From Actinomycetota bacterium (GTDB lineage Bacteria; Actinomycetota; Acidimicrobiia; Acidimicrobiales; CADCSY01), in the NCBI GenBank assembly GCA_004366205.1, contig SIRW01000109.1, positions 1 through 50,665 on the forward strand: 50,665 nt of DNA, read 5' to 3'. The notes under the pieces are model-generated. The model was given only the letters and a program-made list of their open reading frames with translations. It made no database searches and was not told where the DNA came from. Both the position numbers and the translations under genes were made by a program. Numbering within the stretch: the first letter of the stretch is position 1; every line of letters starts with the position of its first letter. Positions 1 to 50,665 of this stretch are shown here, one piece after another.

Positions 1-2
1 AC

Positions 3-1898
3 CAGACCAACGACGCCCAGGGGCGGGTGATCTACGTCGGCAAGGCGGCGTCCCTGCGCCAGCGCCTGTCGAACTACTTCGCCGACCCCCGGACGCTGCC
101 GTCCCGCACCGCCCAGATGGTGGCCGCCGCCGAGACCGTCGAGTGGATCCAGGTCCGCAACGAGGTCGAGGCGCTCATGCTCGAGTACAGCCTCATCAAG
201 CAGCACCGGCCCCGGTTCAACGTCCGGCTGCGCGACGACAAGAGCTACCCGTTCCTCGCCGTCACCGTCGACGACGAGTGGCCCCGCGCCATGGTCATGC
301 GGGGCCAGAAGCGCAAGGGCGTCCGCTACTTCGGTCCCTACGCCCACGCCTACGCCATCCGCGAGACGCTCGACCTGCTGCTGCGGACCTTCCCGATCCG
401 CACGTGCTCGGACAACAAGCTGAACCGGCACCAGAAGCTGGGCCGGCCGTGCCTCTTGTTCCACATCGAGAAGTGCACGGGCCCGTGCGTCGGCGAGGTC
501 GAGCGCGACGAGTACGACCGGCTCGTCGCCGACCTGATGGAGTTCCTCGACGGGCGCACCGCGCCCGTCATCCGCCGGCTCGAGACGCAGATGGCCGAGG
601 CCGCCGACGCCCTCGAGTTCGAGCGGGCCGCCCGCCTGCGGGACCGGCTCACCAGCGTGCGCCGGGCCGTCGAGAAGCAGCAGATGGTCGTCGACCGCTC
701 CGAGGACCTCGACGTGATCGGCCTGGCCGAGGACGAGCTCGAGGCCGCCGTGCAGGTGTTCTTCGTGCGGCGGGGCCGGGTCGTGGGGCGCAAGGGCTTC
801 ACCGTCGACAAGGTCGAGGACCTCGACCGGGCCCAGCTCGTCGCCCGCATCCTCGAGGGCCTCTACTACGAGCCGACCGTCGGTGTGCCCAAGGAGGTGC
901 TCGTCCCCGACCTGCCCGCCGACCTCGACCTGTACGAGGCGTGGCTGACCGAGCTGCGCCAGAGCCGGGTCACGGTGCGGGTGCCGCAGCGGGGCGACAA
1001 GCGAGTGCTGCAGGACACCGTCACCCGCAACGCCACCGAGGAGTTCGCCCGGCACCGGCTCAAGCGGGCGAGCGACCACAACAGCCGGGCCCGGGCGCTG
1101 CGCGAGCTGCAGGAGCAGCTTGCCCTCCCCGAGGCCCCCCTGCGGATCGAGTGCTTCGACATGAGCCACATCCAGGGCAGCGACTACGTCGGGTCCATGG
1201 TCGTGCTCGAGGACGGGCTGCCCAAGAAGGGCGACTACCGGCGCTTCCGGGTGCGCGACGTCCCCGGCAACGACGACTACGCCGCCATGCGGGAGGTGCT
1301 GACCCGCCGCTTCGCCGCCTACCTCGACGAGCGGGAGCGGCCCGTCGCCGACCGGCCCGGCAAGTTCGCCTACCCGCCGCAGCTGCTGCTGGTCGACGGC
1401 GGGAAGGGTCAGCTCGCCGTGGCGACCGAGGTGCTGGAAGAGCTGGGCCTGGAGGAGGAGATCCCCGCCGCCGCCCTGTCCAAGCGCTTCGAGGAGGTGC
1501 ACCTGCCGGGGCAGGCCGACCCCGTGCGCATCCCGCGCCAGTCCGAGGCGCTGTACCTGCTCCAGCGGGTGCGGGACGAGGCGCACCGCTTCGCCGTCGC
1601 CTACCACCGCCAGCTGCGGGGCAAGCGGATGACCAGGAGCGTGCTCGACGACATCCCGGGGCTCGGCCCGACCCGCAAGAAGCGGCTGGTGAAGGAGCTC
1701 GGCGGGGTGGGGGCGGTCAAGCAGGCGTCGCTGGAGGACCTGAAGGCCCTGTCGTGGCTGCCCGACGCCGTCGCCGAGGCCGTGTGGCACAAGATCCACT
1801 CGCCGGGGGAGGGGTCGATGGCGGGCGGCGGCGGGCGTGGCGGTGCACGGGGCCTCGGTACCGGCGGCGGGCGGGTCGGGGACTGGATCGACCGCTGA
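3..1898 (+). CDS. uvrC: UvrABC excinuclease subunit C, 5' end outside the window
   Basis: UvrC makes the two incisions flanking a lesion in nucleotide excision repair, acting in the cytoplasm after UvrA/UvrB damage recognition. The frame is open from the first bases, so roughly ten N-terminal residues lie outside; 631 residues are visible. The GIY-YIG nuclease domain begins at once (VIYVGKAASLRQRLSNYF). A CTGPCVG motif follows near residue 155 and a UvrB-binding UVR segment near residues 195-230 (ALEFERAARLRDRL). The RNase H-like domain holds IECFDMSHIQG and LLLVDGGKGQL, and a helix-hairpin-helix lies near the end (DDIPGLGPTRKKRLV). The last 30 residues are a Gly-rich tail of no evident function. 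uvrC upstream of rapZ-yvcK is the usual actinobacterial order. Confidence 0.97.
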   Translation, partial: QTNDAQGRVIYVGKAASLRQRLSNYFADPRTLPSRTAQMVAAAETVEWIQVRNEVEALMLEYSLIKQHRPRFNVRLRDDKSYPFLAVTVDDEWPRAMVMRGQKRKGVRYFGPYAHAYAIRETLDLLLRTFPIRTCSDNKLNRHQKLGRPCLLFHIEKCTGPCVGEVERDEYDRLVADLMEFLDGRTAPVIRRLETQMAEAADALEFERAARLRDRLTSVRRAVEKQQMVVDRSEDLDVIGLAEDELEAAVQVFFVRRGRVVGRKGFTVDKVEDLDRAQLVARILEGLYYEPTVGVPKEVLVPDLPADLDLYEAWLTELRQSRVTVRVPQRGDKRVLQDTVTRNATEEFARHRLKRASDHNSRARALRELQEQLALPEAPLRIECFDMSHIQGSDYVGSMVVLEDGLPKKGDYRRFRVRDVPGNDDYAAMREVLTRRFAAYLDERERPVADRPGKFAYPPQLLLVDGGKGQLAVATEVLEELGLEEEIPAAALSKRFEEVHLPGQADPVRIPRQSEALYLLQRVRDEAHRFAVAYHRQLRGKRMTRSVLDDIPGLGPTRKKRLVKELGGVGAVKQASLEDLKALSWLPDAVAEAVWHKIHSPGEGSMAGGGGRGGARGLGTGGGRVGDWIDR

Positions 1899-1917
1899 AC
1901 CCCGCTGGCAGCGGGGT
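1899..1917 (+). terminator. Hairpin directly after uvrC
   Basis: A perfect 8-bp inverted repeat (ACCCCGCT, loop GGC, AGCGGGGT) starts at the base after the uvrC stop codon. No T-run follows, so it is a hairpin-only terminator or mRNA 3' end, as is common in high-GC actinobacteria. Confidence 0.5.
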
Positions 1918-1997
1918 CGGCCGGGGTCGGTGCTGCCTCGTGGCGAGCGCGACGCGGCGTGGCCGCTTGCCACACGAACAGCGGGCAGAATTGGCGG

Positions 1998-2053
1998 GCT
2001 GCGCGCCACTCGAGTCCGGAAAAGCTGGTCCCGATGCGACTCGAGCCGGCAGC
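1998..2053 (+). other. Possible structured RNA leader upstream of the DUF1385 gene
   Basis: The gene-free stretch 1918-2137 can fold. CTCGAGTC (2009-2016) is the exact reverse complement of GACTCGAG (2038-2045). Outside it, GCTGC (1998-2002) can pair with GCAGC (2049-2053). The 21-base loop contains GGAAAAGC. I do not recognise a known riboswitch class. It could be a leader of the DUF1385 gene or a chance structure. Confidence 0.22.
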
Positions 2054-2137
2054 GTGAGCTGGGGTTTGGATCAGGGCCCCTGGCAGGTACACGGACAGTA
2101 GGACGAGAATTCACAGTGAGTGGTCGAGGAGCGGCAC

Positions 2138-3028
2138 GTGGCAGAGGATCGGGAGCCGGTCGGGGGACAGGCCCTCATCGAGGGCGTGATGATGCGGCGG
2201 GTCGACGTCTGGGCGGCGGCGGTGCGGCTGCGGGACGGCTCCATCGAGGTCGACCACAACGCGATCCCGCCGGGCCGGCTCGACCGGTGGCGGAAGATCC
2301 CGTTCGTGCGGGGGACCTTCGTGCTCGCCCAGTCGGTGCGCATCGGCTTCCGGGCCATGACCTGGGCCGCCAACAAGAACGAGTCGAGCGGCAAGGGCTT
2401 CTCGACCATCGGCATCGTGCTGTCCACCATCGTCGCCCTGACCGGGCTGATCCTGGTGTTCCAGCTGTTCCCGGCGGCGCTCGCCAAGTGGCTCGGCATC
2501 GAAGGGGCAGCGGCGTTCAACCTGTTCGAAGGGCTCGTCCGGCTGGTGCTGTTCGTCGCCTACATCGGCTTCATCGCCCGGGCGGCCGACATCCGCCGGG
2601 TGTTCCAGTACCACGGCGCCGAGCACAAGGCCGTCAACGCCTACGAGGCCGGCGTGCCGCTCGTGCCCGCCGAGGTGCAGCGCTTCAGCCGCCGGCACAC
2701 CCGCTGCGGCACCACGTTCATCCTGTGGGTGCTGGTGCTGGCCATCGTGGTCAACAGCACCTTCGGGCACCCGAGCTGGGCGGTGCTGGTGGCGTCGCGG
2801 ATCCTCACGATCCCGATCGTGGCCGGCCTCGCCTACGAGCTCATCCGCTGGTCCGCCCGGGTCTGGCACAAGCGCTGGGTGCGCACGGTCATGACCCCGG
2901 GCCTGTGGCTCCAGGACCTCACCACCCGTGAACCCGACGACGACCAGGTCGAGGTGGCCATCGCCGCCCTCCGGGCCGTCCTCCCCACCGGCGATCCGCT
3001 GCGGGAGGGTGGTCATGTCCCGGCCTGA
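2138..3028 (+). CDS. DUF1385 family membrane protein
   Basis: This is an integral membrane protein of the DUF1385 (YqhQ-like) family, whose biochemical role is unknown. The N-terminal GGQALIEGVMMR motif and the central YHGAEHKAVNAYEAG motif are hallmarks of the family. Hydrophobic segments lie near residues 85-115, 130-155, 195-220 and 225-245. I chose the GTG at 2138, giving 296 residues, because GAGGAG (2126-2131) sits six bases before it; a longer in-frame GTG at 2120 lacks a ribosome binding site. Its 3' end overlaps the start of the next (broken) gene by 14 bases, implying co-transcription. Confidence 0.85.
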   Translation: MAEDREPVGGQALIEGVMMRRVDVWAAAVRLRDGSIEVDHNAIPPGRLDRWRKIPFVRGTFVLAQSVRIGFRAMTWAANKNESSGKGFSTIGIVLSTIVALTGLILVFQLFPAALAKWLGIEGAAAFNLFEGLVRLVLFVAYIGFIARAADIRRVFQYHGAEHKAVNAYEAGVPLVPAEVQRFSRRHTRCGTTFILWVLVLAIVVNSTFGHPSWAVLVASRILTIPIVAGLAYELIRWSARVWHKRWVRTVMTPGLWLQDLTTREPDDDQVEVAIAALRAVLPTGDPLREGGHVPA

Positions 3029-4042
3029 CGTCCTGGTCCCACCGTCCGCCGCCGGTCCCGCCCGGGTGCTCGACCGTCCCGACGACGACCGCCGCCTCGT
3101 GGTGGGGATCGCCGCCATCGTCGTGCTCGCCGAGATCGCCTCGGTTGCCCTGCGGGGAACGGGCTCGATCTGGGTCGGGCGGATCCCGGTGTCCCTCGCG
3201 GTCCTGCCCGGGTGCTCGACCGTCCCGACGACGACCGCCGCCTCGTGGTGGGGATCGCCGCCATCGTCGTGCTCGCCGAGATCGCCTCGGTTGCCCTGCG
3301 GGGGACGGGCTCGATCTGGGTCGGTCGGATCCCGGTGTCCCTCGCGGTCCTGCCCGGACTCGTCCTGCTCGCCGCCGTCGGGCCCCGCCGGCTGCTGGGG
3401 CACAAGGACTGGAGCGGCCACCCCGTCGTGTTCTGGGTGGTCAGCCTGGGGGTCCTCGTCGCCGCCGCCATCCTGTTCACCCAGGGCCCGGGACAGTGGC
3501 GTGAGGCGGGCGGCCTGTTCGCCGCCGCGCTCGCCGAGGAGCTCGTCTACCGGCTGGCGGCGCCGGTGTTCATCGCCGCCCTGCTCGTACGCGTCGGCGT
3601 GCGGGTACGGCTGGCGAGCATCACCGGGTTCGTCGCCGCGGGCGTGTGGTGGATCCTGCTGCCCGGCCACGTCGACCAGATGCACCGTCCCATGGTCGTG
3701 GCCGCGTTCGTGGCCGCCGCCGTCCTGTTCGCCCTGGTGGTGATCCGCTCGGGGTCGCTGCTCGCCGCCACGGTCGTGCACGCCACCATGAACCTGCTGA
3801 CGTTCGCCCAGTGGGGCGGCATCGTCGATCCCGCCGCCCGCCAGCTCGTCGTGGCGATCCTGCTCGGCCTCATGGTGTTCGTGTTCGCCCCACCCAGACG
3901 CCGCCGTCGGCGCCACGAGCGCGCCGAGCCCGACCGGCCCGACGACGTGATCGACCTGCGGGACCGGGACGACGAGGTGGTCGACCTGCGGGACGAAGCG
4001 GCGGCATCCGAGGCTCCGGACACCGTTACACCCCAGCGGTAG
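3015..4042 (+). pseudogene. CPBP-family membrane protease gene, frameshifted by a tandem duplication
   Basis: The original start is ATG 3015, with GGAGG at 3004-3008. After 17 codons the frame enters a 146-bp segment that is immediately repeated. Since 146 is not a multiple of three, the start frame runs out of register into nonsense that stops at 3743. The proper frame resumes from position 3212 in the second copy and runs to 4042. Removing one copy restores a 293-residue protein with about six to eight membrane helices and the CPBP (Rce1-like, CAAX protease) motifs: EELVYR, GFVAAGVWW and HATMN. Family members are intramembrane proteases or bacteriocin-immunity-like proteins. The 276-codon downstream frame keeps all motifs and could still be expressed from GTG 3212, though no ribosome binding site precedes it. 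An assembly artefact is also possible. Confidence 0.75.
3060..3351 (+). repeat. Tandem duplication, 2 x 146 bp
   Basis: Copy 1 is 3060-3205 and copy 2 is 3206-3351. They differ at only two bases: A3158/G3304 and G3179/T3325. A short GCCCGG sequence occurs at the start of copy 1, at the junction and just after copy 2 (3060, 3206, 3352), as expected for slippage or recombination between microhomologies. Both differences are third-position changes in glycine codons of the ancestral reading frame. Confidence 0.95.
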
Positions 4043-4090
4043 GCTGGGAGCGCCACTTCCCCTGGCATCCCACGACCAGGAGAAGCGGAC

Positions 4091-4558
4091 ATGTCGGAGA
4101 AGGACCGGCGCCAGATCCACGACGAGCTCAGGCAGTGGCTGAGCGACGAAGCTGCGGACAAGCTGATGGCCCGATTGCCCGAACAGGACTGGACCGACGT
4201 CGTGCGGCAGCGCGACATGGACCTCCTGCGGGCCGAGCTCCACGCCGACATGGCCGGGCTGCGGGTCGAGCTGCTCGACGAGATGCGCAAGCTGTCGCAT
4301 CGGATGGACCGGCTCGAGGCCCGAGTCGACGGGCTCGAGACCAAGATCGACGGTGCCGAGGCCCGAGTGGGCGCCCGGATCGACCGGGTGGAGGCCCGGA
4401 TCGACTCGCTGGACGCGCGGATCGACTCGCTGGACGCGCGGATCGACAAGCTGGACGCGCGGATCGGCGGGTTGATGCCGCGGTTGCTGCTCGCCCAGTT
4501 CGCCGGGTCGTTGGTGGCGGTGGGGGCGGTGCTGGGCGGCATCCGGCTGCTGGGGTGA
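4091..4558 (+). CDS. Coiled-coil protein with a C-terminal membrane anchor
   Basis: This 155-residue protein has no family I recognise. An acidic/basic N-terminal part (residues 1-60) leads into a long heptad-patterned coiled coil (about 61-128) built from units such as ARIDSLD. A single hydrophobic segment (LLAQFAGSLVAVGAVLGG) closes the protein, so it is probably tail-anchored with the coil in the cytoplasm. Three consecutive heptads are near-identical at DNA level. The ATG at 4091 has AGGAGAAG at 4078-4085. The stop overlaps the next gene's GTG (GTGA), so the two are translationally coupled. Its role is unknown; a scaffold or oligomerisation role is only a guess. Confidence 0.8.
   Translation: MSEKDRRQIHDELRQWLSDEAADKLMARLPEQDWTDVVRQRDMDLLRAELHADMAGLRVELLDEMRKLSHRMDRLEARVDGLETKIDGAEARVGARIDRVEARIDSLDARIDSLDARIDKLDARIGGLMPRLLLAQFAGSLVAVGAVLGGIRLLG
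4394..4465 (+). repeat. 21-bp tandem repeat coding for coiled-coil heptads
   Basis: Units at 4394-4414, 4415-4435 and 4436-4456 each encode ARID-(S/K)-LD; the fourth is partial. Adjacent units differ by one to three bases. Copy-number change would keep the reading frame and alter coil length. Confidence 0.85.
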
Positions 4559-5343
4559 GTCCGCCGGGAACAGGCGACCACGTCGGCCACGACGACCTGT
4601 GGGAGACCCACGCCGGGTGGTGGCAGGCGGGGTTCACCGAGGAGGCCGACCCCGAGTACGTCGAGCAGATCGTGCCCATGGCGGCGCAGCACCTGGCCGG
4701 TGCCTCCCGCGTGCTGGACGTGGGCTGCGGCGAGGGCCAGCTCACCCGGCTGGCGGCGAGCGACGCCGTCGGGGCCGCCACCGCCATCGGCGTCGATCCG
4801 ACCTGGGCGCAGCTGCGGGCCGCCTCCGAACGGGGCGGGTCACGTGAGGGCAGCACAGCGACCTACGCTCGGGCGGGCGCGGCGCACCTGCCGTTCGCCG
4901 ACGGGAGCTTTGACGCGGTCGTCGCGTGCCTGGTGTTCGAGCACATCGTCGACGTGGACGAGGCGCTCGCCGAGGTGGGGCGGGTCCTGCGCCCGGGCGG
5001 GCGGTTCCTGTTCTTCCTCAACCACCCCCTGCTTCAGGCGCCGGGGTCGGGCTGGATCGACGACCACGTGCTCGACCCACCCGAGCAGTACTGGCGCATC
5101 GGCCCCTACCTGGTGGAGGACCACGCCGTCGAGGAGGTGGAGAAGGGCGTGTTCATCCCGTTCATCCACCGGCCGCTGTCGCGCTACGTGAACGCCATGG
5201 CCGCCGCGGGCCTGGTCATCGAGCGCATGGAGGAGCCCGCCCCCCCACGGGGGTTCCTCGAGCGGGCGCCGGAGTACCGCGACGCCGCCACGATCCCCCG
5301 GCTGCTGTTCCTGCGGGCAGGTAGGGTGGGTCCAGGGCGATGA
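4555..5343 (+). CDS. Class I SAM-dependent methyltransferase
   Basis: This 262-residue cytoplasmic enzyme has the Methyltransf_11/25 fold. Motif I is VLDVGCGEGQ (from residue 53), an acidic motif II region follows (AIGVDPTW), and a motif IV-like segment is LPFADGSFDAVVACLVFEH. LRPGGRFLFFLNHP is the usual post-motif strand. The substrate cannot be told; small molecules such as quinone precursors or lipids are typical for the family. I chose GTG 4555, which overlaps the stop of the coiled-coil gene as GTGA. The 3' end overlaps rapZ as ATGA, so the three genes are one translationally coupled string. Confidence 0.85.
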   Translation: MSPPGTGDHVGHDDLWETHAGWWQAGFTEEADPEYVEQIVPMAAQHLAGASRVLDVGCGEGQLTRLAASDAVGAATAIGVDPTWAQLRAASERGGSREGSTATYARAGAAHLPFADGSFDAVVACLVFEHIVDVDEALAEVGRVLRPGGRFLFFLNHPLLQAPGSGWIDDHVLDPPEQYWRIGPYLVEDHAVEEVEKGVFIPFIHRPLSRYVNAMAAAGLVIERMEEPAPPRGFLERAPEYRDAATIPRLLFLRAGRVGPGR

Positions 5344-6200
5344 GCGAGTTCATCATGATCACCGGGATGTCCGGGGCGGGCCGCACCAAGGCGGCCAAGT
5401 CCCTCGAGGACCTCGGGTGGTTCGTCATCGACAACATGCCGCCGGCGCTCATCCCCAAGGTCGCCGAGCTGGCCCAGGCGCCGGGATCCAGCATCGACCG
5501 GGTGGCGCTCGTCGTGGGCACCCGCGCCTACCTGGACGAGGTCATGCCCGCCATCGCCGACCTCCGATCGGGCGGCGCCCGGGTGCGCGTCCTGTTCCTC
5601 GAGGCCAGCGACGAGGTGCTGATCCGCCGCTACGAGGAGAACCGCCGCCGCCACCCGCTCGACGACGAGGAGGCGCCGTCCGGGCTCGCCGACACCATCG
5701 AGCGGGAGCGGGCCGCCCTCGAGCCGGTGAAGGCCGAGGCCGACGTGGTGGTCGACACGAGCGACCTCAACGACCACCAGCTTCGGGAGCGGCTCGTCGA
5801 GCTGTTCGGCGGTGACAGCCCGGCGGCGGGCATGCAGACCACGGTGGTCTCCTTCGGCTACAAGCACGGCCTGCCCCTCGACGCCGACATGGTGCTCGAC
5901 TGCCGCTTCCTGCCGAACCCGCACTGGGTGGACGAGCTGCGCCCCCACACGGGCCTCGACCCCGACGTGCGGTCCTACGTCATGGGCTTCAAGGAGACCG
6001 GCGAGTTCCTGAAGCGCCTCGAGAAGCTGCTCGACCTGCTGCTGCCCGCCTACGTCGCCGAGGGCAAGAGCTACCTGACCATCGCCGTGGGCTGCACCGG
6101 CGGGCGTCACCGGTCGGTGGTGATCGCCGAGGAGCTGGGGCGCGTCCTGCGCCGGCGTGGGTACGACCCCAACGTGACGCACCGTGACGTCGAGAAGTGA
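5340..6200 (+). CDS. rapZ: RapZ-family nucleotide-binding protein (RNase adapter, YvcJ-like)
   Basis: The 286-residue length and both domains fit RapZ/YvcJ. A P-loop lies at residues 9-16 (GMSGAGRT; Arg replaces the usual Lys, as often in this family). The C-terminal RapZ domain has VGCTGGRHRSV. In E. coli RapZ directs RNase E to the GlmZ small RNA; in Gram-positives the homologue binds and hydrolyses nucleotides with an unclear target. It starts inside the preceding methyltransferase stop (ATGA). Its 3' end touches yvcK, its standard partner. A TAGGGT hexamer at 5322-5327 could be an internal promoter. Confidence 0.95.
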   Translation: MSEFIMITGMSGAGRTKAAKSLEDLGWFVIDNMPPALIPKVAELAQAPGSSIDRVALVVGTRAYLDEVMPAIADLRSGGARVRVLFLEASDEVLIRRYEENRRRHPLDDEEAPSGLADTIERERAALEPVKAEADVVVDTSDLNDHQLRERLVELFGGDSPAAGMQTTVVSFGYKHGLPLDADMVLDCRFLPNPHWVDELRPHTGLDPDVRSYVMGFKETGEFLKRLEKLLDLLLPAYVAEGKSYLTIAVGCTGGRHRSVVIAEELGRVLRRRGYDPNVTHRDVEK

Positions 6201-6207
6201 GCGCGGC

Positions 6208-7074
6208 GTGAGCCCCCGCGTCGTCGCCATCGGCGGCGGGCACGGGCTCGCGGCCAGCCTACGAGCCGCCCGCCGCTACGCGGGCGCCGTCACCGGCATC
6301 GTGGCGGTCGCCGACGACGGGGGGTCGTCGGGCCGGCTCCGCCAGAGCCTGGGCGTGCCGCCGCCGGGTGATCTGCGCAAGTGCCTGGTCGCGCTCGCCG
6401 ACGACGGCCTGGCCGTCACCCGGGCGTTCGAGCACCGCTTCGGCGCCGGCGAGCTCGAGGGGCACGCGCTCGGCAACCTCGTGCTGGCCGGCCTGTGGGA
6501 GGAGACCGGCGACCTCATCGCCGCGGTCGACGAGGCCGCCCGCATCCTGGGCGTCACCGGCCGCGTGCTGCCCGCCACGTGCGAGACCGTCGTGCTGAAG
6601 GGCGACGTGGGCGGCCAGGCGGTGGAGGGGCAGGTGGCGCTGCAGAACAGCGGCGCCATCCGCCGCATCTCGCTCGTGCCCGCCGACCCCGCCGCGCCCC
6701 CGGACGCGCTCGAGGCGCTCGCCACCGCCGACCAGGTGGTGATCGGACCCGGCTCGCTCTACACCAGCGTGCTGGCCGCCGCCGTGGTGCCCGCCCTGCG
6801 CGACGCCATCGCCGTCACGACGGGGCGGGTCGTCTACGTGTGCAACCTGCGCCCCCAGGAGCCCGAGACGGCGGGGCACACCGTCGCCGACCACGTCGAG
6901 GCCCTCGCCGCCCACGACGTGCGCGTCGACGTCGCCCTGGTGCACCAGCCGCTGGCGGGCATGGCGCTCGGCGATGTCACCGTCCCCGTGCACGCCGCCG
7001 ACCTGGCCCGGCCCAACGGCCTGGCCCACGACCCCGAGAAACTGGCAGCTGCCCTGGCCGATCTGGTCGGATAG
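6208..7074 (+). CDS. yvcK: YvcK/CofD-like gluconeogenesis and morphogenesis factor
   Basis: YvcK-family proteins (CuvA in mycobacteria) bind UDP-sugars and help carbon flux and peptidoglycan synthesis during gluconeogenic growth. The CofD-like fold begins with VVAIGGGHGLAASLR, followed by VADDGGSSGRLR and PPGDLRKCLVAL. VVIGPGSLYTSVL and YVCNLRPQ are conserved later. I chose GTG 6208 (288 residues) because it places the first Rossmann strand at the N-terminus as in homologues; GTG 6184, inside rapZ, would add eight residues. whiA normally follows in actinobacteria but is absent here: gap begins 31 bases downstream. Confidence 0.93.
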   Translation: MSPRVVAIGGGHGLAASLRAARRYAGAVTGIVAVADDGGSSGRLRQSLGVPPPGDLRKCLVALADDGLAVTRAFEHRFGAGELEGHALGNLVLAGLWEETGDLIAAVDEAARILGVTGRVLPATCETVVLKGDVGGQAVEGQVALQNSGAIRRISLVPADPAAPPDALEALATADQVVIGPGSLYTSVLAAAVVPALRDAIAVTTGRVVYVCNLRPQEPETAGHTVADHVEALAAHDVRVDVALVHQPLAGMALGDVTVPVHAADLARPNGLAHDPEKLAAALADLVG

Positions 7075-7104
7075 CGGCGCAACGACACAGGAGGAACGAC
7101 ACCC

Positions 7105-8115
7105 ATGACCATCCGAGTCGGGATCAACGGCTTCGGGCGCATCGGCCGCAACTTCTACCGGGCGGCCCGCCAGCAGGGCGCGGCCATCGAGATCGTCGCC
7201 GTCAACGACCTCGGCTCCGTCGACACCATGGCGCACCTGCTCCAGCACGACTCGGTCTACGGCCGCCTCGACGACCAGGTCACCGTCAAGGCCGACACGA
7301 TCAGCGTCGGCGGCGCCGACATCCGCGTCCTCGCCGTGCGCGACCCCAAGGAGCTGCCCTGGTCGGACCTGGGCGTCGACGTCGTGGTCGAGTCCACCGG
7401 CATCTTCACCGATCGCGACAAGGCCGCCATGCACCTCGACGCCGGCGCGCCCCGGGTCGTGGTGTCCGCGCCGTCCAAGGGAGCGGATGCCACGTTCGTG
7501 ATCGGCGTCAACGAGGACACCTTCGATCCCGACGCCCACAAGGTCGTCTCCAACGCAAGCTGCACCACCAACTGCTTCGTGCCGCTGGTCAAGGTGCTCG
7601 ACGACGCCTTCGGCGTGCAGAACGGCTTCATGACCACCGTGCACGCCTACACCGGCGACCAGATGCTCGTCGACGGCCCCCACAAGGACCTGCGCCGGGC
7701 CCGGGCGGCGGCCATCAACATCGTCCCCACCTCCACCGGCGCGGCCCGCGCCACGTCGCTCGTGATGGAGGCGATGAAGGGCCGCCTCGACGGCACGGCC
7801 CTGCGGGTCCCCGTGCCCGACGGGTCGATCACCGACTTCGTGGCCGTGCTGAACGAGGAGGTCGACGCCGGCCAGGTGAACGCCGCGTTCGAGGCCGCCG
7901 CCAGCACCGGCCCGCTCGCCAAGGTGCTGGAGTACTCCTCGGCGCCGCTGGTGTCGACCGACATCATCGGCTCGCCGGCCAGCTGCACGTTCGACAGCGA
8001 GCTCACCATGGCCAACGGCAACCTGGTGAAGGTCTGCGGCTGGTACGACAACGAGTGGGGCTACTCGAACCGGCTCGTCGAGCTGACCGCCATCGTCGGT
8101 GCCGCCAACCAGTAG
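7105..8115 (+). CDS. gap: Glyceraldehyde-3-phosphate dehydrogenase, type I
   Basis: It oxidises glyceraldehyde-3-phosphate to 1,3-bisphosphoglycerate with NAD+ in cytoplasmic glycolysis. The 336 residues include the N-terminal GINGFGRIGRN nucleotide-binding motif and the catalytic Cys153 in NASCTTNC. They also include VHAYTGDQ and the C-terminal WYDNEWGYSNR. A strong AGGAGG (7089-7094) precedes ATG 7105, the best ribosome binding site in this cluster. It heads gap-pgk-tpiA, which form the contiguous triose-phosphate block. Confidence 0.98.
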   Translation: MTIRVGINGFGRIGRNFYRAARQQGAAIEIVAVNDLGSVDTMAHLLQHDSVYGRLDDQVTVKADTISVGGADIRVLAVRDPKELPWSDLGVDVVVESTGIFTDRDKAAMHLDAGAPRVVVSAPSKGADATFVIGVNEDTFDPDAHKVVSNASCTTNCFVPLVKVLDDAFGVQNGFMTTVHAYTGDQMLVDGPHKDLRRARAAAINIVPTSTGAARATSLVMEAMKGRLDGTALRVPVPDGSITDFVAVLNEEVDAGQVNAAFEAAASTGPLAKVLEYSSAPLVSTDIIGSPASCTFDSELTMANGNLVKVCGWYDNEWGYSNRLVELTAIVGAANQ

Positions 8116-8125
8116 CGCCCGGCCG

Positions 8126-9245
8126 ATGACCGTTCCCCAGCTGGAGGACCTGCCGGACCTCGAGGGCCGGCGGGTCCTGCTGCGCGCCGACTTCAACGTC
8201 CCTCTCGACGCCGACCGCCACATCACCGACGACCTCCGCATCCGGGCCGCCCTCCCCACCATCGACTGGCTGCTCGAGCGAGGTGCCGAGGTGGTCGCCT
8301 GCACCCACCTCGGCCGCCCCAAGGGCGCGCCCGACCCCAGGTACTCGGTCGAGCCCGTCCGGGTGCGCCTCGGCGAGCTCGCCCCGGGCGTCGAGCTCAT
8401 GGAGAACCTGCGCTTCGACCCGGGTGAGACGGCGAACGACCCGGCCTTCGTCGAGCGGCTGATCGCCGGGTTCGACGCCTACGTGAACGACGCCTTCGGG
8501 GCGTCGCACCGCGCCCACGCCTCGATCGTCGGGCCGCCCCGCACGCTGCCCTCGGCCGCCGGGCGCCTGCTCGCCCGCGAGGTCGAGGTGCTCGGTGGCC
8601 TGCGCGCCGACCCAAAGCGCCCGTTCGTGGCCGTGCTCGGCGGCGCCAAGGTCAGCGACAAGCTCGGCGTCATCGAGGCGCTGCTCGACCTGGTCGACAC
8701 GCTGCTGATCGGCGGGGGCATGGCCTTCACCTTCCTCGCCGCCGCCGGGCACCAGGTGGGCGACTCGCTGCTCGAGGCCGACCACATCGACACGTGCCGG
8801 CGCCTGCTCGCCGGTGGCGGGAAGATCCTGGTGCCCGAGGACCTCGTCGCCCTCGGCCCCGGCGGCGAGATCGGGAACCCCGACGCCGGAGGCGAGGTCC
8901 GCACCACCGGCCCCGACGTGCCCGCCGGCTGGCGGGGCGTCGACATCGGCCCCGGCACCGCCGCCGCGTTCGGCGACGCCATCGCCGAGGCCCGCACCGT
9001 GTTCTGGAACGGCCCCATGGGTGTCTTCGAGGATCCCCGCTTCGCCGCCGGGACCATCGCCGTCGCCCAGGCGTGCGCCGACACCCGGGCGTTCACCGTC
9101 GTCGGTGGCGGCGACTCGGCCGCGGCCGTGGCCCAGCTGGGCTTCGCCGCCGGCATCGACCACGTCTCCACCGGCGGCGGGGCGTCGCTCGAGCTGCTCG
9201 AGCGGGGCGACCTGCCCGGCCTCGAGGCCCTGCGAGGAGCGCCCA

Positions 9246-9256
<11 letters not shown>
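8126..9256 (+). CDS. pgk: Phosphoglycerate kinase
   Basis: It transfers the acyl phosphate of 1,3-bisphosphoglycerate to ADP. The 376 residues show RADFNVPLD and THLGRPKG at the substrate site, [20 protein letters not shown], and the nucleotide-site [10 protein letters not shown] and [11 protein letters not shown]. It is slightly shorter than typical enzymes (390-400). ATG 8126 lies ten bases after the gap stop; an upstream GTG at 8099 lies inside gap and would add nine non-conserved residues. The stop overlaps tpiA by 11 bases. Confidence 0.97.
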
Positions 9257-10028
<772 letters not shown>

Positions 10029-10088
10029 TTCGCGGCTCGTCCACTGCTACTTTTCCGCCTGTCGAGTCCCGCCCAGGAGATCCCTGCC

Positions 10089-10319
10089 GTGCTCACCGCC
10101 GCCATCGTCGTGATCCACGTGATCGTGTCGTGCCTGATGATCCTGCTCATCCTGCTGCACAGCGGGCGCGGCGGCGGTCTGTCCGACATGTTCGGCGGCG
10201 GCATGGGGAGCGCGGCGGCGGGCTCGACGGTCATGGAGAAGAACCTCTCCCGCATCACCGTGGTGGTGGCGATCACCTTCGCCTTTTCCACGGTGATCCT
10301 GGCCCTCCGGTTGCAGTAA
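10089..10319 (+). CDS. secG: Preprotein translocase subunit SecG
   Basis: SecG is the small auxiliary subunit of the SecYEG export channel. The 76-residue protein has two membrane helices (about 3-22 and 55-74) joined by the Gly-rich loop typical of SecG (GRGGGLSDMFGGGMGS). GTG 10089 is preceded by AGGAG at 10075-10079. An extended -10-like TGCTACTTT at 10045-10053 may give it a promoter of its own in the gap after tpiA. secG after tpiA is the normal actinobacterial order. Confidence 0.95.
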   Translation: MLTAAIVVIHVIVSCLMILLILLHSGRGGGLSDMFGGGMGSAAAGSTVMEKNLSRITVVVAITFAFSTVILALRLQ

Positions 10320-10371
10320 GGGGCGACCAGCCGGGAGCCGACCCCGAAACCCCACAAGGAGACCCTGCAAC

Positions 10372-12093
10372 GTGACGAGAGACCGATCGCTACTCACCAA
10401 GCTGCTGGCGTTGCTGGCAGTGCTGTCGCTCGTGGCGGCGGCCTGCGGCGACGACAACGGGGTCGCCGACCCGACCGACCCCAACGGCGACGTCGAGGAG
10501 GGCGGTGAGATCGTGGTCGCCGCCACCCAGGAGATCACGAGCTTCAACACCAACACCTCGGCCCACAACCTGTTCTGGGGCGCCCAGATCGTCCAGCAGA
10601 TGTGGCCCTCCCCGGGCCGGGCGACCCCCGACTTCGAGATCGAGTGGACGCTGCTCGAGGAGGCCCCCGAGGTGGTCTCCGAGGACCCGTTCACCGTGGA
10701 GTGGCGGATCCGTGAGGAGGCCGCCTGGGACGACGGCACGCCCGTGTCCTTCGACGACTTCGAGTACTACTGGCGGGCCTGCAACGGCCGGGTCGACGAG
10801 GGCGAGCCCAGCGTGGTCGACGAGGAGACCGGCGAGGAGACCACCGGCATCGACTGCGCCGCCACCGCCGGCTACGAGCTCATCGAGTCGATGGAGTCCG
10901 AGAACGACGGCAAGCTCGTGCGGGCCGTCTTCTCCGACGTCTACGTCGACTACGAGGGCCTGTTCGGCACCATGCCGCCCAGCCACATCGCCTACGACTC
11001 CGACGATCCGTGGGAGTTCTGGAACACGGGCTTCAACGACGAGCCCTTCGCCTCGGCGGGCCCCTGGCGCTTCGAGGAGTGGAACCGCGGGAACTACCTC
11101 ATCCTCGTGCGCAACGAGAACTACTGGGGCGAGCCGGCCAAGCTCGACCGCATCATCTTCCGGTTCGTCGACGAGGACGCCGCGCCCGACGCGTTGCGCA
11201 ACCGCGAGGTCAACGTGATCTCGCCCCAGCCCCAGATCGACCTCGTGCAGCAGGTCGAGGGCTTCGACGGGGTGAGCCACTCGATCAAGGCCGGACCCAC
11301 CTTCGAGCACCTGACGTTCAACCTGCGCAACCAGTTCCTCGCCATGCCCGAGGTCCGCGAGGCCCTGGCTTTGGCGCTGGACCGCCAGGAGATCGTCGAC
11401 GCGCTCATCGGCCCGTTCGATCCCGACCTCGAGCCGCTCGGCAACCGCATCTTCGTCGCCAACCAGCCCGAGTACGTGGACAACACGCCCGCCGGCCTGG
11501 GCGAAGGCGACGTCGAGGCCGCCCGCCAGCGCCTCGAGGACGCCGGGTTCACCGAGGGCCCGGGTGGCGTCTACCAGCTCGACGGCCAGCCGCTGGCGCT
11601 GCGCATCAGCACCACCGGCGGCAACCCCCGCCGTGAGCGTGCCCAGGAGCTGATCATCGACCAGCTCGGCCAAGCGGGCTTCGACATCACCGTCCGCAAC
11701 CTGCCGGGCTCGGACGCGTTCGACCTGTTCTTCCCGCCGGGCGGCGAGGAGCCGGACTTCGAGATCGCGCTGTTCGCCTGGGTGGGGACGCTGTTCCCGA
11801 CCTCGGGCGTGCCGCAGATCTACGGCACCGGCAGCGGCTCGAACGCCGGCGCGTACTCCAACGAGCAGGTCGACGCCCTGGCCGAGGAGGCGCTGCGCAC
11901 CGTCGACGCCGACGAGCGCAACGACATCCTCAACCAGATCGACGCCATCCTGTGGGAGGACCTGCCCACGATCCCGCTGTACCAGCTGCCGTCGTTCCTC
12001 GCCTGGAGCGACGACTACACGGGCCTGGACGACAACCCCACCACCGCCGGGTTCACCTGGAACACGGAGGAGTGGGCCCGCCGGGCGCGCTGA
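10372..12093 (+). CDS. ABC importer substrate-binding lipoprotein, family 5 (peptide/nickel type)
   Basis: This 573-residue extracytoplasmic binding protein feeds the permease genes that follow. A lipoprotein signal is clear: a hydrophobic stretch ending in LVAAAC with Cys25 as the lipidation site. The mature part is an SBP_bac_5 domain (for example VEWRIREEAAWDDGTPVSFDDF and ALALDRQEIVDALI). GTG 10372 has AAGGAG at 10356-10361. Oligopeptides, dipeptides or nickel chelates are all possible ligands and the sequence does not decide. An intergenic hairpin follows, which probably raises its level over the downstream subunits. Confidence 0.9.
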   Translation: MTRDRSLLTKLLALLAVLSLVAAACGDDNGVADPTDPNGDVEEGGEIVVAATQEITSFNTNTSAHNLFWGAQIVQQMWPSPGRATPDFEIEWTLLEEAPEVVSEDPFTVEWRIREEAAWDDGTPVSFDDFEYYWRACNGRVDEGEPSVVDEETGEETTGIDCAATAGYELIESMESENDGKLVRAVFSDVYVDYEGLFGTMPPSHIAYDSDDPWEFWNTGFNDEPFASAGPWRFEEWNRGNYLILVRNENYWGEPAKLDRIIFRFVDEDAAPDALRNREVNVISPQPQIDLVQQVEGFDGVSHSIKAGPTFEHLTFNLRNQFLAMPEVREALALALDRQEIVDALIGPFDPDLEPLGNRIFVANQPEYVDNTPAGLGEGDVEAARQRLEDAGFTEGPGGVYQLDGQPLALRISTTGGNPRRERAQELIIDQLGQAGFDITVRNLPGSDAFDLFFPPGGEEPDFEIALFAWVGTLFPTSGVPQIYGTGSGSNAGAYSNEQVDALAEEALRTVDADERNDILNQIDAILWEDLPTIPLYQLPSFLAWSDDYTGLDDNPTTAGFTWNTEEWARRAR

Positions 12094-12114
12094 CCGGACC
12101 GACGACGAGCGACA

Positions 12115-12142
12115 GGTGGGGGCCCGGAGACGGGCCCCCACC
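12115..12142 (+). terminator. Strong intra-operon hairpin after the binding-protein gene
   Basis: There is a perfect 12-bp stem (12115-12126 with 12131-12142) closed by a GAGA tetraloop, 22 bases after the stop. No T-tract follows. In binding-protein operons such structures typically cause partial termination or protect the upstream mRNA 3' end, giving binding protein in excess over permease. Confidence 0.7.
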
Positions 12143-12181
12143 GTCGTTCCCGACGATTGTTGAGCCGAGGAAGCCCACGAC

Positions 12182-13156
12182 GTGACCGGCTTCATCCTGC
12201 GGCGGTTCCTGATCTCCATCCCGTTGGTGATCGTCGCCAGCTTCGTGGTGTTCGTCCTCGCATCCCTCGGCGACCCGCTCGCCGAGCTGCGGATGAACCC
12301 GAACGTCTCCGAAGCCACGATCCGCGTCCGCGAGGCCCAACTGAACCTCGACCGGCCCATCCCCGTGCGCTACGGGCTGTGGATCAGCGACGCCGCGCGG
12401 GGAGACCTGGGTCGCTCGTCGCAGACCAACGAGCCGGTCTGGGACATCCTCAAGCGGCGCATCCCCGTGACGCTGCGCCTGGTCGTGGCCGCCTCGATCC
12501 TCGCCGCGCTGATCGGCATGGCCGTGGGCGTGGTGGCGGCGGTGCGGCAGTACTCCAAGTTCGACTACGGCGCCACGTTCGCGGCGTTCGTGTTCTTCTC
12601 CATGCCCGTGTTCTGGCTGGCGGCGGTCCTCAAGGACGTGGGCATCCGCATCAACCAGGCGGTGGGGAGACGCATCTTCTTCACCGTCGGGGAGGCGACC
12701 CCCGGCCTGGATGCCGGGTTCATCGGCACGTGGATGGACCGCCTCGGCCACATGCTCCTGCCGGCCACGGCGCTGATCCTGATCCAGATGGCGGCGCTGT
12801 CGCGCTTCCAGCGGGCCTCGATGCTCGACGTCATCAACTCCGACTACATCCGCACGGCTCGCGCCAAGGGCCTGTCGGAGGGCCGCGTCATCGTGGTGCA
12901 CGCCATGCGCAACGCCCTCATCCCGGTCACCACCCTGCTCGCCATCGACTTCGGTGCGATCATCGGCGGTGCGATCATCACCGAGACGATCTTCTCCTGG
13001 CGAGGGATGGGCGTGCTGTTCCTGGATGCCGTGGCCCACCGGGACGTGAACGTCATCCAGGGCTGGCTGCTCGTGACGGCCATCTCGGTCATCGTGTTCA
13101 ACCTCATCGCCGACATCCTCTACGGCGTGCTCGACCCCAGGATCAGACGTGGCTGA
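12182..13156 (+). CDS. ABC transporter permease, DppB/OppB type
   Basis: This is the first inner-membrane channel subunit of the importer, 324 residues. The N-terminal part (FILRRFLISIPLVIVASFVVF) and the BPD_transp_1 domain with about six helices match DppB/OppB. The EAA-like loop that contacts the ATPases reads YIRTARAKGLSEGRVI. GTG 12182 is preceded by a purine-rich GAGGAAG near 12168. Its stop overlaps the second permease gene by eight bases. Confidence 0.93.
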   Translation: MTGFILRRFLISIPLVIVASFVVFVLASLGDPLAELRMNPNVSEATIRVREAQLNLDRPIPVRYGLWISDAARGDLGRSSQTNEPVWDILKRRIPVTLRLVVAASILAALIGMAVGVVAAVRQYSKFDYGATFAAFVFFSMPVFWLAAVLKDVGIRINQAVGRRIFFTVGEATPGLDAGFIGTWMDRLGHMLLPATALILIQMAALSRFQRASMLDVINSDYIRTARAKGLSEGRVIVVHAMRNALIPVTTLLAIDFGAIIGGAIITETIFSWRGMGVLFLDAVAHRDVNVIQGWLLVTAISVIVFNLIADILYGVLDPRIRRG

Positions 13157-14141
13157 CGACACCGAACGACGACCCGCCACCCCGCCGTCCGAGGCGCCCA
13201 CCGCGACCGGGCAGGAAGTGCCCTCGGTCGAGCGCTTGGCCGACTTCGACGAGCAGCCCCACCTGCTCGAGGAGCTCGGCGTCGAGGCCCGCTCGCAGTG
13301 GCGGATGGTGCTCGGCCGGTTCCTCGGCCACCGGCTGGCCATGGTCAGCCTGTGCCTGCTCGTGTTCATGTTCCTGCTGTCCCTCGCCGGAGGCCGCTTC
13401 TGGACCTACGGCTACACCGACCGGGTGCCCGGCGCCTTCTCGCAGCCGCCGTCGTTGTCGCATCCCTTCGGCACGAACGAGATCGGCCGTGACGGGTTCG
13501 CCATGGTCCTGCGGGGCGCGCAGAAGTCGCTGCAGGTGGCGATGATCGTCGCGGTGGTGTCGACGCTCATCGGCACGATCATGGGCGCCCTCGCCGGGTA
13601 CTACCGGGGCCTGCTCGACGCCGTGCTCATGCGCGTCACCGACCTGTTCCTGATCTTCCCCGCACTGGTGCTGCTCATCGTGCTCGCCCGGGAGTTCAGC
13701 ACCCAGGGCATCCTCACGCTCGCGCTGCTCATCTCGGCCTTCGGCTGGATGTCGCTCGCCCGCATCGTGCGGGGCGAGTTCCTCTCACTGCGCGAGCGCG
13801 AGTTCGTGGAAGCCGCCCGCGCGCTCGGCGCCTCGGACCGGCGCATCATCTTCCGGCACCTGCTCCCGAACGCCACCGGCCCGATCATCGTCAACGCCAC
13901 CCTGCTCGTCGCCGTGGCCGTGCTCATCGAAGCCGCGCTGTCGTTCCTCGGCTTCGGGGTGCAACCCCCCGACACATCGCTCGGCAAGCTCGTGGCCGAC
14001 GGCGTGCCCGCGGCGCGCACCCGCTGGTGGTTGTTCTACCTACCCGGCCTGTACCTCGTGGTGATCGTGCTGTGCGTGAACTTCGTGGGCGACGGCCTGC
14101 GCGACGCCTTCGACCCCCAGCAGCAGAAGGTGCGCGAGTGA
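13149..14141 (+). CDS. ABC transporter permease, DppC/OppC type
   Basis: This second channel subunit has 330 residues. It has the N-terminal OppC_N-like helix after a hydrophilic 60-residue extension, then the [21 protein letters not shown] entry segment. The permease domain carries the EAA loop [16 protein letters not shown], and the C-terminus is [10 protein letters not shown]. The hydrophilic N-terminal extension (residues 1-55) is longer than in E. coli DppC. GTG 13149 lies inside the upstream stop region, so the permeases are co-translated. Confidence 0.93.
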
Positions 14142-15169
14142 GCACAGCCGGCTGGAGCGGCAGGGCGGCGGGACCGCCGATCCTCGAGGTCGAGGACCTG
14201 CACGTCACGTTCTCGACCCCCGACGGGCCCGTGCATGCCGTGCGGGGCGTCGACCTCGAGCTGCGGGCCCACGAGTCGCTCGGCATCGTGGGCGAGTCGG
14301 GCTCGGGCAAGTCGGTGACGATGCTCGCCGTCATGGGCCTGCTCGCCCGCAACGCCACCGTCACCGGGTCGATCCGCTTCGAGGGCGAGGAGCTCGTCGG
14401 CCGTACGAACAAGCAGCTGCGCCCCTACCGGGGGGAGAAGCTGTCGATGATCTTCCAGGACCCGATGACCTCGCTCAACCCCGTGCTGTCGATCGGCTAC
14501 CAGATCGCCGAGATCGTGCGGGCCCACCGGGACGTGAGCCGCGAGGACGCGCAGGCCCGGGCCGTCGAGCTGCTCGAGCTCGTCGGCATCCCCAACGCCC
14601 GGGAGCGGGTCAAGCAGTACCCGCACGAGTTCTCGGGCGGCATGCGCCAGCGGGCGATGATCGCCCTCGCCATCGCCAACGACCCCGCCGTGCTCATCGC
14701 CGACGAGCCCACCACGGCCCTCGACGTCACGATCCAGGCCCAGGTGCTCGAGGTGATCCAGCGGGTGCAGGAGGTAACCGGCACGGCGCTGGTGCTCATC
14801 ACCCACGACCTCGGCATCGTCGCCCGCACCGTCGATCGCGTCATGGTCATGTACGCGGGCCGTCCCGCCGAGAAGGGGGAGGTGCTCAGCACCTTCGAGG
14901 CGCCCCGCCACCCCTACACGCTCGGGTTGCTGCGCTCGCTGCCCCGCCTGCACCTGCGGGGCATGGAGCTCGAGCCCATCCCCGGGAACCCGCCGAGCAT
15001 GCTGGCGCCGCCGCCGGGCTGCCCGTTCCACCCACGCTGCGCCCACTCCCAGGGGCGCGAGCGCTGCCGCACCGAGGTGCCCGAGCTGCGGCTCATCGAG
15101 ACCAACGGGCAGATGGCGGCTTGCCACTTCGCCGAGGAGCTCCGCGACGAGGAGGTGATCCCCTCGTGA
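14138..15169 (+). CDS. ABC transporter ATP-binding protein, DppD/OppD type
   Basis: This cytoplasmic ATPase energises the importer. The 343 residues contain Walker A GESGSGKS (near residue 51), Q-loop [10 protein letters not shown], signature FSGGMRQR, Walker B VLIADEP and switch His in ITHDLG. The C-terminal oligopeptide-transporter domain has the Cys pattern [16 protein letters not shown], which binds an iron-sulfur cluster in some homologues. It starts at GTG 14138, overlapping the permease stop (GTGA). Confidence 0.95.
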
Positions 15170-16239
15170 GCGAGCAGCCCGCCGGCGCAGAAGCCGTCGC
15201 GACCAGCGACGGCGAGGCCCGCATCGAGGTGCCGGGCCCGCCACCGGGGGTCAGCGCCGCCCCGCTCGTCGAGGTTCGGGAGCTCGTCAAGCACTTCCCG
15301 GTGCGCGGCGGAGGCGTGCTGCGCCGCTTGGTCGGCGAGGTGCAGGCCGTTTCGCGCGTCTCGTTCGACCTGTACCCGAAGGCGACGCTCGGGCTGGTGG
15401 GCGAGTCGGGCTCGGGCAAGTCGACCACGGGCCGCTGCATCCTGCGGCTGCACGAGCCCACGTCGGGGTCGGTGCGCTTCGAGGGGCGCGAGGTCACGAC
15501 CCTGCGGCGGCGCGACCTGCGCACGCTGCGGCGGGAGATGCAGATCGTCTTCCAGGACCCCTACGCCAGCCTCGACCCGCGCATGACCGTGAGCTCGATC
15601 GTGGGCGAGGCGCTGGTGATCCACGGTCGCACCGAGGGCCGCAAGGACCGGGTGCGCGAGCTGCTCGACCTTGTCGGCCTGAACCCTGAGCACGGCAACC
15701 GCTACCCCCACGAGTTCTCGGGCGGGCAGCGGCAGCGCATCGGCATCGCCCGGGCCCTCGCGCTCGACCCCCGGGTGCTGATCCTCGACGAGCCCGTGTC
15801 CGCCCTCGACGTGTCGATCCAGGCCGGCGTCATCAACCTGCTCGAGCGGTTGCAGGACGAGCTCGACCTCAGCTACCTGTTCGTCGCCCACGACCTGTCC
15901 GTGGTGCGCCACGCGTCTGACCAGGTGGCGGTGATGTACCTCGGCAAGATCGTCGAGATCGCCGACACCGACGCCCTGTACCAGTGGCCCGCCCACCCCT
16001 ACACCCAGGCGCTGCTGTCGGCCGTGCCCGTGCCCGACCCCCGCCGTGAGCGGGAGCGACGCCGCATCGTGCTGACCGGTGACATCCCGAGCCCCATCAA
16101 CCCGCCGTCGGGCTGCCGGTTCCGCACCCGGTGCTGGAAGGCGCAGGAGATCTGCGCCCAGGTCGAGCCCGACCTCGTCGACCGGGGCCAGGGCCACCCG
16201 GTGGCCTGCCACTTCGCCGAGACCGTCGACGTGCTGTGA
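15166..16239 (+). CDS. ABC transporter ATP-binding protein, DppF/OppF type
   Basis: This partner ATPase has 357 residues. It has Walker [11 protein letters not shown]-loop [11 protein letters not shown], signature FSGGQRQR, Walker B VLILDEP and switch His in VAHDLS. The C-terminal domain ends with a Cys pattern ([14 protein letters not shown]). The first 35 residues are low-complexity. It starts as GTGA over the DppD-type stop and ends as GTGA over the next gene, so five genes are a tight translational chain. Confidence 0.95.
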
Positions 16240-17855
16240 CCCCGACGCGACGCCCGGGCTCCCAGCTGTCGCCCACCCTGCGGCGGATCGTGGTGGTGGC
16301 GCCGCTCGTCGTGCTGCTCGCGGCGGTCATCGTCCTGCTGGTCGGCGTGGGGGACGGCGACGGCGACGGCCCACCGCCAGGAGGCGAGGCCTTCCCGACG
16401 ACGACGACCGACCCCGACGCCGTCGTTGGGGGCGTGCTCCGCCTCGGCATCGAGAGCCCCGCCACGCTCGACCCCGCCCGAGCCCGGCCCGTGCCGATCT
16501 CCGAGCCGCTGGTGGCCGGCCTGCTGTTCGACGGGCTCACCGGCATCGACGCCACCTCCGGGGAGGTGGTGCCCGCGCTCGCGGAGTGGTGGGACCACGA
16601 GGAGCACCGTGTGTGGCGGTTCCGGTTGCGGCAGGGCGTCACCTTCCACGACGGATCGCTGATCACCGCCGGCGACGTGGTGTTCTCGCTGGAGCGGGTG
16701 ATCGACGACCCCGAGTCGCCCAGCGCTCTCGCACTCGAGATCGTGGCCGGCGTCGAGGCCGAGACCGACCGCCACGTCCGCATCGAGCTGCTCGAGCCCC
16801 TCGCCGACTTCCCGAGCGTGCTGACGAACCCCGCCCTCGGGATCGTGCCCCAGGCGCTCGTGGAGGCCGACCCGTCCGGGTTCGCGGCGGCGCCGGTGGG
16901 CTCGGGCCCGCTCATGATCGACGAGGTCGCCGACGACGTGCTCCGGCTGGTCCCGGCCGGCGGGGTCGACGCCTACCTCGAGGGCGTCGAGCTGCACCGC
17001 TTCGCCGACGTCGCCGCCGCCTACGCCGCGTTCGAGCGCGAGCTGGTCGATTGGAGCCTGGTGCCCGCCGAGCGCGCCGCCGAGGCCGCCGAACGCCACG
17101 GCGACGACGGGTACCGGCCCTATCAAGCCGTGCTCTTCTACGGCATCGACGTCGACGCCCAGTACCTCGCCGACGCCCGGTTCCGGGAGGCGATCGTGCG
17201 GGCGGTGAACGCGGGGCGGGTGAGCGAGCTCGCGTACGAGGGCACGCTGCTGCACCTCACGGGGCCGGTCCCCGCCGGCGTGCCGGGCCACCAGCCTGAC
17301 GCGTGCAAGGAGCGCTGCGGGCACCACCAGGCCCGGGCCCGGCAGCTCGTCGCCGCCGCCTTCCCGGACGGCGCGCCCGTGGTCGAGATCGCCTTCGACG
17401 AGGGGGGGCGCCAGGACGCGGTGGCCGCCGCCTTGCAGGACATGCTCCAGGCCGTCGACATCCCCGTGCGCCTCCGACCGATGCCGTTCGAGGAGTACAA
17501 GACGTTCGTGGCCAGCGGGCAGCAGCAGGTGTTCCGGCTGGGGTGGACGGGCTCGTACCCGTCGCCCGACGCCTACCTCGTGCCGCTGTTCCGCACCGGC
17601 TCGCCCGACAACGTCACGTCGCTCAGCAAGCCCGAGGCCGACCAGCGGTTGGCGCTCGCCCGCACCAGCGATGACCCCGACGAGCGTCGCGAGCTCTACC
17701 GTCAGGCCGAGCGCCAGGTGATGGCCGAGCTGCCGATCATCCCGATCGGCCAGTTCCAGATCCTCTCGGTGGCCCGCCCCGAGGTGCGGGGCCTGGTCAT
17801 GGCCATCGACGGCACGTTCGATCCCACCGCCGTCTGGCTCGCGGGCGACCGCTGA
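16236..17855 (+). CDS. Second family 5 substrate-binding protein, membrane-anchored
   Basis: This 539-residue SBP_bac_5 protein closes the importer operon. It has a single N-terminal hydrophobic helix (about residues 17-38) followed by an Asp/Gly-rich linker, and it lacks a lipobox Cys. It is therefore probably held by an uncleaved anchor, unlike the lipoprotein at 10372. The binding-protein core is recognisable ([32 protein letters not shown]). Two binding proteins for one transporter suggest two ligand ranges or a signalling role. GTG 16236 overlaps the ATPase stop. Confidence 0.88.
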
Positions 17856-17902
17856 CGCTGCGGCTGGCGGTCCCGGACGATGGGATCGGGCGGGCGCCGC
17901 GC

Positions 17903-17908
17903 TATCGT
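17903..17908 (+). promoter_or_regulatory. -10 element for tRNA-Leu
   Basis: TATCGT lies 33 bases before the tRNA 5' end and fits TANNNT. A 6-bp inverted repeat (17918-17936) lies in the precursor leader. No convincing -35 was found. Confidence 0.4.
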
Positions 17909-17941
17909 TGCCCCCTGCGCCGGCCCCCTGCCGGCGACCAC

Positions 17942-18029
17942 GTCGGAGTGGCGGAATAGGCAGACGCGCTAGGTTGAGGGCCTAGTCCCCGTTAAGGGGG
18001 TGGGGGTTCAAGTCCCCCCTCCGACACCA
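17942..18029 (+). tRNA. tRNA-Leu (GAG)
   Basis: The acceptor stem GTCGGAG pairs with CTCCGAC, the discriminator is A, and CCA is encoded (18027-18029). The anticodon stem CTAGG/CCTAG closes the loop TTGAGGG, giving anticodon GAG. A long variable arm (TCCCCGTTAAGGGGG) is typical of leucine tRNA. The T-arm has GTTCAAGTC. It reads CUC/CUU leucine codons. An accessory islet follows directly, which fits the use of tRNA genes as integration sites. Confidence 0.96.
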
Positions 18030-18031
18030 CC

Positions 18032-18051
18032 AAGTGGGAACCCTCCCACTT
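18032..18051 (+). terminator. Hairpin after tRNA-Leu
   Basis: A perfect 8-bp stem (AAGTGGGA / TCCCACTT) with an ACCC loop begins three bases after the tRNA CCA end. There is no T-run; it probably ends the tRNA transcript. Confidence 0.55.
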
Positions 18052-18127
18052 CCGTGTTCCGCCCGTCCCGACCGGGCATTCCACCCGCCCCGGGCCCGGT
18101 GCCAGCGCCGCCTCGGGTGTCTCGTCC

Positions 18128-18165
18128 TTGCCCTTAGACTGCGCCGATGATAACCTGGGTTATCA
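18128..18165 (+). promoter_or_regulatory. Promoter and operator-like palindrome of the mntA-hepT pair
   Basis: A -35-like TTGCCC (18128-18133), a 17-base spacer and a -10-like TAACCT (18151-18156) precede the antitoxin gene. The -10 lies inside the 18-base palindrome TGATAACCTGGGTTATCA (18148-18165; 8-bp arms, 2-base centre). The encoded antitoxin carries an HTH domain, so this is the likely autoregulatory site. It also argues against the in-frame ATG at 18147 as the start. Confidence 0.6.
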
Positions 18166-18185
18166 GACAGCGGGAGGCCGTGCCC

Positions 18186-18704
18186 ATGTCAGCAAGCGAA
18201 ATGGAGCGTGAGCTGGCGGCAGTGTCCCGATCGCGCCGGTCCCTCGATCGAGCGGTGAGCGGTGAGCGGCTGGCGCGAGCGAAGCTGGAGGCGGCGATGG
18301 TGCGCGCTGCTGAGGCAGGTGCGTCGCAACGGGAGATCGCGGCCCGGGCCAGCGTGTCCCAGCCCTACGTCCATCGCGTCGTGACCGAGCGTGCCGGTCG
18401 GTTCGTTCCGCGCAGTGAGCTCGGCTTCCTCCTCGCTGCCAACCGGGATGCGATCCGTCGGCTGCTGGAGCAGCACGGCATCCGAGGCGCCTCGGTGTTC
18501 GGAAGCGTGGCCCGTGGCGAGGACGCGCCGGGCAGCGACATCGATCTGGCGGTCGAGATCCCCGAGGACATGGGACTCATCACCTTGGCCAAGGTCGAGC
18601 GTGAGCTCTCGGCACTGCTCGGCGTCGACGTCGAGCTGATCCCTGCGCGGCTCATGCGGCGTGAGGTCCGCACCTCGGCAACTCCTGACCTGGTTCCCCT
18701 GTGA
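18186..18704 (+). CDS. MntA-type nucleotidyltransferase antitoxin fused to an HTH domain
   Basis: This 172-residue protein has an N-terminal HTH region (about residues 44-66, QREIAARASVSQPYVHRVV) and a C-terminal minimal nucleotidyltransferase. The latter has the GS-X10-DXD signature: GS at 106-107, Asp118 and Asp120. In type VII systems MntA adenylylates the tyrosine in the HepT HEPN active site and so neutralises it. Classical MntA lacks a DNA-binding domain; here the fusion plus the upstream palindrome suggest self-repression. I chose ATG 18186 because GGGAGG (18172-18177) precedes it and the ATG at 18147 abuts the palindrome. The stop overlaps the toxin gene (GTGA). Confidence 0.85.
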   Translation: MSASEMERELAAVSRSRRSLDRAVSGERLARAKLEAAMVRAAEAGASQREIAARASVSQPYVHRVVTERAGRFVPRSELGFLLAANRDAIRRLLEQHGIRGASVFGSVARGEDAPGSDIDLAVEIPEDMGLITLAKVERELSALLGVDVELIPARLMRREVRTSATPDLVPL

Positions 18705-19060
18705 CGAGATCGGACCTCGAGCGCGTGGCGGCGGCACGGGAGCACCTCGCCGCGCTTCGCCGCCACCTGGAGCGGGGTGACCTCGCCGACGACACGATCC
18801 TCGACGCGGTGTGCATGCGGTTGTCGGCCGCGATCGAGAGCGTCGCCATGGTCGATGAAGCGAGCCGGACCCGGGCCTACGGCAACAGCTGGCCTGCGAT
18901 CTGGAGCGTGCGGAACCGGATCGCTCACGGGTACGCGCTGGTGGATCGGACGATCATCATGGCGACGGTCGACAACGACCTCGGGGAGCTCGAGGAGGGT
19001 CTGCGATCGATCGAGCTCCACGCCGCAACGCCAGGCGATCCGCCGAGCTCCTCGACGTAG
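18701..19060 (+). CDS. HepT-like HEPN ribonuclease toxin
   Basis: This 119-residue, mostly helical protein is the partner of the upstream nucleotidyltransferase. The HEPN active-site motif RX4HXY is intact: Arg71, His76 and Tyr78 in RNRIAHGY. In characterised pairs this motif cleaves tRNA or mRNA, and the Tyr is adenylylated by the antitoxin. The antitoxin-first order, 4-base overlap and paired hairpins after the stop make it a compact two-gene operon. The toxin appears intact, so the system may be active. Confidence 0.87.
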   Translation: MTRSDLERVAAAREHLAALRRHLERGDLADDTILDAVCMRLSAAIESVAMVDEASRTRAYGNSWPAIWSVRNRIAHGYALVDRTIIMATVDNDLGELEEGLRSIELHAATPGDPPSSST

Positions 19061-19086
19061 GTCGAGGCGTCACCAAAGGGGGTGAC
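19050..19086 (+). terminator. Tandem hairpins ending the toxin-antitoxin operon
   Basis: CCTCGAC/GTCGAGG (19050-19067) with loop GTAG contains the hepT stop codon. GTCACC/GGTGAC (19069-19086) follows two bases later with loop AAAGGG. Both stems are perfect. There is no long T-run. Confidence 0.5.
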
Positions 19087-19213
19087 AAAGGATAGCGAGC
19101 CGATCGATTCGGCCGCCCGCCGTCACCTCGTACTGCCAGCGGTCGTACGTCTTGCCCTGATGGGCGCCGGTCCCGTAGGTCTTGCCCTCCAGGCGCTTCT
19201 GGCGGGACGAGAG
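19070..19213 (-). pseudogene. Remnant resembling a RelE/ParE-family toxin
   Basis: On the minus strand a 47-codon open stretch between two stops reads GKTYGTGAHQGKTYDRWQ and then YEVTAGGRI. From memory this matches the middle of RelE-type toxins, where YEVTGGGRI is followed by a W-Y strand and a C-terminal HPK motif. Here similarity stops after GGRI, and there is no start codon or N-terminal part. I read it as a decayed fragment; the family assignment is tentative. Confidence 0.35.
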
Positions 19214-19309
19214 CTACGGAGGACGTGGGTCGCGGAGTGCAGCGCCGAGTGTGCGACGTGCCGGCGCAGGTCCCCGGATGTGCACCTGGACGAGTTGGTC
19301 TGACCGCCG

Positions 19310-19483
19310 ATCATCCGTCCCTTCCTCGATGCGGCGATGGCGGCCGGGCTGATCCGCCGGCAGGACGCCCGCCGGCTCGCCGGGTGGCTCACCCGCATCG
19401 CCATCATCGCCGTCGTGGCCCCGCCCGAGGACGACCTCGAAGCCGCGCTCGATACGGTCCTGCTCCCCCTGCTCGACCCGTGA
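19310..19483 (+). pseudogene. C-terminal fragment of a TetR-family regulator
   Basis: The 57 codons ending at TGA 19481-19483 read IRPFLDAAMAAGLIRRQD, ARRLAGWLTRIAIIAVVAPP and a C-terminal VLLPLLDP. This pattern is familiar from the ligand-binding C-terminus of TetR/AcrR proteins. There is no HTH region upstream: an in-frame stop lies at 19301-19303. It is a 3' remnant, with the rest lost or never acquired. With the RelE-like fragment it fills the otherwise gene-free stretch 19061-19519. Confidence 0.5.
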
Positions 19484-19519
19484 CGCGGCCTGCGCCGCCG
19501 CCCTCAGGCGGTTCGGCGA

Positions 19520-19894
19520 TCAGCCAGCGGCCTCCATGTTCTTCACCACGACCGCCATGGTGCGGTCGAGCTCGTCCGTGGGGCTGAACTCGACGACCTC
19601 GGTGCCCGCGTACAGCGCCGGTGTGTGGCCGGGTGGGACGTAGTAGGCGTCACCGGCCTCGAACGTCTCCTCGCCGGCTGCGGTGCGGTAGGTCAGCTTG
19701 CCTGCGATCACGTACCCCCAGTGCGCCGACTGGCAGCGATCATCAGGCAGTCCCGTGAACAACGGGCTCAGGTCGACGTCTTCGGTGTAGCGCTCGAACG
19801 CCACGGTGTAGCCCCCGTCGAGCCGCTCGATGTGGCCCTCGTAACCCTCGACCTCGATGACCTCCGACGTAGTCGCTTTCGATGCTCCTGGCAT
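19520..19894 (-). CDS. Cupin-domain protein
   Basis: This 124-residue single-domain cupin has the metal-site pattern CQSAHWGYVIAGKLTYR and GDAYYVPPGHTPALY, where His and Glu/Tyr positions resemble a degenerate cupin metal site. The C-terminus VEFSPTDELDRTMAVV is shared by small actinobacterial cupins of unknown substrate. ATG 19894 was chosen because a purine-rich AGGGGGG lies just upstream; ATG 19921 would add nine residues. It is divergent from the UbiB-like gene. Confidence 0.8.
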   Translation of the reverse strand: MPGASKATTSEVIEVEGYEGHIERLDGGYTVAFERYTEDVDLSPLFTGLPDDRCQSAHWGYVIAGKLTYRTAAGEETFEAGDAYYVPPGHTPALYAGTEVVEFSPTDELDRTMAVVVKNMEAAG

Positions 19895-20026
19895 GGCCAC
19901 CCCCCTGTCTCGATGCCCCATGGCCGATTTCGACGGTACGCCCGCGTCTGGTAGCTGTCGAGCCGATCCTCGACTGCACCGTGGTCTCGCCGAGCATGCC
20001 GGGGACGATGTGCGGCGAATTGACCG

Positions 20027-20049
20027 GTTACCCGCGGTAACAGTAGCGT
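20027..20049 (+). promoter_or_regulatory. Operator-like palindrome and -10 before the UbiB-family gene
   Basis: GTTACCCGCGGTAAC (20027-20041) has perfect 6-bp arms. It is followed by TAGCGT (20044-20049), a -10-like hexamer seven bases before ATG 20057, with no ribosome binding site, which suggests a leaderless transcript. The palindrome would cover the region just upstream of the -10, consistent with a repressor site. Confidence 0.45.
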
Positions 20050-20056
20050 CCGTCCG

Positions 20057-21352
20057 ATGGGAGGCGACCGGGACTGGGGGCTGCCGGGGAACCGGCTCCA
20101 CCGCCGGGCGATGCTGTACGGCGCGGCGGCGCGGGTGAGCGGCCGCTACGCGGGCATCCAGGCGACCCGTCCGCTGCGGCGCGATGCGTGTGACCGCGAG
20201 CGGGCGCTGGCCGCGGCCCACGAGGCCGGGGCCCGGGACCTGTACCGCACCGCGATCCGGTTGCGGGGCGGGTTCTTGAAGCTGGGCCAGTTCGTGTCGG
20301 CCCGGCCCGACCTGCTGCTCGAGCCCTACGTGCGCGAGCTGTCCAAGCTGCAGGACCGGGTGCCGCCGGCGCCGGCTTCGGTCATCCTGCGCATCCTCGC
20401 CGAGGACGTCGGCCCGCCCGACGAGCTGTTCGCCGAGGTGGACGGCGACTCGGCGTCGGCGGCGTCGCTCGCCCAGGTCCACCGGGCGACCCGCACCGAC
20501 GGCCGGGTCGTGGCGGTGAAGGTGCAGTACCCGGGCGTGGCCGAGATCGTGCCCGCCGAGATGGGCGAGACGCGGCGGATCCTCGGGTTCGTCGCCCGCT
20601 TCGTGAAGGGCATCGGGCTCGACACCATCGCCGCGGCGCTGCACCGGACGGTGCTCGAGGAGCTCGACTACGCCAACGAGGCCGCCAACCTGGAACGCTT
20701 CCGCGCCAACTTCGCCGACGAGCCCAACGTCGTGGTGCCCGCGGTGCACCCGGACCTGTCACGGGGCCGGGTGCTGGTCATGGACTGGGTGGATGGCACG
20801 AACCTGGCGGTGGCGCTGCGCACCGCAGACCGCGCCGTCGCCGAGGAGGCGAGCCGCCTGCTCGTGGACGCGTACCTGAAGCAGATCCTCGTCGACGGCT
20901 TCCTGCACGCCGACCCGCACCCCGGCAACTTCCTGCTGCAGGTCACACCCGAGGGGCCGCGCCTCGGAGTCGTCGACTTCGGCGCGTGCGCGGCGCTGCC
21001 CGAGCACGTGCGGCTGGGGCTGCGACACGTCTACGAGGCGGGCATCGGCCTGGACGTCGAGTCTGTCGCCGAGGGCCTCCACGAGCTCGGGCTGCGCACC
21101 GAGTCGGGCAACCCCGAGTCGCTCCTGCAGTGGGCGAGCCTGTTCACCTTCGACGCCGACGCCGATCCCGAGGCACGGGAGGACAACTTCCGGCGCCTGG
21201 TCCGGGCGGCCCGCACCGACCCCGTCGCCCACATCCCCCACGAGCTGGTCATGCTCGGCCGGGTGCTCATCGTGCAGACCGGCCTGGTGGCCCGCGTCCG
21301 CCCGCAGTGGCGCATGGACGAGCTCGTCGCCGCCCGACTGGCCACGGGCTGA
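20057..21352 (+). CDS. UbiB/ABC1-family atypical kinase
   Basis: This 431-residue protein of the ABC1/AarF/UbiB family has an atypical protein-kinase-like fold; family members support quinone or lipid metabolism. The KxGQ motif (LKLGQFVSARPD), the Ala-rich nucleotide loop (ASAASLAQVHRA), the invariant Lys region VAVKVQYPG, the catalytic HADPHPGNF and the metal-binding DFG are all present. There are no obvious C-terminal membrane helices, unlike E. coli UbiB. The precise substrate is unknown. Confidence 0.9.
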   Translation: MGGDRDWGLPGNRLHRRAMLYGAAARVSGRYAGIQATRPLRRDACDRERALAAAHEAGARDLYRTAIRLRGGFLKLGQFVSARPDLLLEPYVRELSKLQDRVPPAPASVILRILAEDVGPPDELFAEVDGDSASAASLAQVHRATRTDGRVVAVKVQYPGVAEIVPAEMGETRRILGFVARFVKGIGLDTIAAALHRTVLEELDYANEAANLERFRANFADEPNVVVPAVHPDLSRGRVLVMDWVDGTNLAVALRTADRAVAEEASRLLVDAYLKQILVDGFLHADPHPGNFLLQVTPEGPRLGVVDFGACAALPEHVRLGLRHVYEAGIGLDVESVAEGLHELGLRTESGNPESLLQWASLFTFDADADPEAREDNFRRLVRAARTDPVAHIPHELVMLGRVLIVQTGLVARVRPQWRMDELVAARLATG

Positions 21353-21399
21353 GACGCCGGCGCCCACCGGTACGACACGCCGTCGCCCAGCCAAACGAA

Positions 21400-21417
21400 T
21401 GAGTGAGCGCTCACTCA
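21400..21417 (+). promoter_or_regulatory. TetR-type operator palindrome
   Basis: TGAGTGAGCGCTCACTCA is a perfect 18-base palindrome just upstream of the TetR gene and ABC exporter pair. It has the form of known TetR-family autoregulatory operators. A -10-like TAGAAC lies at 21425-21430. Confidence 0.7.
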
Positions 21418-21438
21418 GTCGTGCTAGAACGTGCGGCC

Positions 21439-22050
21439 GTGCCGTCGACCGCCGCCGACACCGCGAGCCCGAACCGGTCCCGCCGGGCCGCGCCGCTTCC
21501 GCCCGGCGACCGCCGGGCGGCGATCGTGGCGGCCGCCATCCCGCTGCTGCGGCGCCGGGGGGTGGCCGTCACCACCCGCGAGGTGGCCGAGGCCGCCGGG
21601 GTCGCCGAGGGCACGATCTTCAACGTCTTTGCGGACAAGCAGGCCCTGATCGCCGCCGCCGTCGAGGCCGCCCTGGACCCCGGCCCCACGATCGCCCGCC
21701 TCGGGTCGATCGACGGGGCGCTGGGCTTCGAGGAACGGCTGGTCGAGGCCGTCCGCATCCTGCAGGTCCGCCTCGCCGAGGTGTGGCAGCTGCTGCTGGC
21801 CGTCGGACCCGACGGGCGGCCCCCGGCCACCGATGAGAGCCGCAGCGACGCCGCCGCCCGCCACGTGGCGGCGCTGGAGGGCCTGCTCGCACCCCGCTCC
21901 CGGCGGCTGCGCCGCACCCCGACCCAGGCGGCCCAGGCGCTCTTCGCCCTCACCGTCGGGTGCTCGCACCCTGGCGTGCTCGATCACCCGATGCCCCCCG
22001 AGCAGATCGTCGACCTGTTCCTGCGCGGCGTGGGAGGAGGCCGGCGGTGA
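21439..22050 (+). CDS. TetR-family repressor of the ABC exporter pair
   Basis: This 203-residue regulator has an N-terminal HTH (about residues 25-60: IVAAAIPLLRRRG ... VAEAAGVAEGTIFNVF) and a variable C-terminal ligand domain. It is coupled by GTGA to the exporter genes, so it is probably their ligand-responsive repressor, acting at the palindrome at 21400-21417. The start is uncertain. In-frame GTG 21403 lies inside the palindrome and is unlikely; GTG 21421 and GTG 21439 are both possible. 21439 lies eight bases after the TAGAAC hexamer, which would make a leaderless mRNA. Confidence 0.87.
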   Translation: MPSTAADTASPNRSRRAAPLPPGDRRAAIVAAAIPLLRRRGVAVTTREVAEAAGVAEGTIFNVFADKQALIAAAVEAALDPGPTIARLGSIDGALGFEERLVEAVRILQVRLAEVWQLLLAVGPDGRPPATDESRSDAAARHVAALEGLLAPRSRRLRRTPTQAAQALFALTVGCSHPGVLDHPMPPEQIVDLFLRGVGGGRR

Positions 22051-23777
22051 GGCGGCTGCTGCGCACCTACCTTCCCCGGGTGGCGCCCGTGCTGGCCGGC
22101 CTGCTCGCCTTCCAGGTCGGCCAGTCCGTCGCCACCCTCTACCTGCCCCGGGTGACGGCGGAGATCATCGACCGGGGCGTCATCCCCGGCGACCGGGGCG
22201 CCATCTGGCGGATCGGCGCGATGATGATGGGCGTCACCGTCGTGCAGGCGGCCTGCCTCGTCACCGGGGTGTACTTCGCGGCGCGGGCCTCGATGGGCGT
22301 GGGCCGGGAGATCCGGGGCGATCTGTTCCACCGGGTCACGGGCTTCTCGGCGCAGGAGGTCGGACGCTTCGGCGCGCCGACCCTGATCACGCGCATCACC
22401 AACGACGTGCAGCAGGTGCAGGTGATGGTGCAGATGGCGGGCATGACAGCCGTGGTGGCGCCCATCACCGCGGTGTTCGGCACCTGGATGGCCGTGCGGG
22501 AGGACGCCGGCCTGACGGTGGTGCTCCTGGTTGCCATCCCCGTGCTGGCGCTCGTGGTCGGGCTGCTGCTCAGCCGGCTGCACCCCAGCTTCGTGGCCAT
22601 GCAGGACCGCATCGACGACGTGAACGGCGTGCTGCGCGAGCAGGTCACGGGCCTCCGGGTGGTGCGGGCCTTCGTGCGCGAGCCCGTCGAGCGGGCCCGG
22701 TTCGACGTCGCCAACGCCGCCCTCACCGCCACCGCCCTGCGCACCGGCCGGCTGATGGCGGTCATGTTCCCGGTGATCCTGCTGGTGCAGAACGGCGCCA
22801 GCGTCGCCGTCGTCTGGTACGGGGGCGTGCGCATCGACGCCGGCCTGACCACGGTCGGGTCCCTCGTCGCCTTCCTCGGCTACATCGTGCTGGTCCTGAT
22901 GGCGGTGATGATGGCCAGCTTCATGTTCGTGATGCTCCCCCGCGCCGCCGTGGCGGCGAACCGGATCATGGAGGTGCTCGACGCCGAGCCCTCCGTCGTC
23001 GCACCCGCCGAGCCGGTCAGGGGGGTGCCCCGCACCGGCACCCTCGAGCTCCGGGACGTCACGTTCCGCTACCCCGGCGCCGAGGAACCCGTGGTCAAGG
23101 GCGTGTCGTTCGTGGCCGAGCCCGGGGAGACGGTGGCGATCATCGGCAGCACCGGGTCGGGCAAGACCACGCTGCTCGGCCTCGTGCCCCGCCTGTACGA
23201 CGTGACCGACGGGGCGGTGCTCGTCGACGGCGTCGACGTTCGGGACCTGGCCCTCGACGACCTCTGGTCGCGCCTCGGCCTCGTCCCCCAGAAGCCGTTC
23301 CTGTTCTCCGGCACGGTCGCCGACAACCTCCGCTACGGCAAGCAGGACGCCACCGAGGAGGAGATGTGGGAGGCCCTCACGGTGGCCCAGGCCGCCGACT
23401 TCGTGGCCGCCATGCCCGGTGCGCTCGAGGCGACCATCACCCAGGGCGGCACGAACGTGTCGGGCGGCCAGCGCCAGCGCCTGGCCATCGCCCGGGCCCT
23501 CGTCCGCCGGCCCGAGATCTTCCTGTTCGACGACTCGTTCTCCGCGCTCGACCTGGCCACCGACGCCCGTTTGCGGGCTGCCCTCCCGGCCTTCACGGCG
23601 AACGCCACGTTCGTGGTGGTGGCCCAGCGGGTGTCCACCATCGTCGATGCCGACCGGATCGTCGTGCTCGAGGGCGGCGAGGTCGTCGGTCTCGGCACCC
23701 ACGACGAGCTCGTCGCCGGGTGCGCGACGTACGCCGAGATCGTCGAGTCCCAGCGCAGCGTCCAGGAGCGGGTGTGA
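22047..23777 (+). CDS. ABC exporter half-transporter with degenerate ATPase site
   Basis: This 576-residue protein has an N-terminal six-helix ABC_membrane domain and a C-terminal nucleotide-binding domain. Walker A is GSTGSGKTT (near residue 367) and the signature is VSGGQRQR. After Walker B the usual catalytic Glu is Asp (FLFDDSFSALD, near 491), and the switch His is Gln (VAQRVST, near 525). This is the signature of the non-catalytic half of heterodimeric exporters such as TmrAB or BmrCD. A strong GGAGGA precedes GTG 22047, which overlaps the TetR stop. The substrate is unknown: drug, lipid or peptide. Confidence 0.93.
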   Translation: MRRLLRTYLPRVAPVLAGLLAFQVGQSVATLYLPRVTAEIIDRGVIPGDRGAIWRIGAMMMGVTVVQAACLVTGVYFAARASMGVGREIRGDLFHRVTGFSAQEVGRFGAPTLITRITNDVQQVQVMVQMAGMTAVVAPITAVFGTWMAVREDAGLTVVLLVAIPVLALVVGLLLSRLHPSFVAMQDRIDDVNGVLREQVTGLRVVRAFVREPVERARFDVANAALTATALRTGRLMAVMFPVILLVQNGASVAVVWYGGVRIDAGLTTVGSLVAFLGYIVLVLMAVMMASFMFVMLPRAAVAANRIMEVLDAEPSVVAPAEPVRGVPRTGTLELRDVTFRYPGAEEPVVKGVSFVAEPGETVAIIGSTGSGKTTLLGLVPRLYDVTDGAVLVDGVDVRDLALDDLWSRLGLVPQKPFLFSGTVADNLRYGKQDATEEEMWEALTVAQAADFVAAMPGALEATITQGGTNVSGGQRQRLAIARALVRRPEIFLFDDSFSALDLATDARLRAALPAFTANATFVVVAQRVSTIVDADRIVVLEGGEVVGLGTHDELVAGCATYAEIVESQRSVQERV

Positions 23778-25726
23778 ACCGCGCCGGGCCGCTTCCCGCC
23801 TCGGGCGAACGGGTCGCCACGCGCGACCAGGCGCTGACCCGCACCGGCTTCGGGCCGGCGGCGCCGCCGATGGTCACCAGCACCGACCCGAAGGGCGCGG
23901 CCCGGCGCCTGTTCGGCCTCCTCCGTCCCGAGCGGACCCGGCTCGTGCTCGTGCTGGTCGCCGTGACCGTCAGCGTGAGCCTGACCGTGTACGGGCCCCG
24001 CCTCCTCGGCGAGGCCACCGACGTGATCGTCCGGGGGGTGTTCGGCGGTGGCGGCGTCGACTTCGGGGAGCTGCGCCGGGTGCTCACGCTCGCCATCGGC
24101 GTGTACGCCGGCGGGGCGCTGCTGTCGTGGCTGGTCGCCCACGTGATGGCCGGGGTCGTGCAGCGCACGATGTCGGGGCTGCGCACGGCGGTGGAGGAGA
24201 AGGTGCACCGGGTCCCGCTCTCCTACGTGGACCGCACGCCCCGCGGCGATCTTTTGAGCCGGGTGACCAACGACATCGACAACATCGCCCAGAACCTGCA
24301 GATGAGCGTCAGCCAGTCGTTGAACCAGCTCCTGATGATCGTGGGCGTCGCGGCGATGATGGTGTGGATCTCACCGGTGCTGGCCATCTTCGCCCTGGTC
24401 CTCATCCCGATCTCGATCACCCTCATCCGCATCGTCGCCCGCCGCTCCCGGAAGCGATTCATGGCCCAGTGGCGTCACACAGGCGAGCTGAACGCCATCG
24501 TGGAGGAGGCCTTCACCGGTCACGCCCTGGTGAAGGTGTTCGGCCGTCAGGAGGAGGTCGAGCGGCGGTTCGCGGCGGTGAACGAGGCGGTGTACGAGGC
24601 CAGCCACCGCGCCCAGTTCGTCATCGGCACCACCCAGCCGCTGATGATGTTCCTCGGCAACCTCAACTACCTCGTCGTCGCCGTGGTCGGCAGCCTGCGG
24701 ATCACCGCAGGTGCCATGACCGTCGGCGAGCTACAGGCCTTCATCCAGTACGCCCGCATGTACACCCAGCCGCTGAGCGCCCTGGCGGGGATGCTGAACA
24801 TGCTCCAGTCGGGCCTGGCCTCGGCCGAGCGGGTGTTCGAGCTGCTCGACGCCCCCGAGGAGCGCGGCGAGCCCGCCGACCCCCCGGCGCTCGGCACCGT
24901 CGAGGGGCGGGTCGCGTTCGAGGACGTGTCCTTCGCCTACGACCCCGATCAGCCGCTCATCGAGGGGCTGACGCTCGTGGCCGAGCCCGGCCAGACCGTG
25001 GCCATCGTCGGTCCGACCGGGGCGGGCAAGACCACGCTCGTGAACCTGGTGATGCGCTTCTACGAGGTGGACGGCGGCCGCATCACCCTCGACGGCGTCG
25101 ACATCCGGGACCTGCGGCGGGACCAGCTCCGGGAGCGGATCGGCATGGTCCTCCAGGACACCTGGCTGTTCGAGGGGACGATCCGCGAGAACATCCGCTA
25201 CGGCCGCCCCGACGCCACCGACGCCGAGGTCGAGGCGGCCGCGGCCGCCGCCTACGTCGACCGCTTCGTGCACGCCCTTCCCCACGGGTACGAGACCGTG
25301 CTCGACGAGGACGGCGGGAACCTGAGCGGGGGCGAGAAGCAGCTCGTCACCATCGCCCGGGCGTTCCTGAACGACCCCGCCATCCTCATCCTCGACGAGG
25401 CCACCAGCTCGGTCGACACCCGCACCGAGGTGCTCATCCAGAAGGCGATGGCGGCGCTGCGCACCCGGCGGACGAGCTTCGTCATCGCCCACCGGCTCTC
25501 CACGATCCGCGACGCCGACGTCATCGTGATGATGGAGGCCGGACGCATCGTCGAGCAGGGCTCCCACGACGAGCTGCTCGCCCGCAAGGGTGCCTACTAC
25601 CGGCTCTACGACGCGCAGTTCCGGGCGCCGGTGACCGACGAGCAGGACCTGGAACCGGCCACGCGGGCGCGGCCCACCCGCCCGCCGATGGCCGGCATGC
25701 CGATGGGTGGGCCCCGGCCGCTGTGA
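23774..25726 (+). CDS. ABC exporter half-transporter, catalytically complete
   Basis: This 650-residue partner of the preceding half-transporter has an N-terminal extension (about 45 residues), six membrane helices, and an ATPase domain. The ATPase has Walker A GPTGAGKTT (near residue 413), signature LSGGEKQL, Walker B ILILDEATSS with catalytic Glu, and switch His (IAHRLST). Together the two halves give one complete and one degenerate ATP site. The C-terminal tail is Pro/Met-rich. GTG 23774 overlaps the upstream stop, so the two subunits are made together. Confidence 0.94.
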   Translation: MNRAGPLPASGERVATRDQALTRTGFGPAAPPMVTSTDPKGAARRLFGLLRPERTRLVLVLVAVTVSVSLTVYGPRLLGEATDVIVRGVFGGGGVDFGELRRVLTLAIGVYAGGALLSWLVAHVMAGVVQRTMSGLRTAVEEKVHRVPLSYVDRTPRGDLLSRVTNDIDNIAQNLQMSVSQSLNQLLMIVGVAAMMVWISPVLAIFALVLIPISITLIRIVARRSRKRFMAQWRHTGELNAIVEEAFTGHALVKVFGRQEEVERRFAAVNEAVYEASHRAQFVIGTTQPLMMFLGNLNYLVVAVVGSLRITAGAMTVGELQAFIQYARMYTQPLSALAGMLNMLQSGLASAERVFELLDAPEERGEPADPPALGTVEGRVAFEDVSFAYDPDQPLIEGLTLVAEPGQTVAIVGPTGAGKTTLVNLVMRFYEVDGGRITLDGVDIRDLRRDQLRERIGMVLQDTWLFEGTIRENIRYGRPDATDAEVEAAAAAAYVDRFVHALPHGYETVLDEDGGNLSGGEKQLVTIARAFLNDPAILILDEATSSVDTRTEVLIQKAMAALRTRRTSFVIAHRLSTIRDADVIVMMEAGRIVEQGSHDELLARKGAYYRLYDAQFRAPVTDEQDLEPATRARPTRPPMAGMPMGGPRPL

Positions 25727-25751
25727 CACCTGCACGAGAGGACGTGACCGC

Positions 25752-26942
25752 ATGCCCGTGACGACCGCACCGGACCTGCTCGACGAGGCCTTCTACGCCG
25801 ACCTCGACGGCATGCACGAGACCTTCGCGTACCTGCGCGCCACCGATCCCGTCTACCGCGACCCGGTGAGCGGCTTCGTCGGCGTCACCCGGCACGCCGA
25901 TGTGATCGACGTCGAGCGACGGGCGTCGGTGTTCGTGAGCAGCCGGGGCTACCGGGCCGTGTGGTCACCCGCCGAGGACAACATGATCGCCCAGGACGAC
26001 CCGGGGCACGCAGAGCAGCGGGCCCTCGTGGCCCGGCGGCTCACCCCCCGCGGCGTGGCGCGCGACGAAGCGCGGCTGCGCGCCCTGATCGACGAGCTGC
26101 TCGACGCCGTGGCCGGTGCGGGGCGGATGGAGGTCGTCGATGCGCTCGCCGCCCAGCTGCCGAGCCGGCTGACCGCCGAGCTCCTGGGCTTCCCCGAGGA
26201 CCGCTGGCGGGACATCAAGTCCTGGTCCGAGCGGCTGATGCGCCTCGACTCGATCCCCCGCGACCCGAGCGGCCGGGTCATGCAGGGGGTGATCTCGGCG
26301 ATCGGCGAGTTCCAGGCGTACCTCGACGAGGCCGTGCCCCGGTTCCGGGAAGCGCCCGACGACTCGTTCATCTCGGTGTGGGCCAACGCCCAGGTGAAGG
26401 GCTGCCCCATGAGCGACCACACGATCATGAACGAGACCGGCCTGTTCATCTCGGGCGGCGCGGAGACGACGCGCACCGCCATCGCCCGGGGCCTGCGGGC
26501 GTTCTGCGACCACCCCGACCAGTGGGAGCGCATGGCCGAGGACCCCGCGACCGTGCCCGGCGCCGTCGAGGAGGTGCTGCGCTGGGTGTCGCCGCTGAAC
26601 CAGATGTTCCGCACCGCGGTGACCGACGACGTGATCGGCGGCACGCCGGTGCAGGCCGGCGACCGCATCGCCCTGCTGTACCCGTCGGCGAACCGGGACG
26701 AGGCCGTGTTCGACGACCCCTTCCGCTTCGACATCACCCGCCACCCCAACCATCACGTCGCCTTCGGGTTCGGGCCGCACGTGTGCGTCGGCCAGGCCCT
26801 GGCCCGGTTGGAGCTGCGCCTGCTCTTCACGGAGATGTCCCGGCGGTTCACGAACCTGCGGGTGCTGAGCGAGCCGGTGATCGAGCGCAACATCTTCGCG
26901 GGCGCCGTGGAGCGCTTCGAGCTCGGCTTCGACCTCCGCTGA
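25752..26942 (+). CDS. Cytochrome P450
   Basis: This 396-residue soluble bacterial P450 is a haem monooxygenase that needs separate ferredoxin and reductase partners, none of which is in the window. The I-helix motif is FISGGAETTR, the ExxR is in EEVLRW, and the haem-binding loop is FGFGPHVCVGQALAR with Cys345. It lies 25 bases after the exporter gene on the same strand, so it may belong to the same transcript. The overall form is of the actinobacterial steroid/fatty-acid type, but the substrate is not decidable. ATG 25752 follows a GAGAGGA. Confidence 0.92.
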   Translation: MPVTTAPDLLDEAFYADLDGMHETFAYLRATDPVYRDPVSGFVGVTRHADVIDVERRASVFVSSRGYRAVWSPAEDNMIAQDDPGHAEQRALVARRLTPRGVARDEARLRALIDELLDAVAGAGRMEVVDALAAQLPSRLTAELLGFPEDRWRDIKSWSERLMRLDSIPRDPSGRVMQGVISAIGEFQAYLDEAVPRFREAPDDSFISVWANAQVKGCPMSDHTIMNETGLFISGGAETTRTAIARGLRAFCDHPDQWERMAEDPATVPGAVEEVLRWVSPLNQMFRTAVTDDVIGGTPVQAGDRIALLYPSANRDEAVFDDPFRFDITRHPNHHVAFGFGPHVCVGQALARLELRLLFTEMSRRFTNLRVLSEPVIERNIFAGAVERFELGFDLR

Positions 26943-26960
26943 CCCGCCGGGACGCCGGTG

Positions 26961-26984
26961 CGCAAGGGTCGAACGACCCTTGCG
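26961..26984 (+). promoter_or_regulatory. 24-base palindrome between the P450 and TetR genes
   Basis: CGCAAGGGTCG (26961-26971) and its exact reverse complement CGACCCTTGCG (26974-26984) are separated by AA. It can act as a P450 transcript-end hairpin or as an operator for the TetR regulator 95 bases downstream. The near-gapless symmetry favours a DNA-binding site. Confidence 0.55.
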
Positions 26985-27078
26985 GTCAGGTCCGACGTCA
27001 CCCGCGGTCGTGACCCGAGGCCCCGGTCCCGGAGGCCGTTCCTGCCGATGGGAACGACAGGCACGAAAGGAAGGCGGG

Positions 27079-27612
27079 ATGTCCCGGCCGCGCGATCCCA
27101 CCCTCGACGAGACGATCCGGGCAGGCGCCGTCGCGCTCCTCCGCGAGGTGGGCTGCCAGGGGTTCCGGGTCGAGGCGCTGGCGGCCCGGGTGGCGCTGCC
27201 GAAGACCACGATCTACCGCCGGTGGCCCTCGGCTGCCGCCCTGCTCGATCACGTCGCATCGACGCTCGTCCCGACCGCGGTGCCCGAGACGGCCACGCCC
27301 CGGGACGCGCTGGTCGAGCTGGTCGCGACCGACCGGGCCTTCGCCGCGAGCGTCGAGGGCCGGGCCGCCCTGCAGGTGCTGGGCGCCGGACGGGACCCGG
27401 GGTCGTCCGGCGCCCCCGAGCTCGAGGCCGCCCTCCGGGCCCGCCGGCACCAGTACCACGCCGTGGCGGCTCAGGTGCTCCGCCCCGACCGGGTGCCCCC
27501 CGCCGTGGACCTCCTGGTGGGCGCGGCCTGGGGCCCGGCCATCGTGGCCGCCGAGGAGCCGGGCGCGCCCGCGGCGGTCGTCGACCTCGTGCTCGCAGGC
27601 GCCGGTGACTGA
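27079..27612 (+). CDS. TetR-family transcriptional regulator
   Basis: This 177-residue regulator has an N-terminal HTH (about residues 10-50; ALAARVALPKTTIYRRWPS) and a short C-terminal ligand domain ending AAVVDLVLAGAGD. ATG 27079 has AAAGGAAGG just upstream. The likely target is the palindrome at 26961-26984, and perhaps the neighbouring P450. The C-terminal domain is TetR_C-like and does not identify a ligand. Confidence 0.87.
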   Translation: MSRPRDPTLDETIRAGAVALLREVGCQGFRVEALAARVALPKTTIYRRWPSAAALLDHVASTLVPTAVPETATPRDALVELVATDRAFAASVEGRAALQVLGAGRDPGSSGAPELEAALRARRHQYHAVAAQVLRPDRVPPAVDLLVGAAWGPAIVAAEEPGAPAAVVDLVLAGAGD

Positions 27613-27621
27613 CGGCGAGCG

Positions 27622-27643
27622 CCGGGTGGCGGGATGCCACCGG
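27622..27643 (+). terminator. Hairpin after the TetR gene
   Basis: GGTGGC (27625-27630) and GCCACC (27636-27641) form a stem with a five-base loop, flanked by further GC pairs around a bulge. There is no T-run. Confidence 0.3.
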
Positions 27644-27658
27644 ACCCCGCGCCGCTGT

Positions 27659-27664
27659 TAGCGT
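27659..27664 (+). promoter_or_regulatory. -10-like TAGCGT before the sensor kinase gene
   Basis: TAGCGT ends six bases before GTG 27671 and no ribosome binding site is present. The spacing fits a leaderless transcript. Confidence 0.45.
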
Positions 27665-27670
27665 GCCGCC

Positions 27671-29416
27671 GTGACGCTGGCTGACGCCGTCGATGCACTC
27701 CAGGCGTCGCAGCCGTTCGTCTACGGCCTGGTCGCCCTGGCGACCGTCGTGCGCTGGCTCCGCTACCGCGACCGGGCCTCGGGGCTCGCCTCGCTGCTGT
27801 TCCTGGTCCTTGCCAGCGCGATCGTCTTGGGCACCGTCGTCGGTGCGGACCCTGGCCTTCGCACCCAGCAGGTCATCGTCGCCGCCCTGGTGTCGTTCCC
27901 CTACCTGCTGTTCCGCTTCGGCGCGGCGTTCCGCCGGCCGGGCCCGGCCCTCGAGGTGGCCGCCGGGTCGATCAGCGCGGTCGCCGTGCTCGGCATCTTC
28001 CTGTTCCGCGAGATCCCCGAGGCCGGCGCCCCCACGACCACGGCGTTCACCCTCTACACCGCGCTCGTGCTGGTGCAGTGGGTCGGGCTCTCGGCGATCG
28101 TGGCGTGGTGGTTCTGGAACGGGGGCCGCGGCCGCCCCGCGGTGGTGCGGTGGCGGATGCGGACGCTGGCCGCCGGCGTGCTCCTCCTCGCGTCGGCCCT
28201 GCTGCTGGCGGGCCTGTTCCCCGACGAAGGCGAGCAGCGCTGGGTGGCGCTGGGCGTCAACCTGCTGGCGGTGGCGGCCGCGCCGCTGTTCGTGGCCGGC
28301 CTCGCGCCGCCCCGCGTGTTCCTCGACCGGTGGCGCCGAGCCGACGAGGATGAGCTGTGGCGCGTCGAGTCCCAGCTGGTCGGCGGCGGCAGCCGGGAGG
28401 AGGTGGCCGGGGCGCTGCTTCCCTACGTCGTCCGGGTGCTCGGCGCCCGGGCCGCCGTCCTCGGCGACGTCGCCGGGCGGGTGGTGGCGGCGCACGGGCT
28501 CGACGACGCGAGCGCGCAGGCACTGCTCGACGGCTCCGACCTCGGCGCCCGCGACGCGGCGGTCTGGACCGACCTGCCGTCGGGACGGCTCGTGGTGGTC
28601 GGCGACCGCTACACCCCGTACTTCGGGCGCGACGAGGTCGAGACCGTCGCCCGGCTCGGCCGGCTCACCGACGTGGCGCTGCGCCGGGCCGAGGCCGCCG
28701 CCGCTGAGCAGCGGGCGTCCGAAGAGCTGCGGCGCAGCAACGCCACGATCCGCGACTTCGTGGCCGCCGCCTCGCACGACCTGCGGACCCCCATCGCCGT
28801 CATCAAGGGATTCGCCGCGACGCTGACCACGGCGTGGGAGCAGGTGCCCGAGGAGGAGAAGCTGAAGCACCTGGCGACGATCGAGCGCCAGGCCAACCAC
28901 CTCGCCCGGATCGTCGCCGACCTGCTCACGGTGTCCCAGCTCGACTCGGGGGCGGTCGAGCCCGATCTCGTTGCGCTCGACCTCGGCGTGGTCGTCCGCG
29001 AGGTCGTGGCGGACCTCGAGCACGGGCACGGCGACGTCGAGGTGGTCGCCGACGGGCGGCTGCTGGCCTGGGCCGACGCCGAGCACGCTCGGCGCATCAC
29101 CCGCAACCTGCTCGAGAACGCGTTGCGCTACGGCGAGCCGCCCGTCACGGTGACGCTGGCGACGGCGTCCCCGTGGGTCGAGCTGCGCGTGCGGGACCAC
29201 GGCGGCGGTGTCCCCGAGTCGTTCGTGCCCCGGCTCTTCGAGCGCTTCGCCCGCGCCGACAAGGGGGCCAGCACCGCCAAGCAGGGCACGGGGCTGGGCC
29301 TGTCGATCGTGCGGGGATTGGCGCGGGCCGGGGGCGGGGATGCATGGTACGAAGCGGCCGAACCGGGAGCGTGCTTCGTCGTGCGCTTCCCGACCGCAGG
29401 GGAGACGGGGACGTGA
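27671..29416 (+). CDS. Membrane sensor histidine kinase with GAF-like domain
   Basis: This 581-residue kinase has six or seven membrane helices in residues 1-220, a cytoplasmic GAF-like region (about 235-345), HisKA with phospho-acceptor His369 in ASHDLRTPI, and HATPase_c with N-box NLLENALRYGE and G-boxes DHGGGVP and GTGLGLSIV. The stimulus is unknown. The receiver gene follows with a GTGA overlap and is almost certainly its partner. Confidence 0.9.
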   Translation: MTLADAVDALQASQPFVYGLVALATVVRWLRYRDRASGLASLLFLVLASAIVLGTVVGADPGLRTQQVIVAALVSFPYLLFRFGAAFRRPGPALEVAAGSISAVAVLGIFLFREIPEAGAPTTTAFTLYTALVLVQWVGLSAIVAWWFWNGGRGRPAVVRWRMRTLAAGVLLLASALLLAGLFPDEGEQRWVALGVNLLAVAAAPLFVAGLAPPRVFLDRWRRADEDELWRVESQLVGGGSREEVAGALLPYVVRVLGARAAVLGDVAGRVVAAHGLDDASAQALLDGSDLGARDAAVWTDLPSGRLVVVGDRYTPYFGRDEVETVARLGRLTDVALRRAEAAAAEQRASEELRRSNATIRDFVAAASHDLRTPIAVIKGFAATLTTAWEQVPEEEKLKHLATIERQANHLARIVADLLTVSQLDSGAVEPDLVALDLGVVVREVVADLEHGHGDVEVVADGRLLAWADAEHARRITRNLLENALRYGEPPVTVTLATASPWVELRVRDHGGGVPESFVPRLFERFARADKGASTAKQGTGLGLSIVRGLARAGGGDAWYEAAEPGACFVVRFPTAGETGT

Positions 29417-29790
29417 CGACCAAGGTCCTGGTGATCGTCGAGGACGAAGCGGACATGCGCCAGCTCATCAAGCTGCTGCTGACGGCGGATCCCCGCCTCG
29501 AGGTCGTCGGTGAGGCGACGACCGCGGCCGAGGCCGTCGAGCAGGCCCGTACCCACGACCCCGGGCTCATCGTGCTCGACCACCAGATCGAGGGGCCGGT
29601 CATGGGGCTCGAGGCGGCGCCCGCCCTGAAGGAGGCGGCGCCGGACGCCAAGATCCTGCTCTTCAGCGCGTTCGACCTACGGCGCGAGGCCCGGCTCGAG
29701 CCCGCCATCGACGCCTACCTGTCCAAGGACCAGACCCAGCGGCTGCTCCCGGTCGCCCTCGAGCTCCTCGGCCTCCAGCCCGCCGCCTGA
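29413..29790 (+). CDS. Single-domain response regulator (receiver only)
   Basis: This 125-residue CheY-like receiver has no output domain. The acidic pocket is Glu10/Asp11, the phosphorylated Asp is Asp56 (IVLDHQI), the switch Ser is Ser85 and the conserved Lys is Lys105. It is translationally coupled to the histidine kinase upstream. Without a DNA-binding domain it must act by protein contact or pass the phosphate on. Confidence 0.9.
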   Translation: MTTKVLVIVEDEADMRQLIKLLLTADPRLEVVGEATTAAEAVEQARTHDPGLIVLDHQIEGPVMGLEAAPALKEAAPDAKILLFSAFDLRREARLEPAIDAYLSKDQTQRLLPVALELLGLQPAA

Positions 29791-29803
29791 GCGCCGCCTC
29801 GCG

Positions 29804-31411
29804 TCACAGCCGTGGCAGCTGCTGGGCACGGCCGATCAGCGCGTGCAGGGGGTCGCCGGTCGAGCGGAGCCGATCCAGCACGGTGCGGACGGTCCAGCGG
29901 TCGGGGGTGAGGTCCGGGTCGTCGAGCTCGTCCCAGGCGATCGGCACCGACACGGGCGCGCCCGGCGCCGGACGGGCGCTGAACGGGGCCACGAGCGTCT
30001 TGTTGATGGCGTTCTGCGTGAAGTCCAGCCGGGCGAGGCCGTTGCGGCGCCGCTTCTCCCACTCCCAGCTCACCAGCTCGGGCACGGTGCGCCCGACCGC
30101 CCGCGAGACCTTCTCGACCCAGTCCCGGGTCTCGGAGAAGCTGTAGCGGGGCGTCACCGGGACCCAGATCTGGATGCCTCGCTTGCCGGTGACCTTCGGC
30201 ATCCCGACCACGCCCAGGTGCTCGAGGGCGGTGCGGTAGAGGCGGGCGAGCACGATCACGTCGTCGAAGGAGGAGCCCGTGCCCGGGTCGATGTCGATCA
30301 GCGCCCAGGTCGGGCGCCGCACGTCGGGCAGCCGTGCGGTCCACGGGTGCAGCTCGATGCTGGCGTGGTTCGCCATCCACACGAGCGCCGGCACGCTGTC
30401 GACCACCGCGTACCACTCGGTCTCGCCGGGCTCCACGTCGGGTCGCTGCCAGCGGGTGAGCCACCCGGGCGCGTAGGCGGGCACCTCCTTGTGCCAGAAG
30501 CCCTTCGCCTCCACGCCGTCGGGGAAGCGGTGCTGGTTCACGGGTCGGTCGTAGAGGTAGGGGAGCAGGAACGGAGCGATCTCGGCGTGGTACCGGATGA
30601 GGTCCCGCTTGGTGACCGGCGCCTCCCCGTCCCGCCCCGGGAACAGCACCTTGTCGAGGTTGGTCACGCGCACCTCCCGCCCGGCCACCTGCCACGTGCC
30701 GTCCCGGTCGATCCCGTCCAGCGCGGCGAGCTCGTCGGGGGTGGGCGGCTCCCAGGTGGGCGGGGCCGGCACGGCGAGGGCGGTGGCCGCGCTGGCGGCG
30801 GGGGCCTCGCCGTCCCACGTCGCCTCGGGGTCGGCGGCCACCTCCTCGTTGGTGCGCCCGCTCTTGACCGATCGGGGGTGGTCCTCCGGGTCCCAGCCGG
30901 GCCGGGCGTGCTCGTCGTGCTTGTGCAGCAGCAGCCACTGCCGGTCGCCCGACCCGCCCCGGCCCCGGTCGCCGGTGCGGACCAGCACGAAGCGGCCGGC
31001 GAGCTTCTCGCCGTCGAGGTCGAAGTGCAGGCTGCCTGCGTCGATGGCGGCGGCCGGGTCGTCCGTGCCGGCCGGCCGCCACGTCCCCCAGTCCCACACG
31101 ATCACGTCGCCGCCGCCGTACTCGCCCTTGGGGATGACGCCCTCGAAGTCGAAGTACTCGAGGGGATGGTCCTCGACGTGCACGGCCAGCTGCCGGCGCT
31201 CCGGATCGAGCGTGGGGCCCTTGGGGACGGCCCAGCTCACCAGCACGCCGTCGACCTCCAGGCGCAAGTCGTAGTGGAGCCGGGTGGCGCGGTGGCGCTG
31301 GACGACGAACCGGTTCCCGCCCTCGGGGCGGGGAGCGCCCGCGGGCTCCGGCGTGCGGGCGAAGTCCCGCTTGCGGCGGTAGGTCCTCAGGCGCGGGTCC
31401 TGCTCGGCCAT
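29804..31411 (-). CDS. LigD-like protein: 3'-phosphoesterase plus polymerase domains, no ligase
   Basis: This 535-residue protein of bacterial non-homologous end joining starts with the phosphoesterase (PE) domain: HRATRLHYDLRLEVDG and HPLEYFDFEGVIPKGEYGGG carry the metal-binding His, Asp and Glu. A 60-residue linker leads to the primase-polymerase domain (LigD_Pol), with catalytic DxD in LIDIDPG and the TGKRGIQIWVP segment. The ATP-dependent ligase domain present in full LigD is missing, and no ligase or ku gene is in the window. The PE-Pol order differs from mycobacterial Pol-PE-Lig. A GATACT hexamer lies a few bases before ATG 31411 with no ribosome binding site. Confidence 0.9.
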   Translation of the reverse strand: MAEQDPRLRTYRRKRDFARTPEPAGAPRPEGGNRFVVQRHRATRLHYDLRLEVDGVLVSWAVPKGPTLDPERRQLAVHVEDHPLEYFDFEGVIPKGEYGGGDVIVWDWGTWRPAGTDDPAAAIDAGSLHFDLDGEKLAGRFVLVRTGDRGRGGSGDRQWLLLHKHDEHARPGWDPEDHPRSVKSGRTNEEVAADPEATWDGEAPAASAATALAVPAPPTWEPPTPDELAALDGIDRDGTWQVAGREVRVTNLDKVLFPGRDGEAPVTKRDLIRYHAEIAPFLLPYLYDRPVNQHRFPDGVEAKGFWHKEVPAYAPGWLTRWQRPDVEPGETEWYAVVDSVPALVWMANHASIELHPWTARLPDVRRPTWALIDIDPGTGSSFDDVIVLARLYRTALEHLGVVGMPKVTGKRGIQIWVPVTPRYSFSETRDWVEKVSRAVGRTVPELVSWEWEKRRRNGLARLDFTQNAINKTLVAPFSARPAPGAPVSVPIAWDELDDPDLTPDRWTVRTVLDRLRSTGDPLHALIGRAQQLPRL

Positions 31412-31479
31412 GACCCGAGTATCCCCCGCACGGTCCGTGGCAGGCTTGGACCGACCGGAGCAGACGAGGGGGGACAGCC

Positions 31480-31785
31480 ATGCAGGACCTGGCAGACCGG
31501 CTGGAGAAGGTGCGCGGCGACATCGACCGGGCGCTCGCGGCGGTGGAGGGCGACGGCTCGGCGTCTCCGGTGCTCGTGGCCGTGGTGCGGGAGTTCCATG
31601 CCAAGGGCCAGAAGGCGGCGGACGGCCTCGGCGGCCCCACCGAGCGGGACGGCGTGATCGAGCTCGAGCAGGCGGGCGACAGCGCCAAGGCCGCGGCCGA
31701 GGCCGACGACGGCATCGGCGACGGCACTCGCCAGGCCGTGCTCGACGCCCACCTGGCCGTCTGCATGCTCAAGTCGAAGCTGTAG
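31480..31785 (+). CDS. Small hypothetical protein, helical
   Basis: This 101-residue protein is predicted to be all-helical, with no signal peptide, membrane segment or motif I recognise. It has a charged N-terminal helix (LADRLEKVRGDIDRAL), VAVVREFHAKGQKAADGLGG, and an Ala/Glu/Asp-rich C-terminal half. A strong GAGGGGGGA precedes ATG 31480. It is divergent from the LigD-like gene by 68 bases. Coding potential rests on the ribosome binding site and the absence of a better frame. Confidence 0.65.
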   Translation: MQDLADRLEKVRGDIDRALAAVEGDGSASPVLVAVVREFHAKGQKAADGLGGPTERDGVIELEQAGDSAKAAAEADDGIGDGTRQAVLDAHLAVCMLKSKL

Positions 31786-31879
31786 CCGTGCCCGCGCCGG
31801 CGGCCGTGCCCACGACGAGCGGCAGCCTCGCTGATCGACCGCGTCCCTCGGCCTCTGACCCGGCTGGTGGGGCGGTGGG

Positions 31880-32692
31880 TCAGTGGTCGTGGGCGCAACC
31901 GTCGCCGTGGCTGCCCTCGATGCCGGCGAAGGGGCCGCAGGGATGGTCCACGAGCCACACGTGCAGCATCGGCGGCGTGCCCCGGAACTGGCCCCGGGCG
32001 CAGGAGCCGTCGGGGCCGGTCGTGCCGACCACGCGGATGCCCTCCCAGCACAGGTTCTGGTGGTCGTGCCACACGGTGAGGGGCCCGGCGACGTCGGGCA
32101 CGTCGGCCATGGTGTAGCCCGGCGGCAGGATGTACATGGCCGACACGATCTCCTTCGACCCGTCGGGGTGGACCTGCATGACGATGGACTCGACCCGCTC
32201 GGGGTCGAGGACGGCGCCGTCGCTCAGATGGCCGAGGTGCACGAAGTGCTCCCACCCGGTGACGCCGTCGCCGATGGACACGTAGCCGGCCGCCCGCAGC
32301 GACGCCTCGTCGCTGTAGCGGGTGAGGGCGGCCCGGGTGCGTGCGATCAGGTCCTCGGCCGCCGCCCGCTGCTCGGGGGTCACCCGGGGGTCGTCGAGCG
32401 AGATGACGGGGCCGTCGGGTGCAGGGGCGGGCTCGTCCGCTGCGGGCATGGCGCCGGCATGGCCGTCGTGGCTGGCGCCGTCGTCGTGCTCGGCGCCGGA
32501 GGCCGGCCCGGCGCCCTCCGCCGCGCTTGCCACGGCGGCGTGGGCGGCGTGGTCGGTCGCGACGGCGCCGGCGTCGCCGCCGTCAGGCGCCAGGAGCGCG
32601 GCACCGGCGACGACCAGAGCGGTGACGGCGGCCATCAGGGCGAGGGCGGCCGGCCTGGGCCGGCGCGGGGCGGTGGGCGACGCGGGCTGCAT
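31880..32692 (-). CDS. Secreted His-rich protein of unknown function
   Basis: This 270-residue protein has an N-terminal signal or anchor (about residues 15-37), then an Ala/Gly/His/Asp-rich linker with many His residues (DHAAHAAVA, EHDDGASHDGHAG). A folded domain follows (ARTRAALTRYSDEASLRAAG, GWEHFVHLGHL, VWHDHQNLCWEGIRVVG, HVWLVDHPCGPFAGIEG) and the C-terminus is HGDGCAHDH. The conserved His and Cys suggest metal binding outside the membrane, but I do not know the family. It starts 31 bases after the hydrogenase small-subunit gene on the same strand and is probably co-transcribed. ATG 32692 was chosen because it precedes the signal sequence directly. Confidence 0.75.
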   Translation of the reverse strand: MQPASPTAPRRPRPAALALMAAVTALVVAGAALLAPDGGDAGAVATDHAAHAAVASAAEGAGPASGAEHDDGASHDGHAGAMPAADEPAPAPDGPVISLDDPRVTPEQRAAAEDLIARTRAALTRYSDEASLRAAGYVSIGDGVTGWEHFVHLGHLSDGAVLDPERVESIVMQVHPDGSKEIVSAMYILPPGYTMADVPDVAGPLTVWHDHQNLCWEGIRVVGTTGPDGSCARGQFRGTPPMLHVWLVDHPCGPFAGIEGSHGDGCAHDH

Positions 32693-32723
32693 GGGTTCCC
32701 CCGAACTCGACGTTCGAGCCAGG

Positions 32724-33908
32724 CTACCCGGTGGGGTCGGGGTCGGCGCGCCGGTGGCGCTCGCCGTCGAGCTCGACCGGGACTGCGCCCGACGTCGCCG
32801 TGCCGCCACCGTCGCGCCACGGTGGGACGTAGCCCGAGCGCAGCTCGTCGCCCGGCACGCGCCACCGGGGCTCGTCGTCGAAGATGCCCTCGCTCAGCCG
32901 GCGCAGCCCGCGGATGACCGTGCCGTAGATGCCACTGCCGGCCGTGGAGACCGCCGCCCCCGGTGGCGGGTCCATGAAGGGCTGGAAGCGGTCGGGGAAG
33001 CCGGGCATGGTGCAGGCGATGCAGATCCCGCCGACGTTCGGGCAGCCGCCGATGCCGTTGATCCATCCCCGCTTGGGCACGTTGCAGTGCACGACCGGGC
33101 CCCAGCACCCCAGCTTCACCACGCACTCCGGCTCGCCGTGGGCGCGGGCGAAGATGCCCTCCTCGTAGTAGCCGGCCCGGTCGCAGCCCTGGTGGGCGGT
33201 GGGCCCGAACTGCCACTCGGGGCGAAGGGCGCCGTCGAGCGGGATCATCGGCGCCTGGCCGCTCAGCTGGTACAGGAGGTACAGGATGACCTCGGACACG
33301 TTGTCGGGCTGGATCGGGCAGCCCGGCACGCACACCACGGGCACGCCGGCGCGCGAGGTCCAGTCCCACCCCAGGTAGTCGGGCAGACCCATGGCGCCGG
33401 TGGGGTTGTTCTGCATGGCGGGGATGCCCCCATAGGTGGCGCAGGTGCCGACGGCAAGGACCGCGAGGGCGCGGGGCGCGAGCCGGTCGATCCAGTCGCA
33501 GGTGGGGATGGGCTGGCCCGTCTCCGGGTCGCTGCCGAACCCGGCCCAGCAGCCCTCGTCCTTGATGCGCTCGTTGGGCACGGAACCCTCCACGACGAGC
33601 ACAAAGGGGCCGAGCTCGTCGCGGACCGCCCGGTGGAACGCCTCCAGGAAGTCGTCGCTGCCGCCCGCCGGGCCCGTCGGGAAGGCGAGGATCGGCCAGT
33701 GCACCTCCAGCCTGGGGACGTCGGGGAACGCCCCGCCGACGAGCTCCTCGACGCTTGGGTTGGTGGCGGCCGTGAGCGCGACCGAGTCACCGTCGCAGCT
33801 CAGCCCGGCGTTGACCCACAGGAGGTGCAGCGTCCCGTCGGGGGCGACGGGCGGCGGCGCCTCGCTGGGTGCTTCGACCGGCGCCTCGGCGGGTGCGGCG
33901 GGTTCCAT
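32724..33908 (-). CDS. hhyS: [NiFe]-hydrogenase small subunit, Hhy (group 1h, actinobacterial) type
   Basis: This 394-residue electron-transfer subunit carries iron-sulfur clusters. The first cluster motif is C-D-G-D (Cys38, Asp41) in NAGLSCDGDSVAL, where Asp replaces the fourth Cys, as reported for the proximal cluster of actinobacterial-type high-affinity hydrogenases. Later Cys motifs are GTCATYGG, VPGCPIQPDN, QGCDRAGYY, KLGCWGPVVHC and GGCPNVGGICIACTMPGFPD. No Tat signal is present, which fits the Hhy type. The first 23 residues are a Pro/Ala/Glu-rich extension. The large subunit, normally the next gene, is not in the window; a secreted His-rich protein follows instead. ATG 33908 is used. 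Confidence 0.92.
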   Translation of the reverse strand: MEPAAPAEAPVEAPSEAPPPVAPDGTLHLLWVNAGLSCDGDSVALTAATNPSVEELVGGAFPDVPRLEVHWPILAFPTGPAGGSDDFLEAFHRAVRDELGPFVLVVEGSVPNERIKDEGCWAGFGSDPETGQPIPTCDWIDRLAPRALAVLAVGTCATYGGIPAMQNNPTGAMGLPDYLGWDWTSRAGVPVVCVPGCPIQPDNVSEVILYLLYQLSGQAPMIPLDGALRPEWQFGPTAHQGCDRAGYYEEGIFARAHGEPECVVKLGCWGPVVHCNVPKRGWINGIGGCPNVGGICIACTMPGFPDRFQPFMDPPPGAAVSTAGSGIYGTVIRGLRRLSEGIFDDEPRWRVPGDELRSGYVPPWRDGGGTATSGAVPVELDGERHRRADPDPTG

Positions 33909-33922
33909 CGCTACCCGAACGG

Positions 33923-33928
33923 TACGCT
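33923..33928. promoter_or_regulatory. Overlapping divergent -10-like elements
   Basis: In the 53-base gap between hhyS and the PAS kinase gene, TACGCT reads as a -10 on the plus strand and TAGCGT on the minus strand. The two divergent transcripts probably start from this shared stretch. Confidence 0.4.
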
Positions 33929-33961
33929 ACGGCGGCGGCCGGGGGGACGGAGGCGCACGGA

Positions 33962-35797
33962 GTGGAGCCCAGAGGCACGACGAACCCTCCGACGGTCGAT
34001 GAGGACCTGCTCGTCGCCGTCGTGGAGTCGGCGCCCGACGGCATCGTGATCGTCGACGGTGACGGCGCGATCCGCCTCGTGAACAGCCAGCTCGAGTCGA
34101 TGTTCGGCTACGAGCGCCACGAGCTCGTCGGCCGGCCCGTCGAGGTGCTCCTGCCCGAGCGCTACCACGCCGCTCACGTCGACCACCGGCGGGGCTACCA
34201 GGCGGCGCCCCGCACCCGGCCGATGGGTTCGGGCCTGGACCTGGCCGGCCGGCGCCGGGACGGCAGCGAGCTGCCCGTCGACGTCAGCCTCAGCCCGCTG
34301 ACGCACCGCGGCGAGCCGCTGGTGATCGCCTTGGTCCGCGACGTCACGGAGCGCCGCATGGTGCAGCAGCGCCTGGCCCACCTGGCGGCCATCGTGTCGT
34401 ACTCCGACGACGCCATCTACTCGGTGGGCCGGGACGGGGCGGTCACCAGCTGGAACCGGGCCGCGGCCCGCCTCTACGGCGTCCCGATCGACGAGATCCT
34501 CGGCGAGCCCGTGCACACGCTGGCCGCGCCCCACCGGGAGGACGAGCAGCGCCTGGTGCTCGCCCGGGTGCTGGCGGGGGAGCGGGTCGAGCGGCTCGAG
34601 ATCGAGCACCGCCGGCGGGACGGCCTGCCGATCACCGTGTCGCTGACCGTGTCGCCGATCGTGGACGCCGCGGGCGAGATCGTGGCGGCCTCGGTCATCG
34701 CCCGCGACATCACCGAGCAGCGTCTCGTCCAGGCGACCCTGACCGCGAGCGAAGCCCGGCTCCGCGAGAGCGAGCTGCTCGCCGAGATCGGCAGCTGGCT
34801 GTGGGACGTGGGCTCGGACGTGGTGCAGTGGTCCGAAGGCCTGCACGCCATCACCCAGGTCGCGCCCGAGAACTTCGACGGCGACCTCGCCGCCCACCTG
34901 TCGGTCGTGCACCCGAGCGACCGGGACGTGGTCGCGCGGGCTATGCGCTTCGCCGTCGAGCGGGGTGCCCGCTTCGAGCACGAGTTCCGCATCGTGCGGC
35001 CCGGGGGCGAGGAGCGGTGGGTGATCGCGCGCGGGGAGCCCGTGCACGCAGCCGCTGCCGTCGTCGCCCTGCAGGGGATCTTCCAGGACGTGACCGAGCG
35101 GCGGGCGGCCGAGCGCCTGAAGGACGACTTCCTCGCTACGGTCTCCCACGAGCTGCGCACACCGCTCACGGCCATCGTGGGGTTCTCGGACCTCCTCGCC
35201 CGCCAGGTGGGGAGCGACCTGGCCGGCGCCGTGCAGGCGGTGGTGCGCAACGCCCGCGAGATGGACCGCATGGTCAGCCGCCTGCTCGACTTCTCCCGGC
35301 TGCAGGCCGGCCGGGAGCACGTGGCTCCCGAGGCGCGGGACGCCCGGGAGGCGGTGGAGGACTGCCTGGCGCTGCTCCGGCCGGGGCTCGACGAGCACAC
35401 CGTCGCCAACCTGGTCCCCGACAACCTCGTCGTCGAGGTCGACACGGACGCCCTGCAACGCGTGCTCGGCAACCTCGTCGGCAACGCGGCCAAGTTCGCC
35501 CCGGCCGGCTCGACCATCGAGGTGGACGCCCGACCCGACGGGGATCGGGTCGTGTTCACCGTGGCGGACCGTGGACCGGGCCTGCCCGATGGCATCGTGG
35601 AGCGCGTGTTCGACCGCTTCTTCCAGGGACCCGATCAGCCCGCAGGCAAGCGGGGGACGGGCGTGGGCCTCTCGATCGTGCAGCGCTACGTCGAGTTGCA
35701 CGGCGGGCGGGTGTGGGCCGAGAACCGCCCCGGTGGCGGCGCCGTGTTCGCCTTCACCCTGCGTCGAGCGCCCGTCGGGGGCGGTGCCGCCCGATGA
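33962..35797 (+). CDS. Cytoplasmic three-PAS histidine kinase
   Basis: This 611-residue soluble kinase has PAS1 (about residues 15-130; ESAPDGIVIVDGDGAIRLVN), PAS2 (135-255; YSDDAIYSVGRDGAVTSWN) and PAS3 (265-380; LHAITQVAPENF). It then has HisKA with His396 in TVSHELRTPL and HATPase_c (NLVGNAAKF, DRGPGLP, GTGVGLSIV). There is no membrane segment, so it senses an internal cue. No response regulator is adjacent. GTG 33962 has GGAGG at 33949-33953. Its divergent arrangement with hhyS raises the possibility of control by redox or energy status. Confidence 0.9.
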   Translation: MEPRGTTNPPTVDEDLLVAVVESAPDGIVIVDGDGAIRLVNSQLESMFGYERHELVGRPVEVLLPERYHAAHVDHRRGYQAAPRTRPMGSGLDLAGRRRDGSELPVDVSLSPLTHRGEPLVIALVRDVTERRMVQQRLAHLAAIVSYSDDAIYSVGRDGAVTSWNRAAARLYGVPIDEILGEPVHTLAAPHREDEQRLVLARVLAGERVERLEIEHRRRDGLPITVSLTVSPIVDAAGEIVAASVIARDITEQRLVQATLTASEARLRESELLAEIGSWLWDVGSDVVQWSEGLHAITQVAPENFDGDLAAHLSVVHPSDRDVVARAMRFAVERGARFEHEFRIVRPGGEERWVIARGEPVHAAAAVVALQGIFQDVTERRAAERLKDDFLATVSHELRTPLTAIVGFSDLLARQVGSDLAGAVQAVVRNAREMDRMVSRLLDFSRLQAGREHVAPEARDAREAVEDCLALLRPGLDEHTVANLVPDNLVVEVDTDALQRVLGNLVGNAAKFAPAGSTIEVDARPDGDRVVFTVADRGPGLPDGIVERVFDRFFQGPDQPAGKRGTGVGLSIVQRYVELHGGRVWAENRPGGGAVFAFTLRRAPVGGGAAR

Positions 35798-35898
35798 TCG
35801 GCCGAGCGGTCCGCTGGCTCGTGCTCGTGGGGATCGCCTGGGGCGTGATCCACGTGCTGCCGAGCGTGGCCCGCTACCTCAGGATCCGGGAGCTGTAG
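35794..35898 (+). CDS. Tiny membrane protein, DUF6893-like
   Basis: This 34-residue protein has one membrane helix (about residues 8-25) and the C-terminal pattern LPSVARYLRIREL, which resembles small DUF6893-type proteins (LPDxxRYxRIR). ATG 35794 overlaps the kinase stop (ATGA), supporting real translation. It overlaps the convergent gene at 35879 by 20 bases. Function unknown. Confidence 0.6.
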   Translation: MIGRAVRWLVLVGIAWGVIHVLPSVARYLRIREL

Positions 35899-36160
35899 GG
35901 GCGCCGGGATCGTCGCCCCGGAGCAGCTTGCGGGCGCGGTCGAGCAGCTCGTCGACCCCGAGGTCGGCGTCACCGTCGCGGAGGCGCACGCTCAGCTCCT
36001 CGAAGGCGGCGGCCGCATGGGAGCGAACGGCGCCGAGCAGCTCTCGGAACTCCTGGGAGTCCCGCACGGTGCGGAGCGCCTCGAAGACCTCCTCGAGGCG
36101 TTCGCGACCGGCCCCCGCCCCGACCACGTAGCCCACCGCGAACGCCAGGATCACGCCCAT
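35879..36160 (-). CDS. Small membrane-anchored protein, YtxH-like layout
   Basis: This 93-residue protein has one N-terminal Gly/Ala/Val-rich helix (VILAFAVGYVVGAGAG) followed by a charged helical cytoplasmic part, as in YtxH-type small stress proteins. An ideal AGGAGG lies just upstream of ATG 36160. Function unknown. The end is convergent and overlapping with the tiny DUF6893-like gene. Confidence 0.75.
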   Translation of the reverse strand: MGVILAFAVGYVVGAGAGRERLEEVFEALRTVRDSQEFRELLGAVRSHAAAAFEELSVRLRDGDADLGVDELLDRARKLLRGDDPGAPTAPGS

Positions 36161-36183
36161 GCCTGTCCTCCTGGGACGCGACG

Positions 36184-36720
36184 TTACCCGTCGGCGACGG
36201 GCCCGGCGTGGAGCTCGAGGACAACGGTCACGTCGGGGAAGATCCGCAGCATCAGCGCCGTCGGGGAGGGGATGCCGAACTCGCGGATGTCGAGCAGGTG
36301 CTCGCCCGTGACGACGACCGTGCCGTCCTCCTGGGCGGTCAGCTGGACGGTGCCCTCGGCGGGCTGGATCGACCCCGCGAGCTGGATCGTCCCAGCCACG
36401 GCGTAGCGGTTGATGGCGTCGAGGTGCCGGACGTCGGTGAGCTCGACCCGGGCCCGGGGGTGGCGACGCACGTTCAACCTGCGCTGCAGCTCGGCGTCGT
36501 ACACGCTGTTCCCGCACCGGAGGCGGGTCAGGTCCACCTCGACCCACGCCGCCACCGGGGCGGACGTGTCGACGATGCCATCCACGAGGAGCGCCCGGAC
36601 CTCGCCGTCGAGGCCGTCGGCGGCGAACGTGACGGGCCCGACGCTGGAGCGGGACCGCACCGCCAGCAGCGAGCGGTCGGGCAGGACCCGCAGGCGCGTG
36701 CCGGTGGGGGCGTCCTCCAC
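36184..36720 (-). CDS. YceI-like (lipocalin-fold) protein
   Basis: This 178-residue beta-rich protein matches the YceI layout: SLLAVRSRSSVGPVTFAADGLDGEV at the N-terminal strand pair and repeated strand motifs such as YAVAGTIQLAGS, with a terminal VTVVLELHAGPV. Family members bind isoprenoid or amide-type lipids. No signal peptide is seen, so this copy is probably cytoplasmic. The start GTG 36720 has no clear ribosome binding site; no better start lies upstream. Confidence 0.72.
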   Translation of the reverse strand: MEDAPTGTRLRVLPDRSLLAVRSRSSVGPVTFAADGLDGEVRALLVDGIVDTSAPVAAWVEVDLTRLRCGNSVYDAELQRRLNVRRHPRARVELTDVRHLDAINRYAVAGTIQLAGSIQPAEGTVQLTAQEDGTVVVTGEHLLDIREFGIPSPTALMLRIFPDVTVVLELHAGPVADG

Positions 36721-36743
36721 ACCGCTGATGGTAGGACTGCGCG

Positions 36744-37967
36744 ATGCGCGGCGTGCTCGACGACATCACGGTGCTGGAGGTGGCGAACTGGGTGGCGGCA
36801 CCCAGTTGCGGGGCCCTGCTGGCCGACATGGGAGCGAACGTCATCAAGGTGGAGCCACCCACGGGAGACTCGATGCGGGGCCGGCTGCGGCAGGCGGCGG
36901 TGCCCGACGGGTCGCCCACGACCGACCACCCGTTCCACCTGGACAACCGGGGGAAGCGCTCGATCGCCGTGGACCTCACCGACCCACGCGGCGCCGCCGT
37001 GGTGCGCGAGCTGGCCGGCCGGGTCGACGTGTTCCTCACGAACCTGCTGCCGGGCCGCCTCGCCCGCTACGGCCTGGCGCCCGACCAGCTCCGGTCCGCG
37101 CACCCCGGCCTCGTGTACGGCCTGGTCACCGGCTACGGCAGCCAGGGTGACGACGCCGACCGCGTGGCGTTCGACCTGACGGCCTTCTTCGCCCGGGCCG
37201 GGATCATGAGCCTGGTCGGCGAGCCCGACGAGCCGCCGCCCGCGTTCCGTCCGGGCCAGGGCGACCACCCCACGGGCCTGGCCCTGCTGGCCGGCGTGCT
37301 GGCCGCGCTCCGGGTCCGGGACCGCACCGGCCGAGGCCAGCTGGTCGAGACGGCCCTGCTCCGCGTGGGGGCCTGGACGATCGCCTGCGACGTCGCGCCC
37401 GCGCTCGTCGACGGCAGGCAGCCCACCAAGCGAGGCCGCCACGAGCCCATCGGTCCCATGAACACCCGCTACCGCTGCGCCGACGGCGCGTGGGTCAACC
37501 TCTCCGCGTTCGACCAGGGGGCCTGGGACCGGTTCTGCGAGGCGATCGGCCGGCCCGACCTCGCCGCTGACGACCGCTTCGCCACGCCCGTCGACCGGTT
37601 CCGCAACGGCGAGGTGATCACGGCCATCCTCGACGAGGAGTTCGCCCGGCGGCCGCTGTCGGAGTGGACGCCCCGCCTCGACGCCTCCGGGATCATCTGG
37701 GCCGCGGTGGCCGAGCTTCCCGACCTCGTCGCCGACCCGCAGGCGCGGGCCATGGGGATGTTCGTGCCCGTGGAGGACCCCGTGGCCGGGACCTTCGAGA
37801 CCCTCGCCGCACCGTTCACCCTCTCGGACTCACGGATCGAGGTGCGGGGCCGGGGTCCGGACACCGGCGAGCACACCGACGAGGTGCTGGCCGAGCTGGG
37901 CGTGCCAGGCGCCCGGATCGCCGAGCTCCGGGCGGCGGGGGTGATCGGCCCGCGCCAAGCTCCTTAG
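36744..37967 (+). CDS. CaiB/BaiF family (class III) CoA transferase
   Basis: This 407-residue enzyme transfers CoA between organic acids. The N-terminal EVANWVAAPSCGALLADMGANVIKVEPP and catalytic Asp144 (in VAFDLTAFFARAG) are typical. The region RCADGAWVNLSAFD and GIIWAAVAELPDLVADPQ are conserved features. The substrate is unknown; acyl or aromatic CoA esters are usual in actinobacteria. It starts 23 bases from the divergent YceI-like gene, with TAGGAC at 36732-36737 as a possible -10, and ends overlapping the convergent gene by four bases. Confidence 0.9.
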   Translation: MRGVLDDITVLEVANWVAAPSCGALLADMGANVIKVEPPTGDSMRGRLRQAAVPDGSPTTDHPFHLDNRGKRSIAVDLTDPRGAAVVRELAGRVDVFLTNLLPGRLARYGLAPDQLRSAHPGLVYGLVTGYGSQGDDADRVAFDLTAFFARAGIMSLVGEPDEPPPAFRPGQGDHPTGLALLAGVLAALRVRDRTGRGQLVETALLRVGAWTIACDVAPALVDGRQPTKRGRHEPIGPMNTRYRCADGAWVNLSAFDQGAWDRFCEAIGRPDLAADDRFATPVDRFRNGEVITAILDEEFARRPLSEWTPRLDASGIIWAAVAELPDLVADPQARAMGMFVPVEDPVAGTFETLAAPFTLSDSRIEVRGRGPDTGEHTDEVLAELGVPGARIAELRAAGVIGPRQAP

Positions 37968-38782
37968 CCGCAGCCGTGGTGGACGGGCTCGGCATCGGCC
38001 CACGCCACCCACACGTCGGTGGCGGGGGCGTCGAGGACGGCGGGGTCGAACGCCGGTAGCGGGTCGCCGATGCGGCTGCCGGCGGGGGCCGGCACCTCGT
38101 GGCCGACACCGATCAGGAGCGGTACGTCAGCGGCGCAGGCGGGCCACACCAGCGTGTGCCGGTAGGCCTCCACGGTCTCGGCGGCCATCGCCCACTGCTC
38201 GGGGTGGGCGGGGAGCACTCGGCGGTCGTGGTCGCCGCCCCAGGCCGCGGCGACCTCCCCGAGGGTCGACTCGCCGGCCACGACGCCGCCCCACAGGGCC
38301 GCCCGCACGGGGCTGGCGCCGTCCAGCGAGAGGCGGATGTACTCCACGGGCTGGTGGTCGTGGGGCAGCGCCTGCACGACGACCTCGGCGCCGTCGAGGG
38401 CCCAGCGGCTCACGAGCGTCTCGCCGATGACGATGGTCTGGGGTTCGAGGTACTGCTCGTCGGGTGGTCCGAGCAGCTCGACGACGGTGTCGAGCTCGGC
38501 GCCGAAGCCGATCGCCCCGACCCAGGACCGGCCCGCGGGGTGGGCGTCCGGGCGCTCCCCGTCGGTCCGCCAGTAGGCGGACGGGTCGTCGGGTGGCTCG
38601 CCGTCGTCGCCGGCCGGTGCGCTCGTCGCCGTGGCCTGCACCGGCGCGGGCTCCTCACCGGCGAGGGCGGCGACGCCGGCCGTGAGGAGGACAGCCGCCA
38701 CGAGCGGCGCCGTCAGCACCCCCCAGGCGAGCCGTCGCCCGCCGGAGGTCCGATCGGGCCCCACGTCCGCCGTCCGTACCAT
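37964..38782 (-). CDS. Secreted or membrane-anchored protein of unknown function
   Basis: This 272-residue protein has one N-terminal hydrophobic helix (about residues 20-42), an acidic Pro-rich linker and a soluble domain. That domain includes SWVGAIGFGAELDTVVELLG and VEYIRLSLDGASPVRAALW, and the end is AEPVHHGCG. The VG.IGFG.....V...LG pattern resembles small repeat domains found in actinobacterial exported proteins, but I cannot name a family. ATG 38782 directly precedes the hydrophobic helix. It is divergent from the subtilase gene. Confidence 0.7.
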   Translation of the reverse strand: MVRTADVGPDRTSGGRRLAWGVLTAPLVAAVLLTAGVAALAGEEPAPVQATATSAPAGDDGEPPDDPSAYWRTDGERPDAHPAGRSWVGAIGFGAELDTVVELLGPPDEQYLEPQTIVIGETLVSRWALDGAEVVVQALPHDHQPVEYIRLSLDGASPVRAALWGGVVAGESTLGEVAAAWGGDHDRRVLPAHPEQWAMAAETVEAYRHTLVWPACAADVPLLIGVGHEVPAPAGSRIGDPLPAFDPAVLDAPATDVWVAWADAEPVHHGCG

Positions 38783-38893
38783 CGGAGCGGTTGTTCCCCG
38801 CCCGGCGTCGCCCCACACCTGCCCGGGAGACGCTCCGGACCGGCACATTCCCGAAGTTCTCCTCAAGTCGGGGCGGGTGCCGCGCCGAAGCAG

Positions 38894-38905
38894 ATGACTA
38901 GTCAT
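38894..38905 (+). promoter_or_regulatory. Perfect 12-base palindrome upstream of the subtilase gene
   Basis: ATGACTAGTCAT is unusually AT-rich for this region. It lies in the 171-base divergent gap between the secreted-protein gene and the subtilase gene, 49 bases before the subtilase ATG. It could be an operator for either gene. The rest of the gap shows nothing clear. Confidence 0.45.
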
Positions 38906-38953
38906 TTCGGGCTGGGCACTTGCAGGCCGAAGCGGAGGGTGAAGGGAGCAGGC

Positions 38954-40642
38954 ATGACCCGACGACGGCGAGCTTGGATCGGGCGGCCCGTGGTCGCGCT
39001 GGCGGCCGCCGCACTGGTCGTGGCGCTGGCCGCGCCGGGGAGCGCCGCCCGGGCACCGGACCAGAGCGCCGTCCGGGTGATCGTGGTGGCGGACCGGGCC
39101 GCCGGGGGCTCGGCGACCGGCGCGGCCGCCGTGGCGGCCGCCGGGGGGCGGGTGGTGCACGGCCTCGGGAGCATGGCCGCCGTGGTGGCCGACGTCCCCG
39201 TCGCCGGGATCGCCGCCGTCCGCGCGGCCCCGGGCATCCGGTCGGTGACCGCCGACGCGCGCCTCGAGCTGCAGCAGACCGACCCGCCGCCGGCCCCGGA
39301 CGGCCGGGCGGGATCGCTGCGGCTCGCCGCCGCGGCCATCGGCGCCCCGGCGTACTGGCAGGCGGGCTACACGGGTCACGGCGTGGACGTGGCCCTCATC
39401 GACTCGGGGGTCGCCCCCGTCGAGGGCCTGACCGCGCCGGGTGCCGTCGTGAACGGCCCGGACCTGTCCTTCGAGTCCCAGGACGACGACACCCGGTACG
39501 TCGACACCTTCGGTCACGGGACGCACCTGGCGGGCATCATCGCCGGGCGCGACACCGGCGTCGACCCCGCGGGCGGCGCCGTGAGCCCCGACACGCCCGG
39601 GTTCCTCGGCGTGGCCCCGGGGGCCCGCGTCGTGAGCCTCAAGGTGGCCGACGCCCGGGGCAACACCGACGTCTCCCAGGTGATCGCGGCCATCGACTGG
39701 GTGGTGCAGCACCGGCGCTCGGGTGACCTCGACATCCGCGTCCTCAGCCTCTCGTTCGGGACCGACGGGACGCAGGACCGCCGGCTGGACCCGCTCTCCT
39801 ACGCCGTGGAGGTCGCCTGGCGGCACGGGCTCGTCGTGGTCGTCGCCGTCGGCAACGACGGGCGCCGATCGGGCCCGCTGCGGAACCCCGCCATGAACCC
39901 GTTCCCGATCGCCGTGGGCGCCACGGACACGCGGGGCACCGCGCCCGTGGGAGACGACGTCGTCCCCGCGTTCTCCAACCGGGGCAACGGCGAGCGCCAG
40001 CCCGACCTGGTCGCGCCCGGGACGTCCCTCGCCAGCCTGCGGGCCCCCGGGTCGACGGTCGACGAGGCCCACCCCCACGCCATGGTCGACGGGCGCCTGC
40101 TCCTCGGCACGGGGACCTCGCAGGCCACGGCGATGGTGGCCGGAGCGGTGGCCCTCGTGCTCGAGCAACGCCCGCACCTCACGCCCGACCAGGTCAAGAC
40201 GCTGCTGCGGGTCACGGCCCGCAAGCTGGCGGGCCACAGCCCGAAGGGCCAGGGCGCCGGGGTGGTGGCGCTCGACCGGGTCCTGCACCAGGCCACGCCC
40301 GCTGGTGCTGCCCAGTGGTGGGAGCGCGGCACCGGCACGGGAACCCTCGACGGGGCCCGGGGGAGTCACCGCCTGGTGCGCGACGGCGTCGTGCTACGCG
40401 GCGAGCAGGACATCTTCGGCACGCCGTTCGACGCCCCGGCGTGGGCGCGAGCCAGTGCGGCCGGGTCGAGCTGGTCCGCCGGGGTCTGGAACGGCAGCAC
40501 GTGGTCGGGGAGCAGCTGGTCGGGCAGCAGCTGGTCGGGCAGCACGTGGTCCGGAAGCAGCTGGTCGGGAAGCAGCTGGTCGGGCAGCAGCTGGACCGGG
40601 AGCACGTGGTCGGGCAGCAGCTGGTCGAGCAGCTGGGGCTAG
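38954..40642 (+). CDS. Exported S8 (subtilisin-family) serine protease with repeat tail
   Basis: This 562-residue secreted protease has a signal peptide (residues 1-32, AAPGSAA-type cleavage region) and an inhibitor-like prodomain (about 38-105). The catalytic domain has Asp150 (ALIDSG), His188 (FGHGTH) and Ser389 (GTGTSQATAM), with Asn301 as oxyanion residue. The last 58 residues are Trp-Ser-Gly-Ser pentapeptide repeats. Similar W/S/G tails occur on actinobacterial subtilases; their role is unknown. ATG 38954 follows GGGAG at 38944-38948. The next gene's ribosome binding site overlaps this stop codon. Confidence 0.93.
   Translation: MTRRRRAWIGRPVVALAAAALVVALAAPGSAARAPDQSAVRVIVVADRAAGGSATGAAAVAAAGGRVVHGLGSMAAVVADVPVAGIAAVRAAPGIRSVTADARLELQQTDPPPAPDGRAGSLRLAAAAIGAPAYWQAGYTGHGVDVALIDSGVAPVEGLTAPGAVVNGPDLSFESQDDDTRYVDTFGHGTHLAGIIAGRDTGVDPAGGAVSPDTPGFLGVAPGARVVSLKVADARGNTDVSQVIAAIDWVVQHRRSGDLDIRVLSLSFGTDGTQDRRLDPLSYAVEVAWRHGLVVVVAVGNDGRRSGPLRNPAMNPFPIAVGATDTRGTAPVGDDVVPAFSNRGNGERQPDLVAPGTSLASLRAPGSTVDEAHPHAMVDGRLLLGTGTSQATAMVAGAVALVLEQRPHLTPDQVKTLLRVTARKLAGHSPKGQGAGVVALDRVLHQATPAGAAQWWERGTGTGTLDGARGSHRLVRDGVVLRGEQDIFGTPFDAPAWARASAAGSSWSAGVWNGSTWSGSSWSGSSWSGSTWSGSSWSGSSWSGSSWTGSTWSGSSWSSSWG
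40466..40639 (+). repeat. 15-bp tandem repeats coding a W-S-G-S-S/T tail
   Basis: About ten units of the form AGCAGCTGGTCGGGC, with small variants (ACGTGG, GGAAGC), encode (S/T)-W-S-G-S pentapeptides at the end of the subtilase. Codon choice is strongly repeated, indicating recent expansion by slippage. Confidence 0.9.
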
Positions 40643-40652
40643 GAGGCAACCG

Positions 40653-42452
40653 ATGCGAAGCAGGACGATGCGTGCGGGCGCGCGGGAGGCCGATCGGAGG
40701 GGGGGCCGTGTCCGCCCGCTCGCGCTGGCGGCGGCGCTCGCGGCCGCCGGCGCCGCGCTCTGGGCCGGGCCCATGGGTTGGGTCGACACCGCTGAGCCGA
40801 TCCTGGGGCTGAGCTGGTGGATGGTGGCGATCGTCGTGTTCGCCGGTGAGCACCGCGTGGTGCACGTGCACCTCGGCGGCGACGCCCACTCCTTCTCGCT
40901 GAGCGAGGCGGCCCTGGTGGTGGGGTTGTTCGCGCTTGCACCCGGGGAGCTGCTCCTCGCCGTGCTGACCGGTGGCGGCGCCGCCCTGCTGCGGCGCCGG
41001 CAGTCGGCCGTGAAGGTGCTGTTCAACCTCAGCCACTTCGCGCTCGGCGCCACCGCCGCCGCGCTGGTCTTCCACGGCGTGCTCGGCTCGGGCGGCCCGC
41101 TCGATCCCCGAACGTGGGCGGGCACGCTGCTGGCTGCCCTCGTGAGCGCCCTGATCGGGCTGCTCGCCGTGGAAGCCGTCATCGCTCTCTGCCAGGGCCG
41201 GGTCCGCACCGAGCGCCTCGCCGAGATCGGGGCCTTCGGTGTCGCCTCCGCCGTGGCCAACAGCAGCCTCGGCCTCATCGGGGTCAGCCTGTATGCGGCG
41301 AGCCCCGGCGGGCTGGCGCTCTTGGTGGTCCCGGCCGTGACCCTGCACCTCGCCTACCGGGCGTTCCTCGCCGAGCGGCAGCGCCGGGCCCGCATCGAGT
41401 TCCTCTTCGAGGCCTCCCGCGTGCTGCACCGCTCCGGCGACGCCGAGCACGCCATCCCCGAGCTCCTGGCCCACGCGGGCGAGACGTTCCGGGCCGGTGT
41501 GGCCGAGCTCACGCTGTTCCCGCCGTCCGAGGACGACACCGCTCTGCGCACGACGTGGCGGCACGACGGGCGGCACGAGCCCATCCGTCCGGTCGACCCC
41601 GATCCCAGCGACATGCTCGTGGCGAGCCTCGCCGCCGACGGCGACGGCCTGCTCCTCAGCGGGGACGACCGGTCCATCGAGCTGCCGGCGGCGCTCACCC
41701 GGCGGCGGCTCACCGACGCCATGGTCGTCGCCGTCGAGGGCGACGCGGGCCCGATCGGCACGATCCTGCTGGGCAACCGCCTGGGCGCCGTGAGCCGCTT
41801 CGACCGCGAGGAGCTGCAGCTGCTCGAGACGCTCGCCAACCACGTGGGCATCGCGCTCGAGAAAGGTGAGCTCGCCCGATCGCTGCTCGGCCTGCGCGAG
41901 CGCGAGCACGAGCTGCGCCACCAGGCCCTGCACGACCCGCTCACCGGCCTGCCCAACCGGGTGCTGCTCCAGGACCGGCTCGAGCTGGCGCTGCGCCGCC
42001 GCAGCCACCAGGCGCTGGCGTTGCTGTTCGTCGACCTCGACGGCTTCAAGGCCGTCAACGACAGCCTCGGTCACGCCGCGGGCGACGAGGTGCTGCGGGC
42101 GGTCGCCGGCCGGTTGCAGCGCTGCATCCGGCCCGACGACACCGCCGCCCGGTTCGGCGGCGACGAGTTCGCCGTGCTGCTGGAGGGCGCCGAGACGGCC
42201 GCGACCGCCGGGCGGGTCGCCGAGCGCATCGTGCGGGACCTGTCGGCGCCACTCCTGGTGGGGGAGTGCCCGGTGACGATCGGCGCCAGCGTGGGTGTCG
42301 CCCTGGGCGTCCCCGGCGACGTGAGCGCCGCCGACCTCCTCGCCGATGCCGACACCGCCATGTACGCCGCCAAGGCGGCGGGCAAGGGCACGGTGAAGGT
42401 GCTCAACCCGGTGGTTGCCGGCGCCCACGAAGCTGCCGGAGGTGTCCGGTGA
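40653..42452 (+). CDS. Membrane diguanylate cyclase (GAF-GGDEF)
   Basis: This 599-residue protein makes cyclic di-GMP. Residues 20-240 form several membrane helices, 270-410 a GAF-like sensor and 440-590 the GGDEF domain. The active site is intact (RFGGDEFAVLL), and the inhibitory RxxD site (RPDD) lies five residues before it, so product feedback is expected. No EAL domain is present. AGGAGG (40641-40646) overlaps the subtilase stop codon, coupling the two. The stop overlaps the next small gene (GTGA). Confidence 0.92.
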   Translation: MRSRTMRAGAREADRRGGRVRPLALAAALAAAGAALWAGPMGWVDTAEPILGLSWWMVAIVVFAGEHRVVHVHLGGDAHSFSLSEAALVVGLFALAPGELLLAVLTGGGAALLRRRQSAVKVLFNLSHFALGATAAALVFHGVLGSGGPLDPRTWAGTLLAALVSALIGLLAVEAVIALCQGRVRTERLAEIGAFGVASAVANSSLGLIGVSLYAASPGGLALLVVPAVTLHLAYRAFLAERQRRARIEFLFEASRVLHRSGDAEHAIPELLAHAGETFRAGVAELTLFPPSEDDTALRTTWRHDGRHEPIRPVDPDPSDMLVASLAADGDGLLLSGDDRSIELPAALTRRRLTDAMVVAVEGDAGPIGTILLGNRLGAVSRFDREELQLLETLANHVGIALEKGELARSLLGLREREHELRHQALHDPLTGLPNRVLLQDRLELALRRRSHQALALLFVDLDGFKAVNDSLGHAAGDEVLRAVAGRLQRCIRPDDTAARFGGDEFAVLLEGAETAATAGRVAERIVRDLSAPLLVGECPVTIGASVGVALGVPGDVSAADLLADADTAMYAAKAAGKGTVKVLNPVVAGAHEAAGGVR

Positions 42453-42724
42453 GCATCGTGGACCCCCAAGTCGAGGAAACCCTCGCCGTGCTCGCCCACG
42501 CCCTGCTCAACCGGACGGCCGTCATCACCGGCGCCGCGGAGGTCCTCCGGCTCCGCGCGCAGGGGGCGGGCGCCGGGAGCGCCGACGCCTCACCCCCGGC
42601 GGCCGGACCCGACGAGCTGCTGAGGTTGCTCGTCGAGCAGGGCCACCGCGTCGGCGAGGTGCTGGGCCTGCTCGCCCGGGGCCGGGCCGCCGAGGCCCTC
42701 GCCCTGGCGACCGCGACCCGGTGA
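42449..42724 (+). CDS. Small protein resembling a histidine-kinase dimerisation helix
   Basis: This 91-residue protein has an N-terminal helix (LAHALLNRTAVITGAAEVL) resembling the H-box of HisKA/DHp domains, with His17 in the position of the phospho-acceptor. A second helix (DELLRLLVEQGHRVGEVLGLL) could complete a two-helix bundle. There is no ATPase domain. It is coupled by GTGA to the diguanylate cyclase. It may be a phosphotransfer or docking protein for that pathway; this is inference only. Confidence 0.6.
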   Translation: MSIVDPQVEETLAVLAHALLNRTAVITGAAEVLRLRAQGAGAGSADASPPAAGPDELLRLLVEQGHRVGEVLGLLARGRAAEALALATATR

Positions 42725-42735
42725 AGGGGCCGCGG

Positions 42736-42741
42736 TAGCGT
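42736..42741 (+). promoter_or_regulatory. -10-like TAGCGT before the PhyH gene
   Basis: TAGCGT ends eight bases before ATG 42750, and only CGGCGGCG lies between. There is no ribosome binding site, so the mRNA is probably leaderless. Confidence 0.45.
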
Positions 42742-42749
42742 CGGCGGCG

Positions 42750-47645
<4,896 letters not shown>

Positions 47646-47700
47646 TCGCCCGGGCACCGGTGCGCCCCCGGCTCGGAGGCGCGCGTGCCATGATCCCGCC

Positions 47701-48951
47701 GTGCGCTGGAACCTCACCCCCGAGCAGATCCCCACCGCCTGGTTCAACGTCCTGCCCCGGCTCACCGAGCCGTTGCCGCCGCCGTTGCACCCCGGCACCC
47801 GCGAGCCCGTCGGCCCCGACGACCTCGCCCCGCTCTTCCCCATGGCGCTGATCGGCCAGGAGGTGAGCGCCGAGCCGTGGATCGACGTGCCCGGCCCGGT
47901 CCTCGACGTCCTGCGCCTCTGGCGGCCCACGCCGCTGGTCCGGGCCCGCCGCCTGGAGGAGGCGCTCGGCACGCCCGCCCGCATCTACTACAAGGACGAG
48001 TCGGTCTCACCGGCGGGGTCGCACAAGCCCAACACGGCGGTGGCCCAGGCCTTCTACAACAAGGAGGAGGGCACACGGCGCCTCAGCACCGAGACCGGCG
48101 CCGGGCAGTGGGGGAGCGCCCTGTCCTTCGCCTGCTCGCTGTTCGACCTCGAGTGCAAGGTCTACATGGTGCGGGCCTCGTACGGGCAGAAGCCGTACCG
48201 CCGGGTGATGATCGAGACCTGGGGCGGTGAGGTCGTGCCCTCACCGGTCGACGACCCCGACCACCCTGGCTCGCTCGGCACGGCGATCAGCGACGCCGTG
48301 CGCGATGCCGCCGGCCGCGACGACACCCACTACTCGCTCGGGTCGGTCCTCAACCACGTGCTCCTGCACCAGACCGTCATCGGCCTCGAGGCCAAGGAGC
48401 AGCTGGCCCTGGCCGGCGAGGAGCGCCCCGACGTGGTCATCGGGTCGTGCGGGGGCGGGTCGAACCTGGGGGGCCTGACCCTGCCGTTCGTTCCCGACGA
48501 GGGCGTGCGCCTCGTGGCTGTGGAGCCGACGTCGTGCCCGACGCTCACCGAGGGCCGCTTCGACTACGACTTCGGCGACACCGCCGGCATGACCCCGCTG
48601 CTGCCGATGTTCACGCTCGGGCACGACTTCATCCCGCCCGCGATCCACGCCGGCGGGCTGCGGTACCACGGCGACGCGCCGATCATCTCGGCGCTGGTCC
48701 GAGGCGGCCGGATGGAGGCCGTGGCCTACCCGCAGGCCAAGGTGTTCGAGGCGGCCGTGCAGTTCGCCCGCACGCAGGGCACGATCGCCGCGCCCGAGAC
48801 CAGCCACGCCATCCGGGCCGCCATCGACGAGGCCCTCGCCGCCAAGGAGGAGGGAGCCGAGCGGGTCATCCTGTTCGGCTACTCCGGGCACGGCCTGCTC
48901 GACCTCCAGGCCTACGACGACCACCTGCACGGCCGCCTCGTCGACGCCTGA
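47701..48951 (+). CDS. TrpB2-type tryptophan synthase beta-like PLP enzyme
   Basis: This 416-residue pyridoxal-phosphate enzyme belongs to the TrpB2 group, whose members condense indole with serine or phosphoserine without the usual TrpA contacts. The PLP Lys109 is in GSHKPNTA, the phosphate loop is SCGGGSN and the substrate loop is TETGAGQWG. The N-terminal extension ([19 protein letters not shown]) is a TrpB2 hallmark. No other trp gene is in the window, so a salvage role is likely. A CATGAT hexamer lies six bases before GTG 47701, again without a ribosome binding site. Confidence 0.92.
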
Positions 48952-48956
48952 CCGAT

Positions 48957-48970
48957 CCGCCCGCGGGCGG
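48957..48970 (+). terminator. GC palindrome after the TrpB2-type gene
   Basis: CCGCCCGCGGGCGG is a perfect 14-base palindrome five bases after the stop. It may serve as a transcript-end hairpin; there is no T-run. Confidence 0.3.
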
Positions 48971-49013
48971 GCGCTCACCAGGCGATGAGTGCCACGCCCA
49001 TGCCCCGGGACGG

Positions 49014-49019
49014 TAGAGT
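49014..49019 (+). promoter_or_regulatory. -10-like TAGAGT before the small membrane protein gene
   Basis: TAGAGT lies 29 bases before ATG 49048, which has its own AAGGAG (49037-49042). This gives a short normal leader, in contrast to the leaderless layouts elsewhere in the window. Confidence 0.4.
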
Positions 49020-49047
49020 CCCGAACGGTTCACCACAAGGAGCTCGC

Positions 49048-49245
49048 ATGGCACCCCTCGTCACCGCCTACCTCGACGCCGGTTCCGGCAGCATGCTCGT
49101 CTCGGCCGTCGCCGCCGGCGCGGCCGGGGTCGGTGTGGCGGCCAAGGTCGGGTGGCGGCGGCTGAAGCGAGCCGCCGGGCGCGGCGGCTCCAGCGGCGCC
49201 GACTCGGGCGCCGAGCCGCGAGAGACGCCGGCCGCCGAGACCTGA
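49048..49245 (+). CDS. Small membrane protein with a YLDAGSGS motif
   Basis: This 65-residue protein starts with YLDAGSGSMLVSAV and one membrane helix (about 15-37), then a basic segment and an acidic tail. Short proteins with YLDPGSGS at the N-terminus occur widely next to methyltransferase and surface-polymer genes; none has a firm function that I know of. AAGGAG (49037-49042) supports ATG 49048. The methyltransferase gene follows after seven bases. Confidence 0.75.
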   Translation: MAPLVTAYLDAGSGSMLVSAVAAGAAGVGVAAKVGWRRLKRAAGRGGSSGADSGAEPRETPAAET

Positions 49246-49252
49246 TCCCCGC

Positions 49253-50659
49253 GTGGCCGACGCCGTCGCCCGGCGCGACCCGGGCTCGTTCCGCGACCCG
49301 TCCAACGCCGTCCACCACGTGGCCGGCCGCGTCCTCCGGGGTCTCGACGCCACCGCGGCCGCCGACTGGTCGGTGCTGCGCGAGCGGCGGTTCCTCAGCG
49401 AGGCGATGACCGCCGGGCGGGTGGTGCGCACCACCGAGCCGGACGACGGCCGCGCCCTGCTCGGGGAGGGATGGGCGGCGGTGCTGGAGCACGAACCGGT
49501 GCCGTTCCGGTCCTACCCCTACGAGTGGACCTTCACGATGCTGCGCGACGCCGCCGTGCTGCACCTCGACCTGCTGCTGGCCGCCGCGTCCGAGGACTGC
49601 ACGATGGCCGACGGCACCGCCTACAACGTGCAGTGGCACGGCACCCGGCCGGTGTTCGTCGACCTGCTGTCGTTCCGGCCGCTCGGCGACGGTGGGCCCT
49701 GGGCCGGGTACCGGCAGTTCTGCCAGACGTTCCTCTACCCGCTGCTGCTCCAGGCGCACCGCGGCGCGCCCGCCCACCTCGTGCTGCGCAGCCGGGTCGA
49801 GGGCGTCGAGCCCGATGTCGCCCGCCGCCTGCTGGGCCCCACCGGCTGGGCCCGCAAGGGCGCGCTCCGGCACGTCTACCTGCACGCCCTCGCCGAGCAG
49901 CGGATGGGCGGGGCCACCTCGACCGAGGTGGCCGGCGAGCTGCGCGCCGCCGGCTTCGACCGCGAGGTGACCGTCGGGCTGGCCAAGGGCCTGCGCAAGC
50001 TCGTAACCGGTCTGCGGCCGAGCCGGGGCCGGTCGGTGTGGGACCGCTACCGCGACACGTGCTCGTCGAGCGCCGCCGACCAGGCCGCCAAGGCCGAGTT
50101 CGTGCGCCGGGCGCTCGAGGGCCGGGGGCACGAGCTCGTGTGGGACCTCGGGTGCAACGACGGCACCTACGCCCGCATCGCCGCGGACCACGCCCGCACG
50201 GTCGTCGCCCTCGACGCCGACGAGGCCGTCGTCGACCGGCTCTACCGCACGCTGCGGCGCGAGGGCGACGAGCGCATCCTGCCGCTCGTGGTCGACCTGC
50301 TCGACCCGTCCCCGGGGCTGGGCTGGCGCAACCAGGAGCGCCCCGCCTTCGGTGACAGGGAGCGGCCCGACGCCGTGCTCGCCCTCGCCGTCGTGCACCA
50401 CCTGGCCCTCGGCGGCAACGTGCCCCTCGCCGAGGTCGTCGCCTGGCTCGCGGCCCTCGACGCCGAGATCGTCGTCGAGGTGCCCCATCGTGACGACCCG
50501 ATGGTCGGGCGCCTGGTGGCGTCCAAGCCGGCCGGGACGCACGACGACTACGAGCTCGCCACGTTCGTGGCCGCCGCCGAGGACCACTTCACGATCGATG
50601 TGCGCAGCGTGCTGCCCGGTGGCACGCGCAGCCTGTTCCACCTGACGCCCCGGTCGTGA
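49253..50659 (+). CDS. Two-domain class I SAM-dependent methyltransferase
   Basis: This 468-residue protein has an N-terminal half (residues 1-260) with MLRDAAVLHLDLLLAA, YNVQWHGTRPVFVDLLSF and FCQTFLYPLLL segments, which accompanies nodulation-type (NoeA-like) methyltransferases. The C-terminal Rossmann domain has motif I VWDLGCNDG (near residue 296), ALDADE and LALAVVHHLAL. The substrate is unknown; a surface glycan or lipid is plausible. It follows the YLDAGSGS protein closely. The stop overlaps another GTG (50656), so a further coupled gene probably follows outside the window. Confidence 0.85.
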   Translation: MADAVARRDPGSFRDPSNAVHHVAGRVLRGLDATAAADWSVLRERRFLSEAMTAGRVVRTTEPDDGRALLGEGWAAVLEHEPVPFRSYPYEWTFTMLRDAAVLHLDLLLAAASEDCTMADGTAYNVQWHGTRPVFVDLLSFRPLGDGGPWAGYRQFCQTFLYPLLLQAHRGAPAHLVLRSRVEGVEPDVARRLLGPTGWARKGALRHVYLHALAEQRMGGATSTEVAGELRAAGFDREVTVGLAKGLRKLVTGLRPSRGRSVWDRYRDTCSSSAADQAAKAEFVRRALEGRGHELVWDLGCNDGTYARIAADHARTVVALDADEAVVDRLYRTLRREGDERILPLVVDLLDPSPGLGWRNQERPAFGDRERPDAVLALAVVHHLALGGNVPLAEVVAWLAALDAEIVVEVPHRDDPMVGRLVASKPAGTHDDYELATFVAAAEDHFTIDVRSVLPGGTRSLFHLTPRS

Positions 50660-50665
50660 CCGCCC
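50656..50665 (+). CDS. Possible start of the next gene, cut by the window end
   Basis: A GTG overlaps the methyltransferase stop in the GTGA arrangement used repeatedly in this window. Only three codons (V-T-A) are visible, so this is an expectation from pattern only. Confidence 0.3.

Follow-up and report, generated by a model that had tools for sequence, protein, structure and literature searches.

The window, meaning the whole stretch of 50,665 nucleotides that was analysed, is the entire contig C103 of a draft genome of 3.44 Mb (119 contigs, completeness 100). The locus of interest consists of five genes.

31880 to 32692, minus strand: P2, a His-rich protein of 270 aa, predicted to be exported, 31 bases downstream of hhyS
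32724 to 33908, minus strand: orphan HhyS, an intact group 1h-type [NiFe]-hydrogenase small subunit of 394 aa (from the ORF, Pfam, the PDB match and the ligands)
33962 to 35797, plus strand: a multi-PAS histidine kinase with HisKA and HATPase_c domains, transcribed divergently from hhyS at a distance of 53 bp from the hhyS start
35879 to 36160, minus strand: a small ORF of 93 aa that begins MGVILAFAVGYVVGAGAG, with homologues within the hhy clusters of genomes G015, G038, G087, G162 and G225
36184 to 36720, minus strand: a protein with a YceI domain (PF04264); its closest relatives are encoded in hhy clusters, often as PadR fusions

Hydrogenase-linked genes extend upstream of hhyS through the PAS kinase, the small ORF and the YceI gene, a part of the locus that the original prediction had missed. 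Separately, the stretch 29804-31411(-) encodes a LigD-type protein with 3'-phosphoesterase and primase-polymerase domains, the ligase domain being absent from its Pfam match.

The 394-aa reading frame of hhyS was free of stops, and its product matched both small-subunit domains of Pfam (PF01058 and PF14720). The nearest solved structure was the HofK small subunit (5aa5, E 2e-150). Upon alignment with 5aa5, every Cys/His cluster ligand was found in place together with the motif C38-x-G-D41, which reads CDGD at the first cluster, and the character of a three-cluster small subunit is retained. These results bear out the original description of a complete small subunit with a Cys/Asp first-cluster motif. 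No Tat or Sec signal was found in the protein, whose N-terminus (MEPAAPAEAPVEAPSEAPPP) contains no twin-arginine motif. The orphan is like HofK (5aa5) and the actinobacterial high-affinity Hhy enzymes in its full-length homology, its ligand set with CxGD and its missing export signal, but differs from them in having no adjacent hhyL, in its longer N- and C-terminal tails, and in changes at 20 of 191 clade-invariant positions. Its structure was predicted with a mean pLDDT of 55, falling below 50 in the C-terminal half, and the model was set aside.

Hydrogenase small subunits are normally regarded as obligate partners, with their genes beside that of the large subunit. The large-subunit gene had been reported missing here, and tblastn across the window's 50.7 kb indeed gave no sign of hhyL (best match no better than E 0.08). 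A search of the window for hidden remnants of hhyL or hyp genes and a promoter scan also found nothing. HhyL, which a group 1h enzyme would have co-encoded, is thus absent from the window locus, and the only hhyL of the genome is on contig C102. We surveyed HhyS-type loci in 397 genomes of the order and in the best 80 of the genome contig matches. Wherever 1 kb or more of downstream DNA was available, hhyL or an equivalent adjoined the small-subunit gene, except in the window and at G020:C72. The window was the sole group 1h orphan among the surveyed loci, seen in one genome. We found no description of orphan hydrogenase small subunits in open-access papers, which is weak evidence of absence.

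A complete Hhy system is available in trans to the orphan. Contig C102 of the window genome carries a second HhyS, about 58–60% identical to the orphan, with genes for HhyL, a NifU-domain protein (HhyE-like) and a DUF5947 protein immediately after it and those for SIS, HypE, HypD, two HypC and HypF before it. HypA, HypB and a HyaD-like protease are encoded on C96, which completes the maturation set (hypC/D/E/F on C102, hypA/hypB on C96). In M. smegmatis, Hhy activity requires HhyE (PMC6883350). In its stronger reading, put to a genome-wide check for hhyL and hyp genes, the original prediction mostly fails, because a complete Hhy cluster of the normal hhyS–hhyL–hyp kind is present on C102 with hypA/hypB on C96. 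A second hydrogenase cluster, Hox-like, is on C22.

We compared the window with intact hhy clusters of the order. At G015:C102 the genes run PadR-YceI(-), small ORF(-), PAS(+), SIS(-), SIS(-), hypE(-), hypF(-), hhyS(-), hhyL(-) and onward. In the window they run YceI(-), small ORF(-), PAS(+), hhyS(-), so that the four genes match G015:C102 in order and orientation. The window PAS kinase matches the PAS gene of G015; PAS-sensor genes occupy the equivalent place in the G015 cluster and lie near hhyS in G225. For the window YceI protein the best matches come from the hhy clusters of G015 and G038; the small ORF has its best match directly upstream of hhyS in G038, and in G015 its counterpart is beside the PAS gene. 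Relatives of the YceI, small-ORF and PAS genes were found at hhy or hyp loci in G038, G087, G162, G101, G225, G262, G031 and G055. One caveat is that in G004 this module sits on a contig stretch without hhyS, which indicates that it can move or persist alone. Compared with the clusters at G015:C102 and G038:C128, the window keeps the YceI–small ORF–(PAS)–hhyS order and orientations but is without SIS, hypE, hypF, hhyL, hhyE, hypC, hypD and the rest. Four shared genes in the order and orientation of G015 are best explained by a deletion of SIS–SIS–hypE–hypF together with a loss from hhyL onward. This comparison makes a stripped group 1h uptake-hydrogenase cluster the best reading of the locus, and the rearranged operon, one of two alternatives originally offered, is supported by the gene order.

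YceI proteins, often PadR-fused, and a small ORF with a GYxxGA motif recur in hhy clusters of the order (L059:6441-7394 and 14761-15261; L060:1990-2499 and 15708-16874; also L168, L169, L170 and L171). We found no description in the literature of a role in H2 oxidation for either the YceI/PadR proteins of hhy clusters or the small GYxxGA ORF. In the hhy cluster of G014, a PAS–histidine kinase–receiver gene directly follows hhyL (L063:10867-12729(+)).

We then examined how the orphan sequence has changed. In the tree it fell within group 1h, joining clade A at an open fork (82/84) and separated from the outgroup (100/100). Its branch was long, at 0.97 where the median end branch measured 0.16, and its placement in clade A is not settled by the tree. 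At the 191 positions conserved in at least 98% of 91 clade A sequences, the orphan had 20 changes, compared with 0–3 in the clade A relatives shown and 29–38 in members of clade B, which have hhyL. Seventeen of the 20 changes introduced residues that other small subunits also carry; when the same 20 sites were given random single-base changes, the mean was 6.2 and the maximum 13 in 2000 trials. The orphan also kept 61 of the 62 positions that are invariant across all compared small subunits, with one changed. Its median dN/dS to relatives was 0.41 vs 0.19–0.31 for clade A genes of intact clusters, values that are rough given the high dS. The long branch and the higher dN/dS show weaker or changed constraint on the orphan. 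Its changes, judged from the alignment, follow the pattern left when selection keeps a small subunit working, not that of drift, although this pattern cannot date the loss of hhyL; the time since that loss is not measurable because the orphan is known from one genome. The orphan HhyS thus looks constrained, yet sits on a long branch.

A second, independent orphan small subunit was found in three species of the taxonomic family f10: G020 and G076, of one genus, and G113, of another.

L229:8280-9410, plus strand: family f10 orphan small subunit
L230:8254-9363, plus strand: family f10 orphan small subunit
L255:8602-9789, minus strand: family f10 orphan small subunit

The f10 orphan gene is located between recA/spoVS and miaB-miaA-dapF-hflX, and a GGDEF-type signalling gene, of the PAS-GGDEF-EAL kind in G113, stands head-to-head with it. 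No large subunit was found within 14–18 kb of it, and each of the three genomes also has a canonical small/large pair. Pairwise dN/dS of the f10 orphans was 0.25–0.38 vs 0.03–0.09 for these species' canonical copies, with all ligands kept. The f10 locus resembles the window in its intact small subunit, the lack of a large subunit nearby, a complete cluster elsewhere in the genome and a PAS gene head-to-head. Unlike the window orphan, the f10 small subunit has a CxGC first motif, belongs not to group 1h but to another hydrogenase lineage, and is conserved in two genera. The dN/dS values and the kept ligands indicate that orphan small subunits can persist under purifying, though relaxed, selection, and this persistence makes a functional window orphan more likely.

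Six residues were common only to the orphan and the C102 HhyS among the group 1h sequences compared (N50, A90, P163, N167, V207 and H257). P163 and N167 come just after C156, a first-cluster ligand, and in known structures of [NiFe] hydrogenases the first cluster faces the large subunit. The orphan and C102 shared eight rare residues exclusively, compared with five or fewer between the orphan and any other clade B sequence. Recent gene conversion with C102 hhyS was considered and rejected, as no stretch of raised DNA or codon identity was found between the two genes. With no sign of gene conversion, a common partner becomes a possible reason for the six shared residues, a suggestive but weak hint of one large subunit serving both. 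The hint is weak because the orphan and the C102 HhyS are both long branches, and the six residues could have arisen by homoplasy on these branches or could be retained ancestral states; all of the outgroup small subunits have P163.

The mechanism we prefer, though with less than even confidence, is that the orphan HhyS pairs in trans with the C102 HhyL. The ancestral order would have been YceI–small ORF–PAS sensor–SIS–SIS–hypE–hypF–hhyS–hhyL–hhyE and onward. Everything that lay between PAS sensor and hhyS would have dropped out of this order, along with all genes from hhyL onward. The divergent complete hhy cluster on C102, with hypA/hypB on C96, would then provide the large subunit and the maturation proteins, and the retained HhyS would pair with the C102 HhyL as its second small subunit, yielding an alternative HhyLS that differs in electron exit or in regulation. 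The downstream His-rich gene would be an unrelated neighbour. Much of this is ordinary: a rearranged hydrogenase cluster, a second complete one in the genome and an unrelated neighbour. What is unusual is that the small subunit is intact and constrained. Intact orphans would allow small-subunit exchange to be tested for altered electron exit or O2 tolerance, or the three-cluster module to be studied alone. They also make counts of small-subunit genes an unsafe measure of the number of hydrogenases in genomes.

Alternatively, hhyS may be a recently orphaned relict, the last, as yet undecayed and functionless piece of a cluster that was on its way out once the C102 cluster had taken over. We regard this as possible, though on the whole unlikely. 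The long branch and raised dN/dS would fit such a relict, as would its occurrence in a single genome, from whose locus most cluster genes are gone and in which a complete replacement cluster exists. Against it, the frame is unbroken, all ligands are kept and the substitutions are mostly to residues that other small subunits accept; moreover, the unrelated f10 orphan is conserved across two genera.

The orphan might instead work as a stand-alone Fe-S protein, either a redox relay or a redox or gas sensor, possibly reporting to the divergent PAS histidine kinase. The closeness of that kinase (53 bp) and the equivalent head-to-head PAS-GGDEF-EAL signalling gene of f10 point this way, and a raised substitution rate would fit the loss of a large-subunit interface. 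However, some intact hhy clusters include PAS genes, so the neighbour may only be inherited, and the first-cluster ligands and their conserved surroundings have been retained; we consider this reading improbable. A broader version seems to us a doubtful generalisation, namely that small subunits of this order have repeatedly come free of the catalytic subunit and been retained next to PAS-type signalling genes as Fe-S proteins in their own right, with a redox or sensory role.

An assembly or binning artefact joining hhyS to unrelated sequence might be suspected in a draft of 119 contigs, but it is very improbable, as the gene lies mid-contig in 50.7 kb of even composition and its upstream neighbours are typical of other hhy clusters.

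The downstream protein P2 was confirmed as an exported-type His/Cys-rich product of 270 aa with no match in Pfam or NCBIfam. Its ORF has its own GGGGGA preceding the ATG. A single hydrophobic segment at the N-terminus of the protein is followed by 235 residues that include 16 His, and four Cys lie in the C-terminal third. AlphaFold gave a confident core (residues about 100–255), for which a fold search found no PDB match. In most relatives, the P2 domain reads as fused to a membrane part. The residues invariant in the alignment (A1) include H149, M186, W208-H209-x-H211 and M242-x-H244-V-W246, and they resemble a metal site, from which we infer a candidate metal-binding family. About a quarter of relatives have a P2 homologue; by count, 70 of the 397 genomes carry one, and only in the window does it stand directly beside hhyS. 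P2 has a widespread uncharacterised extracytoplasmic domain, with invariant WHxH and MxHVW motifs, and probably stands outside the hydrogenase system.

The original proposal of an electron carrier with a new His-rich partner did not hold up, since P2 was next to hhyS at no other HhyS locus and the linkage is absent in relatives. A complex of HhyS with P2, suggested by the shared strand and the 31-base spacing, is scarcely credible, as many relatives have the family but no hhyS with it and P2 is presumably extracytoplasmic (from its hydrophobic segment) while HhyS has no export signal; with predicted locations that differ, we rejected the partnership. In G236 a P2 homologue lies 7 kb from the hydrogenase, at the end of the cluster (L231:15393-15998(-)), a proximity that by a rough estimate would be about a one-in-ten chance event given the genomes that carry both. 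The small-subunit gene of G236 appears as two overlapping ORFs (L231:7438-8600(+)), possibly reflecting a frameshift.
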